From an uncultured Phycisphaeraceae bacterium (GTDB lineage Bacteria > Planctomycetota > Phycisphaerae > Phycisphaerales > UBA1924): a stretch of DNA of 64,000 nucleotides. The notes under the pieces are model-generated. The model ran no database searches. It had not been told where the DNA came from and saw nothing but the letters and a program-made list of their open reading frames with translations. The stretch lies in assembly GCA_937899905.1 (NCBI GenBank), contig CALCCF010000103.1, positions 1 to 64,000 of the forward strand, given 5' to 3'. Position numbers and translations under genes: made by a program. How positions within the stretch are numbered: position 1 is the stretch's first letter; each line of letters starts with the position of its first letter. This document shows positions 1 to 64,000 of this stretch, piece by piece.

Positions 1-764
1 AGGTCCGAGCACTCGACGGCGTCGACCTGGAGATCGCCACGGGCGAGTTCGTGGCCATCATGGGCGCCTCCGGCTCGGGCAAGAGCACGCTGATGAACGT
101 GCTGGGCTGCCTCGACCGGCCCACCGCCGGCGAGTACGAACTGGCCGGCATCCCCACACGCAAGATGACCGCAACCCGCCTGGCCAAGGTCCGCAATGAG
201 CGCATCGGCTTCATCTTCCAGACGTTCGAGCTGCTGCCGCGAGCATCGGCCATCCAGAACGTCATGCTCCCGATGATCTACAGCAAGAAGCACACGTTCG
301 GCGCACGCGGACGCTCAAAGGCCGCGCTGCGGCGTGTCGGGCTCGGGGACCGCATGCGCCACCGGCCCAACCAGCTCTCGGGCGGGCAGCGCCAACGCGT
401 CGCGGTCGCGCGGTCGCTCGTCAACGACCCGGCCATCCTGCTCGCCGATGAGCCAACAGGCAACCTCGACTCGCACACGACCACCGAGATCATCCGCCTG
501 TTCACCGAACTGCACGAAGAGGGCCAGACCATCGTCATCGTGACCCACGAGGAAGAGGTCGCCGGCTACGCGGATCGGATCGTGCGGCTCCGTGACGGCA
601 AGGTCTTCAGCGACATGCCTACGGGTGAGGACCCGCTGCACCTCGCGTTCCTGCAGTCGATTGCCAGCACGGCCGCACGCCGGGCCCAAACCAAAGATCA
701 AACCAAGGACCAAGCCGCGGCCGAGTCCAAGGACTCGCCAACAGCGCAAGGAGCGCCGGCATGA
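1..764 (+). CDS. MacB/LolD-type ABC transporter ATP-binding protein (5' end outside window)
   Basis: ATPase of a MacB-type ABC exporter; it couples ATP hydrolysis to the mechanotransmission permease encoded next. The Walker A motif (GASGSGKST), the ABC signature (LSGGQRQRVAVARSL), Walker B (ILLADEPTGNLDS) and the switch His (VTHEEEVA) are all visible. The open frame continues upstream to base 3 without a stop, so the GTG at 51 in the ORF track is not the start and the N-terminus lies outside the window. The last 28 or so residues are a hydrophilic tail with a repeated TKDQ unit, beyond the normal domain end. The stop overlaps the permease start (ATGA), which implies coupled translation. The substrate cannot be inferred. 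Confidence 0.93.
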   Translation, partial: VRALDGVDLEIATGEFVAIMGASGSGKSTLMNVLGCLDRPTAGEYELAGIPTRKMTATRLAKVRNERIGFIFQTFELLPRASAIQNVMLPMIYSKKHTFGARGRSKAALRRVGLGDRMRHRPNQLSGGQRQRVAVARSLVNDPAILLADEPTGNLDSHTTTEIIRLFTELHEEGQTIVIVTHEEEVAGYADRIVRLRDGKVFSDMPTGEDPLHLAFLQSIASTAARRAQTKDQTKDQAAAESKDSPTAQGAPA

Positions 765-2002
765 TCCTGATCCGCCTGCTGATGCAGACCGTCGTCCTCG
801 CGCTCGGGCAGATCCTGGCCAACAAGGTGCGCTCACTGCTCACCACACTGGGCATCGTCATCGGCGTCGCGGCGGTCGTCGCGACCGTGGCCGCGATCGA
901 CGGGCTCCGCGGCTTCGTGCTCGACGAGTTCGAGACCGTGGGCACCAGCAAGGTGTACATCGACGGCGACCTGCCCCAGAGCTGGCGCGGCCGGATCTCG
1001 TGGCGGGACACGCAGCTGCAGCCCGACGAGATCGAAGCAATCGTCGAACACGCACCGTCGGTGACGGCCATCAACCCGCACTGGCGCGCATCGGCTCGAG
1101 TGGACTACGAGAACTTCGTGGTCGATTCGGCCCCTGTGGTCGGCATCCGCCCGGCGTGGCACGACGTCGAGAACCGGCAGGTCACGATGGGCCGGCCGTT
1201 CAACATGATCGACGAGGAGCAGCGCCGCTACGTCATCCTGATCAACGATCTGGCGATCGAGGAGTTCAACCTTCCGACATCGCCCGTGGGCGAGTTCCTA
1301 CTCGTAGGCGGACGCCGCTTCCTCATCGTCGGGGTCGTCGAGACCCTTGATCTTGCCGGCATCTTCGGCGGTGGAAACAGCCGCGCCGAGTTCTTCGTGC
1401 CCTTCTCTACTGCCGTCACCCTCAATCCAAACGGCTGGATCACGTACGCCACCGCAACGATGCGGAGCCCCGAAGCCGCAGAGGAGACTCGCGCGGAGAT
1501 CGACTTCATCCTCCGGTCGGTGCGTGGCCTCGACCCCGACGATGATCCGACGTTCGAGATCCAGATGCCACAGGAGTATCTCGAGCAATTCGAGTCGCTC
1601 TCGGCCGGCCTCGTCGCGGGCGCCACGGGCATCGTTGGCATCAGCCTGCTTGTGGGCGGCATCGGCATCATGAACATCATGCTGGTGTCCGTCTCGGAGC
1701 GCACGCGCGAGATCGGCCTGCGCAAGGCCGTCGGCGCGCGCCCGCTGGTGATCCTGATCCAGTTCCTGACCGAAGCCGTCGTCTTGTGCCTTATGGGCGG
1801 CGCCGTGGGCATCGCCATCGGCCAGACGATCATCCTCGGATTGCAGCAGATCCCCAATGCCCCGCTCGAGAACGCGAGCATGCCCATCTGGGCAATCGGC
1901 CTCGCCGTGGGGTTCTGCGCGATCACCGGTGTGGTCTTCGGTGTATTCCCGGCGATCAAGGCGGCGAGACTCGACCCGATCGTCGCGTTGCGGCATGACT
2001 GA
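761..2002 (+). CDS. MacB-type ABC transporter permease
   Basis: Inner-membrane permease of 413 aa with the MacB/FtsX layout: an N-terminal membrane segment (about residues 15-45), a large periplasmic MacB_PCD domain, then three C-terminal membrane segments. The signature after the second segment (LLVGGIGIMNIMLVSVSERTREIGLRKAVGA) is diagnostic of the family. It overlaps the ATPase by 4 bp and is followed closely by a TolC-like protein, so the three genes probably form a tripartite efflux or secretion operon. The periplasmic adaptor (MacA-like) is not in the window and may lie upstream. Confidence 0.93.
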   Translation: MILIRLLMQTVVLALGQILANKVRSLLTTLGIVIGVAAVVATVAAIDGLRGFVLDEFETVGTSKVYIDGDLPQSWRGRISWRDTQLQPDEIEAIVEHAPSVTAINPHWRASARVDYENFVVDSAPVVGIRPAWHDVENRQVTMGRPFNMIDEEQRRYVILINDLAIEEFNLPTSPVGEFLLVGGRRFLIVGVVETLDLAGIFGGGNSRAEFFVPFSTAVTLNPNGWITYATATMRSPEAAEETRAEIDFILRSVRGLDPDDDPTFEIQMPQEYLEQFESLSAGLVAGATGIVGISLLVGGIGIMNIMLVSVSERTREIGLRKAVGARPLVILIQFLTEAVVLCLMGGAVGIAIGQTIILGLQQIPNAPLENASMPIWAIGLAVGFCAITGVVFGVFPAIKAARLDPIVALRHD

Positions 2003-2020
2003 TTTTTCGTGGAGTGGTTG

Positions 2021-3697
2021 ATGCGAGCACGTGCGTGTGGTGTTGTTGTGGTTTCGATGTTGCTGGCAGCGGGCTGCGCGACACCGTTCGATCGAGCACC
2101 GACAGATCAATCGCTGCTCGGGCCCGAGGGTCGGCTGAAGCACATCCGCCCGCTGGAACTCAGCGCCACCGCGCCCGAGGCTGGTGAGCCGGACCAGTTG
2201 CCCGTCTTACCACGGGCGGTCGTTGTCGATCCGTCCGCGCCCACGGTGCCGCTGACCATCGAGCAAGCCCGCGCTGCGGCGCTCGAGAACAACCTGAACA
2301 TCCGCGTCTCGCTGATCTCTCCCACTATCGCCGCCGAGCGGGTTTCTGAAGAGGAAGCCGCATTCGAGGCCGTATTCCGCGTGACCGCTGTCGCCCAGCA
2401 GACCGATACGCCAACCTTCAGCGAACTCCAGGACGCCCAGCAGGAATTCCAGTCGCTCAATCCCTCGATTGCGATCCCCACGCGCGTGGGCGGAGACTTC
2501 ACGATCTCGGCACCGTTCACGCGCAACGAGACCAACAATCCGTTTGCCACCGTCGACCCCGCGTTCACGCAGGATTTGGAATTCAGCCTCAGCCAGCCGC
2601 TGCTGCGGGGGGCCGGTCGGCGCGCCACGACCGCGGCCTTGCGCATCGCTGCGTTCGACCGCTCTCTTGCGGCCGCGCGCACGAAGCTGGATGTCATCGC
2701 CCAGCTCGCGGCGGTGGATCGCGCCTACTGGAGGTTGTACTCGTCTCGGCTGGAGGTCGCCGTCGCACTCCAGCAGCGCGAGCTGGCGATCGCCCAGCTC
2801 GAGCGGGCGCAGCGCCGCTTCGATGCGCAGCGCGTCCCCGAGATCGAGGTCCTGCGGGCCGAGAGCGGCGTGGCGGATCGCACCGAGGCGATCATCGTCG
2901 CCCAGAACGCCCAGTCGCTGCGCGAGCGGGAGCTCAAGCAGCTGCTCAACCTTCCTGAGCTGCCCATCGAGAGCGAGGCCCGGATCGACCTATCGAGCGT
3001 TCCGGATCCAGCGCTCTACGACGCCAACGCGGACATGCTGATGGATCGGGCGCTCGCGTCGCGCATGGAGCTGCTGGAAGTGGAACTCCAGCTCGCGCAG
3101 GACCTCGTGCGGATCGACCTTGCCGAGAACCAGGCGCTGCCGACGCTAAACCTCGATGCCTTGTACCGCATCAACGGTTTGGGGGGCAACCACGGCGGCG
3201 CGACCGAAGTCCTCGTCGAGAACGACTTCGAAGACTGGCGCGTGGCGCTCACGGCAGGCATTCCCATCGGCAACGAGGCAGCGCTCTCGAACCTGCGCGG
3301 CCTCGTGCTCAGTCGACTCCAGCGCATCGCCACCAAGCAGCTCCGCGAGCAGACCATCCGCCAGGAGGTACTCGACTCGGTCGACGACATGGGCACGAGC
3401 TGGCAGCGCGTGATCGCCGCCCGCGAGCGATTACGCCTTGCGACTCGCACGCTGCGCGCCGAGGAGCGGCAGTTCAACGTCGGCCGCTCGACCTCGACGG
3501 ATGTGCTCGACGCGAGCGCCCGCCTAGCCGACGCGCAGCTTAGCGAATTGGCCGCCATCGTGGACTACCAGCTCGCGCAGGTGAACCTCGCCGTCGCGAC
3601 CGGCACGCTGATGGGGCAGGCCAAGGTTGGTCTCGAGTTTGCGCGCAAGCCGGAGCTGGATGGATTCCGGTATTGGCCCGAAGCGGTCACGCCGTGA
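2021..3697 (+). CDS. TolC-family outer membrane efflux lipoprotein
   Basis: Outer-membrane channel of a tripartite export system. The ATG at 2021 is preferred over the GTG at 2009 because GGAG lies about 7 bases upstream and translation then begins directly with a lipoprotein signal peptide ending in the lipobox LAAGC. The mature part has two outer-membrane efflux (OEP) repeats rich in long amphipathic, coiled-coil-forming helices (e.g. QQRELAIAQLERAQRRF; NVGRSTSTDVLDASARLADAQ). It lies 18 bp after the permease, which argues that they work together. Length (558 aa) is slightly above usual for TolC homologues because of an N-terminal linker of about 60 residues. Confidence 0.9.
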   Translation: MRARACGVVVVSMLLAAGCATPFDRAPTDQSLLGPEGRLKHIRPLELSATAPEAGEPDQLPVLPRAVVVDPSAPTVPLTIEQARAAALENNLNIRVSLISPTIAAERVSEEEAAFEAVFRVTAVAQQTDTPTFSELQDAQQEFQSLNPSIAIPTRVGGDFTISAPFTRNETNNPFATVDPAFTQDLEFSLSQPLLRGAGRRATTAALRIAAFDRSLAAARTKLDVIAQLAAVDRAYWRLYSSRLEVAVALQQRELAIAQLERAQRRFDAQRVPEIEVLRAESGVADRTEAIIVAQNAQSLRERELKQLLNLPELPIESEARIDLSSVPDPALYDANADMLMDRALASRMELLEVELQLAQDLVRIDLAENQALPTLNLDALYRINGLGGNHGGATEVLVENDFEDWRVALTAGIPIGNEAALSNLRGLVLSRLQRIATKQLREQTIRQEVLDSVDDMGTSWQRVIAARERLRLATRTLRAEERQFNVGRSTSTDVLDASARLADAQLSELAAIVDYQLAQVNLAVATGTLMGQAKVGLEFARKPELDGFRYWPEAVTP

Positions 3698-3700
3698 GCC

Positions 3701-4003
3701 TCAGACGCTGAAGGCCCACCAGCCGATGGCACACAGGATGGCGCCGTGGACCGCGGCGATGAGCAGCGTGAGGGCGCGAAAGCCCGGCTTGCTCGTCTTG
3801 TGGCGGAACACCCGTTGCGCGATCACGGCACCAAACGCGCCGCCGGCGAGCTCGACCTTGCGCAACGTTGCTTCCTTGGTGCGCCAGCCGCCCTGCTTCG
3901 AGGCTCGCTTGTCCACGCCGTAGCGCACGACGGCTGCGATGCCCCAGCCGAGGTACCACACCGCGGCCGCGAGCAGGACCCAGAGCCTGGGATTCTCGGG
4001 CAC
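3701..4003 (-). CDS. DUF1294 family small membrane protein
   Basis: A 100-aa protein with three predicted hydrophobic segments. The DUF1294 pattern is visible: YGVDKRASKQGGWR, then the E..GG..GA segment and FRHKTSKPGFR. The function of the family is unknown. It starts with GTG three bases after the stop of the FG-GAP gene on the same strand, so the two are probably co-transcribed. It converges with the efflux operon, only 3 bp away. Confidence 0.82.
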   Translation of the reverse strand: MPENPRLWVLLAAAVWYLGWGIAAVVRYGVDKRASKQGGWRTKEATLRKVELAGGAFGAVIAQRVFRHKTSKPGFRALTLLIAAVHGAILCAIGWWAFSV

Positions 4004-4006
4004 GGG

Positions 4007-5563
4007 CTACATCGGCTCGGTGACGGTGATCAGTTGGTTCGGATCGATATCCGTCAGTACGGCCTCACGTCCGCTGGGGAACACAACCCGAAGCTCGTCG
4101 ATGGTGTCGACAGCGCCGAGCCCGAAGTGGGCCTCAAGTGGCGGGGCGCTGTAGAAGCTGCCGCCAACAAATACATCGTGCCGCCACGTGCGGTCGCCGA
4201 CAGTGACGAACACCTTGCTGCCGACGCCGCGCCGATTGCTGGTGGTGCCGCGAAGGCGGACGCGAAGCCAAGAGTTGCCCGCGCGGTCCGTATCGTTGCG
4301 GAGGACGACGGCCTTGCCGAACACGTCGGTGAGGATGATGTCGATGTCGCCGTCGTTCTCGAGGTCGATCGGCACGAGGCCGCGGGTGTCGCCCTGGTGA
4401 TCGAGCCCGCTGCCCAGGCCGGCATCGATGAAGGTGCCGTCGCCGCGGCCGAGGAAGAACTGGGCCCGCGTGTGCCACTCGGGCTGCACCCAGCCGTTGA
4501 CGCCCATGAGGTCGAGGTTGCCGTCAAGGTCGGCGTCCCACAGCCAGGTACCCCAGGCGAAGAACGTGTTGTCGGCGCCGGAGGTCTTGGCTCGGTTCTC
4601 GAACACGCCGGTGTCGGTGGCCATGTACAAGGCGTTCGGCCCCGGCTCGTCGTTCGTATTGAACGGGCTGAAGGACATGTTGGTGGTGTAGATGTCCAGG
4701 CGGCCGTCGCCGTTGACATCCCCCACCGCGACGCCCATGTCGTTGGCGACGTGCACCAGGTTCCACTCGTGGCTGACATCGGTGAACGTGCCGTCGCCGT
4801 TGTTGCGCAGCGCATAGTCCTCATCGAAGTCGACCGCGGCGAAGAGGTCCTGATCGCCGTCGTCGTCGAGGTCGAGGAAGACCGGCTGCCAGTGGAAGCG
4901 GTCGTCGTCGGGGAAGCCGCCAGCGCTTGCAGCGATATCTGTGAAGCGGAAGCTGCCATCGTTTCGGAAGAGGTGGATCGTCTGCTCGAACCAGCCGCCG
5001 ATGAAGATGTCCAGATCGCCGTCGTTGTCGATGTCGGCCGCGGCCGCGCCGCCGTGCGTGGCGTCGTAGTGCTCGAGCCCGCTCAGGTCGGTCACGTCGC
5101 TGAAGGTCGAGTCGCCGTTGTTGCGATAGACGCGGCTGGTCGGGAATGAGTCGTCGAACTCCGACGAGTCGTTGAACACGACCAGATCATCGAACCCATC
5201 GTTGTCCAGGTCGAGCCACAGGGCCTGCTTGCTGAAACCGGCGACGTGGTCGACGCCGGCGGCCGAGGCCATCTCGGTAAAGGTGCCGTCGCCGTTGTTC
5301 TGGTAAAGGTGGTTGGCAAAGCCGGCGGAGTTGGGGATGTAGACGTCGTCGAACCCGTCGTTGTTGAAGTCGCCCACGGCCGGTCCGACGCCGAAGCGTT
5401 CGTTCTGGCCTGGGAACAGCGGCGGGACGGGCCAGGCGGCCTGGCCATGGGTGAAGTCGATGCGGCAGGCATCGGTCGCGTCGGTGTAGCGGACGCCCTG
5501 CGCCCACGCACTCGCGGTGCAGGCAAGGCCACACATCCCGAACAGCACGCTCGTTCTGGTCAT
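4007..5563 (-). CDS. Secreted FG-GAP/VCBS repeat protein with C-terminal ASPIC/UnbV domain
   Basis: Predicted exported beta-propeller protein. I chose the ATG at 5563 over 5569 because the run AGGAGGAGG ends 6 bases before it; this gives a clean signal peptide (TRTSVLFGMCGLACTASAWA). Seven or so FG-GAP/VCBS repeats follow, each with Asp-rich calcium-type loops such as DFNNDGFDDV, DIDNDGDLDI and DVNGDGRLDI. The last 90 residues match the ASPIC/UnbV domain (NRRGVGSKVFVTVGD, GLGAVDTIDELRVVFPSG), the CRTAC1-like arrangement common in planctomycetes. The biological role is unknown; binding to extracellular matrix or polymer is only an inference. Confidence 0.9.
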   Translation of the reverse strand: MTRTSVLFGMCGLACTASAWAQGVRYTDATDACRIDFTHGQAAWPVPPLFPGQNERFGVGPAVGDFNNDGFDDVYIPNSAGFANHLYQNNGDGTFTEMASAAGVDHVAGFSKQALWLDLDNDGFDDLVVFNDSSEFDDSFPTSRVYRNNGDSTFSDVTDLSGLEHYDATHGGAAAADIDNDGDLDIFIGGWFEQTIHLFRNDGSFRFTDIAASAGGFPDDDRFHWQPVFLDLDDDGDQDLFAAVDFDEDYALRNNGDGTFTDVSHEWNLVHVANDMGVAVGDVNGDGRLDIYTTNMSFSPFNTNDEPGPNALYMATDTGVFENRAKTSGADNTFFAWGTWLWDADLDGNLDLMGVNGWVQPEWHTRAQFFLGRGDGTFIDAGLGSGLDHQGDTRGLVPIDLENDGDIDIILTDVFGKAVVLRNDTDRAGNSWLRVRLRGTTSNRRGVGSKVFVTVGDRTWRHDVFVGGSFYSAPPLEAHFGLGAVDTIDELRVVFPSGREAVLTDIDPNQLITVTEPM

Positions 5564-5664
5564 CACCATCCTCCTCCTCAGGGAGCGTATACGCCGGCTC
5601 AGGAGGCGGCGTTTTGCGGGGCTTCCGTTGGGGTTATCGGGATCTTGGAGAGCCGGGTTGAGCC

Positions 5665-6819
5665 CTACGCCAGGGCGTCGAGCAGCTCGGGGATGCCGGT
5701 GCCGTGGGTGGCCACGGTCTCGAGCACAGGCCGCTTGCCGGAGATGTCCTTGAGGTCACGGACCAGCTCGTTCTCACCCGGATGGTCGGCCTTGTTGCAC
5801 ACGAACAGGTCGGCGATCTCCAGGATTCCCGCCTTGTCCATCTGCACGGCGTCGCCCATGCCCGGGGTGAGCACGACGACGGTGCGGTCGACATGGTCGC
5901 GGATGCGCGTCTCGTTCTGGCCGGCGCCGACGGTCTCGATGAACAACGTGTCGTACGCGTCGGCACCCTCGCATGCGCCACCGATCAGCTCCGTGACCTC
6001 TTCGAGCGCGTGGTAGTCCTCGCCGCGAATGGCCAGCGAGCGGTAGTAGGCGGCCTCGCCGAGGCGGTTGAAGTCGACACGTAGGCGGTCACCGAGCAAC
6101 GCGCCGCCCGAGATCGGGCTCATGGGGTCGAACGCGACGACGGCGCAGCGACCGAGGCTCGGGTCTTGCTCGGCACGGCGGGCGTGCTCGCTGACGAGTT
6201 GGGCGACCAGCGTGCTCTTGCCGGCGCCGGGCGAGCCGGTGATGCCGATGACGCGCTTGGGGCGTCGGCGGACGGCGCCGGAGCGCACGGGTCGCCCAAG
6301 GTGCGCGAGCGAGATGTCGCGCGCGAGCTGGGCGGTCGCGTGGCCGCTCTCGATCTCCTGCGGGTACGCGTCGACCGTCGACGCGGCGGCCTCGACGATA
6401 TCGATCAGCCCCACGCCGGTCGTAAAGCATCGCGCAACGCCGGCTTCCTTGAGCGCGGGCAGGTCCTCCTGGGGCAGGATGCCGCCCATGTGCACGGGGA
6501 TATCGCCGCGGCCGACGCCGGCGAGGGCCTTGAGCAGGTTCGGGCCGAGCGTGAGGTGGCTGTTGCTCATCATGCTGGCGGCGATGACGTCGACGTCCTC
6601 GTCGCGGGCGCTGATGGCCAGGCTCTTGGGCGTCTGCCACAGGCCGCTGTAGATGACGTGCACGCCCGAGTCGCGCATGGCGCGGGCGATGACCTTGACG
6701 CCGCGGTCGTGGCCGTCCAGGCCCATCTTGCCCAGCAGCACGCGTGGGCGGTGGTCGAGGCTCGCGCAGCGGTCGGCCTTCTCGAATTCGGTTGTCGCGG
6801 CGCCGAGCGGTTGGGCCAT
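5665..6819 (-). CDS. Fusion of B12-binding domain with MeaB/ArgK-type G-protein chaperone (IcmF-like without mutase)
   Basis: 384 aa. Residues 24-150 form a cobalamin-binding Rossmann domain with the base-off motif DGHDRG (residues 35-40, His37 as lower axial ligand) and the downstream GG loop (VHMGGILP). Residues 185-384 form a MeaB-type GTPase: P-loop GSPGAGKST at about 195, ETVGAGQNE switch region, and NKAD specificity motif. IcmF has the order B12 domain, GTPase, mutase; this protein stops where the mutase would begin. It therefore probably works with a mutase large subunit encoded elsewhere, carrying the cofactor and gating its loading or repair. The start has GAGGAG 5 bases upstream. 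Confidence 0.88.
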   Translation of the reverse strand: MAQPLGAATTEFEKADRCASLDHRPRVLLGKMGLDGHDRGVKVIARAMRDSGVHVIYSGLWQTPKSLAISARDEDVDVIAASMMSNSHLTLGPNLLKALAGVGRGDIPVHMGGILPQEDLPALKEAGVARCFTTGVGLIDIVEAAASTVDAYPQEIESGHATAQLARDISLAHLGRPVRSGAVRRRPKRVIGITGSPGAGKSTLVAQLVSEHARRAEQDPSLGRCAVVAFDPMSPISGGALLGDRLRVDFNRLGEAAYYRSLAIRGEDYHALEEVTELIGGACEGADAYDTLFIETVGAGQNETRIRDHVDRTVVVLTPGMGDAVQMDKAGILEIADLFVCNKADHPGENELVRDLKDISGKRPVLETVATHGTGIPELLDALA

Positions 6820-6834
6820 GGAAGCTCCTCAAGA

Positions 6835-6848
6835 TCCGTCCGGACGGA
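6835..6848. promoter_or_regulatory. 14-bp perfect palindrome upstream of the B12/GTPase gene
   Basis: TCCGTCCGGACGGA reads identically on both strands and lies 16 bp before the start codon of the B12-binding/GTPase fusion, in its divergent intergenic region with the TerB-like gene. An operator for a dimeric repressor is possible. In GC-rich DNA such a palindrome could also arise by chance. Confidence 0.35.
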
Positions 6849-7015
6849 CACCTATCAAAAACGCGTGACATCGTCCGGGCCCGCAGGGTATGCGCGATCG
6901 CCGGCCCACACGGCCTCGCCAAGGGCCTGCCCGTGCATGGCGCACGCCCCCATCGCGAGGCTGAAAACCGTCTCGCGTTTCACGAATACGGTTGTCGCCA
7001 TGCCGGAGACCAGCC

Positions 7016-8098
7016 ATGCTTGAGACGAACGAAGCCCACGCCGTCCTCGCGATCTCGCTCATGGCCGCTATGGCAGACGGCCGCACAGGGAGCGAGGAGC
7101 GCGAGCACCTGCGTTCGCTGTTTGATTCGCTGAGCAGCGAGCATGATCTTCCCGATCTGCCCGCCTTGTACCAGAGCGTGCTGATGAGGCGGACCTCGCT
7201 GGACGCCGAGGCAGCGAAGCTGTCGAGTGATGAGGCCAAGAGCATGGCCTTCGAGATGGCGGTGTGCGTCGCCGACGCCGACGGCACCACGACCGACGCC
7301 GAGCAGAAATTCCTGGACACGCTCGAGCGCGCCCTCGGGCTGGATCACGGCCGGGCCGTCGCGTTCGAGCAGGACGCCGAGACGATCGCGCTCGCCGACG
7401 ACCGGCCCGAGGACGATCGGATGGACGCCGACGCGCTGCTCGGACCCATCGACACGGCCCCGGCGGGTGTGGCCGCAGGCGCCGCGACGCTCCCCGAGCA
7501 AACCAAGCCCGCCCAACTCGCCACGGCCGCGCAGCCAAGCGCCGGCGACCTCGCCACACAAGCGGCCGCCAAAGAAACCGCGCAAGCGGTCGACTCGACC
7601 ATCCTGAAGTACGCCATCCTCAACGGCGCGCTCGAGCTCATGCCGCAGAATCTGGCGACCATGGCCATCCTGCCGCTGCAGACACGCATGGTCTACGTCG
7701 TCGGCAAGCACCACGGCTACACGCTCGGGGCCGGGCACATCAAGGAGTTCATCGCCACGCTCGGCCTTGGCGCCACGGGCCAGATGCTCGAGAATTTTGC
7801 GCGCAAGGCTCTGGGCAAGCTCGCCAGGAAGACCCTCGGCAAGACCGCCGGTAAGGTCGCGTACGCCGCGACCGGCCCGATGATGACGTTCGCGACGACG
7901 TACGCCATTGGCAGGGTCGCCAGCACCTACTACGCCGGCGGCCGCACGCTGAGCAGCCTGGACCTCAAGAGCATGTTCACCCGCGAGCTGGACCGCGGCA
8001 AGTCGCTGTACGACCAGCACAGCGGCAGCATTGGTCAAAGGGCCGCGAGCCTGAACCCGGCGGATGTGATGCGGGCGGTGAAGGGCGGGGGGATCTAG
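7016..8098 (+). CDS. TerB-like N-domain with DUF697/YcjF-like C-terminal membrane region
   Basis: 360 aa. The ATG at 7016 is preferred to the TTG at 6992 because GGAG lies about 9 bases upstream and the conserved domain begins just after it. The first 130 residues resemble TerB/DUF533 helical domains (LAISLMAAMADGRTGSEE; acidic DADGTTTDAEQ that could bind metal). After an Ala/Thr-rich linker, residues 200-330 resemble the DUF697 module (ILNGALELMPQ, LPLQTRMVYVVGKHHGY, a Gly/Lys-rich amphipathic stretch, AIGRVASTYYAGGRTL). The function is unknown; TerB homologues occur in tellurite/stress loci. The end overlaps the converging VOC gene by 4 bp. Confidence 0.72.
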   Translation: MLETNEAHAVLAISLMAAMADGRTGSEEREHLRSLFDSLSSEHDLPDLPALYQSVLMRRTSLDAEAAKLSSDEAKSMAFEMAVCVADADGTTTDAEQKFLDTLERALGLDHGRAVAFEQDAETIALADDRPEDDRMDADALLGPIDTAPAGVAAGAATLPEQTKPAQLATAAQPSAGDLATQAAAKETAQAVDSTILKYAILNGALELMPQNLATMAILPLQTRMVYVVGKHHGYTLGAGHIKEFIATLGLGATGQMLENFARKALGKLARKTLGKTAGKVAYAATGPMMTFATTYAIGRVASTYYAGGRTLSSLDLKSMFTRELDRGKSLYDQHSGSIGQRAASLNPADVMRAVKGGGI

Positions 8099-8496
8099 AG
8101 AGCCTGGTTCTCCTCGTAGATCATCACCCAGTTGCCGCACGTGTCGTCGAGCATTGCCACCTTCGAGCCGGGCATGTCGCTGATGCCGCCCTTGAACTGG
8201 ACGCCGGCGGCGGCCAGCCGCTCGTGCTCGGCGGCGATGTCGTCGACCCTGAACGCGGTGACCGGGATGCCCTCGCTATACAGGGCGGTCTTCCAGGCCT
8301 TGGTGGCCGGGTGCTCGCCGCTGGGCTCGAGCATGAGGGCCGCGCCGTCGGGCTCCTCGGGGCTGACGACGGTCAGGAAGCGGTGGCCGGGGGCGACCTC
8401 CATGTCGTCCTTTTTCACGAAGCCGAGCTTCTGGGTGTAGAAGGCCAGGGCGTGGTCCTGGTCGGAAATCGGCACTCCGGCGAGCTTGATGCGCAT
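8095..8496 (-). CDS. VOC-family (glyoxalase/bleomycin resistance-like) protein
   Basis: A 133-aa single-module VOC protein with the paired beta-alpha-beta-beta-beta repeats: VPISDQDHALAFYTQKLGF at the start and VDDIAAEHERLAAAGVQF before the C-terminal half (MLDDTCGNWVMIYE). It resembles the small glyoxalase-like dioxygenase-superfamily proteins of unknown substrate. AGGGAG lies about 7 bases before the ATG. The neighbouring GNAT gene is on the same strand 27 bp upstream and may be co-transcribed. Confidence 0.87.
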   Translation of the reverse strand: MRIKLAGVPISDQDHALAFYTQKLGFVKKDDMEVAPGHRFLTVVSPEEPDGAALMLEPSGEHPATKAWKTALYSEGIPVTAFRVDDIAAEHERLAAAGVQFKGGISDMPGSKVAMLDDTCGNWVMIYEENQAL

Positions 8497-8523
8497 GGCG
8501 GTCTCCCTTCGGTCGCCACTCTA

Positions 8524-8946
8524 TCAGCTGTACCGGAAGAACACCAACTCCGGGTCGCCCTCGTCCAAGTTGTGGATCGTGCCGGTGTGCTCGAAGCCCT
8601 CGGCGGCCAGCAGGGCCCGCATGGGGATGTTCGATTCATTGGTAGAGGTGAATATCTTCGGCGTTTCGCTCAGCCGGACGGCCTCGCGAACGAGCCGGGT
8701 GCCGATGCCCCGCCGCCGCGCACTCTCGGCGACGTGCAGTATATCGATCATGGCGTTTCCGAAGAAGGTGTGCGTCAGCAGCGCGTAGCCGACAATGGAG
8801 CCGCCGGACTCGGCGATGAGGCAGCCCGATGATTGCATCGCAACATCGAGCAGCCAGCGACGGTGGCGGTCATCCCTGCACGCGGGGTCGAGCGCGTACA
8901 GCGCCTCGCGGCCAGACTCCTCACCCATGCCAACGTTTGTCTTCAA
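8524..8946 (-). CDS. GNAT-family N-acetyltransferase
   Basis: 140 aa with the GNAT fold: the acetyl-CoA pyrophosphate-binding motif is RRRGIGTRL at about residue 85, preceded by the beta-strand IDILHVAES and followed by the AAEGFEHTGTI segment. The listed start is TTG with GGAG 7 bases upstream; the ATG at 8928 is the alternative and would remove 6 residues. The substrate is unknown. The 5' end borders the lower-GC patch that begins near 8940. Confidence 0.85.
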   Translation of the reverse strand: MKTNVGMGEESGREALYALDPACRDDRHRRWLLDVAMQSSGCLIAESGGSIVGYALLTHTFFGNAMIDILHVAESARRRGIGTRLVREAVRLSETPKIFTSTNESNIPMRALLAAEGFEHTGTIHNLDEGDPELVFFRYS

Positions 8947-9125
8947 GACTTACTCCACTGGCACACATTGGATACCACCCTGACAATTACGTTGGACGAG
9001 CGCGTCTTTGTGAACAATCGGCAACCAACTGATGACCAAACACGTATGTATGCAACAACCACCGACGCTGTACTCGATTGTACTTCTGAGTCATCATTTC
9101 AATGACCGAGAGTATGGAGCCATAA

Positions 9126-9632
9126 ATGGGCAAGTCCTCGAAGGAACCTAAAGACCCGACATCTCCCGTGGTGGTCGTACAAGGGACGCACGAGAACAAA
9201 CTTCCCCCGTGGGCCGGGATTGCCAAGGCTGCCCTTTGGCCTCTTGCTGCACTGGTTGCATTCTTTTCGATTCGGCCGGCATTCATTGACCTCATCGTTC
9301 GCACGGATCGCTTCACTGTGCAGGGCGTTGCAATTTCTACCGACAGCGGTATCTCGGATCGAGTTCGAATCGCACTTCAAGGACTCGATCCGACCTCGGT
9401 TGGCTTCCTGATCAGAACCAAAGGGACTGGATCGATTGTGTTTCCAATGGACGCCTGGGAGAGAGCTTACGAAAGGCAAACTGCTGAGTTGCGCGAGCGA
9501 GGACTAATCGATATATCACCCGGAACCACAGACCGAGATGAAGAAGGGATCGAGGTGCGTTTCACTGATCTCGGGCTGGACGCCGCCGACCACTTGTTCA
9601 CCTTTGTTAGACAGAGCCTGCAGTCTCCGTGA
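9126..9632 (+). CDS. Orphan membrane-anchored protein in a lower-GC patch
   Basis: 168 aa, family not recognised. Residues 30-52 form one hydrophobic segment (AALWPLAALVAFFSIRPAFI); the rest is a soluble region that could adopt a winged-helix or small alpha/beta fold (RTKGTGSIVFPM, ELRERGLIDISPGTTD). GGAG lies about 7 bases before the ATG. Codon use is clearly less GC3-rich than the neighbours, and the 180 bases upstream (8941-9120) contain 85 G/C (47%) by hand count. This suggests a gene acquired more recently than its surroundings, or one under relaxed selection. Confidence 0.65.
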   Translation: MGKSSKEPKDPTSPVVVVQGTHENKLPPWAGIAKAALWPLAALVAFFSIRPAFIDLIVRTDRFTVQGVAISTDSGISDRVRIALQGLDPTSVGFLIRTKGTGSIVFPMDAWERAYERQTAELRERGLIDISPGTTDRDEEGIEVRFTDLGLDAADHLFTFVRQSLQSP

Positions 9633-9641
9633 TCCGTGCAA

Positions 9642-10490
9642 CTAGTGCTTGTACACCCCGTGCCCGCTCTTGTTGCCCAGGCGGCCGGCGGTGACGAGCT
9701 GCTCGAGCAGTGGGCACGGGCGGTACCGCTCGCTGTGCAGGCCGTCGGCGAGCACGTTCATGATGTGGGCGCAGGTGTCCAGGCCGATGAAGTCTGCCAG
9801 CTGCAGCGGGCCCATCGGGTGGTTCATGCCAAGCTTCATGATCTCGTCGATGTGCTCGGGCTCGGCCACGCCCTCCATCCACGTGTAAAAGGCTTCATTA
9901 ATCATGGGCATGAGGATGCGGTTGGACACGAAGCCCGCGCGGTCGTTGGCGGGGACGGCCACCTTGCCCATTCGACTCGACAAGTCGAGCACGGCGGTGG
10001 TCACGGCCTCTTCGGTCGCCAGGCCGTTGATGACCTCGACGAGCTTCATCACCGGCACGGGGTAGAAGAAGTGCATGCCGATGACGTGCTGGGGGCGCTT
10101 GGTCGCGGCGGCGATGGCGGTGATGGAGATGCTGCTGGTGTTGGTAGCCAGGATGCAGCCGTCCTTGCAGGCGCCGTCGAGGTCGGCGAAGACGGCCTTC
10201 TTGACGTCCTCGTTCTCGACGACGGCCTCGATGGCGATGTCGCGGTCGGCCATGGCGTTCACGTCGCTGGCGTAGCTGATGCGCGCGAGGGCGGCGTCCG
10301 CGTCGGCCTGCTCCATGCGGCCCTTTTCGACCGCGCGGGCCATGAGCTTCTGGTGGGTGGCCTTGCACTTTGCGACCTGCTCGGCGCTGGCGTCGTACAC
10401 CAGCACATCGAGGCCCGCCACGGCGGAGACCTGCGCGATCCCGCCGCCCATCTGACCCGCTCCAACCACGCCCACCTTCTTGATCGCCAT
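9642..10490 (-). CDS. 3-hydroxyacyl-CoA (3-hydroxybutyryl-CoA) dehydrogenase
   Basis: 282 aa, NAD-dependent oxidation of 3-hydroxyacyl-CoA or the reverse reaction. The Rossmann motif GAGQMGGGIAQ lies near the N-terminus, followed by NTSSISITAIA, the family signature GMHFFYPVPVMKLVEVI with its catalytic His, and NDRAGFVSNRILMPMINEAF. The C-terminal domain ends LGNKSGHGVYKH. The ORF track starts 30 codons too early; the ATG at 10490 has AAGGAG 9 bases upstream. The length is typical of PaaH/Hbd. No other beta-oxidation genes are adjacent, so it could serve fatty-acid or butyrate-type metabolism. Confidence 0.94.
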   Translation of the reverse strand: MAIKKVGVVGAGQMGGGIAQVSAVAGLDVLVYDASAEQVAKCKATHQKLMARAVEKGRMEQADADAALARISYASDVNAMADRDIAIEAVVENEDVKKAVFADLDGACKDGCILATNTSSISITAIAAATKRPQHVIGMHFFYPVPVMKLVEVINGLATEEAVTTAVLDLSSRMGKVAVPANDRAGFVSNRILMPMINEAFYTWMEGVAEPEHIDEIMKLGMNHPMGPLQLADFIGLDTCAHIMNVLADGLHSERYRPCPLLEQLVTAGRLGNKSGHGVYKH

Positions 10491-10606
10491 CGCGTACACT
10501 CCTTGAAGGAACCCGAACAACTGAGGCAGACGCCTCGGAACCGCAACATTAGCGGTCGGATTGCATCCCGTCAGGCCCACGCGAGAGACCCGCAGAGGAA
10601 TTGCTC

Positions 10607-10915
10607 ATGGATCGCATCGCCACCCTGGAGAAGATGCTGGCCGCCGAGCCCGAGGACACGTTCGTGCTCTACTCCCTCGGTCACGAACACGCGAAGGAAG
10701 GTCGGCACGAGGAAGCCGTGGGCTTCTACGAGAAGTGCCTTGCGGTCGATCCGGGCGAGCACTACGCGTACTTCCACATGGCGCGGTCGCTCGAAGCGCT
10801 GGGCGAAGAAGAGCGGGCCACGGGAATCCTGCAGACCGGCCTCGAGCGCGCGCGGGCCGACGGCAACCAGAAGGCCAGCGGCGAGATCGCGCAGTACCTG
10901 GCGCAGCTGATCTAG
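10607..10915 (+). CDS. Small TPR-repeat protein
   Basis: 102 aa made of about two and a half tetratricopeptide repeats (VLYSLGHEHAKEGRHEEAVGFYEKCLAVDPGEHYAYFHMARSLEALGEEERA). These are helical protein-protein interaction units; the partner is unknown. The ATG at 10607 has AGAGGA 8 bases upstream, and the TTG at 10601 is less likely. It lies 26 bp before recX on the same strand. Confidence 0.85.
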   Translation: MDRIATLEKMLAAEPEDTFVLYSLGHEHAKEGRHEEAVGFYEKCLAVDPGEHYAYFHMARSLEALGEEERATGILQTGLERARADGNQKASGEIAQYLAQLI

Positions 10916-10941
10916 CCCCCGGCACACCAGGCACTCAAAGC

Positions 10942-11616
10942 ATGGCAGAGATCGAGACCATCGCGCTCACGCCCAACGGGCCGAATCGGTGGACGCTCAA
11001 GACACCCGAGCACAAGCGGGCGACGCTGGACGACGCGGCCGTGATCGACTGCGCGCTCGTGAACGGCGATCCATGGACGGTCGCTGTACAGGAGCGCGTC
11101 CAGCGAGCTATCGGTGAGGCCGGTGCGAGACTGGCGGCCGAGCGGCTCTTGCGCGTGCGGCCGCGATCGAGCGCTGAACTCCGTGAGCGGCTCGGAAAGC
11201 GTTACCCGAAGGACGCGGTCGAGCGCGCCGTCGATCGATTGGTGCGCAGCGGCGCGGTGGACGATGCCCGGCTGGCCGACCAACTCGCCGAGCAGCTTGG
11301 CGAGATCCGACCGCACGCGCGCGAGGCGGTCCGCTCCCGCCTCGAGCGTGCGCGGGTTGGCAGCGACGTGGTAGAGCGAGCCCTGGACGAGCACGCGCCG
11401 AGCATGGGCGAATCCGATCGGGCCGTCGAGGCCGCGCGGGCACAGGCGCGCCGCCTTGCTGCGCTTGGCATCGGACCCGAGGCCATGCGTCGGCGGATCT
11501 ACGGCGCGCTCGGTCGGCGAGGATTCGACGCGGAGACCGCCGCGGAAGCCGTCGAGGCCGTGCTCGGCTCCTGGGACGAACAGGCCGATGGGCCAGACAC
11601 CGACGAGGCGGGCTGA
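10942..11616 (+). CDS. recX: RecX-family regulatory protein
   Basis: 224 aa. The RecX pattern of three-helix repeats is visible: AAERLLRVRPRSSAELRERLGKRYPKDAVERAVDRLVRSGAVDDARLADQLAEQL, followed by a second and third repeat, with a C-terminal GFDAETAAEAVEAVL. RecX binds RecA and limits or modulates its filament. The ORF-track start is far upstream; the ATG at 10942 begins an N-terminal beta-rich extension of about 60 residues seen in many bacterial RecX proteins. recA is not in the window. Confidence 0.85.
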   Translation: MAEIETIALTPNGPNRWTLKTPEHKRATLDDAAVIDCALVNGDPWTVAVQERVQRAIGEAGARLAAERLLRVRPRSSAELRERLGKRYPKDAVERAVDRLVRSGAVDDARLADQLAEQLGEIRPHAREAVRSRLERARVGSDVVERALDEHAPSMGESDRAVEAARAQARRLAALGIGPEAMRRRIYGALGRRGFDAETAAEAVEAVLGSWDEQADGPDTDEAG

Positions 11617-11628
11617 GTACCATCGCCG

Positions 11629-12225
11629 ATGCCAAGAATCCGCCCTGCAGCGTTGTGCCTCATTCTCCCTACGGCTTGCCTCGGGCTGATGGGCTGTGTG
11701 GCTGATCGGCCCGGACAGGACAGCTACGGGACCGTCGCGGGCGTGTCGCCGCTCTCGGCCTTGGCCTCGCAGGAAACGCTGGAAGCTGTCGAGCCACGCG
11801 AGAGCGTGTTTACCCGCGAGGGCGACGTAATGGATCGCCGGTACTGGGCACCCATCGCGCTGCTCGCGCCGAACGATCTCACGCTGCACACTCCGCACTA
11901 CACGCCGAGCCGACTGCCGACGACCGGCGACTGGCGCTACGGCGGCGATGTGCCCAACATGCTGGACGTGCACGTGTACGGCAGCGGAAACCGCCATCAG
12001 CTCAAGAGCCTCGCGTACGAGCCGTTCTTGCAGGTGTATGACCTCGTGATGATCCCCGTGCTGATGATTACGGGTACGCCGCCCAACCGGCTCGACGCAT
12101 CCCCGGACACCGAGTACGTCCGTTCCCCCGACGCGTGGGATACGCCGCTGCCGCGGACCGGCCTGCCCGTGGGCGCCGTCGGCATGGAAGTCATCTCGCG
12201 TCCGGCCGAGGGCCGCCAGCTGTGA
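11629..12225 (+). CDS. Predicted lipoprotein of unknown function
   Basis: 198 aa. The N-terminus is a lipoprotein signal peptide with lipobox LMGC (Cys at about residue 23). The mature protein is hydrophilic, rich in Pro, Tyr and Asp, with no domain I recognise. It starts 12 bp after recX. Its stop overlaps the GTG start of the rhodanese gene (GTGA), so those two are probably translated together. Confidence 0.75.
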   Translation: MPRIRPAALCLILPTACLGLMGCVADRPGQDSYGTVAGVSPLSALASQETLEAVEPRESVFTREGDVMDRRYWAPIALLAPNDLTLHTPHYTPSRLPTTGDWRYGGDVPNMLDVHVYGSGNRHQLKSLAYEPFLQVYDLVMIPVLMITGTPPNRLDASPDTEYVRSPDAWDTPLPRTGLPVGAVGMEVISRPAEGRQL

Positions 12226-12641
12226 GCGATACCTTCGACGACAAGGGCTTGCCGCCCGGATATCCGTTCAAGCCCAGCTATGAGATCGCGCCCGTTGCCG
12301 CCGCTGAGAAGCTGTCCAAGGGTGACGCGCTCCTCGTGGATGTGCGCTTGGCCGAGGAGCTTGAGATCGCCGCTCTCCCAGACGTCGGCGAGCACATCCA
12401 CGCGCCGCTTCACGAGCTCAACGAACACCTCGACGACATCGAGGACGCGGCAAACGGCCGGACCATCCTGACGCTCTGCCACCACGGGGTGCGTTCGATC
12501 AAGGCTGCATTAGCCCTGCGCGGCTGCGGCTTTGAGGACACTCACTCGATCGCGGGTGGCATCGAGAATTGGTCGCTGGCGGTCGATCGCGCCGTCCCGC
12601 GGTACACGCGTGACGGCGCGCAGTGCACCCGGGTCGAGTAG
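12222..12641 (+). CDS. Rhodanese-domain protein
   Basis: 139 aa single rhodanese domain. The active-site loop is CHHGVRS with the catalytic Cys near residue 87, preceded by the typical LVDVRLAEELEIAALP segment and followed by GGIENWSLAVD. Such domains transfer or carry sulfane sulfur. The GTG at 12222 overlaps the upstream stop by one base pair step (GTGA) and removes a shadow N-terminus from the ORF-track version. It converges with the histidine kinase with no gap. Confidence 0.9.
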   Translation: MSDTFDDKGLPPGYPFKPSYEIAPVAAAEKLSKGDALLVDVRLAEELEIAALPDVGEHIHAPLHELNEHLDDIEDAANGRTILTLCHHGVRSIKAALALRGCGFEDTHSIAGGIENWSLAVDRAVPRYTRDGAQCTRVE

Positions 12642-15600
12642 TTACGCCGCCTGACGCCTCGACATCGCCTCGACGATCGTTGCCACGAGCCGCCCCCGAC
12701 CGATCGGTTTGGTAGCGTAGGAATCACACCCCACGCCGAAGCAGCGGACACGATCCTCATCCGTCGAATGCGCCGTGAGAGCGATGATCGGTAGCTCGCA
12801 GCCAGCCTGGCGTAGCGTTTGCACGACGGTATATCCATCGATCTCGGGCATCTGCATGTCGCTGAGGATCACATCGAACTCCAGCGGAGCCTTAAGGTGA
12901 CCGTCGGCGGTAAGCATCTTGAGCCCTTCGCGCCCATCGAGTGCGCACGTGACCACCGCGCCGACGCGCTCGAGATGGGTCTTGATCAGGCGGATGTTGT
13001 CCACACCGTCTTCCATGAGCAGGATGCGCACGCCTTCGAGCCGCAGGGTATCGGCCGGCTGCACGCGACCGGCCGAACTGGCCGCCTTACCAGATGGGAT
13101 CGGCTTGACAAAGGCGCCCGTGTCGATCGTCACGTAGAAGGTTGTGCCCACACCTTGTGTGCTCTCGAATGAGATATCGCCGCCGAGCAGACCGGCCAGG
13201 CGCTTGCTGATCCGCAGGCCGAGACCGGTGCCACCAAAGCGGCGCGATGTCGATGCGTCCGCCTGGGTGAACGCCTCGAACACATGCTCGGACTGTTCCT
13301 GGCTCATCCCGATCCCGGTGTCGACGATCTCCACCGCGAGCACACCCCGGCCCGCCGCGCCCTCGCGGTAGTCCGCAGCAACGCGCACGGATCCGTTCTC
13401 GGTGAACTTGATGGCGTTGCCCATGAGGTTTACGAGGATCTGCCGGAGTCTCGTCGGATCTGTCTCGATGATCTCCGGGACGCCCGTTGCGCAGGTGGAC
13501 TTGATGTCCAGGCCCTTGGCCTCGGCCTGCACGCTCATCAGCCTCACCGCGCTCTCGAGCAGTTCGCGAGGATTGACTCGGATCCGCTCGGTGACCATCT
13601 GGCCGGCTTCGATCTTGGAGATATCGAGGATGTCGTTGATGATCGAGAGCAGGTGCTCGCCGTTGCGCCGGATCGTGGAGATGTAATCGGCGCGCTGATC
13701 GGCGGTGAGATCCGGCTCTGCCAAGAGGTCGGCGAAGCCGATGATCGACGTCATCGGCGTGCGGATCTCGTGGCTCATATTTGCCAGGAACTCGGTCTTG
13801 CTCTGGTTGGCGTCTTCGGCCTTGGCCTGCGCTTCGCGCAGCTCGGCCTCGCGCTCGACTTCGGCGGTCACGTCTCGGGCAGTGCCATAGAGACCGAACA
13901 CTTCACCAGAGTCGTCAATCCGAGTGCGTCCGTCGATGGCGACATAGCGGATGCCGTTCTCCGTGTTGGCACGCTCCAGCACCAGGGCGTAGGGCGTCCC
14001 GTGCATCCTTGCTTTCTGGATCGAGTCGGCCAGCCAACGTGCGTCTTCTTCGAGGTAATGCGAGAGGACCGTGTCGTAGTCGGGTGGGCCGGCCTCGATC
14101 GGATGGTCGAAGATTTCGAAGAGCTGCTTGGACCTCGTAACTTCGTCGGTGCGGTAGTCAACGCTCCAACTGCCCATGCGAGCGATGGACTGAGCCGATT
14201 CGAGTGCCCGGTTGGATTCCTCGAGCGCGTCGCGTTGCTCGCGTTGCTGGGTGATGTCCTGGAACGCACCAACCAGGCGTGCGACTTCCCCATCGACCAT
14301 CACGGGTCCGCCCACAGATCGGACCCAGCGCTGCCGTCCGGTGCGTGTGACGAACCGAGCCTCGACATCGAAGCGTTCGCGCTCTTCGATCGCGCGTTGT
14401 ACTCCCTGAGCGATCATGGCACGATCGTCCGGATGGTAGAAGTCGATCGCCTCCGCCACGTTGGGCTCGTAGTCGTCGGCGACTTCGTGGATAGCGCGCA
14501 CCTGCTCGGACCAATAGAGCTCTTCCGTGTGGATGTCGAACTCCCAGCCGCCGATGCCAGTCATCTGGGATGTGCTTGCTAAGAGGGCCTCACGACGAGC
14601 GATCTCGCGTTCGGCAAGCACTTCATCATGGACGTCCATCTGGATGCCGACGAGTTGGCCGCCCTCGCCCGGTGTCGAGTCTGCCACGAAGGTGGCATAA
14701 AGGCGCATCCACCGCCAGTCGCCATTGCGATGCCTCATGCGGCATTGGACGACGATGTGCTGATCTAGGCCCTGCCGATGGCGCTCTAGCGCGTCCTCGA
14801 GGCGTTCAACGTCGTCTTCGTGGATTCGGCTCAGCAGCGTCGCGGCGTCGGGCAAGAGGTCATCGTGGCGCTCGCCGAGCGTCTGCGCCCAGCGTGGATC
14901 GCAACGGAATGCCCCAGTGTCCATATTCCATTCCCACAGGCCCATCCGACCGGCCTGGAGGGCGAGCTCCGTTCGCTGCGTGGCTCGATCATGCTCCAGC
15001 TTCCGATTCATGCGTTCGGTCACGTCGATGTGGATGCCGACCATCCGGACGGGTTCACCCTTCGCATCCCAAGAGACGACCTTGCCCGACGCTTGGATCC
15101 ACTTCCATGATCCGTCTCGGTGCCGCATGCGGAATTGGACCTCTCGATACGGGACCCCTTCCTCGAAGTGCTGGCGGACACGCTCGAGCGCGATCGGGAG
15201 GTCTTCTGGATGAACGTGGCTCGACCACGCCTCGAGATCGCGACCGAGCGATTCGGGCGTCTCACCGATCATGCCGGCCCAACGCGAATCAAAGATGAGC
15301 TCGCCAGTGGGTATCTCCCAGTCCCACGTGCCAATCCCGCCACCTGAGAGCGTGAGTTCGGTCCGTTCGGCCTGCTCGAAGAGCTCCTGTTCGATGCTGA
15401 GTCGTTCTGTGAGGTCTCGAGCCGCCACGAAGCAGAGTGCGCCCGTTTGGCTGAAACGCCACTCGAGGCTCCGCTGCTCACCATCGCGTGTGACAGACCG
15501 GGCACGATGGGCGACCGTGTCCTCACCCGTGCGGGCCCGCTCGAACGCATTGCCGAGGGCCTCTCGGTCGTCGGTGTTGACGAATTCGAAGAGCGGGCGT

Positions 15601-16001
15601 CCCACCGTCTGGGCATCGCCGGTACGAAGCAGTTCCCAGGCCTCGTTGGCTCGAACGATCAGGCCATCGGCATCGACGATGCAGATCGGTTCCGGGGAGC
15701 TCTCGAAGAATCCGGCAAGCTGCTCGAGCTCACCGCTCCGTTCTCTGAGCCTCGAGTCGTTGGCACGTATCCACTGCGCGACGAGTCCGGCGGTGCCGAG
15801 CAACAACAGTAAGGCCGCGGCCTTCGCGAGTGTGGGCTGGACCGCCCATGCATGGAAGAAGTGCAGGTCGATCGTCGAGATCACGGCCGCGATCGCGATG
15901 GCGCCAAAGAGCAACAGGCGCGCCCGTCGTGATCCGGGTGTGCTGTGCGGCCGCGTCTGCGGTGTGTACTGGACTGGCTCCGTTGGCCCTGGCGTGCGCA
16001 T
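12642..16001 (-). CDS. Membrane hybrid sensor histidine kinase with five PAS domains and receiver
   Basis: 1119 aa. Two N-terminal membrane segments (residues 26-55 and 60-80) precede five consecutive PAS/PAC modules (about 85-715), each with the WDW/WEW..HPEDLP..RHRDGSWKWI..DVTER pattern. Then come HisKA with H-box NMSHEIRTPMTSIIGF (His near residue 742), HATPase_c with N, G1 and G2 boxes (NLMGNAIKFTENG, DTGIGM, GTGLGLRISKRL) and a C-terminal receiver whose phosphoacceptor is in DVILSDMQMPE. No Hpt domain or separate response regulator is nearby, so the output is unknown. ATG at 16001 rather than TTG at 16004. Confidence 0.93.
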   Translation of the reverse strand: MRTPGPTEPVQYTPQTRPHSTPGSRRARLLLFGAIAIAAVISTIDLHFFHAWAVQPTLAKAAALLLLLGTAGLVAQWIRANDSRLRERSGELEQLAGFFESSPEPICIVDADGLIVRANEAWELLRTGDAQTVGRPLFEFVNTDDREALGNAFERARTGEDTVAHRARSVTRDGEQRSLEWRFSQTGALCFVAARDLTERLSIEQELFEQAERTELTLSGGGIGTWDWEIPTGELIFDSRWAGMIGETPESLGRDLEAWSSHVHPEDLPIALERVRQHFEEGVPYREVQFRMRHRDGSWKWIQASGKVVSWDAKGEPVRMVGIHIDVTERMNRKLEHDRATQRTELALQAGRMGLWEWNMDTGAFRCDPRWAQTLGERHDDLLPDAATLLSRIHEDDVERLEDALERHRQGLDQHIVVQCRMRHRNGDWRWMRLYATFVADSTPGEGGQLVGIQMDVHDEVLAEREIARREALLASTSQMTGIGGWEFDIHTEELYWSEQVRAIHEVADDYEPNVAEAIDFYHPDDRAMIAQGVQRAIEERERFDVEARFVTRTGRQRWVRSVGGPVMVDGEVARLVGAFQDITQQREQRDALEESNRALESAQSIARMGSWSVDYRTDEVTRSKQLFEIFDHPIEAGPPDYDTVLSHYLEEDARWLADSIQKARMHGTPYALVLERANTENGIRYVAIDGRTRIDDSGEVFGLYGTARDVTAEVEREAELREAQAKAEDANQSKTEFLANMSHEIRTPMTSIIGFADLLAEPDLTADQRADYISTIRRNGEHLLSIINDILDISKIEAGQMVTERIRVNPRELLESAVRLMSVQAEAKGLDIKSTCATGVPEIIETDPTRLRQILVNLMGNAIKFTENGSVRVAADYREGAAGRGVLAVEIVDTGIGMSQEQSEHVFEAFTQADASTSRRFGGTGLGLRISKRLAGLLGGDISFESTQGVGTTFYVTIDTGAFVKPIPSGKAASSAGRVQPADTLRLEGVRILLMEDGVDNIRLIKTHLERVGAVVTCALDGREGLKMLTADGHLKAPLEFDVILSDMQMPEIDGYTVVQTLRQAGCELPIIALTAHSTDEDRVRCFGVGCDSYATKPIGRGRLVATIVEAMSRRQAA

Positions 16002-16134
16002 CAAAACGTCCTATAACTACATTGGGCCAGCAGGCCCATTGGTGGTCATCGGTTGCACGCCGGGTCCGATCAAGTCGAACTTCCGCTTGAAGACTCGCGA
16101 CTTAGACCAGCGAGGCTGGAGCTACCATCGTCCG

Positions 16135-16731
16135 ATGCCCCGCCGGCTAGTGCGCTTCTACCAGAAGAGCCGACTGCTCAACATCAACCTGAACCTCGTG
16201 GTGGCGGGGTTCTTGGCCATCGCGCTTGCCAAATTCCCGGTGATGCTGGTCGAGCAGTGGCTCGCCGGGCAGAAGTTCCTGATCACGCTGATTGCGTACG
16301 GGATCGACACCGTGTTCGATGTCGCGGTGTATTTCGGGTTGCACTGGATCGCCAACCACTGGCGTCCTTCGGCCGTACACGGCAAGGGCCGAAAGCCCCC
16401 GAGGCCGGCCCACCGCAAGAACTTCTTCATGGACGCGGGGCGAGTGCAGGCCGAGCGGATGATCCTCGTGCCGGTGTTTGCCGCGGTGTCCATTGGCATG
16501 ATGTACAGCCTGCAGCGGTACGGCGGCGTGTCGGCTTCGTGGGCCTTCGTGTACAGCTTTGGCACTGCCATCCTTGTCACGCGGACGCTGCACACCATCA
16601 GCGGCATCTGGACGGGCACCTTCAAGAGCGACCACCAGTACTACGCCGAGGGCACGGCCCCCGAGGATCCGGCGGCACCGAAGCCGCTCCCCCAGTCTGG
16701 GGAGCGTGAGCGGGAGCGGCAGGCCGTGTAG
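16135..16731 (+). CDS. Membrane protein of unknown function
   Basis: 198 aa, not recognised. Four hydrophobic segments are visible (LNLVVAGFLAIALAKFPVML; FLITLIAYGIDTVFDVAVYFGLHW; MILVPVFAAVSIGMMYSL; WAFVYSFGTAILVTRTLHTISGIW), separated by a basic loop (GKGRKPPRPAHRKNFF) that should be cytoplasmic. The C-terminus is charged. The ORF track reads much further upstream, but the ATG at 16135 fits the hydrophobic profile. It lies 19 bp before the asparagine synthetase start on the same strand and may be co-transcribed with it. Confidence 0.75.
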   Translation: MPRRLVRFYQKSRLLNINLNLVVAGFLAIALAKFPVMLVEQWLAGQKFLITLIAYGIDTVFDVAVYFGLHWIANHWRPSAVHGKGRKPPRPAHRKNFFMDAGRVQAERMILVPVFAAVSIGMMYSLQRYGGVSASWAFVYSFGTAILVTRTLHTISGIWTGTFKSDHQYYAEGTAPEDPAAPKPLPQSGERERERQAV

Positions 16732-16750
16732 GGCGGCCTACAACCCCACC

Positions 16751-18865
16751 ATGTGCGGCATCGCCGGCGTCCTGCGCATCCACGAACTGGGCAGCAAGCC
16801 CCCCCACCCCCTTGAGGCCATCCCCGAGGCGTGGCTCGATGTGCTCGACGACGGCATCAAGCACCGCGGCCCCGACGGCCAGGGCCGATTCCGCGATCGC
16901 GCGACGAGGCCCGACGGCTCGGTCGTCGACGTCGCGTTCGTCCACCGCCGCCTGAGCATCCTCGACCACGAGGGCGGCCACCAGCCCATGGTGCACGACG
17001 GCGAACGCCTTCGTCCCGACCTGACCTATCAGCCCGGCGAGCCGCCCAAACTAGCGCACGAGTTGTGCCCCGACAAGCCGCTGGTCGCCGTGGTGTTCAA
17101 CGGCTGCATCTACAACCAGCACGAGCTGCGCACGGAGTTGACACAGCAGGGCGCGTGGTTCGAGACGGACCACAGCGATACGGAGGTGCTGGTGCATGGG
17201 TGGCGGGTTTGGGACGATCCGCAAGCAGCATGGATCAAGCAGCTTGAGGGCATGTTCGGGCTGGCGATCTGGTCTCGACCGAACGCCGATATCGTGATCG
17301 CTCGGGACACCTTCGGCGAAAAGCCGCTCTACGTCGCTGCGGATGATCGTGACACTATCTTCACTTTTGCCAGCTCCGCCACAGCGCTGATCGCATGTGG
17401 CGGGGTCACTCCGCTGCTCTCAATGGAAGAGCATGCCTGCCTGGAGTGGGTGCGATTCGGTTATCACGGCCGCTTCACGCCGCAGGACAGTCTGCAGCAG
17501 TTCGGGCCGGGCGAGCGTGGCCGGCCTCGCCGCCCATACACGCCCGCCCAACGGCCAACAGCTAGGCATCCACTTCGTCCGAGGTCTTGGCAGAAGCTCA
17601 GACGCGCACTCCCATCACACCCAAGTGGAACTGCAGAAGTCCACAGAGTCGATCGGCTGCTTCGCGCTGCGGTTCAGGCTCGCCTGGAGACGGACGTGCC
17701 CCTTGCGTGCCTGCTATCAGGCGGCGTCGATTCGTCGCTGATTTCGGCGTATGCGAGCGAGGCCACCAACGATCGTCTTCGCACACTCTGTGTACGAATG
17801 CCCGACGATCGATTCGACGAGTCGCCGCACGCCGAAGTCGTCGCAAGACACCTCGGCACCAAGCACGAGGTTGTCCAAGCCAACGCACATCCCGCCGAAG
17901 ACCTTCAACTGCTGATCCAGAGCCTCGGGCTTCCTTTCGGTGACAGTTCGCTGCTACCGACCTTTTGGGCCTGCCAAGCTGCCCGAGAACACGCGGGCGT
18001 GCTGCTTTCGGGCGATGGCGGTGATGAACTGTTCCTTGGATACGAACGCTACAAAACAGCGGGTTGGCTTGGGACTGGACTCTTCTGGGGGCCGTTGGAG
18101 CCCATCATGCAGCACGGGGTACTTCTGCCTCCGAGGCGAGATCCCAAATCACTTTCGGACAAAGTGGCCCGGTTCTTGCTTGCTGGAACAGGCGGAACAC
18201 CTCAGGGCTATCGCGAGTTGCTGGCCATCTTCATGATGGGTGACATGTCGCGCCTTACCAATCGTTCGGGTTGGTCAACGAATCTCGAAGCCGCAGATGT
18301 CGCAGGTGTGTTCGACGCCCGTGACTACGACCTGCTCCACCACCTTCCCGGCGACCTGCTCCGTAAGACCGATACCGCCTCGATGCTTGCGGGCATCGAG
18401 CTGCGTGCGCCGTTCCTGGACTCGCAGCTGGCGAAGTGCGCCCTGGAACTGCAACTCGGAAAGATCCTCCCGCGAGGACAACGCAAGGGCCTGCTCAAGC
18501 AAGTCGCCCGCAAGTACCTCCCCGACCACATCGTCGACCGCCCCAAGCAGGGCTTCGCCATCCCCATCGGCCGATGGTTCCGCGAGGACTACGGCGGGCT
18601 TCGACAGTTGCTCTACGACCATCTTGAGTCGACCGATCCGTTCCCGGGGATCGACCATGCGGGCATCGAGATCAACATGGGCTTTGTGCGGCAGATGCTC
18701 CGCGAGCACGATGCGGCGGGTGAGAAGTCGATCAATCCGTGGCACGGGCGCGACCACTCGCAGCGGTTGTACATGTTGCTGGCGCTGAGCATCTGGGCGA
18801 AGTGGTTGCACGGGTTGCGCGGGGATGCAATAGAAGACCCCTCGCTTGCGCAAGGGGCTCGTTGA
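16751..18865 (+). CDS. asnB: Asparagine synthetase (glutamine-hydrolysing), with a suspected internal double frameshift
   Basis: 704 aa. MCGIAGV places the nucleophile Cys2 of a class II glutamine amidotransferase domain directly after the start Met, which fixes the ATG at 16751. The synthetase domain has the PP-loop LSGGVDSSLI near residue 320 and the later GDGGDELFLGYERY and RAPFLDSQLAK motifs. Between about residues 255 and 278 the frame reads an Arg/Pro-rich stretch (GRPRRPYTPAQRP) that breaks the expected linker; the +1 frame there reads VAGLAAHTRPPNGQQLGIHF, a more natural continuation after FGPGE. See the finding. A small hairpin (CCCCT, 10-nt loop, AGGGG) overlaps the 3' end. Confidence 0.9.
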   Translation: MCGIAGVLRIHELGSKPPHPLEAIPEAWLDVLDDGIKHRGPDGQGRFRDRATRPDGSVVDVAFVHRRLSILDHEGGHQPMVHDGERLRPDLTYQPGEPPKLAHELCPDKPLVAVVFNGCIYNQHELRTELTQQGAWFETDHSDTEVLVHGWRVWDDPQAAWIKQLEGMFGLAIWSRPNADIVIARDTFGEKPLYVAADDRDTIFTFASSATALIACGGVTPLLSMEEHACLEWVRFGYHGRFTPQDSLQQFGPGERGRPRRPYTPAQRPTARHPLRPRSWQKLRRALPSHPSGTAEVHRVDRLLRAAVQARLETDVPLACLLSGGVDSSLISAYASEATNDRLRTLCVRMPDDRFDESPHAEVVARHLGTKHEVVQANAHPAEDLQLLIQSLGLPFGDSSLLPTFWACQAAREHAGVLLSGDGGDELFLGYERYKTAGWLGTGLFWGPLEPIMQHGVLLPPRRDPKSLSDKVARFLLAGTGGTPQGYRELLAIFMMGDMSRLTNRSGWSTNLEAADVAGVFDARDYDLLHHLPGDLLRKTDTASMLAGIELRAPFLDSQLAKCALELQLGKILPRGQRKGLLKQVARKYLPDHIVDRPKQGFAIPIGRWFREDYGGLRQLLYDHLESTDPFPGIDHAGIEINMGFVRQMLREHDAAGEKSINPWHGRDHSQRLYMLLALSIWAKWLHGLRGDAIEDPSLAQGAR

Positions 18866-18886
18866 TTCCAAAGATGTCGCGACACG

Positions 18887-19816
18887 TCAGCCGTTGGTGA
18901 CCTTGACCTGGATGGCCTCGGGCACGTGGATGTCGCGCTGGGGGTACGGGATGCCGATGCCGGCCTCGTCGAGCGCGTACTTGATGTCGCGGACCATGCG
19001 CTCCTTGACGGCCCAGTAGTCGGCCGTGGGCGCCCACACGCGGACGGCCCAGTCGATCGACGAGCCGCCGAGCTCGCTGAGGTAGATCACCGGGTCCTGG
19101 CTTGCGTCACGGCCCTCGATGGCCTTCGCGGCGGCCATCATGACCTCACGCGCCTTGTCGATGTCGGCCTCGTACGCGGTGCCGACGGCGATGTCGACGC
19201 GGCGGGTGCCGTGGTGCGTCACGTTCTCGCTCGTCGAGCCGAAGATCGAGCTGTTGGGCATGATGATGCGGCGGTTGTCGGGCGTGTCGAACGTCGTGGT
19301 GAACAGCTCGATCTCGTCGACCTTGGCCGTCACACCGTTGACGCTGATGACATCACCCACGCGGTACGGCCTGAACACCAGCAGCATCACACCGGCGGCG
19401 ACGTTGCCCAGCGTGCCCGAGAGGGCAAGGCCGATGGCGAAGCCGAGGGCCGCGAGGACGGCGGCGAAGCTGGTCATCTCGACGCCGAACGTCGAGAGGA
19501 CGCTGATGCCGCCAAGGACGAGGATGGCCCACTTGACGAGGTTGCCGAAGAACTTGGCGAGCGTGATCTCGACACGGGCCTTGGTGGTGGCCTTGATGGT
19601 CAGGCGTCGGGCCCATCCGGCGAGGATGAGTACGACGATGATCAGGATGACCGCGACAACCACAGGCTGTGCGACGCCCCAGACTTCGGCGGCCGTGATC
19701 TGATCAAACTCCCCGCTGGAGATCTTGCTCCACAGGTTGGCCGCACCTTCGGCCACAGGATTCGGATCGGTTTCGGGCGTGTCGGTCCCGGCTTCGGAAC
19801 CTTCTTGGAGGATCAT
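18887..19816 (-). CDS. MscS-family small-conductance mechanosensitive channel
   Basis: About 309 aa. After a short N-terminal region come three membrane segments; the third is the pore helix followed by the MscS signature GLALSGTLGNVAAGVMLLVFRPYRVGD and the beta domain (NRRIIMPNSSIFG). The family opens under membrane tension to release solutes on osmotic downshock. Of the two ATGs, 19816 is 7-8 bases from GGGAGA, whereas 19822 almost abuts it, so I prefer 19816. It sits 28 bp downstream of the DUF481 gene on the same strand. Confidence 0.92.
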   Translation of the reverse strand: MILQEGSEAGTDTPETDPNPVAEGAANLWSKISSGEFDQITAAEVWGVAQPVVVAVILIIVVLILAGWARRLTIKATTKARVEITLAKFFGNLVKWAILVLGGISVLSTFGVEMTSFAAVLAALGFAIGLALSGTLGNVAAGVMLLVFRPYRVGDVISVNGVTAKVDEIELFTTTFDTPDNRRIIMPNSSIFGSTSENVTHHGTRRVDIAVGTAYEADIDKAREVMMAAAKAIEGRDASQDPVIYLSELGGSSIDWAVRVWAPTADYWAVKERMVRDIKYALDEAGIGIPYPQRDIHVPEAIQVKVTNG

Positions 19817-19844
19817 GTTCATTCTCCCACGTGTTGGTTTGCGA

Positions 19845-20696
19845 TCAGAACGTCGCGAGGATCGTAATGAAGTACTTCAGATCATTTTCGTCGGCGTCGT
19901 CGGTGTTCGAGTCGTACTCGTGCTCAACGCCAAGGCGGAGCGTCAGGTTGTTCTCTTCCGAGAGCAGGATGTCGTAGTTCGCATAGCTGACGGCGCGGAT
20001 CTCGCCGAGGTCGTTGAGCGATGGGAAGACTTCCGTGCCGGCCGCGAAGGTCTGGCCCTCGTTGATCTCCCAGAGGAAGTCGAGGCCGATGAGTGCCTCG
20101 GGCCGGAACTCGTCATCGTCGGTGCCAAACTCGCGCGTCACACCAGCACCGAGCCGGCCCTTCAGGCTGGCGCGATCGTTGCCGCCATCGAGTAGCGAGC
20201 GGTCGGTCAGGAAGTCGTAGCCGCCACCTGCGAAGAGCTGAAGGCGCGTGTCCCAGTCCTCGAATTCGTCGAACTCGTAGACGCCGAACGCGAAGACGAA
20301 GTACCGCTCGCCTGGGAAGAGCCAATCGTTCTCGCCACGAAGGAGCCACTCGTTCTCCGAGGCAGACCCGTCTTCTTCGCCGTAGAGGTAGCGGGCCCGA
20401 AAGAGCGTGCGGAGCGCGTCGGTTTCGCGCTCGGTTTGGAAGATCGCGCGAAGGTCGAACTCGTCGGTGTTGCCGCTCGAGCCGCTGATGCCAAGCTCGG
20501 CCGAGCGTGTCCAGCCAGACCAGAAATCGGGCGTCTCATCGGCCTCTGCCACGGCGGCCTCATCGCCGTCTTGGGCTTCTTCCTGGGTGGCCGCAAACGG
20601 CAACGCGGGCAGCCCGAAGTCTGACGCCCAGGCGGGCGCCACACACGCGGCAGTCAGTGCGCAGGCGAGGATTCGGAATCTGTTTGAATCGGGCAT
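19845..20696 (-). CDS. DUF481-family outer-membrane beta-barrel protein
   Basis: 283 aa. A signal peptide (RFRILACALTAACVAPAWAS) is followed by an acidic linker and then alternating strands typical of DUF481 (SAELGISGSSGNTDEFDLRA, RTLFRARYLYGEEDGSASENEW, LFAGGGYDF, RLGAGVTREF, FITILATF at the C-terminus, ending in Phe). The family is a predicted outer-membrane barrel of unknown role, often called salt-induced outer membrane protein. The ATG at 20696 is preceded by AAGGAGAAG; the ORF-track extension upstream is spurious. It is probably co-transcribed with mscS. Confidence 0.87.
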   Translation of the reverse strand: MPDSNRFRILACALTAACVAPAWASDFGLPALPFAATQEEAQDGDEAAVAEADETPDFWSGWTRSAELGISGSSGNTDEFDLRAIFQTERETDALRTLFRARYLYGEEDGSASENEWLLRGENDWLFPGERYFVFAFGVYEFDEFEDWDTRLQLFAGGGYDFLTDRSLLDGGNDRASLKGRLGAGVTREFGTDDDEFRPEALIGLDFLWEINEGQTFAAGTEVFPSLNDLGEIRAVSYANYDILLSEENNLTLRLGVEHEYDSNTDDADENDLKYFITILATF

Positions 20697-20852
20697 CCGA
20701 CTTCTCCTTCTCCGGGATGCTGGATCGATGCGGGGCCCCACGAACGGATGGATGCCCGCAGCAAAATCGGGGAGCGAGTTTATCGCCAACGGGTCCGAGA
20801 GTCGAAGGGCGAACCTCTCCATTCTCAGCGGGCTAGTGTCCGATGAACGAGT

Positions 20853-21572
20853 ATGGTGGATCCGACCTCAACACGCCGGCAGGTGCTGTACGCGTCGCTC
20901 GCCCTGGGCGGCCTGCTCGCGTGTGGCTGTGCACCCTCTCGCAGGCACGCTCTGGGGCCGCCCTCGCCGGCCTGGCCGCTGGATCGGCGGCACACCACGG
21001 GCAGGGAGGCCACCACACCACGACCGGCCCCGAGGACGACGCCGCGGGCGGCTCAAGCCCCTGGTGGCGTTTTCCCTCGCTCATCATGGACTTCCTCCGG
21101 CCCGACGCTGGCACTGGCCAATCGCATGGGCCGAATCGAGCGCATCACGATCCACCACGATGCCATGCCGTCCTCGGGCTTCCGTACGGCGGCGGACTCG
21201 AAGGATCGGCTCAACGACATCCTTCGTGCGCACCGCAACAACGGCTGGGCGGACATCGGCTATCACTACGCCATTGACCCCATGGGCAACGTGTGGGCGG
21301 CCCGGCCGGTGCAGCTTCAAGGCGCCCACGTCCGCGATTGGAACGAACGCAACCTTGGCATCATGATGATGGGCAACTTCATGCACGAGCAGCCGACGCC
21401 GCGCGCGACCGCGGCACTCCAGGCTCTCGTCGCCAGCGAGAGCGCTCGGTACCGTGTGCCGTCGGGCCGAGTCGCCACGCATCGCGAACTCGCGAACACC
21501 GCGTGCCCGGGCGATTCCCTCCAGCGTCAGATCAACGCCTCACGGTCGCGACGCGACTCGGGCTTCGGTTAA
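20853..21572 (+). CDS. N-acetylmuramoyl-L-alanine amidase (Amidase_2/PGRP-like), exported
   Basis: 239 aa. The N-terminus has a twin-arginine-like signal (STRRQVLYASLALGGLLACGC) that also contains a lipobox, so it may be a Tat-exported lipoprotein. The catalytic domain is of the zinc amidase/peptidoglycan-recognition type: ITIHHDAM (first Zn His), GYHYAIDPMGNVW, GIMMMGNFM, and THRELANTACPGD, with the second His and Cys as ligands. It should cleave the amide between muramic acid and the stem peptide. No strong Shine-Dalgarno is seen, so the start could be the GTG at 20856. Confidence 0.9.
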   Translation: MVDPTSTRRQVLYASLALGGLLACGCAPSRRHALGPPSPAWPLDRRHTTGREATTPRPAPRTTPRAAQAPGGVFPRSSWTSSGPTLALANRMGRIERITIHHDAMPSSGFRTAADSKDRLNDILRAHRNNGWADIGYHYAIDPMGNVWAARPVQLQGAHVRDWNERNLGIMMMGNFMHEQPTPRATAALQALVASESARYRVPSGRVATHRELANTACPGDSLQRQINASRSRRDSGFG

Positions 21573-21582
21573 ACGACTCGAA

Positions 21583-22404
21583 TCAGTCGGTTTCGGGGGC
21601 TTGGTTGGGCTCGGCGTCATCCGTTGTCGTCGATCCGAAGATCGAGCTGCCGACGCGCACGAGGTTTGCGCCTTCTTCGATCGCGACCTCGTAGTCGCCG
21701 GACATGCCCATCGAGAGGATGTTGAACGAGGGATCGACCATGCCCTCTGTCTGGACTTCCTCGAAAAGCTCTCGGCAGCGTTGGAACACCGGGCGGCTAT
21801 CTTCGGCGTGCTCGCCATCGGGCGCGATGGTCATCATGCCGCGCAGCTTGAGGTGGATCATCGAGTGGATCTGCTCGACCACGTGCAGCACGGCGGGTGA
21901 TGGGCATCCGGCCTTGCCGGCCTCGCCGGAGCAGTTTACCTGAAGCAGGATCTCGACCGGCTTGTCACGCTTGAGGCCAATCTCCTGCAACTCCTCGGCA
22001 ACGCGCAGGCTATCGACGCTATGGATCAGGCGGCAGGCGTCGGCGACCTGGCGGGTCTTGTTGCGCTGCAGGCGGCCGATCATGTGCCAGCGGATCGGCT
22101 CATGAGATCGCGCAGAGGGATCCCCTCCCAGCACGGCCCCCATCGCGCGCATTCGCGAGACGTGCTCGTCGAGCATGGTCGCCCGCTGGAGCAGCTGCTG
22201 CACGCGGTTCTCGCCGAAATCGCGATGTCCGGCCTGGACGAGCTGGAGGATCTGCTCGGGCTCGGCGTACTTGGTGACGGCGACGAGGAGGACCTGGTCG
22301 GCCGGCTTGCCCGCGCGGGCCGCCGCCTTTTCGATGCTTTCGCGCACGGTTGCGTAGCGATGGAGGAGGTCGCCCTCGGACGCGGTATGCCCAGCCGTTG
22401 TCAT
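21583..22404 (-). CDS. YggS-family pyridoxal-phosphate homeostasis protein
   Basis: 273 aa. Alanine-racemase-like TIM barrel without the second domain. The PLP lysine is in LLVAVTKYAEPEQI, followed by FGENRVQQLL, IRWHMIGRLQRNKTR, the HSVDSLRVAEEL segment and LSMGMSGDYEVAIEEGANLVRVGSSIFG. The family binds PLP and buffers the free cofactor. The ORF-track N-terminus is too long; the ATG at 22404 has AAAGGAG about 12 bases upstream. The gene slightly exceeds the usual 230 aa because of an insert after RATMLDEHVSRMRAMGAVLG. It is divergent from a peroxiredoxin. Confidence 0.93.
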   Translation of the reverse strand: MTTAGHTASEGDLLHRYATVRESIEKAAARAGKPADQVLLVAVTKYAEPEQILQLVQAGHRDFGENRVQQLLQRATMLDEHVSRMRAMGAVLGGDPSARSHEPIRWHMIGRLQRNKTRQVADACRLIHSVDSLRVAEELQEIGLKRDKPVEILLQVNCSGEAGKAGCPSPAVLHVVEQIHSMIHLKLRGMMTIAPDGEHAEDSRPVFQRCRELFEEVQTEGMVDPSFNILSMGMSGDYEVAIEEGANLVRVGSSIFGSTTTDDAEPNQAPETD

Positions 22405-22481
22405 GAACGTAGCATACTCCTTTAGGCGAACCGCCGCACGGCAACAGCCACCAACCCGCATGATCCCGGAGCACCCGACGC

Positions 22482-22970
22482 ATGGCCGTGACCACCGACC
22501 TGCCAACCCTGAGCCAGCCGATCGAGGTCGGCCAGCCCGCGCCCGACTTCACACTGATGACCCAAGCCCGCGAAGAGTGGACGCTGAGTGAGGCCCTGGA
22601 GAAGGGCGACGTCGCCCTGTGCTTTTACCCCATGGACTTCAGCCCGGTGTGCTCGACCGAGATGAAGTGTGTGGCCGACGAGTTCGGCTCATGGAACGAC
22701 AAGGGCGTGCAGGTCGTCGGCGTGTCGTGCGATAGCTTCTTCACGCACGAGGCCTGGGCCAAGGAGCTCGGCCTCAAGCAGACGCTGCTAGCCGACATGC
22801 ACCGTGCGGTCTCCAAGGCGTATGGCTTCTACTGGGCAGACCTGAACATCGCGAGCCGAGGAACGGTGCTGATCACCAAGGGCGACAGCGGCCCCACCGT
22901 CAAGTGGGTGCAGGCCCGCGACATTCCCAACGCGATGGACTTCAACGACCTGCTCGCGCAGATCGGCTAA
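22482..22970 (+). CDS. Peroxiredoxin (AhpE/AhpC-TSA type)
   Basis: 162 aa thioredoxin-fold peroxidase. The peroxidatic Cys is in FYPMDFSPVCSTEMKC near residue 51, preceded by QPAPDFTL; a further Cys follows 5 residues later. VVGVSCDSFFTHEAWAKEL and the C-terminal region are typical of AhpE-like proteins. It would reduce hydroperoxides using a thiol donor not identified here. The gene converges on the MBL-fold gene with a 2-bp gap. Confidence 0.92.
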   Translation: MAVTTDLPTLSQPIEVGQPAPDFTLMTQAREEWTLSEALEKGDVALCFYPMDFSPVCSTEMKCVADEFGSWNDKGVQVVGVSCDSFFTHEAWAKELGLKQTLLADMHRAVSKAYGFYWADLNIASRGTVLITKGDSGPTVKWVQARDIPNAMDFNDLLAQIG

Positions 22971-22972
22971 GC

Positions 22973-23968
22973 CTAGAGCTCGATAACCTCGCCGCGCTCG
23001 GCGCCCCGGAATCCGCGCCTTTCGATTTCCCGGCGGGCATCCGTCTCGGGCCACTGCGCCGGGTTCGTGTGGTTCAGGTGCAGGAACCGCACACGCTCGC
23101 GCCGCTCGAATGGGAGCGCGTCGAAGAGCTCCATGGACTCGGTGATCCGCGGGTGTGGGAACGTGCTCATGTCGCGCCCGGGGATCTCGTTATTGTCGTA
23201 GAAGGTCCCGTCGATGTACGCACGATCGACACCGCGCACGAGGTCGAGGACATCGACGCCCATGTCCGCCAGTTCATCCCAAGAGTCGATGTCTGGCAAG
23301 AAGAGCACGGACCGATTCGGGCCTTCGATGCGGAAGCCGACGACCTCGCTGTACTCCTGCCGATGCGGCACGAGGAACGCCGTGGCCGAAACGCCGGCAC
23401 CAAGCTCGATCGGTGCCGCGATGTCGATCACGCGTAGCTCGATATTCTGGCGTTGCACGAGCAGATCCCAAGGCCCATTCGAAGACAGGAACTCTGCCAT
23501 CCTCGGCGCGACGTACGTGGGCACGCGCGAAGCCCCCATCGACTCGTGTCCAAGAAACACCAGCCCCGTGTAGTGGCCGATGTGCGCGTGGGTGATGAGC
23601 ACGCCGTTGAGCTGGATGAGTGCCTCGGCCTCGGGATGCGCGCGGCTGAGCAGCCACGCCTGCTCGCGGATGTCGGGGGTCGCCTCGATGAGCCAGCGAC
23701 GGCCAGACGCGGGATCGACGATGCCCAGCGACGACGCGAACCGCTGCTTGGAGGGGTCAAGCCTTGCCGGATGATCCGCGGGCGAGTTGATCTGGGGTGA
23801 GCCTGCATCTTGGGCCGTCCCAAGCACAATGACGTACGGCCCGTCGCTCATGGCGCGGTTTGTCGGGTGTGGCGTGGCGCAGCCCGTGGCGACAAACCCG
23901 GCGGCCGCAATGCAAGCCATGCCCAAGGCTCGGATGACCCGCCATACCCCGCGATTCGCTGCACGCAT
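22973..23968 (-). CDS. PqqB-like metallo-beta-lactamase-fold lipoprotein
   Basis: 331 aa. The ATG at 23968 has GGGAGGTG about 6 bases upstream and starts a lipoprotein signal peptide with lipobox VATGC. The fold is metallo-beta-lactamase: VLITHAHIGHYTGL takes the place of HxHxDH, with the usual Asp replaced by Gly; later ligand-like residues are in VPHRQEYS, FLPDIDSWDE and LHLNHTNP. This pattern resembles PqqB and its exported relatives rather than classical hydrolases. No other PQQ genes are present, so a role in PQQ synthesis is not supported and the substrate is unknown. Confidence 0.85.
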   Translation of the reverse strand: MRAANRGVWRVIRALGMACIAAAGFVATGCATPHPTNRAMSDGPYVIVLGTAQDAGSPQINSPADHPARLDPSKQRFASSLGIVDPASGRRWLIEATPDIREQAWLLSRAHPEAEALIQLNGVLITHAHIGHYTGLVFLGHESMGASRVPTYVAPRMAEFLSSNGPWDLLVQRQNIELRVIDIAAPIELGAGVSATAFLVPHRQEYSEVVGFRIEGPNRSVLFLPDIDSWDELADMGVDVLDLVRGVDRAYIDGTFYDNNEIPGRDMSTFPHPRITESMELFDALPFERRERVRFLHLNHTNPAQWPETDARREIERRGFRGAERGEVIEL

Positions 23969-24053
23969 GTCAACACCTCCCAAGCATGGTACATGCCTCT
24001 CGCCATCGACCATCATCCCGGGCACGACCTATTGTGTAGACACCGAGACCGCA

Positions 24054-24126
24054 GGCCCCGTAGCTCAGCGGTTAGAGCACGCGACTCATAATCGCTTGGT
24101 CCTCGGTTCGAATCCGAGCGGGGCTA
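24054..24126 (+). tRNA. tRNA-Ile (anticodon CAT, lysidine-type)
   Basis: A 73-nt cloverleaf: acceptor GGCCCCG/CGGGGCT with a G1-U72 wobble, D-arm GCTC/GAGC, anticodon loop CTCATAA, T-arm CTCGG-TTCGAAT-CCGAG, discriminator A; CCA is not encoded. Anticodon CAT could mean Met, but the body (GACTCATAATCGCTTGGTC, GGTTAGAGCA) matches the bacterial minor tRNA-Ile that is modified to lysidine by TilS and reads AUA. The initiator features (three G-C pairs in the anticodon stem, unpaired position 1) are absent. C27 and U43 do not pair. Confidence 0.93.
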
Positions 24127-24499
24127 TTGACCCATTTTTTGGCAGTCGTACCACGGCACGCATCGGCTGTTCAGCCGCAGTGTAAATCGTGGCTTCTTGC
24201 TCGCGGCGCGGCTTGTCTCCGCAGCAGGCGTTGATCCGGTTTGCCTCCGATTCGGCGGTCGTCACGAGTAACTGCTCGCGTGCCTGACAAGCCGACCACC
24301 CCTTCGCGACGCGAGAGCGGCCCTAGGCGATCGCCGGGTGGCATACTACCATTTCGGCCGGCTGGCAAAGTCGGGCGCATCTGCGTGCACAGAGCCGGTT
24401 GGGCTGGCGTGCTTCGCATACCAGGCCAGCATCGCTGCGGGCATGCCTCGATCGCTCGCCGAACAAGTCTGGCAAGAGAGGGTCACCAAGGAGTTCCTT
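24127..24499. other. Intergenic region between tRNA-Ile and the M16 operon
   Basis: About 370 bp with no ORF that I believe: the reading frames in the track here are Arg/Pro-rich shadows. A TTTTTT run occurs a few bases after the tRNA (near 24134) and could help end its transcript. AAGGAG at 24488-24493 is the ribosome site of the protease gene. The promoter of the M16 operon should lie here, but I see no convincing -35/-10 pair. Confidence 0.5.
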
Positions 24500-26236
24500 A
24501 TGAGATTGTTTCGGATCGCGGCCGTCGGAGCCGCAGTACTGGCGTCGGCCCAAGCCAACGCCCAGCAGGTCGAACCCATCCAGTTCACGCTCGACAACGG
24601 GATGGAGTTCATGCTCTATCCCCGGAGCGAGGAGCCAAACATCATCGCCGCCGGCTGGTTGGCCAAGGTCGGCTCTGTGAACGAGCGACCGGGGATCACC
24701 GGCATCAGCCACTACCTCGAGCACATGCTCTTCAAGGGTACTGGCACTATCGGCACTAATGACCTCGAAGCGGACCGCGCGTCTCACGACGAGCAGCGCG
24801 AGCTCCAGGAGCGACTCCTCTCGCAAGTCATTGATGTTCAGTACGACCGCTGGCGCCGCGGCGAGATCAGTGACCCATGGGACGCGACGTATGACACCGA
24901 CGAGATGCGCGAGATCCGCAGCGAGCTTCGTGAGGTCGTCGATGCACACAAGACCCATGTCGTAACCAATGAATTCGACCGGGTCTACACGACGAAGGGC
25001 GCGTCGGGAATGAACGCCTTCACGTCGCACGACCTCACGATGTACTTCATCAACGTTCCGAGCAACAAGTTCGAGCTCTGGGCGTGGATGGAATCCGATC
25101 GCCTCAGCAACCCATCGTTCCGAGAATTCGTCTCCGAGAATGGGGTTGTTATCGAGGAACGCAAGCAGGTGCTCGAGTCCACGCCCACGGGGCGTATCGA
25201 CGAGCAGATCGATTCGGTCTTTTGGTCGAGCACGCCGTACTCGTGGCCCATCGTTGGCTGGCCCACCGATATCAGCGGCTACGCGTATGACAACCTGACC
25301 GACTATTTCGACACCTACTACGACCCCAGCAATCTCGTGGGCATCGTCGTTGGCGACTTCAATCCCAGCGAAGTGAAGTCTGTCATCGAAGAGTACTTCG
25401 GCCGCCTTGAGACCACAAATCCCGTCATCCAGCCGGTCGTCACGATCCCCATCCACCCCGCGATCGAGAAGCGCATCGATGCCGAGTGCGACTGCCAGAC
25501 CCGCGTCCGCGTCATGTACCCCGCACCGCCCTTCCGGCACGCTGATGGCTATGTCCTGGAGGTCCTCACCGGCATCCTGAACGGCCGGACGGGTCGCCTC
25601 TACAAGTCGATGGTCGAGGGCGATGAGATCGCCGATCGAGCGTCGGCTTCCTATCAGCCCCGCAAGTACGGCGGTGCGCTGGAGTTCACGGGATTCCCCA
25701 AGAATGAGGCTACTACGGCCGATCTCGAAGCAGCCTGGGAGCGCGAGGTTGAGCTCCTCAAGACCGAGCCCGTGACCGAGCGCGAACTCCAGAAGATCAA
25801 GAACCAGACCATCGCCGACTCCTTCAGGCGACTCCAGAGTAACTTCTTCATTCTCGTCCAGCTCGGCTACTACGAGGGACTCGGCGGCTGGGAGTACATG
25901 AACGAGTCGCCCGAGCAGATCCAGGCCGTCACGCCCAGCGACATCATGCGGGTGGCGAACCAGTACTTCGATCATTCGATCCGGACCGTCGCGACGTATA
26001 CACGCCAGGAAGTGGATCTCTCGACCATGGATCCCGAGCTGGCTGCCATGACGCCGGAGCAGCGTGAGCAGGTCCAGATGATGCTCGCGCAGATGGCCCA
26101 GGCGTCTATCGATCAACTCAAGCAGGTCCTGCCCATGATCGAGCAACAGGCATCTTCGGTCCCCGCGGAAGACAAGGCCGCCTTCGACTACATGCTCAAG
26201 AAGCTGCGCGAGCGTGTCGAGGCCGAAGGAAACTGA
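24500..26236 (+). CDS. M16-family zinc metalloprotease (catalytic subunit), exported
   Basis: 578 aa. The ATG at 24500 follows AAGGAG and begins a signal peptide (RLFRIAAVGAAVLASAQANAQ). The inverted zinc motif HxxEH is present (HYLEHMLF near residue 75) with the third ligand Glu in SENGVVIEERK. The stretch between HYLEH and the conserved NAFTSHDLTMYF carries an insert of about 80 charged residues compared with mitochondrial-type peptidases. A second M16 domain (R/Y-containing LTGILNGRTGRLYKSMVE) follows. The C-terminus is a helical, Met/Gln-rich extension. The next gene encodes its probable non-catalytic partner, 22 bp downstream. Confidence 0.93.
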   Translation: MRLFRIAAVGAAVLASAQANAQQVEPIQFTLDNGMEFMLYPRSEEPNIIAAGWLAKVGSVNERPGITGISHYLEHMLFKGTGTIGTNDLEADRASHDEQRELQERLLSQVIDVQYDRWRRGEISDPWDATYDTDEMREIRSELREVVDAHKTHVVTNEFDRVYTTKGASGMNAFTSHDLTMYFINVPSNKFELWAWMESDRLSNPSFREFVSENGVVIEERKQVLESTPTGRIDEQIDSVFWSSTPYSWPIVGWPTDISGYAYDNLTDYFDTYYDPSNLVGIVVGDFNPSEVKSVIEEYFGRLETTNPVIQPVVTIPIHPAIEKRIDAECDCQTRVRVMYPAPPFRHADGYVLEVLTGILNGRTGRLYKSMVEGDEIADRASASYQPRKYGGALEFTGFPKNEATTADLEAAWEREVELLKTEPVTERELQKIKNQTIADSFRRLQSNFFILVQLGYYEGLGGWEYMNESPEQIQAVTPSDIMRVANQYFDHSIRTVATYTRQEVDLSTMDPELAAMTPEQREQVQMMLAQMAQASIDQLKQVLPMIEQQASSVPAEDKAAFDYMLKKLRERVEAEGN

Positions 26237-26258
26237 GCACCCCGGAGAGGAAATACCC

Positions 26259-27767
26259 ATGAATAGGTTTTACAGCATCACGGGCGCCGCTCTCATCGCC
26301 GCGACCCTCGGCACCGTCGCCACTGCCGACATCCCCGATCGGCCCGAGGAGCTCATCTTCAAGGAGCTCAATTTCACGCCGCCCGCTGCGGGCGATTATC
26401 GCTACGAGCTCCCGAGCGGCGTTCGTGTTTACATGGCACCATCGAACGAGTTTCCGCTGGTCAACATCACCTTCAGCTTCAAGGGCGGCTCGTACCTTGT
26501 TGCAGACGACAAGGCCGGCCTGAACTCGATGACCGGCTCGCTCATGCGCTCGGGTGGCACCGCGTCCATGACCCCCGCCGAACTGGACGAGGAGATCGCC
26601 TACCTCGCGGCCAACATCTCGACAAGTTCTGGCTCAACAACCTCGAGCGCCTCGCTGAACGCGCTCTCCTCGAACCTCGACGACGCGCTCGGCATCTTCA
26701 TGGACGTTGTCCGCAACCCGCGGTTTGACGACGATCGCAAGCGCATCCTCGTCGAGCAGAGCCTGGAAGGCATGAAGCAGCGCAACGATGCGCCCGGCTC
26801 GATCATGGGCCGAGACTTCACCCGCCTGATGTACGGCGAGGACAGCTTCCAGGCCCGAGTCTCAACCGAGGCGACGATCACCAGTATCACCGAGCAGGAC
26901 ATGCGAGACTTCCACGCGCGTGTCTTCCACCCGGGCAACCTCATCATCGGGGTGTCTGGGGACTTCGAGCCGCAAGAGATGCTCGAGACCCTTGAGGCCG
27001 CGATCCGGGGCTGGGAATTCGGCGAGAGCGTCCCCAACCCACCGAGTTCTGACAACGTCCCCGAGCCGGGCGTCTACTACGTGAACAAGGACGACGTGCC
27101 GCAAGGCATGGTCCGTCTCGGTCACCGCACCGTTGATCGCGATCACCCAGACTCCATCGCGATCTCGGTCATGAACGACATCCTGGGTGGCGGCGGCTTT
27201 ACCGCACGCATGATGAACCGGCTTCGCAATGACGAAGGCCTCACGTACGGCGTCTACACGTCGTTCGTGCGTCCTTCGTGGTATCCAGGCCACTTCCTGA
27301 CGCACTTCTCAACCAGCGGCGAGACCGTCGCACTCGCCCTGCGCATGGCGATGGAAGAGATTGACAAGATGCGATCGGGTATGGTGTCCGAAGAGGAACT
27401 CACCACCACGCAAAACTCCTTCATCGAGACGTTCCCGCGCACCTTTGAGTCCAAGCCCGCGATGCTTGGTGTCTTCATCAACGACGAGTGGACTGGGCGT
27501 GATCCCAACTACTGGGCGACATACAGAGACAGGGTCAGGGCCGTCACCCGCTCGGATGTCCAGATCGTGGCCAACGAGTACCTGCGGCCGGACAACACCG
27601 CCATCCTCATCGTTGGACCGTGGGAAGACATCTACCGGGGCAACGTGAACGAGGTTGACCCCAATCGACGCGCTTCCATGGCCGAGTTCTTCGGTGGCGA
27701 AGCGACCCAGATCGCTCTTCGCGATCCCATGACTCAGAAGGAACTGCCCGCCGACGGCGGTGGTTAA
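26259..27767 (+). CDS. M16-family peptidase homologue lacking the zinc motif (partner subunit), exported
   Basis: 502 aa. Signal peptide NRFYSITGAALIAATLGTVATA. The M16 fold is recognisable (LPSGVRVYMAPSNEFPLVNITFSFKGGSY; MNDILGGGGFTARMMNRLRNDEGLTYGVYTSF with the C-terminal R/Y motif), but the HxxEH position reads LNSMTGSLMRSGG, so no zinc site is present. This matches the inactive subunit of heterodimeric M16B peptidases, which supplies substrate-binding Arg and Tyr. The start has GGAGAGG about 9 bases upstream. It is co-directional with and 22 bp after the catalytic gene; together they should degrade peptides in the periplasm. Confidence 0.92.
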   Translation: MNRFYSITGAALIAATLGTVATADIPDRPEELIFKELNFTPPAAGDYRYELPSGVRVYMAPSNEFPLVNITFSFKGGSYLVADDKAGLNSMTGSLMRSGGTASMTPAELDEEIAYLAANISTSSGSTTSSASLNALSSNLDDALGIFMDVVRNPRFDDDRKRILVEQSLEGMKQRNDAPGSIMGRDFTRLMYGEDSFQARVSTEATITSITEQDMRDFHARVFHPGNLIIGVSGDFEPQEMLETLEAAIRGWEFGESVPNPPSSDNVPEPGVYYVNKDDVPQGMVRLGHRTVDRDHPDSIAISVMNDILGGGGFTARMMNRLRNDEGLTYGVYTSFVRPSWYPGHFLTHFSTSGETVALALRMAMEEIDKMRSGMVSEEELTTTQNSFIETFPRTFESKPAMLGVFINDEWTGRDPNYWATYRDRVRAVTRSDVQIVANEYLRPDNTAILIVGPWEDIYRGNVNEVDPNRRASMAEFFGGEATQIALRDPMTQKELPADGGG

Positions 27768-27794
27768 ACACGTTCCAAAACTGAAGGTGTGAAT

Positions 27795-27821
27795 GCGGGC
27801 GGCCCAAAGTGGGCCGCCCGC
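27795..27821 (+). terminator. Terminator-like hairpin after the M16 operon
   Basis: Perfect 11-bp stem GCGGGCGGCCC / GGGCCGCCCGC with a 5-nt loop (AAAGT), 27 bp after the stop codon and between two converging genes. Only a weak T-rich tail (TGCTTTG) follows, so it may act on both strands or need Rho. Confidence 0.7.
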
Positions 27822-27946
27822 TGCTTTGCGTAAACATGTGTTGCCGACATTTTGAGTTCATGCTCGTGAACACAGGAGGCAACGACAATCGAGCCACGCA
27901 CCGAACCGGCTCAAGATCGAAAGTTGTGCCCCAGTCGGACTTACGA

Positions 27947-29062
27947 TCAACATCCAGCGTCGAAGAGGTTCTGGAACGCCAGGAAGTCGAAGATTGTGAA
28001 GCTGCCGTCGTCGTCCATGTCGGCGCAGCTGTCTTGAGCGTCGAAGGAGTTCTGGAACTCGAGGAAGTCGAAGATGTTGATGGAGCCATCGCCGTTGAAG
28101 TCGGCAGCACACTGGCCGAAGCCGCATCGACTATTGGGGACGAGGCTGAACGCGGCATCGCCCGGGCCGAAGGGGCTGTCGAGCACCGAGACCTGCATGA
28201 TGTAGTTCCCCGGATCGAGCACGGTCGAGGCGCTGGACCAGTTCGGATCGGCAAAGGCGGCTTCGAAGTCGTCGCCGATGCCTTGCCCAAGCCCCTCGGG
28301 CTCGCTTGTCATGAACTGGTCGACCACGGTCGCGCCCTGCAGGATGCGGATGTTGAAGCGGTCGCCCGCGAGGTAGCCGTCGGTGATCCGAAGCCGATTG
28401 CAATCCTCGGTCGCGGTGAACGGCACGATGAGTGGGCTACCGGGGCCGGTGAAGGAGAAGGTCTGCCATCCGCCGCAGTCGACCTCGGCCGGGGCGCTGG
28501 AGAACTCGCCGACCGCGAAGCCCGTGGCGAGCGCGGTGGGGTTCTGGATCCGGACCGACGTGATCGAGTCGCCGCTCTCGGTGCTGAATGCGAAGCCCTC
28601 GGCATCGAGCGCTCGGATGGACTCGTTGATGAACCGGATATCTCCCCGGGCGGTGATGACTTGGATGTTGAACTCGAAGGTTCCCCAGCGACGCGGCTGG
28701 ACGTAGAACGTGAGCGCACCAACTTCGCCCTCGGGGAAGGTAAACTCGACTTCATCGGTGACGAGATCGGTCGTGTAGACCGCGCCTTCATAGCCGTGGC
28801 TCCAAGTAGGCCAATCATCGCCAATGCGCTCTAGGCGAAGGGCCTCGTCCCAGGTGGCGGTGCGTGGCGACAAGAGTCCAGCGGTCGGGAACGTTGGGTA
28901 GAAGATACCCGAGGCGCGGATCTCGAACGCGGATTGGAGGTCGTAACCATCGATCTCGGACGGCGGGGCTTCAGTACCGAGGTGGGTGTACGAGAGCTGG
29001 GCGTGGACGGCCGTGCTCATGGCGGCCATCGCGGCGACACAATAAGCGGAACGAAGATTCAT
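27947..29062 (-). CDS. Secreted protein with two C-terminal dockerin-like Ca-binding repeats
   Basis: 371 aa. Signal peptide RSAYCVAAMAAMSTAVHAQ. The body is beta-rich and appears to contain a lectin- or jelly-roll-like domain (VEFTFPEGEVGALTFYVQPRRWGTFEFNIQV). The last 55 residues contain two EF-hand-like loops, DFNGDGSINIFDFLEFQN and DMDDDGSFTIFDFLAFQN, each flanked by Cys; this duplicated type-I dockerin-like tail is a frequent terminus of secreted planctomycete proteins. The start has AAGGAG 8 bases upstream. No enzyme function is visible. The tail could attach the protein to a surface scaffold, but no cohesin is seen here. Confidence 0.85.
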   Translation of the reverse strand: MNLRSAYCVAAMAAMSTAVHAQLSYTHLGTEAPPSEIDGYDLQSAFEIRASGIFYPTFPTAGLLSPRTATWDEALRLERIGDDWPTWSHGYEGAVYTTDLVTDEVEFTFPEGEVGALTFYVQPRRWGTFEFNIQVITARGDIRFINESIRALDAEGFAFSTESGDSITSVRIQNPTALATGFAVGEFSSAPAEVDCGGWQTFSFTGPGSPLIVPFTATEDCNRLRITDGYLAGDRFNIRILQGATVVDQFMTSEPEGLGQGIGDDFEAAFADPNWSSASTVLDPGNYIMQVSVLDSPFGPGDAAFSLVPNSRCGFGQCAADFNGDGSINIFDFLEFQNSFDAQDSCADMDDDGSFTIFDFLAFQNLFDAGC

Positions 29063-29526
29063 GGGGACGACTCCTTAGTGCGGGGGACGCGATCGCGACC
29101 CTCGCTCATGGCGGTGAGGCACACCGCCGACCGGGGGAACAGGAATAACACGATGCGGTGATGGCTGCGGTCCCTGGGGTGGGCCGCGTGCTTGCCAGTA
29201 CCGACCACACTGGCGAGAACCGGGCCGATGGGGTGACACGGCCGGCTCAAAAAAAAATGCGTGGTCGGCAATCTGTCGATTTCGTGAGGATCCGTGTCCC
29301 CCGGCCACGATAAATCGCGCCTGAGCTACATGGGCAAAGAGAATTGGGCTCTGGATTGGGCGGCGCGTCCCCGACAATCCACCAGCCGCATCGGAGTCAC
29401 CCAGCCATGCAGATCGAGGCACCCACTGCCGATCAATGCTGGATATCGCCAGGACCCCGTTTAGACTGTCGGCATGGCCCGCTCCAGAAGAACCGCCTCA
29501 GTCCACATCGCCGCGAGGTCAGCCGC
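29063..29526. other. Divergent intergenic region before the ECF sigma gene
   Basis: About 460 bp between the dockerin-tailed gene (-) and the sigma factor (+). It holds an A9 run at 29250-29258, unusual in this GC-rich sequence, and the Shine-Dalgarno of the minus-strand gene next to 29063. The reading frames in the track are not convincing. Both promoters should be here but I cannot place them with confidence. Confidence 0.45.
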
Positions 29527-30168
29527 GTGACGCCGCGTGAGCCGATTCGGGGCGAGGACGTCACGGTCCTTCTTGCCGCTTCGGCATCGGGGGGAGTCGA
29601 GGCCCGGGATCGACTGGCGGGCATCCTGCATGCGGAACTGCACGCGATGGCTCGGGCACGCATGCGCGGCGAGCGGCCCGATCACACGCTTGGCGCCACG
29701 GCCCTGGTCAACGAGACCTTCCTCCGGCTATTCCAGACCGCCGACCATGCGGAAACGCACGCCGATCTAAGTTGGCGTGACCGCCACGCATTCTTTGCAG
29801 CCGCCGCGACCGCGATGCGTCGGGTCTTAATCGATCACGCTCGCGCTCGCGCGACGGTGAAGCGTGGCGGTGGCGAGCGCCCCCGAACGCTGGTAGTCGC
29901 GGCCGATGCCGTTGCGGCCGCCCAGTCGCTCGAACCCAGCGACTTCTTGGCCCTCGATGAGGCGATGGGCCGGTTGGTATCGGTTGACGATCGGGCCGCC
30001 GAGGTCACGCGCCTGAAGTTCTTTGCGGGCCTTGATAGCAACGAGATTGCCGAACTCTTGGGCGTGTCTTCGCGCACCGTAAAGCGCGACTGGGAGTTTG
30101 CTAAGGCATGGCTCGCCGCATTTCTCGCCGACGAGAAGGCGTCGGATGACCAGAGCGAACAGGCCTGA
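29527..30168 (+). CDS. ECF-type RNA polymerase sigma factor (planctomycete Sig-70_X6/ECF family)
   Basis: 213 aa. Region 2 is represented by RPDHTLGATALVNETFLRL and WRDRHAFFAAAATAMRRVLIDHARAR, the characteristic pattern of the planctomycete-expanded ECF group; region 4 has the helix-turn-helix ELLGVSSRTVKRDWEFAKAWL. It should direct RNA polymerase to a dedicated set of promoters. The start is chosen at GTG 29527 (weak GAGG about 12 bases upstream); the track extends 60 codons further upstream without support. The kinase gene starts 3 bp after its stop, so the two are co-expressed and the kinase may control the sigma factor. Confidence 0.9.
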   Translation: MTPREPIRGEDVTVLLAASASGGVEARDRLAGILHAELHAMARARMRGERPDHTLGATALVNETFLRLFQTADHAETHADLSWRDRHAFFAAAATAMRRVLIDHARARATVKRGGGERPRTLVVAADAVAAAQSLEPSDFLALDEAMGRLVSVDDRAAEVTRLKFFAGLDSNEIAELLGVSSRTVKRDWEFAKAWLAAFLADEKASDDQSEQA

Positions 30169-30171
30169 CCG

Positions 30172-33100
30172 ATGTTGAGCCCAGGCCAATGGAGCGAAGC
30201 CAAGAGGCTGTTTTCCGAGTTGTCCGAGCTCGATCCCGAACTGCGTCTCCCGCATCTCGAAGCGTCGGGCGTCGACGCTGAGAGCCGCACGCAGGTCCTC
30301 AAGCTTCTCGAGGCCTTCGATGGTGGATCGGAGTTCCTTTCCGCGCCGACACGTCGGCGGTCGAATCATGAGCCGCGCTCGACCATCGCGGCGGGGCAGC
30401 ACATCGCCGGATACACGATCGTCCGGGAGATCGGGCGTGGCGGGATGGGCACCGTGTACGAGGCGGTCCAGGCGAGCCCAAAGCGGCGTGTCGCGCTCAA
30501 GGTGCTGCGGGCGGACATCGCCTCTCAGAGGACAATCGACCGCTTCGTCCGCGAGGGCGAGGTACTGGCGCGTCTGGAACACCCTGGCGTCGCACGCGTC
30601 TTCGAGACCGGGAGGGCCAAGGACGACGACGGCCGGGCCCGGCCCTTCATCGCCATGCAGTTCATCGAGCACGCGGCGCCCGTGACCGCGTTCGTGCAGG
30701 ATCACGGGCTCGCTGACCACGCCAAGCTCGAGCTGATGGTTGCGATCTGCCACGCGGTCCACTACGGCCACCAACGCGGCATCATCCATCGAGACATCAA
30801 GCCGAACAACCTCCTGGTTGGAACGGATGGCATCCCGCGCATTATCGACTTTGGCGTGGCTCGAACCGTGGACGCCGAGGATTCGATCGCCGCGAACGAC
30901 ACGATCGCGCACGAGATCCTTGGCACTCTCCGATACATGAGCCCCGAACAGTGCGCCGGCCGGGCGAACGAGGTGGACGTACGCACGGATGTGTACGCGC
31001 TCGGAGTGGTTCTCTATGAGGTGTTGCTCGGGCACCTGCCGTACGAATTCACCACCGATTCGCTCGTCGATATTCCCCGAGTCATTGTAGAGCACACGCC
31101 GCTCCCTCCAAGTCGCAAGCTCGACGCAGACCTGCAGGCCATCATCTACAAGGCACTCGAGAAGCGGCCGGATGACCGGTACCCGTCCGCCGAGGCGCTG
31201 GCGACCGACCTCCGGCGTTATCTCGCGGGCGAACCGATCGAAGCGAAGCGCGATCGAGCGTGGTACGTGCTGACGAAGACGCTCCGCCGATATCGCCGGA
31301 CCGTGTCGTTGGTCGCGACAGCGTTCGTGGTATTGTGTGGTGTGGCGGTCTGGCTCGGGCTGATGTACGTTCGTGCCGAGCGCGATGCTATGGAGCTGCG
31401 GCGCCTGGACTACTTGCAGACGATCGCTCTTGCCGAGCGCGAGCTGGAATCGTCCCGTACCGGTGAGCTACGACGTTTATTGGAGGGCTGCCCAGAGGAG
31501 ATGCGCGGCTGGGAGTGGGACTATCTCGATCGACGATCCGACGAGAGCATCGCGACGATCCGGACCAGGCCAAATGTGGCTGGAGCAACTTCGCCGGATG
31601 GGTGCCTCTTCGCAACCGGTACACGCAACGGTGTCGTGGAGATCTGGGACATCCAATCTCAGACGCTTGTAACGGACGTTGAAATCGACGCGAACTTCGT
31701 TGAGAGCCTGTCGTTCTCAGCCGATGGCATGAGGCTTGCCGTTGGAACGCGTGCTTCTGCCGATGACTACATCATCGACTTGGCGTCGATGGACGTCGCT
31801 GTTTCCATTAACGCAGACCAGGGCATCAAGACAGTCTGCTTCACTCCTCGTACGGACAAGCTTGTAACGGCGTCGGCTAACGGTGCGCTCGACATTCGCG
31901 ATCGAGTGACGGGTGAGATCGTCGATTCGCTCTCCACTCGCGGATCGTGGGCGACGGCTTTGGCCTCAAACGCCGACGGTTCACTCTTGCTGAGCGGGCA
32001 CGAAGATGGTTCGGTCCGACTGTGGGATCTTGCGACAGGCGAACTGGTGTTCGAGTCCAGAGAGTCGCACAGCGATCGGGTGTCGACGGTGGCGCTATCC
32101 AGTGACGGCCACTTGATCTTGTCAGGAAGCTGGGACAACACGATCAGGGCATGGACGACTGAGGGTCATCAGGCCGACTTGCGCATGTCCGCCGGCGACT
32201 TGGTGCGATCGATCTCGCTTACCGCAGATGGATCGACTCTGCTCGTCGTGACGCCGACTACCGTGGAAATCCGCGATGGCCGAAGCCGGGTCGTCGAGCG
32301 TCAACTTGTCGGCCAATCCAATGGCCTTGGCGGGGCCCTGCTTCCGAACACGTACGGCCAGAGCCAGATTCTCACGTGGTCGTCCGAGTCCGTTCAGCTC
32401 TGGAACGCCAGGTCGCGAACGGGGGCGTACGAGCTGCTCTCAGGTCAACAGCGCATCGATGCGGTCGCCGAGTCCTCATGCGGACGGTGGGTGGCCGCGG
32501 CCCAGCGCGGCGGCCGGATCCAGACATGGGATGGTGGTCGCACCGGGTCGACACTCGAGCTCGCGAGCGGTGCCAGCCGGGTGTATCGCTTGGCCTTCTC
32601 TCCCTCGGGCGAGCATCTCGCGGCCGTTTGCGACGACGGTTCTCTGCGAATCTGGCTCGTCGAGTCGGGTGATCTTGTCCATGACGCTCCGGACGCTGGA
32701 ATGCCGGTTCACGTCGCGTGGTCCTCTGCAGACGAAGTCGTCGTCGCGACCCACTACGACATCATCGTGGCCTGGCGGCTTGGCGTAGACGAGCCCATCT
32801 GGACACAACCCGCGGACCAGGGAGGGTTCGGTGCGATCGCGGTCTCTCCCGACTTCGCGTATGTGGCAACCGGAGGCCAAGACGGTTCGATCAAGATCTG
32901 GAACAACCGTGTTCGGGGGCTCCAGCAGGTCGGCGTGCTCGACGGGCACTCCACGCTGATTGGTGATCTGGCATGGTCGCCCGATGGCAGCATGCTCGCG
33001 TCCGGATCGAATGACGAGGAGATTGTGATCTGGGATGTGGCCTCCCGATCGCAGTTGCACCGGCTGCTTGGCCACGAGGGTCTGATCAAGTCTGTAGATT

Positions 33101-33321
33101 TTGATCCAACATCGACTCGCCTGATATCCGCGGGCTGGGAAGGGACGCTCCGTCTTTGGGACACTTCGAGCGGAGAACTCGTCCTTCGCTTGCAGGGCCA
33201 TCGCGGCATCGTTATGGGTGCCCAATTCTCGCAAGATGGCCGCCGTGTCATCAGCGGAGGTAGCGACGGGTCGGTGCGAGTGTGGGACGCCGGCCCCTTG
33301 CGCGGTCCCCGGATGCGCTAG
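30172..33321 (+). CDS. Membrane Ser/Thr protein kinase with C-terminal WD40 propeller(s)
   Basis: 1049 aa. The kinase domain covers about residues 80-350: glycine loop EIGRGGMGTVYEA, ATP Lys in VALKVL (residue 110), catalytic HRDIKPNN (about 206), DFGVART (about 226) and the APE-like MSPEQC. One membrane segment follows at about 377-398 (LVATAFVVLCGVAVWLGLMYV). The extracytoplasmic part has a coiled-coil-like linker and about twelve WD40 repeats (e.g. DGSVRLWDLATGE, DGSIKIWNN, DGSVRVWDAG), enough for one large or two smaller propellers. It is paired with the ECF gene 3 bp upstream, a linkage known from planctomycetes. The WD40 part is the probable sensor or binding platform. Confidence 0.93.
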   Translation: MLSPGQWSEAKRLFSELSELDPELRLPHLEASGVDAESRTQVLKLLEAFDGGSEFLSAPTRRRSNHEPRSTIAAGQHIAGYTIVREIGRGGMGTVYEAVQASPKRRVALKVLRADIASQRTIDRFVREGEVLARLEHPGVARVFETGRAKDDDGRARPFIAMQFIEHAAPVTAFVQDHGLADHAKLELMVAICHAVHYGHQRGIIHRDIKPNNLLVGTDGIPRIIDFGVARTVDAEDSIAANDTIAHEILGTLRYMSPEQCAGRANEVDVRTDVYALGVVLYEVLLGHLPYEFTTDSLVDIPRVIVEHTPLPPSRKLDADLQAIIYKALEKRPDDRYPSAEALATDLRRYLAGEPIEAKRDRAWYVLTKTLRRYRRTVSLVATAFVVLCGVAVWLGLMYVRAERDAMELRRLDYLQTIALAERELESSRTGELRRLLEGCPEEMRGWEWDYLDRRSDESIATIRTRPNVAGATSPDGCLFATGTRNGVVEIWDIQSQTLVTDVEIDANFVESLSFSADGMRLAVGTRASADDYIIDLASMDVAVSINADQGIKTVCFTPRTDKLVTASANGALDIRDRVTGEIVDSLSTRGSWATALASNADGSLLLSGHEDGSVRLWDLATGELVFESRESHSDRVSTVALSSDGHLILSGSWDNTIRAWTTEGHQADLRMSAGDLVRSISLTADGSTLLVVTPTTVEIRDGRSRVVERQLVGQSNGLGGALLPNTYGQSQILTWSSESVQLWNARSRTGAYELLSGQQRIDAVAESSCGRWVAAAQRGGRIQTWDGGRTGSTLELASGASRVYRLAFSPSGEHLAAVCDDGSLRIWLVESGDLVHDAPDAGMPVHVAWSSADEVVVATHYDIIVAWRLGVDEPIWTQPADQGGFGAIAVSPDFAYVATGGQDGSIKIWNNRVRGLQQVGVLDGHSTLIGDLAWSPDGSMLASGSNDEEIVIWDVASRSQLHRLLGHEGLIKSVDFDPTSTRLISAGWEGTLRLWDTSSGELVLRLQGHRGIVMGAQFSQDGRRVISGGSDGSVRVWDAGPLRGPRMR

Positions 33322-33583
33322 CCCTGGTCTCCATGGATAGTCGTGCCGTGCACAGCTTTGGCGGCGATTGCCCAGCGGTGCAACGTGTAGATGAGAAGGG
33401 CGAACAAATCGAGAGGATCGAGTGCTGTAGTGAAGACACTCGGCCTAACCACCGATCGACGCGACGGAAGATGGGACACGTGCAGATTTCGAGATCGCTA
33501 ATCGCGCCTACTTACCCTCTTGCATCACACTTCCGCCAAATCCGAACGAACCACCTTGGAGCCGACAGGCTGGGGCGACCGGT

Positions 33584-35344
33584 CTATCCGCCGGATACGC
33601 CGCCGCCCTTGCGTGGGTCGGCCGCGCCGTCGAGGGCGCCGGTTTGTGGGTCGCGTCGGATGAGTTGGACGGCCCCGATGTCGGTCCGCTCCCGCAGCGC
33701 ATGCCCTCTCTTCGCAAGCCCAGCCTCGAGCCGAGTGCTTGGCCCGACGCCGTCCCAGGTTTCTATGAAGATGGCGTCCGGCAGCCATTGGTGGTGGATG
33801 CGCGGAGCGTCGACGGCTTCCGCCGCGGTGGCGGCGCCACGAAGCACGCGAAGCAAGGCCTGAGCCGTCGACGTGATGATGCGTGGCCCGCCCGACGCAC
33901 CCGCGACTGCCACGACCTCGCCATGGTCGTCGAGGATGATCGTCGGCGACATGCTCGAGAGCGGACGCTTGCCAGGCTCGGGTAGATTGTCGTCGGATTG
34001 AATGAGCCCGAATGCGTTGGCCTCACCAGCAATCGTCGTGAAGTCATCCATCTGATCGTTCAGGCAGAAGCCGAAGCCGCGTACGCCGACGAGCGAACCG
34101 AATGCGAGATTGATCGTCTCGGTGCACGCCACGGCGTTGCCTCGTGCATCGATCACGGAGATGTGGCTCGTGCCGCCGTCCTCCGGCAGCACTCGGATCA
34201 CGCCGTAAGCCGATGCATCGCGCACGGTGTTGGGCTCAATGGAACGAGCGACCCGCTCCAGTTCGGCGTCATCGAGCATCTGATCGACTGGGACGTCGGT
34301 AAACGCCGAATCGGCCATGTGCCGGGAGCGATCGGCGAAAGCGTGCTTCATGCTCTCGGCCAGCAAGTGTGCATCTGCAGCCTCAAGCCACCCCGTCACG
34401 GGGATGGTGAGGTCCAGCCGCTCGGCCAGCGACAAGATCTGCGCCACGGCAACACCACCGCTCGATGGTGGCGGCATGGACAGGACGCGATGCGACTCAA
34501 GCTCGTAGGAGACTGGCTCGACCACACGAATGGCATATCCCGCAAGATCCTGGTGAGTCAACACGCCGCCATCGGCGGTAACCGATGCCACGATCGCCTC
34601 GGCGATCTCGCCGCGGTAGAACGCGTCGGCACCATGTTCCGCGATCAGCCGGAGTGCTCGCGCCTGGCCCGGTAGCGTGATGCGTTCGCTAATCTCGATC
34701 GTTCCTTGCGCTGTCAGCCCACCCCAAACCAGCGGAAACCGTTCACGCCAGCGTGCATCGCGGCGAAAGCGGTCAGACAGCGATCGAGCGGTGCGCACGT
34801 GGTGGGCGTCGGCATCAAACCCACCCTCTGCCAACGCGATCGCGGGCTCGAGAACGGTCGCGCGATCCAGCGTGCCGTAGGTCTCCAGCGCATGCAGCAG
34901 GCCGGCGACCGTGCCAGGGACGGCAACCGCCATCCCACCCCGCTTTGACGCCTCCGGATCATCGAGTTCCGCATACGTCTGGGGGCCAACGCCAGCAGGG
35001 GACGTCTCACGATAATTGAGGGCAACGGTGGTGGTGCCGTGCCGCGGATCATCGTTGAGGTGGATGAGCATGAACCCGCCGCCACCAATACCGCACGCGT
35101 CGGAACGCACCACTGAGAGCGCGAAGCTGGTTGCGACAGCAGCGTCAACGGCGTTGCCGCCCTGCCGCAACATCTGAGCCCCCGCCTCGGCCGCAAGCGG
35201 ATGATCCGCCGCCACGAGCCCCGTGTGCGCTTGCGCTCGAGCCGTGGGCCCACCAGCGCGCATGGAAACGCATGCCGAAAGCATGAGCACGCCCAACATG
35301 CTGACGATCAAGCTCCAGCGGCCGGCCCTTTCAACCCTCATCAT
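33584..35344 (-). CDS. ggt: Gamma-glutamyltransferase, exported lipoprotein
   Basis: 586 aa. Signal peptide with lipobox MLSAC directs it to the periplasmic side. The GGT proenzyme pattern is present: VVAADHPLAAEAGAQMLRQGGNAVDAAVATSFALSVV at the start, the autocleavage/catalytic Thr in GGTSHISVID near residue 392, and the later SSMSPTIILDDHG and GGPRIITST. GGTs cleave or transfer gamma-glutamyl groups from glutathione-like peptides. The tandem ATGATG at 35344/35341 lies inside the 3' end of the AstE-like gene (14-bp overlap) with GGGAG about 9 bases upstream, so translation is coupled to that gene. Confidence 0.94.
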   Translation of the reverse strand: MMRVERAGRWSLIVSMLGVLMLSACVSMRAGGPTARAQAHTGLVAADHPLAAEAGAQMLRQGGNAVDAAVATSFALSVVRSDACGIGGGGFMLIHLNDDPRHGTTTVALNYRETSPAGVGPQTYAELDDPEASKRGGMAVAVPGTVAGLLHALETYGTLDRATVLEPAIALAEGGFDADAHHVRTARSLSDRFRRDARWRERFPLVWGGLTAQGTIEISERITLPGQARALRLIAEHGADAFYRGEIAEAIVASVTADGGVLTHQDLAGYAIRVVEPVSYELESHRVLSMPPPSSGGVAVAQILSLAERLDLTIPVTGWLEAADAHLLAESMKHAFADRSRHMADSAFTDVPVDQMLDDAELERVARSIEPNTVRDASAYGVIRVLPEDGGTSHISVIDARGNAVACTETINLAFGSLVGVRGFGFCLNDQMDDFTTIAGEANAFGLIQSDDNLPEPGKRPLSSMSPTIILDDHGEVVAVAGASGGPRIITSTAQALLRVLRGAATAAEAVDAPRIHHQWLPDAIFIETWDGVGPSTRLEAGLAKRGHALRERTDIGAVQLIRRDPQTGALDGAADPRKGGGVSGG

Positions 35345-36701
35345 GGCTCGTCTCTCCCAGGTCGTGAACATCACTCGGCAGTAGATCCAAGGCATGGCGG
35401 CGAGCGATCCAGTCCGTTGGTCGCTCGTTCGGCAGGGCCGCCTGCTCTCCGCCTCGCAGCGCAAAGCGCAGCACGCCGAAGACCGATCGCACAACACCAA
35501 GCACGACGCCGCGAACACGCGCGTGCCACGGCATGTAGGGCGTGTGGATCCATCGCACGAGACGATATCCGAACAGGTGCAAAAGCTCGCGACGCAGGAT
35601 GGCCGCGTACTCGGGCGCGACCACGATGGTGTGCGGCTCGTCTTTGCGGCGCCGAACGCCTGGGAACAGCATTGGCAGGATCGCGTGCATCGCTCGTCGC
35701 CGACGCAGCCACGCCGAGAGCGTGAGCCAGATCGACCCGACCCGTGCGATCACGAAGAACGCATCGTCGCCCACACGCGGCGAGGGCTGGCGGTTGGGTA
35801 GGAACAGGAGACCGTTCGCGCTGGCCTTGAGTTCTCTGCCGTCCTCGCTCGCGAGCACCGTGCGCTCTGCGGCGACCGGCATAAACGCCGCCGCCCCGAG
35901 CCGCATCTCGAACGGCATGGCCCCGATCTCCACGCGCTGGCGGACGTCGTAGAAGTGGTCCTGCCGGCCGGCGGCGGCTTGGGATACGACTTCGAGCGCT
36001 GACTCACCACTCAACGTTTGCGGCGAACGACCGCTCATACCCAGAGCGGCAAGCGCGAGCAGCATAATCGCCTCGTGGACATCGGCCGAGCGCGGATCGT
36101 CGTGCAGCCCGGCCTCGAAGATGCATGACACGCAACCCAGCGCATTGGTCGCGTAGTCGATGAGGAGGCCCTGCAACTCCTCTTCCAAACCCAGGATCTT
36201 CGGCAGTGGGAAGCGAGCCGCGAACCGGCGGGCCGGAAGCGAGTCCTCGAGCGCGATGAACGCCGGGCTCTCGCTCGAGACGGTGTGCAGATCGAGCACG
36301 AAGACGCCGCCGCTGGTGCAGTCTTTGATCGACTTGAGGTGCCCCGACAGCTCGTCACGCTCGTGCTGCTCGGCCGACCCGTTGTGCGCCGGTCCCGGCT
36401 CAAGAAGGAAGGCCCGATTCAGATCCTCGTCGATGTACCGCTCGCGCAGCCACGGGGTGGAGGCCTCCACGCCGAGCGCTCGCAGGTTGCCCCGAAGCGA
36501 GACCAGGCGACCGGCGTGCAGACCGACGTCACCATCCCCGATGCGTTTGTGAACCCGTTGGGCCGCCTCGATGCCAGCCGGCTCGTTCGCGTGCAGCCCA
36601 CCGATGACCACCAGCGTCGGCCCGGCCTTTCCGCCCGAGACATCGCCGATGAATCTCGAGACGGCGTCCGTCGCCGCGGGGCGATCATCCGCCTGGATCA
36701 C
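35331..36701 (-). CDS. AstE/AspA-family zinc-dependent acylase (succinylglutamate desuccinylase/aspartoacylase-like)
   Basis: 456 aa. The N-terminal half is an M14-related AstE/AspA domain: GGLHANEPAG supplies the HxxE zinc ligands, RGNLRALG and DEDLNRAF the conserved substrate region, and FVLDLHTVSSESPAF the third His; FEAGLHDDP carries the catalytic Glu. The C-terminal 200 residues are unlike AstE and include a basic, partly hydrophobic segment (WLRRRRAMHAILPMLFPGVRRRKDE). The GTG at 36701 overlaps the upstream stop (GTGA) and has GAGGAG 8 bases before it, so the ORF-track start is too early. The substrate is unknown; the neighbours suggest a glutamyl or acyl-amino-acid compound. Confidence 0.82.
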   Translation of the reverse strand: MIQADDRPAATDAVSRFIGDVSGGKAGPTLVVIGGLHANEPAGIEAAQRVHKRIGDGDVGLHAGRLVSLRGNLRALGVEASTPWLRERYIDEDLNRAFLLEPGPAHNGSAEQHERDELSGHLKSIKDCTSGGVFVLDLHTVSSESPAFIALEDSLPARRFAARFPLPKILGLEEELQGLLIDYATNALGCVSCIFEAGLHDDPRSADVHEAIMLLALAALGMSGRSPQTLSGESALEVVSQAAAGRQDHFYDVRQRVEIGAMPFEMRLGAAAFMPVAAERTVLASEDGRELKASANGLLFLPNRQPSPRVGDDAFFVIARVGSIWLTLSAWLRRRRAMHAILPMLFPGVRRRKDEPHTIVVAPEYAAILRRELLHLFGYRLVRWIHTPYMPWHARVRGVVLGVVRSVFGVLRFALRGGEQAALPNERPTDWIARRHALDLLPSDVHDLGETSHDEG

Positions 36702-38629
36702 GGGCCTTGCTCCTCGTGCAGCGCACACTCGAGCAGGCTGCGGGCGATCCTCGCGTAATCACGATCGGAGATGATGCCAACGAGCCGATCGCCCTCAACC
36801 ACGGGTAGGCACGCGACGTTATGCTCGCCCATCAGCCGGATCGCCTCGAGCGTCGGCGTATTAGGCGAGACGGTGATCGGATCGCGAACCATGATCTCGG
36901 ACACCGGCAGCGTTCGAACGTCCTGGCCGTCTGAGTCTCGCACGAGAGCGCGCAGCAGCTTCCGATAGGAGACCAGGCCGACAAGCTGGTGCTTCTCGTC
37001 TTCGACCGGGACGTGCCGCAATCGCCGCCAATCCATGATCGATGCGACGAGATCGATGCATTCTCCCTCGCCCACGGTGTACAGATCGGTCGTCATGCAC
37101 TGCGAGACGAGCACGAACTCGCCCACCGAGTCGGACCCATCATCGCTGCGCACATCGTCCCACTCGTGAACGGGCCGCCGCGAGTCCTGGTTCTCGAGCA
37201 TTGATTGCGTGATGGCTGCCAAGCCGCGTTGGCGGCGGCCAGCACGATCGAGGCCGGTACACGCGTTGAGCGTCCATCGGGCGCCAGTGCGACCGGCCGA
37301 GACACGATGCTCGATGATGGACAGCGCCCGGTCGGCGTCGGTCCCATCGACACCCGCACGCTCAAGACCGCAGCGCGCGACAGGCAGGAACTCTTCCAGA
37401 ATCAGTCGATCGATCGGATGCTCGGCGCCGTCGATCCAGGCCATACGCACCGTGAGCCCGTCGCGTGCGGCTCTGAGGAAGTTGCCGCGCGCCGTCCTGA
37501 AGTCGAGCCGCTTCGACACGTCGGACCACTCAAGCGGGCCCTCCAGCATCAGGCCGATCCAAAACGCGGCGTTGGCGACCTCGTCAGAGATCGTCGGACC
37601 CGAGGGAAGCACGCGGTTCTCGATGCGCAGGTGCGGCTTGCCATCGGTCACGCCGAAGCACGGACGCATCCAGCGATACACAGAAGAGTTGAACGACTGC
37701 CACGCCTTCAGCTTGGGTATCCGGCCCACGCGGAGCTCTTCCATCGGATCAACCGGCTCCTCGACCTGCGCGTACACGAGTTGGCGGAACCGGGCGACGT
37801 CGGCTCGCAAGATCTCCAGAACGGACGACTCGACCCAATCCTCGCCGAAGCGCACACGGCCGAGCAGATCGCGATGCCCAGCCCTCTCGCGTCTGGTATC
37901 CAAAGCTTGCTGGAACGTTGCGATCCTTGTCTCGCGCCATAGCCGCTTGCCGAAGAGCAACGGCGAGTTCACCGCGGCGGCCAGCACGGGCGCCGTGACG
38001 GCAAGTGCCACGTTGTACGTGCAGGCAAACTCCTCGGGAGTGGTCTGGAAGTGCACCTGGAAGCTGGTATTGACCGACTCGAGCATCACGCTCGGGTGGC
38101 GCACCACCAACTCGTCGGCGCCATCGATCGTCATCTCGTAGTCGTCGCCACGCATCTTGCGCAGGGCCGCGTCGAGCCCGCTGTACCGCGGGTTGGGCAT
38201 GATGTTCTCGGTCGACAGGTGCGTTAGGTCGACCGTGGGGCAGATGCCAGTCATGAGAGCGCGAGCATCCAACCGCCGGCATTCCGAGTCGACAACGCCG
38301 TACAGGTCCTGCAATTGGGCTTCGAGCTGCGCGAAGCTCGTGGGCCCCAACTCAATCGGATCACAGTTGAACTCGACGTTGAACCGCGCAATCTCGGGCA
38401 CGACACGAGGGTCGTCGATCTGCTGGAGCAATTGCTCGGCGATCGGTGCCGGCTGCGCGGCGCGATCGACGAGGAACAGCTCCTGCTCAACCCCGATGCG
38501 GCGGCGGTCGGTCTCGAACAGACCGTCGTCGAGCATCTTCTCCATCGCGTCGAGGTCGCGGAGCACACGCCGCATCGCCAGGCGGTCGGCCTCGTCCCCA
38601 TCGGCGGTCTTGACGCTCTGCACACCCAT
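36698..38629 (-). CDS. Glutamate-cysteine ligase family 2 (GCS2)-like protein fused to two CBS domains
   Basis: 643 aa. Residues 40-400 match the GCS2/carboxylate-amine ligase family: RIGVEQELFLVD, FNVEFNCDPIELG, LMTGICPTVDL, NTSFQVHFQTTPEEF and ENRVLPSGPT are family blocks that form the Mg-ATP and glutamate site. Residues 515-640 are a CBS pair (CMTTDLYTVGEGECIDLVASIMDWRRLRHVPV; IMVRDPITVSPNTPTLEAIRLM), a module that usually binds adenine nucleotides. GCS2 proteins join Glu to Cys or other amines. Here the CBS pair suggests nucleotide control. It heads the overlapping run GCS2-AstE-GGT. Confidence 0.88.
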   Translation of the reverse strand: MGVQSVKTADGDEADRLAMRRVLRDLDAMEKMLDDGLFETDRRRIGVEQELFLVDRAAQPAPIAEQLLQQIDDPRVVPEIARFNVEFNCDPIELGPTSFAQLEAQLQDLYGVVDSECRRLDARALMTGICPTVDLTHLSTENIMPNPRYSGLDAALRKMRGDDYEMTIDGADELVVRHPSVMLESVNTSFQVHFQTTPEEFACTYNVALAVTAPVLAAAVNSPLLFGKRLWRETRIATFQQALDTRRERAGHRDLLGRVRFGEDWVESSVLEILRADVARFRQLVYAQVEEPVDPMEELRVGRIPKLKAWQSFNSSVYRWMRPCFGVTDGKPHLRIENRVLPSGPTISDEVANAAFWIGLMLEGPLEWSDVSKRLDFRTARGNFLRAARDGLTVRMAWIDGAEHPIDRLILEEFLPVARCGLERAGVDGTDADRALSIIEHRVSAGRTGARWTLNACTGLDRAGRRQRGLAAITQSMLENQDSRRPVHEWDDVRSDDGSDSVGEFVLVSQCMTTDLYTVGEGECIDLVASIMDWRRLRHVPVEDEKHQLVGLVSYRKLLRALVRDSDGQDVRTLPVSEIMVRDPITVSPNTPTLEAIRLMGEHNVACLPVVEGDRLVGIISDRDYARIARSLLECALHEEQGP

Positions 38630-38647
38630 CGTGAGCCTGCCCCACAG

Positions 38648-38782
38648 CTATGGCCGCAACCTCCCGGCCTCGAACACGTTAGGCGGGTACGGGGTCAGCA
38701 ATTCGGTCTTGGCTCGATCAAGCGCCGACACGAGGGTGCCAGGATCATCCGCGTGTCGGCGATACGAGTGGTCAGGAGTCAC
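38648..38782 (-). CDS. Small ORF (44 codons) between the M24 peptidase and GCS2-CBS genes
   Basis: Below the ORF-track cutoff. It reads VTPDHSYRRHADDPGTLVSA and ends FEAGRLRP before TAG; composition is balanced rather than the Arg/Pro/Ser-rich pattern of shadow frames. The GTG at 38782 has GGTGAG about 9 bases upstream, and the ORF fills most of the 179-bp gap, 26 bp after the peptidase stop and 18 bp before the GCS2 start. No homologue is recognised. It could be a leader or a small conserved protein of the cluster. Confidence 0.42.
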   Translation of the reverse strand: MTPDHSYRRHADDPGTLVSALDRAKTELLTPYPPNVFEAGRLRP

Positions 38783-38808
38783 CTTGGGTTCTCACCGGTT
38801 TCCGCCGA

Positions 38809-40158
38809 CTAGTCGAGCCGCTTGACGATCCCCTCCGTGAGCACCTCGCACCCATGCTCACGGATCACGATGTCATCCTCGATGCGCACGCCCTGGATCT
38901 CTTGGCGGATCGTGTCGATCGAGTCCCACTTCACGACGTCTGCGAACGACTCTCGCGTTTCAGCGACATCGATCAGTCCAGGGATGAAGTAGAGCCCCGG
39001 CTCGACCGTGAAGCCGTGGCCGGCCTCGAGCGGGATGTCAACACGAACGCCGACGCCACCCGGGCCCTTTCTCGGTGCCCGGCCCGGCAGCCGCCCGCCA
39101 GCGCCGCGAACGCCAAGGCCGATCATGTGGCCCACACCGTGCGGGAAGAACAGGCCCGCGACGCCGCGCTCGACCAACTCGGCCGGGTCGCCCTTGAGCG
39201 CGCCCAGCCCGACGAGCCCCTCCAAGACAACCTCGCTGCACCGGCGATGCACGTCGTGCCACTCCACGCCGGGCTTGCACATGGCAATACCGGCTTCTTC
39301 GGAGTCGATCACGATGTTGATCACGTCTCGTTGCGTCTGGCTCGGCTGCCCCACCGGCCACGTGCGCGTGACATCGCCGGCGTATCGCTTGTACGCCGCC
39401 CCTGCGTCAACCAGCACGCACTCGCCCTTGTTGATCGCACGCTGGCCCGGCGCAAAGTGCAGCACAGCCGCGTTCGGCCCGCTCCCGACGATCGTGTCGT
39501 AGGGCGTGCCATCGCCGCCGTTGCGGAAGAACTCGGCCTCGATCTCGACCTGCAACTGCCGCTCGGTCATGCCCGCGGCCTCGCCGCTCGTGAGCATTCG
39601 GTGCGCGTACGCGTGGCCCGCCGCGGTCGCCGCACAGGCTTGGCGCATGCGCTCGATCTCGACGTCGTCGAGCACGCGGCGGGCGTGCAAGAACGCATCC
39701 TCCAACTCGGCGCTCAAGCCTCGATCGACTCCGCCCGCAAAGTCGGCAACCGGACACCCGATCGCCGCGACCGTGCGCCCCCGCCGTTGCGCAAGCCAGG
39801 TCGTGAATTCGGGCAGAGGAGCCCCCTCCCAGGTCACGTCGCCCTCCCACGTCCGATGGGCTTGGGTGACCTCGGGCGCGAACGCCCGCCAAGGCTCGTC
39901 GCCGCCCTCAGCCAGATCAACCGCCAGGACCCCACCCGGGCACTGCTGCTCGGTCAGGTAGAAATACGCGCTGTGGGCCATGAAGGGGTACACGCGATCG
40001 TGCTGGCCGGGCACGGGGATCATCTCGCCCGCGCCGAGCAGCACGATGGGCAACGCCGCGTGCCCGCCAAGTACCTGATCGGCCCTCTCCCGCAGCGCAG
40101 CGGCGGTACGTTGGCGACGTGCGAGGAGGTGGGTCTGCGGGGTCTGGGAGCTGGTCAT
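38809..40158 (-). CDS. M24B-family Xaa-Pro aminopeptidase
   Basis: 449 aa. N-terminal creatinase-like domain with PGQHDRVYPFMAHSAYFYLTEQ, then a pita-bread catalytic domain with all five metal ligands: VDAGAAYKRYAGDVTRTWPV (two Asp), FFPHGVGHMIGLGV (His), FTVEPGLYF (Glu) and GVRIEDDIVI (Glu). The length matches PepP. It releases N-terminal residues preceding proline. It lies on the same strand as, and 180 bp upstream of, the GCS2-AstE-GGT run and may feed amino acids into the same pathway. Confidence 0.92.
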   Translation of the reverse strand: MTSSQTPQTHLLARRQRTAAALRERADQVLGGHAALPIVLLGAGEMIPVPGQHDRVYPFMAHSAYFYLTEQQCPGGVLAVDLAEGGDEPWRAFAPEVTQAHRTWEGDVTWEGAPLPEFTTWLAQRRGRTVAAIGCPVADFAGGVDRGLSAELEDAFLHARRVLDDVEIERMRQACAATAAGHAYAHRMLTSGEAAGMTERQLQVEIEAEFFRNGGDGTPYDTIVGSGPNAAVLHFAPGQRAINKGECVLVDAGAAYKRYAGDVTRTWPVGQPSQTQRDVINIVIDSEEAGIAMCKPGVEWHDVHRRCSEVVLEGLVGLGALKGDPAELVERGVAGLFFPHGVGHMIGLGVRGAGGRLPGRAPRKGPGGVGVRVDIPLEAGHGFTVEPGLYFIPGLIDVAETRESFADVVKWDSIDTIRQEIQGVRIEDDIVIREHGCEVLTEGIVKRLD

Positions 40159-40240
40159 GCAGCGAGTCTATGGGCGATCCCCGCACCGTCGCCCGGGCCC
40201 AAGCAAGCTCCGAGAGCGCCGCTGTCCGCTGCCACGCAGA

Positions 40241-40259
40241 CAAATTCTCACCGAATTTG
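40241..40259. promoter_or_regulatory. AT-rich 7-bp inverted repeat (operator candidate) before the peroxiredoxin
   Basis: CAAATTC-TCACC-GAATTTG is a perfect 7-bp inverted repeat with a 5-bp spacer, lying in the 226-bp divergent region between the M24 peptidase (-) and the 1-Cys peroxiredoxin (+). Its AT-rich arms stand out in this GC-rich DNA. The geometry suits a dimeric regulator; which one is unknown. Confidence 0.4.
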
Positions 40260-40384
40260 CGCAGGCGTGTCATGAACCGAACCGGAATCTCGCGACCACC
40301 CGGGCCGCAACCAAGGGTGCCGCGTGGGTGCCCGGAGTTGACCGCAGTTGCTTTACGCCGCGAACCAAGGAGCGCAGACACCCC

Positions 40385-41017
40385 ATGTCCATTCGCCTCG
40401 GAGACACCGCACCGGACTTCACCGCAACCTCAACCCAAGGAGAGATCAGCTGGCACGACTGGCTGGGCGACAGCTGGGGCGTGCTGTTCAGCCATCCGGC
40501 CGACTTCACCCCCGTGTGTACCACCGAGCTCGGCGCCGTCGCCAAGCTGAAGCCCGAGTTCGACAAACGCAACGTCAAAGTCGCCGGCCTGTCGGTCGAC
40601 CCGCTGGAGAGCCACCTCGACTGGGCGGGCGACATCGAGGAGACGCAGGGCGTCGCCCTCAACTTCCCGCTGATCGCCGACGACGATCGCGCCGTATCCG
40701 ACGCCTACGGCATGATCCACCCCAGCGCCGACAACACCATGACCGTGCGCTCGGTCTTCATCATCGGCCCGGACAAAAAGGTCAAGCTCACGCTGACCTA
40801 CCCCGCCAGCACCGGCCGAAACTTCGACGAGCTGCTGCGAGTGATCGACTCACTCCAGCTGACCGCCACGCACAAGCTCGCCACACCCGCCAACTGGCAG
40901 CACGGCGAGGACTGCATCATCGTCCCCGCCGTGAGCAACGATGAGGCGGAGGAACTGTTCCCGGGCGGTTTCAACGAAGTGAAGCCCTACCTGCGGACGA
41001 CCAAGCAACCGGCTTAG
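40385..41017 (+). CDS. 1-Cys (Prx6-type) peroxiredoxin
   Basis: 210 aa. The peroxidatic Cys is in SHPADFTPVCTTEL near residue 47, preceded by GDTAPDF. The C-terminal domain of about 60 residues (LATPANWQHGEDCIIVPAVSNDEAEELFPGGF) is characteristic of the Prx6/AhpC-TSA 1-Cys group. The ATG at 40385 is preceded by AAGGAG at about 13 bases, slightly long. It should reduce peroxides in the cytoplasm. It is the second peroxiredoxin in this window and belongs to a different subfamily from the one at 22.5 kb. Confidence 0.94.
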   Translation: MSIRLGDTAPDFTATSTQGEISWHDWLGDSWGVLFSHPADFTPVCTTELGAVAKLKPEFDKRNVKVAGLSVDPLESHLDWAGDIEETQGVALNFPLIADDDRAVSDAYGMIHPSADNTMTVRSVFIIGPDKKVKLTLTYPASTGRNFDELLRVIDSLQLTATHKLATPANWQHGEDCIIVPAVSNDEAEELFPGGFNEVKPYLRTTKQPA

Positions 41018-41053
41018 TGGACGCAAGTCGTAGCACATCTCGAAGTGACGTCG

Positions 41054-41087
41054 GCGTGGCATGTGACAAGATCTTCACATGCCACGC
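41054..41087. repeat. 13-bp perfect inverted repeat, 8-nt spacer
   Basis: GCGTGGCATGTGA and TCACATGCCACGC flank CAAGATCT. It sits 37 bp after the peroxiredoxin stop and 11 bp before the ATG of the orphan membrane protein. No T-tract follows, so a plain intrinsic terminator is less likely than an operator or a regulatory hairpin over the ribosome site. Confidence 0.6.
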
Positions 41088-41098
41088 TACCATGTCGC

Positions 41099-41644
41099 AT
41101 GGATCCTGCTGAACATGATCGTCGCGCCTCGAAGAGACTCATATGGCAAGTGATCATGGCCCTTGCGGTGCTCATGGCTATGACTAGCCTGTCGTTCGCA
41201 ATCTATGGCGTCTTCTCAGCGCGGCTGTCAATAGAAGATCGGCTTCGGTCCGTCTTCATCGCTAGCGTTCTCGCCATTGCCCCGACCATTGTCTGGATCT
41301 GCACCGCGTGGAACTGGCACGCGAATGTCGCCTCGGATGACCAGCGAGGCAATTGGGCCTGGACGCCGCTCCAGTCCGTCGCGGCAGTTTCCATGGCAGC
41401 AGCTCTGGCGGGCCAACACGTCTATTTCAGGTTTGCCGCCCGCGGCGAGATCCCTTCCGAGCCGCTCTTCCTATTCGCACTGGGTTGGCTCCTTGCGGTC
41501 GTCGCCGCCGTCGTCGTCCTGGTACTCACTCTCCGCTTTGGACCAAGTGCTAGTAAATGGCTCGCTCTAGCAATTCTCCAGATCACGGTGCTCGGCCTGT
41601 TGAAGGCGTGGCTAGGTGTCGTCTCGTACGCGGCTGCCGTCTAA
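41099..41644 (+). CDS. Four-helix membrane protein of unknown function
   Basis: 181 aa, not recognised. Four or five hydrophobic segments: LIWQVIMALAVLMAMTSLSFAIYGVF, SVFIASVLAIAPTIVWICTAW, SVAAVSMAAALAGQHVYF, LFLFALGWLLAVVAAVVVLVLTL and LAILQITVLGLLKAWLGVVSYAAAV. The N-terminus is short and basic. Codon use is less GC3-rich than in prfA next door. The start at 41099 lies just past a 13-bp inverted repeat that would fold immediately upstream of it in the mRNA. It is followed by prfA after 82 bp. Confidence 0.68.
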   Translation: MDPAEHDRRASKRLIWQVIMALAVLMAMTSLSFAIYGVFSARLSIEDRLRSVFIASVLAIAPTIVWICTAWNWHANVASDDQRGNWAWTPLQSVAAVSMAAALAGQHVYFRFAARGEIPSEPLFLFALGWLLAVVAAVVVLVLTLRFGPSASKWLALAILQITVLGLLKAWLGVVSYAAAV

Positions 41645-41726
41645 ACAAGCTCCACAATTTGCCGCTTCGAGCACTCTCGCGCGTGTCTTGTTGCGCGGCA
41701 ACACAGAGCACCGCCAACAATCCTCT

Positions 41727-42830
41727 GTGACTACCGCCGCCGACAGTCTCCCTCCCGCCCTCAAAGCCAAGCTCGACGAGCTCGCAACCCAATACCGCGA
41801 GGTCGGCGTCCAGCTCGAGGACCCCGAGGTCCTCGCCGACCACGAGCAGGTCCGCGACCTCTCGATCCGCCGCTCGGCCCTGGCGCCCGTGGTCGAGGGC
41901 TACGAGCGATTCAACGGCTTGCTCGAAGAGGCCGCCGAGCTGCGCCAAGCCATCGAGTCGGGCGAAGACCCCGAGCTGGTCGAGATGGCCAAGGCCGAGC
42001 TCCCAGGAATCGAAGAGCAAGCCACCAGCGAGATCGAGACCGTCAAGGCGGCACTGGTCTCCAGCGATGACAACCTCGTCGGCTCGGTCATCCTCGAGAT
42101 CCGTGCGGGCCCCGGCGGCGACGAGGCCCAGCTCTGCGACGCCGACCTCTTGGGCATGGACGAGAAGTTCGCCTCCAAGAAGGGCTGGGACTTCGAGACG
42201 CTCGACTTCACCGGCGGCGAGGGCCACGGCGGGCTCCGCTCGGTCAGCGTCAGCGCCAAGGGCGAGGGCGTGTGGGCCGAGCTCAGCTTCGAGGCCGGGG
42301 TTCATTCCGTCAAGCGTGTGCCCGCGACCGAGGCCCAGGGCCGCATCCACACCAGTACCGCCACCGTCGCCGTGCTGCCCGAGCCCAAGGCCGTCGAAGT
42401 AAAGATCGACTGGGGCAATGACGTCACCGAGCACATCACCACCGCCCAGGGCCCCGGCGGGCAGAACGTCAACAAGGTCGCCACGGCCGTCCACCTCGTG
42501 CACAACCCGACCGGCATTGAGGTGCGCATGCAAGAGAGCAAGAGCCAGCACCAGAACCGCGAGAAGGCGCGCCGCCTGCTCATGGCCCGGCTCTACGAGC
42601 TCCAGTTGCGCGAGGCCGAAGCCGAGCGGTCCGCGGCTCGCAAGGGCCAGATCGGCACCGGCGAGCGGTCCGAGAAGGTCCGCGTCTACCGCTACCAGGA
42701 CGGCATCGTGGCCGACCAACGCCTGGAAACCAAGCTCCAGCTCCGCCAGATCCTCTTCGACGGCGACCTCTCAACCCTCATGGCCGCCCTGATCGAGCAA
42801 CGCACCGCCCAACGGCTTGCGGACCTCTGA
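41727..42830 (+). CDS. prfA: Peptide chain release factor 1
   Basis: 367 aa. The catalytic GGQ tripeptide is at residues 244-246 (QGPGGQNVNK) and the codon-recognition PxT motif of RF1 reads PAT in KRVPATEAQGRIHTSTATVAVLPE, so it should terminate at UAA and UAG. The N-terminal coiled coil (LKAKLDELATQYREVGVQL) is normal. The start is GTG at 41727, since no ATG is available before the conserved region; the ORF-track extension is unsupported. prmC, often adjacent, is not here. Confidence 0.95.
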   Translation: MTTAADSLPPALKAKLDELATQYREVGVQLEDPEVLADHEQVRDLSIRRSALAPVVEGYERFNGLLEEAAELRQAIESGEDPELVEMAKAELPGIEEQATSEIETVKAALVSSDDNLVGSVILEIRAGPGGDEAQLCDADLLGMDEKFASKKGWDFETLDFTGGEGHGGLRSVSVSAKGEGVWAELSFEAGVHSVKRVPATEAQGRIHTSTATVAVLPEPKAVEVKIDWGNDVTEHITTAQGPGGQNVNKVATAVHLVHNPTGIEVRMQESKSQHQNREKARRLLMARLYELQLREAEAERSAARKGQIGTGERSEKVRVYRYQDGIVADQRLETKLQLRQILFDGDLSTLMAALIEQRTAQRLADL

Positions 42831-42845
42831 CTCCCGTTCAAGTCC

Positions 42846-43223
42846 ATGCCGTATCAGGACGATGCGCCAGCTATGGGACGAAAGCATGCTCTGCCGATGC
42901 TCACCGCAGCCGCGACCGCCACGACGGTGTTCGTCACCGTCGAGCCCAAGCAGGGCCAGGCCACGTTCGAGAAGCACGAACACGCGCCCGCGCTCCTGAT
43001 GGGCACGCTCGAGGGACGCGACCTCTCGGTACGCATCGAAGCGACCGAAGACGGCACGCGCTACTCGGTGATCGACGCTTCCGGCGCGATCGTCGCCAGC
43101 GGTCTCGATGCCAACACGCTGCGAGAGCGGTACCCGCTACTGGCCCCCGGCGCCTTCTACGCCACGGAGCAGGGCTCGCCGCTGGGCCCGCTCATGATGG
43201 TCCCCGACTCGCCAGGCTTCTGA
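42846..43223 (+). CDS. Small hypothetical protein
   Basis: 125 aa, not recognised. After a short N-terminal hydrophobic stretch (ALPMLTAAATATTVFVTV) that could be a signal or anchor, it has a beta-rich core (LLMGTLEGRDLSVRIEATEDGTRYSVIDASGAIVASGL) and ends YPLLAPGAFYATEQGSPLGPLM. It follows prfA by 15 bp and precedes nadD by 33 bp, so it probably belongs to the same transcript. Met at 42873 is an alternative start. Confidence 0.68.
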   Translation: MPYQDDAPAMGRKHALPMLTAAATATTVFVTVEPKQGQATFEKHEHAPALLMGTLEGRDLSVRIEATEDGTRYSVIDASGAIVASGLDANTLRERYPLLAPGAFYATEQGSPLGPLMMVPDSPGF

Positions 43224-43256
43224 TCGCGACGGAAGCCGCGAGCCCTACCGTCGATC

Positions 43257-43943
43257 GTGCCCGCAGCCGAACCGACGCCACTCGATATCCCCGCAGACGC
43301 CAAGCACATCGTGCTCTTCGGCGGCACGTTCGACCCGCCACACCAGGCCCACACACTACTCGCCGACCTCGCGCGACGCGAGATCGAACGCCGGCATGCC
43401 TGCTCGGCGTGGCTCGTGTTCATCCCCGCCGCTCGCTCGCCACACAAGGACAGCGCGCCCCACGCCACCGACGCGCAGCGTGTCGAGATGCTCCGCCTCG
43501 CGACCGACGGGATCGACCGGTGCACCGTGTGGACCGACGAGATCGACCGCGCAACGAGCGGTGAGCCCAGCTATTGGCTTACTACGCTCCAGCGCGCAAG
43601 AGTGCTCCTCGGCGACCGAGCGCTCTCCTTCATCATCGGCAGCGATCAAGCCGCCAGCTTCCATCGGTGGCGCGAGCCGCGAACCATGCTCGACCTCGCC
43701 GCACCGGTCGTCCTGCCACGTGAACCGATCATTTCAGCCACTTCTCTTCGGGAGGCCATGGCTCGAGCCGGGTTCTGGCGTGAGCGCGAGCTCGATGCAT
43801 GGGTGGAACGCCTAATCGTCACCGATGCCGTCGCCGCAGCGTCAACCGAGGTCCGCGAGGCACACGGTGCGCAAACAATAACCCCCGTGCATCCGGCGGT
43901 CGCCGAGTACGCGAGGGTGAACAAGCTCTACGCAAAGAGCTAG
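43257..43943 (+). CDS. nadD: Nicotinate-nucleotide adenylyltransferase-like protein
   Basis: 228 aa nucleotidyltransferase. The N-terminal motif GGTFDPPHQAH (the H/TxGH position), PAARSPHKDSAPHA, IGSDQAASFHRW and the C-terminal ISATSLREAM are the NadD blocks. It would join nicotinate mononucleotide and ATP to form deamido-NAD. The start is GTG at 43257. The C-terminus extends about 20 residues past the usual end. A pantetheine-phosphate adenylyltransferase (CoaD) is less likely because the PHK and IGSD...W blocks are NadD-like. Confidence 0.85.
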   Translation: MPAAEPTPLDIPADAKHIVLFGGTFDPPHQAHTLLADLARREIERRHACSAWLVFIPAARSPHKDSAPHATDAQRVEMLRLATDGIDRCTVWTDEIDRATSGEPSYWLTTLQRARVLLGDRALSFIIGSDQAASFHRWREPRTMLDLAAPVVLPREPIISATSLREAMARAGFWRERELDAWVERLIVTDAVAAASTEVREAHGAQTITPVHPAVAEYARVNKLYAKS

Positions 43944-43958
43944 ATCTATGAAGCAGGC

Positions 43959-45149
43959 TCAGGCGCCGGCCGTGACAGCTCCACCAACCGCAGCCTTCAA
44001 CTCGTCAACCTTGTCGGTCTTCTCCCAGCCGAAGAACGTGTGGCCGTCTCGTTCGAAGGGCTTTCGACCGAAGTGGCCGTGCCGCGCGGTCAGGCGATAG
44101 ATCGGCTTGCGCAACTGCAACGCGTCGATGATGCCGCGGGGCGTGAGCGGGAACACGCTGCGGATGGCCTTCTCGATCTTGCCCAGATCGGCCCGCTCGG
44201 TCCCGAAGCAGTCGATGTGCACGCTGGTCGGCTCGGCCACACCGATCGCGTAGCTCAGCTGCACCTCGCACACGTCGGCAAGCCCGGCGGCCACCACGTT
44301 CTTGGCAATGTACCTTGCCATGTACGCCGCCGAGCGATCGACCTTGGTCGGGTCCTTGCCGCTAAACGCCCCACCACCGTGGCGGCCGCGACCACCGTAG
44401 GTATCGACGATGATCTTGCGTCCGGTCAGCCCCGCGTCGCCGTGCGGCCCACCGATCTCGAAGCGGCCCGTCGGGTTCACGTGCACGGTGATGCCCGGGT
44501 TCCACCACTCGCCGAGCACGGGCTTGAAAATGTGCTCGATGACGTCCTTGCGGAGCTGGTCTTGCTTGTCGTTCCAGCTCTTGTCGTGCTGCGTGCTCAT
44601 CAGTACGGTGTCAACGCGCACCGGCTTCAGCCCGTCGTACTCGATCGTCACCTGGCTCTTGGCGTCGGGACGCAGCCCAGGGATGATGCCCTCGCGGCGC
44701 ACGTGCGCTTGCTGCTCGACCAATCGGTGCGAGAGTTGGATCGGCAGCGGCATGAGCGCGTCGGTCTCGTTGCAAGCGAAGCCGAACATGAGGCCCTGGT
44801 CGCCCGCACCCTCGCGATCAACGCCCTGGGCGATGTCTGGACTCTGCTTGTTGAGCGCGACGAGCACTGCGCACGAATCGCAATCGAAGCGCATGTGCGC
44901 GTCGTCATAGCCGATCTCGCGGATGGTGTCGCGCACAACGTCCTGAATGTCGACGTAGGTGCTGGTGGTGACCTCGCCGGCCACAACGACCAGGCCGGTG
45001 GCCACCATGGTCTCAACGGCGACACGCGAGTGCGGGTCGTCGGCCAGCATGACATCGAGGATCGCGTCGGAGATCTGGTCGGCCACCTTGTCGGGATGGC
45101 CCATCGACACGGACTCGGACGTGAAAAGGTACATTCGATCGTCGGGCAT
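43959..45149 (-). CDS. metK: S-adenosylmethionine synthase
   Basis: 396 aa. Start at ATG 45149 ([28 protein letters not shown]). The ATP-binding GHPDK, the loop [19 protein letters not shown]-type block and the phosphate-binding [19 protein letters not shown] (residues about 275-290) are all conserved. The enzyme makes SAM from methionine and ATP. The gene is divergent from purM and has a 5' leader of up to about 145 bp that contains a hairpin, but I do not recognise a SAM riboswitch class in it. Confidence 0.97.
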
Positions 45150-45185
45150 AGAGCGACGGTCCCCTTGGCGCGCGGCCAATGCGGA

Positions 45186-45214
45186 GCCCCCGTGGTTTTC
45201 TGCGTGGCGGGGGC
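45186..45214 (-). promoter_or_regulatory. Hairpin in the metK leader
   Basis: On the minus strand GCCCCCG and CGGGGGC pair over 7 bp around a 15-nt loop that includes AGAAAACCA. It lies 37-65 bases upstream of the metK start. It does not match the SAM-I or SAM-II consensus as I know them, so the annotation is only a possible leader structure. Confidence 0.3.
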
Positions 45215-45294
45215 GCCTCGGTCGGTCGAAGAGTCTAGCGACCAAAGGCCCACAAACCCGCCATACCTGCGGACCGCCCGACCTACGCTTGCGG

Positions 45295-46467
45295 ATGCCC
45301 ACTTCCGCCGGCAAGACCAAGCCACAGTCCCGGCCCAACCCCAGCTCGAGATCCCGACGTCCCCGTGCCAAGTCGACGCCTGGCGCGAAGCGAGGGCGGG
45401 GCGGCGGCCTGACCTACGCCGAGTCGGGGGTCGATATCGACGCGGGCGACCGGTTCACCCAGGCCATCTCAGGCTTCATGCGCCGCACCCACGGGCCCCG
45501 CGTGCTGTCCAACGACGGCGGATTCGCAGGCCTCTTCCGCCTCGACTTCAACGAGCGGCTCTTCCAACGCAACTACAAGGAACCCGTGCTCGTCGCCGCG
45601 ACCGACGGCGTCGGTACCAAGCTGCGCCTGGCCCGCGACATGGACACCTTCGACACCGTCGGCATCGACCTCGTCGCCATGTGCGTCAACGACCTCATCG
45701 TTGAGGCCGCCGAGCCGCTGTTCTTCCTCGATTACCTGGCCATCCCCCGCGTCGAGCACGGCATGCTCGTCGATCTGGTCAAGGGCGTCTCCAAGGGGTG
45801 CCAGATCGCCGGATGCTCCTTGCTGGGCGGCGAGACGGCCGAGCTCCCCGGCATCTACCCTGAGGGCGAGTTCGACATGGCCGGCTTCGCCGTCGGCGTT
45901 GTCGAGCTCCGCAAGGCCACCAGCAACATGAAGGTCGAGCCCGGTGACGTCATCTTGGGACTGGGTTCCGATGGCGTGCATTCCAACGGCTTTAGCCTCG
46001 TCCGCCGCGTCGTCGAGCACGCCAAGCTCGACCTCCAAACCGTCTATCCCCAGCTCGACCCCGAGCGCACGCTCGGCCAGGTCCTGCTCACGCCAACACG
46101 TATCTACGCCCCAAGCGTTGTCAGGCTGCTTCGTGGCTATCGCGTCAAGCGGGTCATCTCGGGCATGGCCCATATCACCGGCGGCGGCCTGGCCGGCAAC
46201 CTCGAACGCTCGCTCCAACCCGGCGTGGACGCCATCCTGGACAGGTCGGCATGGACCGTCCCGCCCATCTTCCGCTTCCTCAAGAAGCAGGGCGGCATCC
46301 GCGGCCCTGAGATGGACAAGGTCTTCAACATGGGCGTGGGCTACTGCGTCATCGTCCGCCCCGCCTTCGCCGACGCCGTAGCCGACAAGCTCGCTCGCAG
46401 CGGTGAACGGGTGACCCGAATCGGCTCGATCCGGCCTGGGGCCGGCCGCGTGCGGTTCCGCTCGTGA
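45295..46467 (+). CDS. purM: Phosphoribosylformylglycinamidine cyclo-ligase
   Basis: 390 aa. AIR synthetase of purine synthesis (ATP-dependent ring closure). Conserved blocks: [65 protein letters not shown] and [15 protein letters not shown]. The protein starts with a basic, Ser/Pro/Lys-rich extension of about 35 residues before the fold, which is not typical of PurM (usually about 345 aa). No start codon occurs between it and the fold, so it is either real or the gene uses an unusual start. Other purine genes are not adjacent. Confidence 0.95.
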
Positions 46468-46581
46468 TGTTCGCAATGCGTCAGGTTCTTCTGCACGACT
46501 TGACGCGATTTTCATGGTTTATAAGGGATAAACCCAACTGCACCCATTCCCCTCTTCAGCACGAAAGGGATGGTGATCCGG

Positions 46582-46606
46582 TGTGTCTCTGGTATACTGA
46601 GACACA
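46582..46606 (+). promoter_or_regulatory. Extended -10 promoter framed by an 8-bp inverted repeat
   Basis: TGTGTCTC and GAGACACA form a perfect 8-bp inverted repeat around TGGTATACT, which contains a TGN-TATACT extended -10 element (46590-46598). A poor -35 (TGGTGA, 46571) is consistent with an extended -10 promoter. A regulator bound to the repeat would block RNA polymerase. Transcription would start near 46605 and run into the pseudopilin gene at 46788. Confidence 0.5.
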
Positions 46607-46611
46607 TAGGG

Positions 46612-46635
46612 GAGGCAGCGGCACGTGCCGCCCTC
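46612..46635 (+). promoter_or_regulatory. Leader hairpin upstream of the pseudopilin gene
   Basis: GAGG-CA-GCGGC-ACGT-GCCGC-CCTC folds into a hairpin with the palindromic core GCGGCACGTGCCGC (46618-46631). It would sit at the 5' end of the RNA made from the promoter just upstream and may stabilise or regulate it. The rest of the roughly 320-bp gap up to 46788 contains no convincing gene. Confidence 0.45.
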
Positions 46636-46787
46636 TGTTGTATGGCAACGCCTAAGCCACGAGGGCGAGGGCGCAAACGGGTTGTTTTTGGTCCGCATCT
46701 TCTGTCGGTGTTCCCTCGGTTTGGCGTTCGCCCGGCCGACCGGCAACTGCCAAGGGCCAGGCAAGCCACACAGACGGGGACTGTTCA

Positions 46788-47789
46788 ATGCGAGTGCAAC
46801 GACTCGGCCGTGGTCACCAAGCCCAAAGGGCAGGGGCCTTTACGCTCATCGAACTCTTGGTGGTCATCGCGATCATCGCGCTGCTCATCAGCATCCTGTT
46901 GCCCTCGCTGGGGAACGCTCGCACGGCCGCGCAGGCCACGGTGAGCGTCTCGAACCTGCGCCAGATGGGTCTGAGCACGTTCAACTACGCCTCGGATCAC
47001 AAGGAAGCGTGGCTCAACCCCTACGACCGCGATGATGAGGGCGGCCCCCTGCCTCGCGGGTGGATCCGCGTTCCGGGCCGCTACGAGCGCGATCGCGCAG
47101 CCTGGAACATGGCCGGCTCCATCGCCGAGCGCGTCAGCGAGCCGTTCGCGATGCACGCGACCAGCCTCCTGCTGCACTACGTCTCCGATGGCCCCAGCGG
47201 TCTCACCGACAAGACGCAGTTCGCCCCCGGCGACTACACGGTGATCCAGCGGTTCAAGGAGATCACCCAGGGCATCGGTGAGTTCGACGACTACATCTGG
47301 GACGGCTCGTACTTCTACTCGCCGACCATGTACCTTCGACCCGAGCGGTACGAGACCGAGGATCTCGTCCGCACGCAGTGGGCCGACTTCCGCCGCAACC
47401 GCATCGATGATGCCCTCTGGCCGAGCCAGAAGGTCGTGTGGTTCGAGCGCTTCGACTTCACGAAGCCGTTCCGCACCCAGGAGAGCGGCGCCCGCGTCCG
47501 CTTCTTCCCGAACTGGAACAACCCCGTCGCTACGCCGAACGTGATGGTTGCCGACGGCAGCGCCCGACAGGTGATCATCGCCGACATCATCGGCCAGACC
47601 CAGTCAGACAACGAGGAGGTCGCTCGTATCTACACGCCCAGCGGCTTGTGGAACCCGCCCACCTCGTGGCTGCAGCGGTACTCGATGGACAAGGATGGGT
47701 TCGAGAATGGTGAGAACGACACCATCGCCCATCCCGCGTTCTTCTGGGCGACCCGTGATGGCATCCGCGGCCAGGACATCTACCGCTAA
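46788..47789 (+). CDS. Pseudopilin-like protein with prepilin N-terminal methylation signal
   Basis: 333 aa. A basic leader (about 16 residues) is followed by the prepilin peptidase site and the hydrophobic helix [26 protein letters not shown], then the planctomycete-type continuation [21 protein letters not shown]. The C-terminal part carries a degenerate ADG motif ([12 protein letters not shown]). GGGGA lies 7 bases before the ATG. Proteins of this kind are numerous in planctomycetes; their role (type II secretion-like filaments or surface fibres) is unproven. It overlaps the next small gene by one base (TAATG). Confidence 0.9.
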
Positions 47790-48064
47790 TGGGCGGCGTC
47801 CAGGACCTGATCGAGAACATCAAGTACGCCGACGCGGCTCTCAAGAAGAAGATCATCTTGGGATCCGTCGCTGGCGTGCTCTTCCTCGTGGCCGGCGTCT
47901 TCCTCATTCGAACCGTGTTTGGCGGGAGTGTCGCGGAGATGCCTACGGAAACCGAGCAGGCCGCTCTCGAGTTGCGTGAACAACTCGATGGCGACAGCTC
48001 GGCGCAGACCGAGGTCGACGATCCGCAGCCGTTCACAAACAAGGCGGCGCCGCCGCCGCGTTAA
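47789..48064 (+). CDS. Small single-pass membrane protein linked to the pseudopilin
   Basis: 91 aa. One membrane segment (IILGSVAGVLFLVAGVFLIRTVF) follows a short N-terminal cytoplasmic helix; the C-terminal half is acidic and ends in Pro (NKAAPPPR). Its ATG shares a base with the pseudopilin stop (TAATG), so translation is coupled. Family not recognised; it may help anchor or assemble the pseudopilin. A clear terminator follows 36 bp downstream, closing a two-gene transcript. Confidence 0.78.
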   Translation: MGGVQDLIENIKYADAALKKKIILGSVAGVLFLVAGVFLIRTVFGGSVAEMPTETEQAALELREQLDGDSSAQTEVDDPQPFTNKAAPPPR

Positions 48065-48099
48065 GCGGACGAGGATCTCAACCAAAGCAATGCATGCGG

Positions 48100-48129
48100 C
48101 CCCCGGACTTAGTCTGGGGGTTTTTCTTT
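48100..48129 (+). terminator. Rho-independent terminator after the pseudopilin unit
   Basis: CCCCCGGA / TCTGGGGG stem (8 bp, one G-U wobble) with loop CTTAG, immediately followed by TTTTTCTTT. It is the clearest intrinsic terminator in the window. Confidence 0.9.
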
Positions 48130-48208
48130 CCGATGGAATACTCCAAAGTCTGCTGAGCAGAACGATGGTCTTGGCGGCAACCAAAGACTCGACAGCTGCG
48201 CCCAACAC

Positions 48209-49471
48209 TCAGCGAGCGCGGGCGGCGGCACCTACAGCCTCGGCAATCCTCTCGGCAAGCGGACGCGGTGCGCGCGAGCTATCCGCAAGCGTTAGTGATC
48301 CACCTGGATCGCCACCCTCGGCAAGCGCGCCTGGCACACGGTGCACGGACCGCACCATCCACGATCGGCCCTCGATCGAATAGGCAAGACCGCCCGAATC
48401 GAAGGCCGAGCGCGGAAGCCAGTCTGGCGTTTCTTCCAGCGCCAGGACGCGGACCGGCTGTGGCAGAGCGCTCGTCGATCGCACGACGCGCTGGAAGACC
48501 GCCGCGACCCGTGGCTCACCAACGGCCAAGACGATAACCCGCGCATCCAACAGCTCGGCGATCGCAGCAAGCTCAGCCTCGGCGAGGGCACCGGCGATCA
48601 GCGTTCGCGCCTCATCATTCCTCGCGTCGAGCGCGAGCATGACGACGTTGACTGTGCCATCGGCAAGGGCGCGCATCGATGTCGGCCGACGACGTGCGTC
48701 CACACCAAGCGCATCGCCAAACGCCATGCCGGGCGCGAGGTCCCGGCGCTCCCGCCCGAGATCGGAAATCGAACGCACAAGAGTGCCGTCGAGCGGCGGC
48801 GGCTTGAACATCGATCGAAAGTCCCCCGACTGACCATCGGCACCGGATTCGATCTGGGCCCACAGCACCGATTCGCCAGCTTGCCGAATCGTGAATCCGC
48901 TCAGGCGTCCATCATCACTAACCTGGAGGGACACCGAAGCGTCATCGGCCACACCGAGGTACGTGTTCGACTGCCCTTCTCCAAGCCGCGACCAGACAGG
49001 GTCGTTCAACACGCCGAGCAGCGGCGAGTCGGCGTCTCCGAACGCCAGATCGATTTGCGGCACCCAAATGGGCGGAAGCACACGCTCGAGAGCCTCTCGC
49101 CCGAACGGATCGTCCAGGAGCGACACAAACACGCGCGACGGGTCAGATGCCCGCCACGCAACCAAGCGACCCGGCTCAGCGATCACCCGCAACGGATCTG
49201 AGTCTCCTAACGCGAACGCGAGAGCGGGCGACGGCGTGCGCCGAAGAGCAAGCACCAGACCGCTCCGACGCACAACGCGACCCTCGGACAGCGTCGCGAC
49301 CGAGATTCGCTCCAGAACGCCGTCCTGGCGATACGCCCCGCGCAGCCGGGCTAATACATCGCTCGCAGCACCCGATTCGGCCTGATCGACCGCAGCGACC
49401 TGGGCGTCCTGCACCCTCGGATTGCCCAGGATCAGTCCCGCCGAGATCACGGACGCAAGCACGAAGCTCAT
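48209..49471 (-). CDS. Predicted exported protein, possibly LolA/DUF2092-like
   Basis: 420 aa. The N-terminus looks like a signal peptide (SFVLASVISAGLILG). Residues 40-230 show the alternating strand pattern of a LolA-like periplasmic fold (LRGAYRQDGVLERISVATLSEG; LGDSDPLRVIAEPGRLVAW; VSLQVSDDGRLSGFTIR). The C-terminal half resembles a thiol-oxidoreductase-type alpha/beta region (VIVLAVGEPRVAAVFQ) but has no CxxC. Its ATG overlaps the folK stop (ATGA), so it is the last gene of that transcript. The assignment is tentative. Confidence 0.65.
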   Translation of the reverse strand: MSFVLASVISAGLILGNPRVQDAQVAAVDQAESGAASDVLARLRGAYRQDGVLERISVATLSEGRVVRRSGLVLALRRTPSPALAFALGDSDPLRVIAEPGRLVAWRASDPSRVFVSLLDDPFGREALERVLPPIWVPQIDLAFGDADSPLLGVLNDPVWSRLGEGQSNTYLGVADDASVSLQVSDDGRLSGFTIRQAGESVLWAQIESGADGQSGDFRSMFKPPPLDGTLVRSISDLGRERRDLAPGMAFGDALGVDARRRPTSMRALADGTVNVVMLALDARNDEARTLIAGALAEAELAAIAELLDARVIVLAVGEPRVAAVFQRVVRSTSALPQPVRVLALEETPDWLPRSAFDSGGLAYSIEGRSWMVRSVHRVPGALAEGGDPGGSLTLADSSRAPRPLAERIAEAVGAAARAR

Positions 49472-50004
49472 GGCGTCACTCTACGTTCCAAAGACGAGAG
49501 CACCTGCGAAACGCTCTGTCCCCACCCCGGCGGCACGAGGCCCGGGGCCAGATCGGCAAGCGGCTCCAACACGAATCGCCGCTCGGCCATCCTCGGATGC
49601 GGCACGACCAAGCCGGGCTGATCGATCGCCACATCGCCGAAGACCAGCAGGTCGAGATCGAGTGTGCGTGGCCCCCACCGTTTTTCCTTCGAGCGGTCCC
49701 GCCCGAATCGTCGCTCCAGGTCGAGCAACGCATCGAGAAGCTCCCGAGCCGAGCACTCCACATCGAGCATGGCCACCGCATTGATGAAGTCAGGCTGGTC
49801 CTCGACACCTACGGGCGACGTGGTGTACAACCGGCTCGTTGCGATGACACGGACGCCGGGGATCGAGCCCATCTCGTGGGCCGCTCGGATAACCGAGCCG
49901 CTCGAATCCCCCATATTGCTGCCAAGGCCGATGAAAGCTCGTCTTCCGATGGACCGCGACGAGTCCGGATCGGCTGGCCAGTCTTGGTCGGATAGGTACG
50001 CCAC
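49468..50004 (-). CDS. folK: 2-amino-4-hydroxy-6-hydroxymethyldihydropteridine pyrophosphokinase
   Basis: 178 aa from GTG 50004. HPPK motifs are complete: FIGLGSNMGD at the start of the fold, YTTSPVGVEDQPDFINAV, FGRDRSKEKRWGPRTLDLDLLVFGD and VPHPRMAERRFVLEPLADLAP. The enzyme transfers pyrophosphate from ATP to the pterin in folate synthesis. The ORF-track start (TTG 50037) lies within a terminator hairpin, so a later start is more likely; no ATG exists before the fold. It overlaps the downstream gene by 4 bp. It sits just beyond the flagellar cluster, with its own transcript likely. Confidence 0.9.
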   Translation of the reverse strand: MAYLSDQDWPADPDSSRSIGRRAFIGLGSNMGDSSGSVIRAAHEMGSIPGVRVIATSRLYTTSPVGVEDQPDFINAVAMLDVECSARELLDALLDLERRFGRDRSKEKRWGPRTLDLDLLVFGDVAIDQPGLVVPHPRMAERRFVLEPLADLAPGLVPPGWGQSVSQVLSSLERRVTP

Positions 50005-50016
50005 ACCGAATGAAAG

Positions 50017-50044
50017 CGGCTGCTCGCCTTGAGGCAAGCAGCCG
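50017..50044 (-). terminator. Terminator hairpin between fliA and folK
   Basis: On the minus strand CGGCTGCTTGCC-TCAA-GGCGAGCAGCCG forms a 12-bp stem with one G-U wobble, followed by CTTTCATT. It lies 32 bp past the fliA stop and would end the flagellar transcript. Confidence 0.75.
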
Positions 50045-50075
50045 ACGCCGTTGATTCCAGCTATCGAACCCCGAC

Positions 50076-50930
50076 TCAGTCGACGGGCTCGAGCTCGCGC
50101 GTGCGATGCTGCATCTGGGCCTTGAGGCGTTCGAGGATGGCGCTGTGCATCTGGCTGACGCGCGATTCGGACAGTGCCAACGTCGCGCCGATCTCCTTCA
50201 TCGTCATGTTCTCGTAGTAGTACAAGATAACGATGAGCCGCTCCGACCGGCTGAGCCCCTTGGTCAGCATGTCGCGCAGGTCCTTTCGCTGCATCGTGCG
50301 GACCGGGTTGTCGCCGCCGTCGCGCATGACCTCGAGGTCGCGGGTCTCGCCGCTATGCCCGTCGGTCGCCTTGCGCGTCATCGACATCGTCGACACGGCG
50401 CGGCTGTCACGACGGATCTTCTCGAATTCCTCTCGCCCAACGCCGAGCCGGCTGGCGATCTGGTCGTCCGTCGCTGGCTTGCCGCTCTCGGCCTCGATCG
50501 CGCGTCGTACGCCCTCAACCTTGGTCGAGCGGCTGCGCACCAGACGCGGCACCCAGTCCATCGCGCGAAGCTCGTCGAGGATCGCGCCCTGCACGCGCCG
50601 GGCGCAGTACGTCTCGAACTTCACGTTCTTGTCGAGCTGGAACGCCGAGATCGCGCCCATCAGGCCGAACATGCCGGCCTGCACGAGATCCTCGACATCC
50701 ACCTCGTCGGGCAGCCGGGCGTGGATGCGCTCGGCGTTGTACCGGACAATGGGCAGGTACTTTTCCCATAGGAAGTTGCGGATCTCTTCGCTCGGCTTGG
50801 ACGCGTAGAGCTTCCAGACCTCGCGGATATCCATCGCGTCGTACTTCGACACGCCCGGCGCAGAGGACTCAGACGTCGACATACGCGAACGCGAAGACCG
50901 AAACGTTGAAGACTTGAGAGCGGTCGTCAT
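50076..50930 (-). CDS. fliA: FliA/WhiG-family sigma factor (sigma-28 type)
   Basis: 284 aa. Region 2 (EDLVQAGMFGLMGAISAFQLDKNVKFETYCARRVQGAILDELRAMDW), region 3 (KPATDDQIASRLGVGREEF) and region 4 (LSRSERLIVILYYYENMTMKEIGATLALSESRVSQMHSAIL) are all typical of FliA. It should direct late flagellar transcription. AGGGAG lies 8 bases before the ATG. It is the last gene of the flagellar run and is followed by a terminator. The Ser/Arg-rich first 30 residues are an extension compared with enteric FliA; no FlgM is seen. Confidence 0.95.
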   Translation of the reverse strand: MTTALKSSTFRSSRSRMSTSESSAPGVSKYDAMDIREVWKLYASKPSEEIRNFLWEKYLPIVRYNAERIHARLPDEVDVEDLVQAGMFGLMGAISAFQLDKNVKFETYCARRVQGAILDELRAMDWVPRLVRSRSTKVEGVRRAIEAESGKPATDDQIASRLGVGREEFEKIRRDSRAVSTMSMTRKATDGHSGETRDLEVMRDGGDNPVRTMQRKDLRDMLTKGLSRSERLIVILYYYENMTMKEIGATLALSESRVSQMHSAILERLKAQMQHRTRELEPVD

Positions 50931-51060
50931 GGTCGGCTCCCTGACCCCTGTCCCATTGACTCCGAAGCGCCGAGATCTCGGGCTTCAGGCCTGGCAGCAT
51001 GGTCCATCCGTGGCCACGCATTGCAGAGTATACAGAATACCACCACCAAACGCCAGCGTT

Positions 51061-51327
51061 TCATGCTTTCGCGGTAGAGGTTTTCTCGCTTTCTGTTGGG
51101 GAAAGCTCCGCTATCCCGCTCCGTTCACGCTCGCGCTCGACCACTCGAACGGCGACATACTCGAACACCGCGCCCGTCACATAGCCCAAAACGACACAGC
51201 AGACACTCGCAAGGAGCGCGCGCACGAGCACCGATGTGGCATCAGCGCTCGAGAAAAGTCCAGAAACCAACGCGATCGCGAAGCCGCACAGACCACTCAA
51301 GGGTCCGCAAACGCGCGAAGGCGCCAT
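51061..51327 (-). CDS. Small membrane protein between flhG and fliA
   Basis: 88 aa from ATG 51327. Two hydrophobic segments (LCGFAIALVSGLFSSADA; LVRALLASVCCVVLGYVTGAVFEYVAV) are followed by a charged tail (VERERERSG...). Not recognised. The frame stays open upstream to 51546, but that part partly overlaps flhG and is Arg-rich, so I trust only the C-terminal portion; a TTG start about 24 codons earlier is possible. Its position between flhG and fliA suggests a link with the flagellum. Confidence 0.5.
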   Translation of the reverse strand: MAPSRVCGPLSGLCGFAIALVSGLFSSADATSVLVRALLASVCCVVLGYVTGAVFEYVAVRVVERERERSGIAELSPTESEKTSTAKA

Positions 51328-51454
51328 CTGTAGCGGTTGGGACAGGGGCACGGCAACGATCCATCGGCACGGCGCACCGGCGACTCCAGCCAAAGTGCGC
51401 AACCAATTCGAGTTGTGCGCAGCACTTGCGCAACGCCGCTCCCTCGCGGCGTGG

Positions 51455-52369
51455 CTATCGGGCTCGCATAAAGCGTGCCAAGCGGAGCCCGCGCGGACGC
51501 GTCGACCTCTTGCGGTGCGCTTCCGCTGGCTCGATCTCATCGGCAAGACGCGCGATGATCCGATCTAAGTGCTTCCAGGCCTGGGACTTGGGCGACCCGA
51601 TCGGCAGCGGACGCCGCATCCGGGCACACCGAGAAACCGCCGGGTCCTCGGGGACATGGCCGATCATCGGCAGGCCCATCGCGAGGAACTTGGCCGCAAC
51701 CTCGGCGATGCGTGCATGGGCGGCCTGGGCTTCCGCTTCCGAACGAGTCCGATTTATCAACACTCTCGGCGGCTGGCTCCCGGAGGATCCGCGAAGCGAT
51801 TTTACCAGGGCGTACGCATCGGCCAAAGACGCCGGGTCCGGGGTGGCCATCGCGATCGGATAGGCCGAACTCGCCAAACCCTCTCTTACCGAGGCCCCGA
51901 GGCCCGCGCCGTGGTCAACGACGACCACATCCATCGCCTGCTGCAACACATCCACGGTCTGCATGACCGCCGTCCGGGCGTCGATCATCGAGGCTTTGCC
52001 CAGCGGGCCGACCATTCCCGGAACGAAGACCACGCCTCGGGGTCCCCGAGTGCAGATCCGTCGCACCAGGTCGGCGGTCACGGTACCGCCTCGGGAGACA
52101 TGCGCGACCGCTTCGGTCAGCCGGGCCGTCGGACGCAAGCCGCAGATGAGGTCGGCATTGGCTAAACCGAGGTCGGCATCGACCAGCGCGGTCTTCAAGC
52201 CTCGAGACGCAAGCCCGATGGCGATCGAGACCGCGACTGTCGTCTTTCCGACACCGCCCTTGCCCGATGCGATCGCGATCACCGGGCAGCGCCGCGTTGG
52301 CACTTCCGTAGGCGCCTCGCGATGCGCGATGCGCCGTAGGGCGGTCGCCTGGTCCTGCACCGCCGGCAT
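51455..52369 (-). CDS. flhG: FlhG/MinD-type ATPase (flagellar number regulator)
   Basis: 304 aa. Deviant Walker A GKGGVGKTTVAVSIAIGLA, switch DADLGLANADLICGL and the MVVVDHGAGLG-type Walker B are visible, matching FlhG/YlxH. The C-terminal end is basic (RKRSTRPRGLRLARF), consistent with a membrane-targeting amphipathic segment. FlhG works against FlhF to set number and placement of flagella. The ATG at 52369 shares a base with the flhF stop (TGATG); GTG 52372 is the alternative. Confidence 0.92.
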   Translation of the reverse strand: MPAVQDQATALRRIAHREAPTEVPTRRCPVIAIASGKGGVGKTTVAVSIAIGLASRGLKTALVDADLGLANADLICGLRPTARLTEAVAHVSRGGTVTADLVRRICTRGPRGVVFVPGMVGPLGKASMIDARTAVMQTVDVLQQAMDVVVVDHGAGLGASVREGLASSAYPIAMATPDPASLADAYALVKSLRGSSGSQPPRVLINRTRSEAEAQAAHARIAEVAAKFLAMGLPMIGHVPEDPAVSRCARMRRPLPIGSPKSQAWKHLDRIIARLADEIEPAEAHRKRSTRPRGLRLARFMRAR

Positions 52370-53916
52370 CACACGACCGCCTCAGCGAGTGGCTCAGCGA
52401 GTGACTCCTTGGGGCTCGGCGCCCGGTCGAACGGAGGCTCTTCCGATGCCCGGTCGGGCCGCGCGTTCGCGTGAGATCCCATCAGCATCCGGGCGAGGCG
52501 ATCCGCTCTACCCGGCTCGATGTGGTCGGGCACCTCCTGCCCCGTGGTGATGAAGCTGAGCGGGAGCCCCAGCTCATGCACCATGGAAGCCATCGGACCG
52601 ACCGAATCGGCCTCGTCGACCTTCGTAAACAGCACGCGATCCGGGTTGGCCTTGGCGAATCCAGAAGCGGCCCGGCGCAACGCTGAGGCCCCAGCCGTCG
52701 ACGACAGCACGAGGTGCGTCTCGTGCGGCTTGGCGGCTTCGAGATAGGCCGAAAGCTCATCGAGCCTCTGGCCATCACGCGGCGATCGCCCAGCCGTGTC
52801 GATCAGCACGACGTCGCAGTCCGACATCGCCCTGCATGCCGAAGCCATCTCTGCGGAGCTCATGACCACGCGCAAGGGCACGCTGATGATGCTCGCATAG
52901 GTGCGCAATTGCTCGACCGCCGCGATGCGGAACGTATCGGTCGTAATGAGCCCGACCCGCTGCCCGCGACGGAGCTTGTACGCCGCCGCCAGCTTCGCCA
53001 CGGTCGTGGTCTTACCGACCCCAGTCGGCCCAACGAGCGCGATTACCAGCGGGCCACCGTCGCTTGGGGCCCGGCTCGGTGTGGCAATGGGGACGGCGTC
53101 GGTGAACGCGCTCATCACCGTCGAACGAACGAGGCTCGAGTCCTCCAGTTCGCTCTCACTCAACGCCAGACGGACGCGACTGGCCACGTGGTCGGCCAGC
53201 TGGCGATCGACCTCGGCCTCGATCAGCTTGACATAGACGTCCGCCAATGGCTCGCCCAGCGTCGACGCCGATATTGGGCCAGCGTGCTGGGTGTGCATCA
53301 TGCGGCCGAGCAGGTGACGCAAGCTGCGAATCTCGTCGCCCACGGTTGGCTCGTGCGCATGCTCGGGCGATACAGGGGCGCTCGACCGAACCCGGAGCGC
53401 TTCGCCCGCGGCCGGTTCGGTCGAGTCATCCAGCGCGGGTGACGGCCGACCCTCCGGCACATCAGGTTTCGCAACCGTGATGGGCTCTGGAGCCATCACC
53501 GGGGGCTTCGCTGCGGATGCCAGCGCGGTATACCGCTCCAGCAACGCTTTGCGGTGCTGGGGCGACGTCGGGTCGGCCGTAGCTGGCTCGTCCCTTGTTG
53601 CGCCCGGCTCTCGTCGCGCTCGTCGGGCATCCGCAGCCGAATCGCGCGTTGGGCTGGCGGCCGAACGCGTACGGATCCCAGGAGAGCCAGACTCCGATCG
53701 GGCAGGCCGGCGTTTGGCCGATTCGCCACGCTGTCGATCTCGCACGACCGAAGCCGGCGACGCGGTCACCTCGACGACAGGCCGGCCACCAAAGCCAAAC
53801 AGCCCGCCGACCTTGTAGTTCCGCGTGTGCAGGATGATCGCGTCGCGGCCCAGCTCCCGCTGAACGGCGTCGATGGCATCCGCCATGGAACGAGCACGAT
53901 ACGTCCGGATGCCCAT
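52369..53916 (-). CDS. flhF: FlhF, SRP-type GTPase of flagellar placement
   Basis: 515 aa. The B-domain begins MGIRTYRARSMADAIDAVQRELGRDAIILHTR, which fixes the start at 53916. A long disordered linker (about residues 85-210) is rich in Arg, Ser and Pro. The NG domain has G1 GPTGVGKTTTVAKLA, then TTDTFRIAAVEQLRTYA, G3 DTAGRSPRD and G4 TKVDEADS. FlhF recruits early flagellar parts to the pole or site of assembly. A direct repeat in the DNA encodes the C-terminal SLAEPLAEAVV. It overlaps flhG by one base and lies 130 bp after flhA. Confidence 0.95.
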   Translation of the reverse strand: MGIRTYRARSMADAIDAVQRELGRDAIILHTRNYKVGGLFGFGGRPVVEVTASPASVVRDRQRGESAKRRPARSESGSPGIRTRSAASPTRDSAADARRARREPGATRDEPATADPTSPQHRKALLERYTALASAAKPPVMAPEPITVAKPDVPEGRPSPALDDSTEPAAGEALRVRSSAPVSPEHAHEPTVGDEIRSLRHLLGRMMHTQHAGPISASTLGEPLADVYVKLIEAEVDRQLADHVASRVRLALSESELEDSSLVRSTVMSAFTDAVPIATPSRAPSDGGPLVIALVGPTGVGKTTTVAKLAAAYKLRRGQRVGLITTDTFRIAAVEQLRTYASIISVPLRVVMSSAEMASACRAMSDCDVVLIDTAGRSPRDGQRLDELSAYLEAAKPHETHLVLSSTAGASALRRAASGFAKANPDRVLFTKVDEADSVGPMASMVHELGLPLSFITTGQEVPDHIEPGRADRLARMLMGSHANARPDRASEEPPFDRAPSPKESLAEPLAEAVV

Positions 53917-54046
53917 CGCCCTCCGTGGCTCCTTTTGGCTCCCCAGGGAGCAAATCCGGCGGGCCTCCTGCCCACCGCTCGGTCGACCGAAGTATCGGCC
54001 CGTGCTCGCGGTCTCGGCGAGTTTTTGCCCCCACACCATCAGGCGA

Positions 54047-56173
54047 CTAGCCGGCCTGCGCGACCGCCGCACCGGACGCTTCGGCCGGCGGCCTTACGAG
54101 GCCCACCGCATTGAGCTCGATCTTCTGGTCAACCTCGTTGTAGCCGAGTACCGCGACGCCTGGCAGCCGCGGCTCCATGATCTGGAACAGCACCGCCCTG
54201 ACGGTGGGCGAGGCCAACAGAACGGGCGAGCGCCCCGCGCTGACAACCGGCTCGAGCGCCTTTGAGATCTGCTCGGCCACGGTGTTCGTCACGCCAGCCG
54301 GCATGGTCAGCGTTGTACTCTCTGTAGTACGATCGATATAGCTGCTCACAAGATCTTCCATCGCTGGGTCGACGGTGGCGCATGTCAGCACGACGCGGCC
54401 ATCGCCCTCGTCCACCGCGTACTGGTGACAGATCGCTCGACGCAGCCCGTTGCGGACGTACTCGGTCAGCACATCGATGTCCTTACTCTTGCCGCCCCAG
54501 TCGGCCAGCACCTCGAGGATGGTCTCCATGTCCCGCACGGGCACGCGCTCGCGCAGGAGGTTCTGCAAGACGTGTTGGAGGTCCGCCAGCTTCACCGGGC
54601 CGGCCAGAGCCTCCTCGACCAGCTTGGGCGCCCGCTCCTTCACGCCCTCGATCAGGTTGCTGACCTCCTCGCGAGTGAGCAATTCGCTCGCGTGGGCCTT
54701 GACAACCTCGGTCAGGTGCGTTGTCAGCACGCTCGTCGCGTCGACGACCGTGTAGTTCATCGACTCGGCCCGCATGCGCATGTCGGGCGTGATCCACCAC
54801 GCGTCGAGGCCGAACGCGGGCTCGGTCGTCGCTTCTCCTTCGAGCCTGCCGTTGGCGATGCCCGGGTCCATCGCCAGGAGCTGATCGGGACGGGTCTCGC
54901 CTCGCGCCACATCGGCCCCGCGAATGCGAACGCGGTAGTGCGTCGGCGGCAGTTGGAGGTTGTCGCGGATACGCACCGGCGGCATCACGAAGCCGGTGTC
55001 GAGCGCAAGCTGGCGGCGCACGGCCGAAATGCGCTCGAGCAGGTCGTTGCCGTCGCCGGTGCCCACCAAGGGCACCAGGGCCTGGCCAACCTCCAACTCG
55101 AGCAAATCGACCTTCAAGAGCGTCTCCACGGCCGGGGGTGCCGGTGGCGGCGCGGGCGGGGGTGGTGGCGGTGGCTTCACGGCCCGGCTCATGGCAAAGG
55201 CGATGCCGCCCAACCCAACCGACGTTGCCAGCAGCGGGATCGCCGGCAGCCCGGTGAACGCCAGCACGAACAAGAAGCCCGAGGTAATGAACAGGCCCTT
55301 GGGCTGGCTGAACACCTGGCCGGTCAGCTCGGTGCCAAGCTCGCCCTTGTCCCCCGAGCGCGTCACGATAAGGGCCGCCGCGATCGCGATGATGAACGAG
55401 GGGATCTGGCTCGTGAGTCCATCACCGATCGTCAGCCGGCTGAACGTCTCGGCCGTCTGCGCCGCGGGCCAGCCACGCTCGAGCGCCCCAACAGCGAACC
55501 CACCGGCGATGTTCACGCCCGTGATCACGATGCCCGCGATGGCATCGCCGCGAACGAACTTGCTGGCACCGTCCATCGCGCCGAAGAAGTCGGCCTCTCG
55601 GCGGATCTCTTCGCGACGCTCGCGCGCCTCGCCCTCGGAGATGATCCCCGCGTTCAGATCGGCGTCGATCGCCATCTGCTTGCCGGGCATGGCATCGAGC
55701 GTGAACCGCGCGGCGACCTCGCTGATGCGTGTGGCTCCCTTGGTGATGACCAAGAACTGTACAGCCACGAGGATCAGGAAGATCACGACACCAACAAACA
55801 GCGAATCGCCCGCGACGAAGTTGCCGAACGCCTCGATGACCTGCCCCGCCACGCCGAGCGCCTCTTCTGGCGTGCTCGCGTCGGCGGTCAGGATCAGTCG
55901 CGTAGAAGCGATGTTCAGCACGAGGCGGAACATCGTGACGCCCAGCAGCAGTGACGGGAACACGCTGAACTTCAGCGGCCGATCCATGTACAGGACCGTC
56001 AGCAGCACGACCACCGACAGCGACACGTTGGCCGAGATCATGAGGTCGAGCATCACCGGCGGCAACGGCACGATGAGCACCGCCAGCAGCGCGACGAACC
56101 CGATGGGCACGATGATGCCGCGCCACTTCGCCAGCGACTCCAGCCGAGCCAGGATGCCGTCGCCCGCTGCCAT
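54047..56173 (-). CDS. flhA: Flagellar export gate protein FlhA
   Basis: 708 aa. Eight or so N-terminal membrane segments with the FHIPEP-type block (FTLDAMPGKQMAIDADLNAGIISEGEARERREEI), then a cytoplasmic export-receptor domain (VDLLELEVGQALVPLV ... VHVLQNLLRERVPVRDMETILE-like region). Between them lies an unusual polyproline linker (KPPPPPPPAPPPAPPAV). FlhA forms the nonameric ring that binds chaperone-substrate complexes. Its ATG shares a base with the flhB stop. Confidence 0.97.
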   Translation of the reverse strand: MAAGDGILARLESLAKWRGIIVPIGFVALLAVLIVPLPPVMLDLMISANVSLSVVVLLTVLYMDRPLKFSVFPSLLLGVTMFRLVLNIASTRLILTADASTPEEALGVAGQVIEAFGNFVAGDSLFVGVVIFLILVAVQFLVITKGATRISEVAARFTLDAMPGKQMAIDADLNAGIISEGEARERREEIRREADFFGAMDGASKFVRGDAIAGIVITGVNIAGGFAVGALERGWPAAQTAETFSRLTIGDGLTSQIPSFIIAIAAALIVTRSGDKGELGTELTGQVFSQPKGLFITSGFLFVLAFTGLPAIPLLATSVGLGGIAFAMSRAVKPPPPPPPAPPPAPPAVETLLKVDLLELEVGQALVPLVGTGDGNDLLERISAVRRQLALDTGFVMPPVRIRDNLQLPPTHYRVRIRGADVARGETRPDQLLAMDPGIANGRLEGEATTEPAFGLDAWWITPDMRMRAESMNYTVVDATSVLTTHLTEVVKAHASELLTREEVSNLIEGVKERAPKLVEEALAGPVKLADLQHVLQNLLRERVPVRDMETILEVLADWGGKSKDIDVLTEYVRNGLRRAICHQYAVDEGDGRVVLTCATVDPAMEDLVSSYIDRTTESTTLTMPAGVTNTVAEQISKALEPVVSAGRSPVLLASPTVRAVLFQIMEPRLPGVAVLGYNEVDQKIELNAVGLVRPPAEASGAAVAQAG

Positions 56174-57291
56174 CAGTCGTCAACCCCCGCGCCCAGCGAG
56201 TCGCCCGCGGCCGCCCCCACGGCCTCGGCCTGGCGATTGTCGATCCGGTACACGTACGCCAGCACCTCGGCGACCGCCTCGTAGTGCTCGGGGCTGATGG
56301 CCTGCCCGACATCGACACCCCGGTAGAGCGCGCGAGCGAGCGGCGGACGCTCGACGACCGGCACGCCATGCGTGCGCGCAACCTCGCGGATCTTCAGCGC
56401 GACGTAGTCGGCTCCCTTGGCTACGACCTCGGGCGCCGCCATAGTCTTCGAATCGTACTTCAGCGCTACGGAGAAGTGCGTCGGATTCGTCACCACGACG
56501 TCGGCGTTGGGCACGTCCTGCTGCACGCGCTGCATCGCGATCTCTCGCGCCACGCGCGAGCGACGCTGCTTCATCTCCGGATCACCGTCCATCGACTTCT
56601 GCTCTTCTTTGACCTCCTGCTTGGTCATCTTGTTGTCGTAGCGGTGCTGCCACTTCTGGTACTTCAAGTCGGCGAAGCCGATGATCAGCAGCGCGAGCAG
56701 CATCCACGCGACGAGCTCGATCATCGCTCGCAGCGCCACGATGGTGCCGGTCCGAAGATCCGAGTGCGGTAGCTGGCCCAGCGCCGGCAGCCACCGCATC
56801 ACCACAATCACCACAACGATGGTGATCAGGATCACCTTCGTGAAATCCATGATGAACTTCACCCAGCCCTTGGGACCCATCACGCGCTTGAAGCCCGCGA
56901 CCGGGTTCAAACGATCGAGCTTGGGTGTCAGAGCCTCGGGCGAGAGCGCGAAACCAACCTGCACGACCTGCGACAACGCGGCGACCAAGAACATGAGCAG
57001 CATCGTCGGCACCAGGATGACGGTGGCCCGGCCGCCGAGCCAGACCAGGATGGCCGTGATATCGCCAACCACCACCTGCCGGCCCGGCGCACTGCCACCG
57101 AGCACATCGCGCATAACGCCGAACATCATGCCCGTCGCCAGCAGACCGAACGCCAGCAGCAGGATCGCCGCCCCGGCCATCATGACCACGGCCCCGAAGT
57201 CCTGGCTCCGGCCCACCTGGCCGCGCTCGCGCGCCTTCTTCAGCTTCTGTGCGGTTGGTTCCTCGGTCCGCTCACCGGGGTCATCAGCCAT
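56173..57291 (-). CDS. flhB: Flagellar export switch protein FlhB
   Basis: 372 aa. Starts with the conserved DDPGERTEEPTAQKLKKARERGQV, has four membrane segments, and a cytoplasmic domain with the autocleavage site NPTH (VVTNPTHFSVALKYD, Asn near residue 270). Cleavage there switches export from rod/hook to filament proteins. The C-terminal tail is extended by about 20 Ala/Gly-rich residues. It overlaps fliR by 8 bp and flhA by 1 base. Confidence 0.97.
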   Translation of the reverse strand: MADDPGERTEEPTAQKLKKARERGQVGRSQDFGAVVMMAGAAILLLAFGLLATGMMFGVMRDVLGGSAPGRQVVVGDITAILVWLGGRATVILVPTMLLMFLVAALSQVVQVGFALSPEALTPKLDRLNPVAGFKRVMGPKGWVKFIMDFTKVILITIVVVIVVMRWLPALGQLPHSDLRTGTIVALRAMIELVAWMLLALLIIGFADLKYQKWQHRYDNKMTKQEVKEEQKSMDGDPEMKQRRSRVAREIAMQRVQQDVPNADVVVTNPTHFSVALKYDSKTMAAPEVVAKGADYVALKIREVARTHGVPVVERPPLARALYRGVDVGQAISPEHYEAVAEVLAYVYRIDNRQAEAVGAAAGDSLGAGVDD

Positions 57292-58111
57292 CGCCTACCC
57301 CCGTTGTCACCGAGTCTTGCCCAGGCTCGCCGAGCGTCCGGGCCCACGAGAAGATCTGTTCGAACGCCTCGACGATCCCCTCGCCCGCGACCTCGCCGAT
57401 CGCAAAGATCGCCACCGTGATCACACCCAGCCCCATGACGATCTGGATCGCGAAGCCGATGGTCATGATGTTGATCTGTGGGACCGTGCGCATCAGCACG
57501 CCCATCGCCAGGCTGATGAGCGTGCCCATGAGCAGCACCGGCATCGCGATGCGCAGGCCGATGACGAACGCCGCGTCGGTCATCGCCGCCATGAGCTGGA
57601 TCGGCGCGACATCGAGCCACGCCATGCCCGGCGGCAGCGTCTCGAAGGTCTGCATGACCGCGAGCACCATGTGCTCGAGCCCGCCCATCTGCACGAAGAT
57701 TGCCAGTCCCATCAGGTACAGCAACTGGCCAATGACCTCCGACTGCGCGTCGAACTCGGGGTTAAACACCTGGGCAAGCGCAAGGCCCATCTTGTAGCTA
57801 ATGATGCTGCCCGCGACCTGGATCGCCACCAGCGGCAGCGTCGCCAGCATGCCGATGGCCAGCCCGATCAGCACCTCGGCCAGCAGCACCATCGCGAGCG
57901 AGCCGATCTCCAGCGGCGGCGTCTCGATGCCCGCCGACGCAACCGCTGGGTACAACGCGACCGTCAACATCACGAGCAGCAGCACGCGGAACTGCCGCAT
58001 GAGCAGCCGGCTGGCCAGCACGGGCGCAAACAAGAACAACCCGCTCAGCCGCGCAGCCACAAGCCAGAACGGCATCAGGTTCTCGAAGATGGCCACCAGC
58101 GCCGGATCCAC
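57284..58111 (-). CDS. fliR: Flagellar export protein FliR
   Basis: 275 aa with six hydrophobic segments (LMPFWLVAARLSGLFLFAPVLASRLL near the N-terminus; VAIQVAGSIISYKMGLALAQVFNPEFDAQSEVIGQLLYLMGLAIF in the middle) as in FliR of the FliPQR export gate. The start is GTG at 58111. The C-terminus overlaps flhB by 8 bp; fliQ ends 20 bp upstream. Confidence 0.95.
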   Translation of the reverse strand: MDPALVAIFENLMPFWLVAARLSGLFLFAPVLASRLLMRQFRVLLLVMLTVALYPAVASAGIETPPLEIGSLAMVLLAEVLIGLAIGMLATLPLVAIQVAGSIISYKMGLALAQVFNPEFDAQSEVIGQLLYLMGLAIFVQMGGLEHMVLAVMQTFETLPPGMAWLDVAPIQLMAAMTDAAFVIGLRIAMPVLLMGTLISLAMGVLMRTVPQINIMTIGFAIQIVMGLGVITVAIFAIGEVAGEGIVEAFEQIFSWARTLGEPGQDSVTTGVGDG

Positions 58112-58131
58112 CGCCCGCCCCCTTGCGCTGG

Positions 58132-58389
58132 TTAGAACAGCTTGAACATCTCAACCGCGAACGCCACGAGCTGACCCACCATCCACGGCAGCAGCAGCAA
58201 CGCCACGACGATCATGCCCAGGATCTTGGGCACGAACGACAGCGTCTGGTCCTGGATCGATGTCAGCGACTGGAACAGGCTCACGATCAACCCGATGATC
58301 ACACCGACGACGAGGATCGGCCCTCCAACGCGCAGCGTCAGCAACAGGACATCGCGCACGAGCTCGATGAGCCAGTCCTTCCCACCCAT
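58132..58389 (-). CDS. fliQ: Flagellar export protein FliQ
   Basis: 85 aa, two membrane helices: DVLLLTLRVGGPILVVGVIIGLIVSLFQSLTSIQDQTLSFVPKIL is the family signature, followed by MIVVALLLLPWMVGQLVAFAVEMF. Component of the FliPQR gate. It begins 3 bp after the fliP stop. Confidence 0.97.
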   Translation of the reverse strand: MGGKDWLIELVRDVLLLTLRVGGPILVVGVIIGLIVSLFQSLTSIQDQTLSFVPKILGMIVVALLLLPWMVGQLVAFAVEMFKLF

Positions 58390-58392
58390 GCG

Positions 58393-59409
58393 CTACGCCC
58401 CCCATCCGCTCGGCAAGACCGAGGGCCAGAACGACAGGTTCGCCATCAGGGGAGGCACGAGCACCATCCCCTCGCCCGCCGCCCGCGAGACGTGCTCGCT
58501 CAATCGCTCGAGTTGGCCCTCCAGCACGAAGCTCTCCAGCAACGACCCGGCGAGCAGCTGCCATCCGTCGGCCAGCACGAACAGCAACAGCTTGAACGGC
58601 AGGCTGATGAGCACCGGGGGCAGCATCATCATGCTCATCGAGATCAGCACGCTCGCGATCACCATGTCAATGATCAAGAACGGCAGGTAGATCCGGAAGC
58701 CCATCAGGAACGCGACCTTCAACTCGCTGAGCATGTACGCGGGCACCAACTCGGCCATGCCCACATCCGCTCGCGTTAGCGTGCTCGGATCGCTGACATC
58801 ATGCCCCCGATACTCCATGATGGTCAGCAGGCTCGGCCAGTTGTTCGTCGCCTCGATCTGGTCGAACATGAAGTCGCGCAGCGGCCTGGCACCCGCATCC
58901 CAGAGCTGCTCGTAATCGGTGATCTGGCCCTGCTCATAGGGAACGATCGCCTCGTCGTAGATGCGCCCGATCGTGGGCGTCATGATGAACAGCGTCAGGA
59001 ACAGTGCCAACGCCAGCAGCACTTGGCTCGGCGGTACGGTCTGCGTACCAAGCGCTTGCTTGAGCAAGCCCAGAACGATGATGATGCGGATGAACGAGGT
59101 CGTCATCAGCATGATCGACGGCACCAACGTGATGACCGTCAGCACGAGCAGGATGCTCACCGCCGCGCTGATGCCCGGCCGCTGCCCCTGCGCATCGGGC
59201 GGAAGCACGTCGGCTGCTGCTCCGAGCACCGAGAGCGGGTTCGGACCGCCGTCCTGGCCCTCGAGGGCTCGACCAAGCTCGCGAGCGCTCGCCGGCGCTG
59301 TTGCCTCGGCCGTGGGCGCGACCATCGGCGGCCCCATGATCTCTTGAGCCTGCACGCTACAGGCCAGCAGCCCGATCACCAACACGAACGTGGCAACCAC
59401 CCGGCTCAC
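58393..59409 (-). CDS. fliP: Flagellar export protein FliP
   Basis: 338 aa. A cleavable-type signal peptide (RVVATFVLVIGLLACSVQAQ) and a Gly/Ala/Pro-rich linker precede the membrane domain: SILLVLTVITLVPSIMLMTTSFIRIIIVLGLLKQALGTQTVPPSQVLLALALFLTLF and the C-terminal LIDMVIASVLISMSMMMLPPVLISLPFKLLLFVLADGW-type block. Five FliP subunits form the core of the gate. The start is GTG, overlapping the fliO stop (GTGA). Confidence 0.96.
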   Translation of the reverse strand: MSRVVATFVLVIGLLACSVQAQEIMGPPMVAPTAEATAPASARELGRALEGQDGGPNPLSVLGAAADVLPPDAQGQRPGISAAVSILLVLTVITLVPSIMLMTTSFIRIIIVLGLLKQALGTQTVPPSQVLLALALFLTLFIMTPTIGRIYDEAIVPYEQGQITDYEQLWDAGARPLRDFMFDQIEATNNWPSLLTIMEYRGHDVSDPSTLTRADVGMAELVPAYMLSELKVAFLMGFRIYLPFLIIDMVIASVLISMSMMMLPPVLISLPFKLLLFVLADGWQLLAGSLLESFVLEGQLERLSEHVSRAAGEGMVLVPPLMANLSFWPSVLPSGWGA

Positions 59410-60158
59410 GCGAACAGCCCCCGAGACTCACCAACCGGCTCGCCACGCGGACCAACCTCGATGATCTCGCCGCGCTCGACGCCATCCCCTTCACTCGCCT
59501 GGAATCGCTCCATCGCCTGGCGGAAGCGCGACGAGATCGACTCGCTCGCCTCATCGCGGGTCTGCCGCAAGATGGCAGCGACCTCGTCGGGCTCGTCGAA
59601 CTGCGCCAGCGTTGTGAATCCCGCGCTCTTACCGGCCATGGTCTGGCTAAGGAGCAGGATGCGCCGATCGATGCGCAACAGCACGAACACCTGGCCGCGA
59701 CCGACGGGATACCGGGCCAGCACCTCGAGTACGCCGCTCGGCGCCCGGCCACCCGGCCCGATCATGGCCGCCACCGACCCGCTGCGCCGCGACAGGAAGC
59801 GGATCGCCGCGGCCAGCACGAGGATCAGCCCGAGCACCAGTGCGACGGACGCCAGCGAACGAGCCCAGCCACTCCCGGTCGCCGCACCGGAAGACCCTTC
59901 CGGCGTTGCCGATTCGGCTGGGGCCATGAGCGGCATGCTCGATTCGGCCGGCAACTCTCGCCGCTCTGCCGCTCGCACGGGCTGAGTCTGGGCCGTCGGC
60001 GGCTGGGGCTGTGCTTGTGCTCCAGGTTCAACCTGTGGAGTTTGGACCGAGGCGGGCGCGGACCACGACTCGCCCATCGGTGGACCAACCTGGGCGTGCG
60101 CCGCCGCGCAAAGGGCGACGATGCCAATCACCGAGATGTCCACCGTCCGTCGCGCCAT
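59406..60158 (-). CDS. fliO: Flagellar biosynthesis protein FliO
   Basis: 250 aa. Start at ATG 60158 after AGGAAGG. A signal-like N-terminus (SVIGIVALCAAAHAQ) leads to a long Pro/Gln/Ala-rich periplasmic segment, then a single membrane helix (LASVALVLGLILVLAAAIRFL) and a cytoplasmic FliO domain (LEVLARYPVGRGQVFVLLRIDRRILLLSQT). FliO helps assemble the FliPQR complex. It overlaps fliP by 4 bp. Confidence 0.9.
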   Translation of the reverse strand: MARRTVDISVIGIVALCAAAHAQVGPPMGESWSAPASVQTPQVEPGAQAQPQPPTAQTQPVRAAERRELPAESSMPLMAPAESATPEGSSGAATGSGWARSLASVALVLGLILVLAAAIRFLSRRSGSVAAMIGPGGRAPSGVLEVLARYPVGRGQVFVLLRIDRRILLLSQTMAGKSAGFTTLAQFDEPDEVAAILRQTRDEASESISSRFRQAMERFQASEGDGVERGEIIEVGPRGEPVGESRGLFA

Positions 60159-60240
60159 GTCGCCTTCCTGGCTTGGCACGCGCGGGCTCCGCCGCGCGTT
60201 TGGGGCGAACGCCCCTCGATACTCCAAAGTCCCCCGAGAC

Positions 60241-60951
60241 CTACGCCTTCGCGGTCTCGGCCGCCTGCGTGGCCTCCTCGCCGATCGAGTCCACGATCTC
60301 GTTGATGCGAATGCAGAAATTGTCGTTGAGCACCAGCACCTCGCCGCGTGCCACCAGGCGGTCGTTCACGTACACGTCCAGCGGATCGCCGGCCAACCGG
60401 TCGAGCTCGACCACCGCGCCCGAATTCAGCCGCAGCACGTCTTCTACGAGCATCCGCGTGCGCCCCAGCTCGATCCGGACATCGAGCTGCACATCGGCGA
60501 GCAGGTCAAGCCCATGCTGCACGCCCTGCACGCTGGACAGATCGAAGTCCGGCAGCTCCAGCCGCTTCGCACCGGGCGGCGGATCGGCCGGTGGAGCAGG
60601 CGCTGCCGATGCGGCCTCCTGCTCGGCCTCGGCAAAGGCGGCCATGATGTCGTCGTTGCCCATCTGGTCGCTGCCACCAGCGGCGGGCTCCGGAGCGGAA
60701 GCGGGTGCAGGCGCCGGCTCGGGGGTCATTGCGCCGTCGGCCTCGGCCTGGATGCTCGCAAGCGCCTCGCGGGCCGCCTTGAGCGCCGCTGCGGCAGCAT
60801 CGTCTTCCGGCGGCGCGGCCTCCTCGGCGGGCGGCTCGGCGGCCGGCTCAGAGGCCGCCTCTTCGGGAGCGGCCTCTTCAGACGTCGGCTCTTCCGGCGT
60901 GGGCTCGGTCGACTCCGCGTCGGGCTGGTTCTCGGGGCGCTCTTCGGGCAT
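60241..60951 (-). CDS. fliN: Flagellar switch protein FliN with long acidic N-terminus
   Basis: 236 aa. The C-terminal 90 residues are a SpoA/FliN domain (LADVQLDVRIELGRTRMLVEDVLRLNSGAVVELDRLAGDPLDVYVNDRLVARGEVLVLNDNFCIRI). The first 140 residues are low-complexity, Glu/Ala/Pro-rich (PEEPTSEEAAPEEAASEP) with a short helical segment containing DDIMAAFAEAEQEA. FliY-type FliN proteins carry extra N-terminal regions, but no CheC domain is visible here. It forms part of the C-ring. fliM is not adjacent. ATG 60951 is preferred to the upstream start of the track. Confidence 0.92.
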   Translation of the reverse strand: MPEERPENQPDAESTEPTPEEPTSEEAAPEEAASEPAAEPPAEEAAPPEDDAAAAALKAAREALASIQAEADGAMTPEPAPAPASAPEPAAGGSDQMGNDDIMAAFAEAEQEAASAAPAPPADPPPGAKRLELPDFDLSSVQGVQHGLDLLADVQLDVRIELGRTRMLVEDVLRLNSGAVVELDRLAGDPLDVYVNDRLVARGEVLVLNDNFCIRINEIVDSIGEEATQAAETAKA

Positions 60952-61117
60952 CCTGCTCACTCGCGTGCGCGTTCCGTGCGGATTCCGTTCGGCGCGTGCC
61001 GACACGGACGGCCAGACTCCGCTGGCTCACGGTCAACATCGGTGCCCGGCACCCTAAACCCGCAGCTTTTGCACAACGCGCGCGAGAACGCGCAGGACCT
61101 GCGCCCACCTCGCCGAA

Positions 61118-61648
61118 TCAGTTTCGCGCGAAGCCACGCAGCTTGGCGATCACGAGGCGCTCGACCCGGGGCAGGCCGTCGGCATCCGTCCCAAATAGGT
61201 CGTTGACGATCGCCGTCAGCTGGCGAGACCCGGTGCGGAAGTCCGGCTCACGCAGCTCGGTGAGTTTGGCTCGGCGGAAGATCTGCGTGATGCCCTCTTG
61301 GATCTCGGCATTCCGCTGCTCGAGCTGTCGCTCCACAAACTCCAGGTTCTTGCGCCGGACCTTCAGAAAGATCTGCGCTTCCCAGATCCACACCTGGTTG
61401 CTGGTCATGTTCTGGTACTGCTCATCGGTGAGCAGCACCTCGACCAACGCCTCAGGATCGGTCTCGTCGGTAACCAATTCGGCCACCGCGTCCTCGGGCG
61501 TGCTGGACATCATGGTGACGAACAGGAAGATGCCCACACCCTCAACCGTCATGATCGCCAGGATGATGGCGATGAGCTTCGGGGAGAAACCGCCCTTGCG
61601 TTTCTCCTTCGTCTCGCTGCCTTCGGTTGTGGTCGCCTCGTCGGCCAT
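61118..61648 (-). CDS. fliL: Flagellar basal body-associated protein FliL
   Basis: 176 aa. One membrane helix (LIAIILAIMTVEGVGIFLFVTMM) after a basic N-terminus, then the periplasmic FliL domain (LEFVERQLEQRNAEIQEGITQIFRRAKLTELREPDFRTGSRQLTAIVNDLF). The start at 61648 is 6 bases from GGAGG, whereas ATG 61654 touches it. FliL supports stator function around the motor. It begins 47 bp after motB. Confidence 0.92.
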   Translation of the reverse strand: MADEATTTEGSETKEKRKGGFSPKLIAIILAIMTVEGVGIFLFVTMMSSTPEDAVAELVTDETDPEALVEVLLTDEQYQNMTSNQVWIWEAQIFLKVRRKNLEFVERQLEQRNAEIQEGITQIFRRAKLTELREPDFRTGSRQLTAIVNDLFGTDADGLPRVERLVIAKLRGFARN

Positions 61649-61695
61649 CAACATCCTCCGATCGCGTCCGAAAACTGTCCCGGGTCAGGTATCGG

Positions 61696-62436
61696 CTAGG
61701 GACGCCCGGTCCAATTGGGATCCGGGTGGGTTTCGTCGGGGTTGATCTCCGTACGGATCACCTGAACCCGGCGATTCGACGCCGCCGCAGCACCGGGGCC
61801 GCGGGCCGCCACCATGGGCTCGGCATCGGCCTTTGCCTCGATCTCCATGAGCCGCGGGTCCAGCCCCACTTCCGATACCAGGTACTCCATCACCGCCTTG
61901 GCCCTGCGATAGGAAAGATCGTAAAAATCCAACCCCGAGATGCGATCCTCGGCACCCCAGGCATGCCCGCGGACCTCGATCTTCACGCGATGGCCTTGGA
62001 GCGCGGGGCCAACCTCCTCGCGGAGCTGCCGCTGAACCCGGGGGCTCAGCTCGGTCGCGCCGGCCTCGAAGGTCAGGCTGGCACCCACCGTGAACCGCAT
62101 GCCCTCGTTGATGACGTTCGTGCTCTCGTTTCGGCCGGCGATCGACTCGCTCGTGGTCTCGGCCGCAATGAACGGCTGCTCGGACGTATCCGAATTGTCC
62201 GAATCCAGGCTCTCGGTCGTGGTGTATGGGATGTCTTCGACCCGCACCTTGCCGATGCCACCCTGGTAGCCGAACGCCTCCTGGATACTCCGGACGACAT
62301 CCTGGTAGTCACGCTCCTGCTTGAGCTCGCTAAACGCCGCCAGCAGGATGAAGAAGCACAGCAGCAGCGACATCAGATCGCCGTAGGTCACCACCCACTC
62401 GGGTACTCCCGGCTTCTCGCGCTTCTTGCGAGGCAT
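61696..62436 (-). CDS. motB: Motility protein MotB (stator subunit)
   Basis: 246 aa. N-terminal helix with the proton-carrying Asp (PEWVVTYGDLMSLLLCFFILLAAF), a plug-like linker, and an OmpA-like peptidoglycan-binding domain (KIEVRGHAWGAEDRISGLDFYDLSYRRAKAVMEYL ... NRRVQVI). It pairs with MotA to form the stator. It starts 3 bp after the motA stop. Confidence 0.94.
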   Translation of the reverse strand: MPRKKREKPGVPEWVVTYGDLMSLLLCFFILLAAFSELKQERDYQDVVRSIQEAFGYQGGIGKVRVEDIPYTTTESLDSDNSDTSEQPFIAAETTSESIAGRNESTNVINEGMRFTVGASLTFEAGATELSPRVQRQLREEVGPALQGHRVKIEVRGHAWGAEDRISGLDFYDLSYRRAKAVMEYLVSEVGLDPRLMEIEAKADAEPMVAARGPGAAAASNRRVQVIRTEINPDETHPDPNWTGRP

Positions 62437-62439
62437 GGA

Positions 62440-63225
62440 TCAGGCCGCCTCACGAGACGCCGCGAACGCATCGCGCTGCGCGGGAGGCAGGAAGGTGAGC
62501 AGCTTGCTCTCCACAACGCGCGGGTTGTCGCCGCTCTGGATCGACATGACACCGGTCACGATGATCGTCTTGACCAGGAGCTCCTCGGCATCCTTCGCAG
62601 AGAGCTTGTCGGCGATGGGCGACGCGAACAGGTTGGCGATCATCGCGCCGTAGAGCGTCGTGATAAGCGCGACGGCCATGCCAGGGCCGATGGCGCTCGG
62701 ATCGTCCATGCTCCGCAGCATGAAGATCAGCCCCAAGAGCGTACCGATCATGCCAAACGCCGGTGCATACTTAGCAAGGGCTTCCAGCACGGCCTTGCCC
62801 TGGGCATGGCGATCGGACAGCGCATCGAGCTCGGTGTCCAAGATGGTCTGGATCAGTTCCGGATCGGTGCCATCCACCGCCATCTTCACGCCGCGAACGA
62901 TGAAGGGGTCCTTCATCTCGCTCATCAGGTTTTCCAGGCTCAGGATGCCCTCGCGGCGCGCGACCTCGGCGTAGCGAACCAGCTCGGAGATCGTCTCGGC
63001 CGGATCTCCCGTCTCGGTAAAAAGCGACTTCTTGACGACCGCGACCAGACCGGTGATGCGCGCCAGCGGGAAGGACACCACCACCGCGCCCGTCGCACCG
63101 AAGATCACCACGAACACCGACGTCGGATCGACCAACGCCATGACGTTGCCGCCGCCGCCAATGACCACCGCGATCACGATGGCCAAGAACGCCAGCACGA
63201 GCCCAACTACGGTTCCGATATCCAT
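62440..63225 (-). CDS. motA: Motility protein MotA (stator subunit)
   Basis: 261 aa from ATG 63225. MotA pattern: DIGTVVGLVLAFLAIVIAVVIGGGGNVMALVD, the cytoplasmic charged loop with EGILSLENLMSEMKDPFIVRGVKMAVDGTDPELI, and the two last helices (YAPAFGMIGTLLGLIFMLRSMDDPSAIGPGMAVALITTLYGAMIANLFASPIADKL). It forms the pentameric ring around MotB. The track start is too early. GGAG lies upstream near 63237. Confidence 0.95.
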   Translation of the reverse strand: MDIGTVVGLVLAFLAIVIAVVIGGGGNVMALVDPTSVFVVIFGATGAVVVSFPLARITGLVAVVKKSLFTETGDPAETISELVRYAEVARREGILSLENLMSEMKDPFIVRGVKMAVDGTDPELIQTILDTELDALSDRHAQGKAVLEALAKYAPAFGMIGTLLGLIFMLRSMDDPSAIGPGMAVALITTLYGAMIANLFASPIADKLSAKDAEELLVKTIIVTGVMSIQSGDNPRVVESKLLTFLPPAQRDAFAASREAA

Positions 63226-63352
63226 ACCACGCTCGCTCCGTTGGGACCGACTTGCCAGCAGGCACGAGGCCAACCGGCACAACCGTCATCGGAGCGACTT
63301 ATCGACCGCTTGAGTGCAAATCGGACTCGGGCCCGACTTGCGGTTCTGGGGC

Positions 63353-63550
63353 TCATGAGGGTGGCAGCAGCCGCCGAAGCAATCGGCCGTACTCGACCGA
63401 CCGGCTCACCACCTCGGCCATCGGCTCCTTGACCACGATGTGGTCGCCGCTGACCAGCGTGATGGTGGTATCGGGGTTCTCTTCCACGGTCCGGATAAGC
63501 TCGGCGTTGAGCACGAACCCCTTCCCGTTCAGCCGTGTGAGCACGATCAT
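63353..63550 (-). CDS. flbD: FlbD-family flagellar protein
   Basis: 65 aa. MIVLTRLNGKGFVLNAELIRTVEENPDTTITLVSGDHIVVKE is the complete FlbD/swarming-motility signature found between hook and motor genes in many bacteria. Its molecular function is not established. It lies 27 bp after the flgE stop; 127 bp separate it from motA. Confidence 0.92.
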   Translation of the reverse strand: MIVLTRLNGKGFVLNAELIRTVEENPDTTITLVSGDHIVVKEPMAEVVSRSVEYGRLLRRLLPPS

Positions 63551-63577
63551 CGCCCTATGCCCCCGCCACCAACACCA

Positions 63578-64000
63578 TCACCGGCCCAGCACCACGAGCT
63601 GCTGCAAGAGCTCGTCCGTGGTTCGGATGACCCGGGCGTTGGCCGTGTAGCCCGTCTGCGCCAGGATCAGCCCGATGAACTCGCGGCTGAGATCGATGTT
63701 CGACTGCTCGAGCTGCCCGCCGAGAGTCCGACCCGTGCCGAAGCCGCCCGGCTCGGTGATCACCGCGTCGCCGCTGTTGGGCCCTGCCCGGAACAGGTTG
63801 TTGCCGGCATCACTCAAGCCCTTGTCGTTCGCGAAGCTCGCAAGCGCGATCTGCCCGATCGGTCGGCTGAGGCCATTGGTGAACGCACCCGAGATGATGC
63901 CATCAGGCCCGATGCCGAACGCGTTGAGCGTGCCAGCGGGGAGCCCGTCCTGATCATCGACGGCGATGGACGCCTCGCCGTCGCCAACATCGAGCGCCTG
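63578..64000 (-). CDS. flgE: Flagellar hook protein FlgE, C-terminal part (5' end outside window)
   Basis: The frame is open from the window end (64000) to the TGA-type stop at 63578, although the ORF track only begins at an internal TTG. The translated part reads TLNAFGIGPDGIISGAFTNG, then RPIGQIALASFANDKGL, GGQLEQSNIDLSREFIGLI and AQTGYTANARVIRTTDELL, the standard C-terminus of FlgE/FlgF/FlgG-type axial proteins. The IGPDGIISGAFTNG repeat favours FlgE. The hook connects basal body and filament. Confidence 0.9.
   Translation of the reverse strand, partial: QALDVGDGEASIAVDDQDGLPAGTLNAFGIGPDGIISGAFTNGLSRPIGQIALASFANDKGLSDAGNNLFRAGPNSGDAVITEPGGFGTGRTLGGQLEQSNIDLSREFIGLILAQTGYTANARVIRTTDELLQQLVVLGR

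Follow-up and report, generated by a model that had tools for sequence, protein, structure and literature searches.

Do three overlapping genes of an uncultured Phycisphaeraceae bacterium encode a pathway that makes a gamma-glutamyl compound and takes it apart again? The question arises from a window of 64,000 nt (contig CALCCF010000103.1), the whole stretch of DNA analyzed here, in which an original prediction made from the sequence alone had placed a CBS-fused ligase, a zinc amide hydrolase, and an exported gamma-glutamyltransferase in one translationally coupled module. We followed each protein through its sequence family, its predicted fold, and its genomic neighborhood.

Organization of the locus

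Examination of the open reading frames recovered the three minus-strand genes as predicted, encoding GCS2-CBS, AstE-like, and GGT proteins. The features of the locus are as follows.

36698-38629, minus strand: GCS2-CBS fusion gene, 643 aa, ATG start
37130..38629, minus strand: GCS2-type carboxylate-amine (glutamyl) ligase domain, residues 1-500 of the fusion, assigned by Pfam GCS2, motifs, and fold
36698..37129, minus strand: tandem CBS pair in the C-terminal part of the GCS2-CBS protein, assigned by two Pfam CBS matches and an AcuB-like fold
35331-36701, minus strand: AstE/aspartoacylase-type zinc amidohydrolase gene, 456 aa, GTG start, Pfam AstE_AspA_cat
33584-35344, minus strand: gamma-glutamyltransferase/hydrolase (GGT) gene, 586 aa, TIGR00066, lipobox-like signal
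38809..40158, minus strand: M24 (Xaa-Pro type) aminopeptidase, upstream of GCS2-CBS with a 179-bp gap, Pfam M24 at 194 bits

Both of the end-to-start overlaps that had been claimed are present. The GTG start of the AstE-like gene lies inside the sequence GTGA (36698-36701), giving a 4-bp overlap with the ligase stop codon, and has GAGGAG upstream of it; GGT has two candidate ATGs, and with translation from the first of them it overlaps the AstE-like gene by 14 bp. Purine-rich stretches precede both overlapping starts. The coordinates first given for the module, 35331-38629, need correction, since they span the first two genes only and leave GGT almost wholly outside. A scan of 33300-39000 turned up neither a sigma-70-like promoter nor an intrinsic terminator, a result that is weakly informative for such a genome.

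GCS2-CBS and AstE form a conserved pair

GCS2-CBS was detected in 66 of the 294 genomes of the window's phylum, with 41 to 72% identity for nearly full-length matches, and a profile of the AstE subfamily gave strong matches (E below 1e-70) in 48 of the same genomes. Both proteins occur in 46 genomes, GCS2-CBS alone in 20, AstE alone in 2 (G065 and G282, both fragmented or incomplete), and neither in 226, a co-occurrence with a Fisher value of 2.5e-35 that is uncorrected for kinship. Where both are present, they share one contig in 35 genomes and lie on different contigs in 11. AstE is directly downstream of GCS2-CBS on the same strand in 26 of the 42 neighborhoods fetched, as counted from tblastn matches and trimmed starts, with gaps of -4 to 223 bp; the 4-bp overlap (-4) recurs in 10 of 27 pairs, the window included. 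An adjacent pair with the same strand and order is also found in Gemmatimonadota (L032), and a contig search with one query sequence returned two Gemmatimonadota loci only. Distances in the gene trees of GCS2-CBS and AstE correlate (r = 0.59, 0/5000 permutations; 0.41 without the window's own genus), as joint inheritance would give. No other neighbor of the pair is conserved across the fetched neighborhoods.

The conserved unit is the two-gene pair of GCS2-CBS and AstE, well beyond chance. The three-gene order proposed for the window thus stands in part: the pair recurs in the phylum and in Gemmatimonadota, whereas GGT is attached only within the window's own family. An AstE subfamily that is so rarely found apart from a single kind of ligase points strongly, at the genomic level, to joint function. 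The ligase itself can probably work without AstE, since 20 of the 66 GCS2-CBS genomes, some of them fragmented assemblies, have no AstE of the subfamily.

We propose that GCS2-CBS and AstE act as one functional unit, an adenylate-controlled gamma-glutamyl make-and-break pair of cytoplasmic enzymes, and although this is the likeliest reading, we consider the case for it evenly balanced. What the sequences show directly is gene order, co-occurrence, intact motifs, and folds; the activities, a shared substrate, the CBS ligand, and the direction are inferred.

One genome without AstE (G239) has a carbon-nitrogen hydrolase of the nitrilase family 93 bp after GCS2-CBS (L036:9388-10221, plus strand), another amide hydrolase positioned as if in AstE's place; an ATP-grasp (PF14397/RimK-like) gene comes next, on the opposite strand.

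The ligase domain

The window protein scores 21.6 bits against Pfam GCS2 (PF04107; cut-off, 21), a borderline match for this member, and for that reason a PF04107 search of its own genome did not pick it up. Among 31 relatives, GCS2 was matched in 28 (E <= 0.01; best, 1.8e-11) and CBS in all 31. Carboxylate-amine/ammonia ligases of the GS fold are characterized by a GhExE motif in strand 1, acidic residues in strands 2 and 3, [HDQ]x[NH] in strand 4, ExR in strand 6, and active-site arginines (Iyer et al. 2008, PMC2588565). Every one of these motifs is present in GCS2-CBS, where G46xE48xE50, E79, E86, Q191xH193, R235, R322, and R335xE337xR339 are invariant in 19 aligned sequences, and the invariance extends to CBS-less actinobacterial and haloarchaeal homologues with 27 to 35% identity in the alignment.

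A search of the GCS2 profile against PDB sequences gave no match, so a fold search was needed. In the AF2 model (pLDDT 88), the best Foldseek matches of the ligase part are plant GCL (2gwc) and YbdK (1r8g), which, with the motifs, places the domain among the GS-fold carboxylate-amine ligases. The ligase prediction is upheld: the protein combines a CBS pair with a carboxylate-amine ligase domain in which no motif residue of the superfamily is missing, and its active-site motifs are intact in the alignment. The GS-type fold, GhExE, the acidic strands 2 and 3, QxH, ExR, and the arginines are common to YbdK, plant GCL, the PafA superfamily, and GCS2-CBS. Unlike the solved GCS2 enzymes, however, GCS2-CBS has no sequence match to any of them and falls below all of the NCBIfam cut-offs for glutamate-cysteine ligase models (YbdK, 18.3 versus 176.4; EgtA, 18.1 versus 370.8; PRK13517, 22.8 versus 332). 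Because its sequence is far from every characterized ligase, glutamate is named here as the presumed acyl donor. With ATP as phosphate donor, the GCS2 domain would phosphorylate glutamate or a similar acid at its side-chain carboxylate and would then couple the activated acid to an amine, which an amino acid probably provides.

The CBS fusion was found in 31/31 GCS2-CBS members scanned, and the CBS-less homologues encountered all came from plasmid records of actinobacteria and haloarchaea. Two CBS-less relatives with 34 to 36% identity (L074:5926-7404 and L075:5962-7470) lie on Streptomyces and Tsukamurella plasmids and carry the annotation glutamate-cysteine ligase family protein; the one on the Streptomyces plasmid sits near a nickel hydrogenase cluster.

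Low-mass thiols

The haloarchaeal gamma-glutamyl-cysteine system provides a gamma-glutamyl thiol in one step, without GshB. By analogy, GCS2-CBS could be a glutamate-cysteine ligase that would likewise give such a thiol without GshB; gamma-glutamyl-cysteine, suggested at the outset as one candidate product, would then be the low-mass thiol of the organism, recycled by AstE and GGT. This possibility is favored by the closest solved fold, that of plant glutamate-cysteine ligase, and by the published remark that a thiol is neither documented nor predicted for Planctomycetes (PMC6282198). Moreover, the claim that no glutathione synthetase is present was borne out in the window's own genome (G000; assembly 95% complete), where a TIGR01380 search at 1e-20 revealed no bona fide GshB, the only glutathione-synthetase-like protein is a 33-bit ATP-grasp, and PF10079 found no BshC. 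Across the phylum, however, BshC was matched in 148 of 294 genomes, including 46 of the 66 with GCS2-CBS, which is enrichment and not exclusion; in contrast to the haloarchaeal system, the distribution of GCS2-CBS overlaps that of bacillithiol genes. In addition, GshB-like ATP-grasp proteins that score more than 120 bits occur in 13 GCS2-CBS genomes, and four members of the window's genus are devoid of any GCS2-CBS. Supply of a substitute thiol is therefore not what GCS2-CBS does in general, and gamma-glutamyl-cysteine is disfavored as a general product, although such a role is possible in the window's own family. Overall, we judge the thiol explanation unlikely.

The weak ATP-grasp protein of the window's genome is encoded far from the window (L078:991-1983, plus strand; G000:C82) and could be a second ligase, but it is not GshB. 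Elsewhere, a GCS2-CBS genome carries three tandem GshB-like ATP-grasp genes that score below the TIGR01380 cut-off (G042:C57:3637-6676), and a similar tandem pair is found at G044:C223.

The AstE-like hydrolase

The AstE-like protein scores 54.7 bits against AstE_AspA_cat (PF24827; cut-off, 25), and in the Foldseek comparison E. coli AstE (1yw6) is its best match, followed by DoeB, CphZ, and aspartoacylase. H37, E40, H139, R88, N95, R96, and E196 are invariant in the alignment and presumably correspond to the aspartoacylase active site; the zinc ligands (H37, E40, and H139) and the catalytic E196 that the family requires are kept. The predicted active site is thus intact, in agreement with the anticipated zinc amide hydrolase. 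Zinc ligands, substrate arginines, catalytic Glu, and the fold of the catalytic and C-terminal beta domains are common to this subfamily, AstE, aspartoacylase, DoeB, and CphZ. It differs from them in its tie to GCS2-CBS, in a conserved basic tail, and in equivalog scores far below cut-off (TIGR03242 succinylglutamate desuccinylase, 24.6 versus 305.65; PRK02259 aspartoacylase, 30.1 versus 180). The C-terminus, at first described as an unusual 200-residue extension, proved to be mostly the ordinary AstE/ASPA-type beta domain, followed by the family-specific basic tail. Proteins of the window's genus have a helical insert at about residues 392-416, and short members of the subfamily (312-323 aa) have no basic tail.

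The AstE matches of G107, G154, and G199 each have one in-frame stop within the aligned stretch. The G107 open reading frame stops at 312 aa and is possibly a natural short form, not a pseudogene.

Within the make-and-break reading, the AstE-like zinc enzyme would hydrolyze an acyl-amino-acid amide from the pathway in which the ligase works. In the simplest case this amide is what the ligase makes, or its precursor, so that the pair would make and break a small glutamyl amide; the two enzymes may instead act on different molecules of one pathway. Activity of this kind has a precedent in the cyanophycin dipeptide hydrolase CphZ, a member of the AstE family that cleaves beta-Asp-Arg, a dipeptide linked through a side chain (PMC10206079). 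It is also conceivable that the pair belongs to a biosynthetic route toward a secondary or storage metabolite, in which glutamate, attached by the ligase, serves as a carrier or protecting group and AstE takes off an acyl protecting group. The patchy distribution across genera would fit such a pathway, as would the ability of the AstE relatives DoeB and AstE, both among the fold matches, to free acyl groups from amino-acid derivatives; but no further biosynthetic gene is conserved beside the pair, so the pathway would have to consist of two steps only or be scattered, and we find this account rather unlikely.

The CBS pair

Two CBS copies were recognized by Pfam in the window protein (86.9 bits), and the second contains a ligand motif of the T/S-x-x-D type, read from the sequence as GIISDRD. 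The nearest solved folds are AcuB (2o16) and complexes of AcuB with AMP or ADP. This similarity of the modeled fold, together with the one canonical motif, suggests that an adenosine nucleotide may be the ligand; its binding by the CBS pair would tune ligase activity to the energy state.

The CBS matches include ProV/OpuCA-type CBS pairs, raising the alternative that GCS2-CBS and AstE make and degrade a compatible solute, such as a gamma-glutamyl or N-acyl dipeptide, and that the CBS pair, like that of OpuA, responds to ionic strength and not to adenylates. An operon that combines synthesis with hydrolysis would suit a solute made and removed on demand, yet the CBS folds are nearest to AcuB with AMP/ADP, and the conserved neighbors include neither an osmolyte transporter nor a mechanosensitive channel; we regard this alternative as quite improbable. 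Still more remote is the idea that the ligase glutamylates a protein or another macromolecule, as PafA joins Pup, and that the AstE-like enzyme, with its basic tail, erases the mark: the GS-fold ligases include Pup ligase (PMC2588565), the Foldseek matches of the AstE-like protein include carboxypeptidase CCP5 with Glu-peptide analogues, and the basic tail is conserved, but no gene for a small modifier or a substrate recurs near the pair, the nearest ligase folds are those of small-molecule ligases, and the short AstE members do without the tail.

Relation to known systems

In its fullest form, the make-and-break reading describes a nucleotide-gated glutamyl-amide cycle that is present in at least two bacterial phyla, yields neither glutathione nor bacillithiol, and is undescribed; we put this forward tentatively and hold it to be somewhat doubtful. 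No prior description of a CBS-fused ligase or of the GCS2-CBS and AstE pair was found in the openly accessible papers searched, which is limited evidence. The work of Iyer et al. from 2009 on amidoligases reportedly surveys the neighborhoods of such genes and may contain an earlier mention. Each of the proteins is a member of a known superfamily. The FluG-type gamma-glutamyl ligase/hydrolase fusion likewise combines a GS-type gamma-glutamyl ligase with a second enzyme domain, although it differs from our pair in its ligase and partner families, in being a single polypeptide, and in being fungal (PMC6478659). Both enzymes of the pair can be expressed and assayed. Identifying the product would extend the known metabolites of bacteria in which the chemistry of low-mass thiols and gamma-glutamyl compounds is for the most part undescribed, and it would also show control of a GS-fold ligase by a CBS pair.

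GGT and other neighbors

The window copy of GGT clearly belongs to its family, with 431.2 bits against TIGR00066 (cut-off, 357.85), 505 bits against Pfam GGT, and a full-length alignment to E. coli GGT; only its neighborhood and its lipobox-type signal are unusual. The signal, VLMLSAC, backs the prediction of an exported enzyme.

GGT is located behind the pair in the window, in two further genomes of the window's genus, and in four additional genera belonging to the family. This arrangement, seen in 5 of the family's 12 GCS2-CBS genera, was found nowhere else; in other genera of the family, GGT lies elsewhere. Of eight examined family members that belong to other genera and have no GCS2-CBS, six carry a GGT with 51 to 55% identity, and the four genomes of the window's genus without GCS2-CBS are also without a close GGT. 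The window's own genome encodes a second GGT. Since the linkage is limited to the family and GGT is common there without GCS2-CBS, we rejected GGT as an obligatory part and regard it as an optional, generic partner. Its repeated attachment to the pair, in five genera, nevertheless hints at a gamma-glutamyl product. In some genera of the window's family, then, an exported GGT would have joined the operon and could strip the gamma-glutamyl group from extracellular material.

The M24 aminopeptidase had been considered a supplier or user of amino acids for the module. It was rejected as a part because no M24 match occurred in any of the other neighborhoods.

Judged from their translations, an ECF-type sigma factor and then a large Ser/Thr kinase with WD40 repeats are encoded on the plus strand at 29344-33321 of the window, and a peroxiredoxin-like gene at 40157-41017, also on the plus strand, is divergent from the M24 aminopeptidase.
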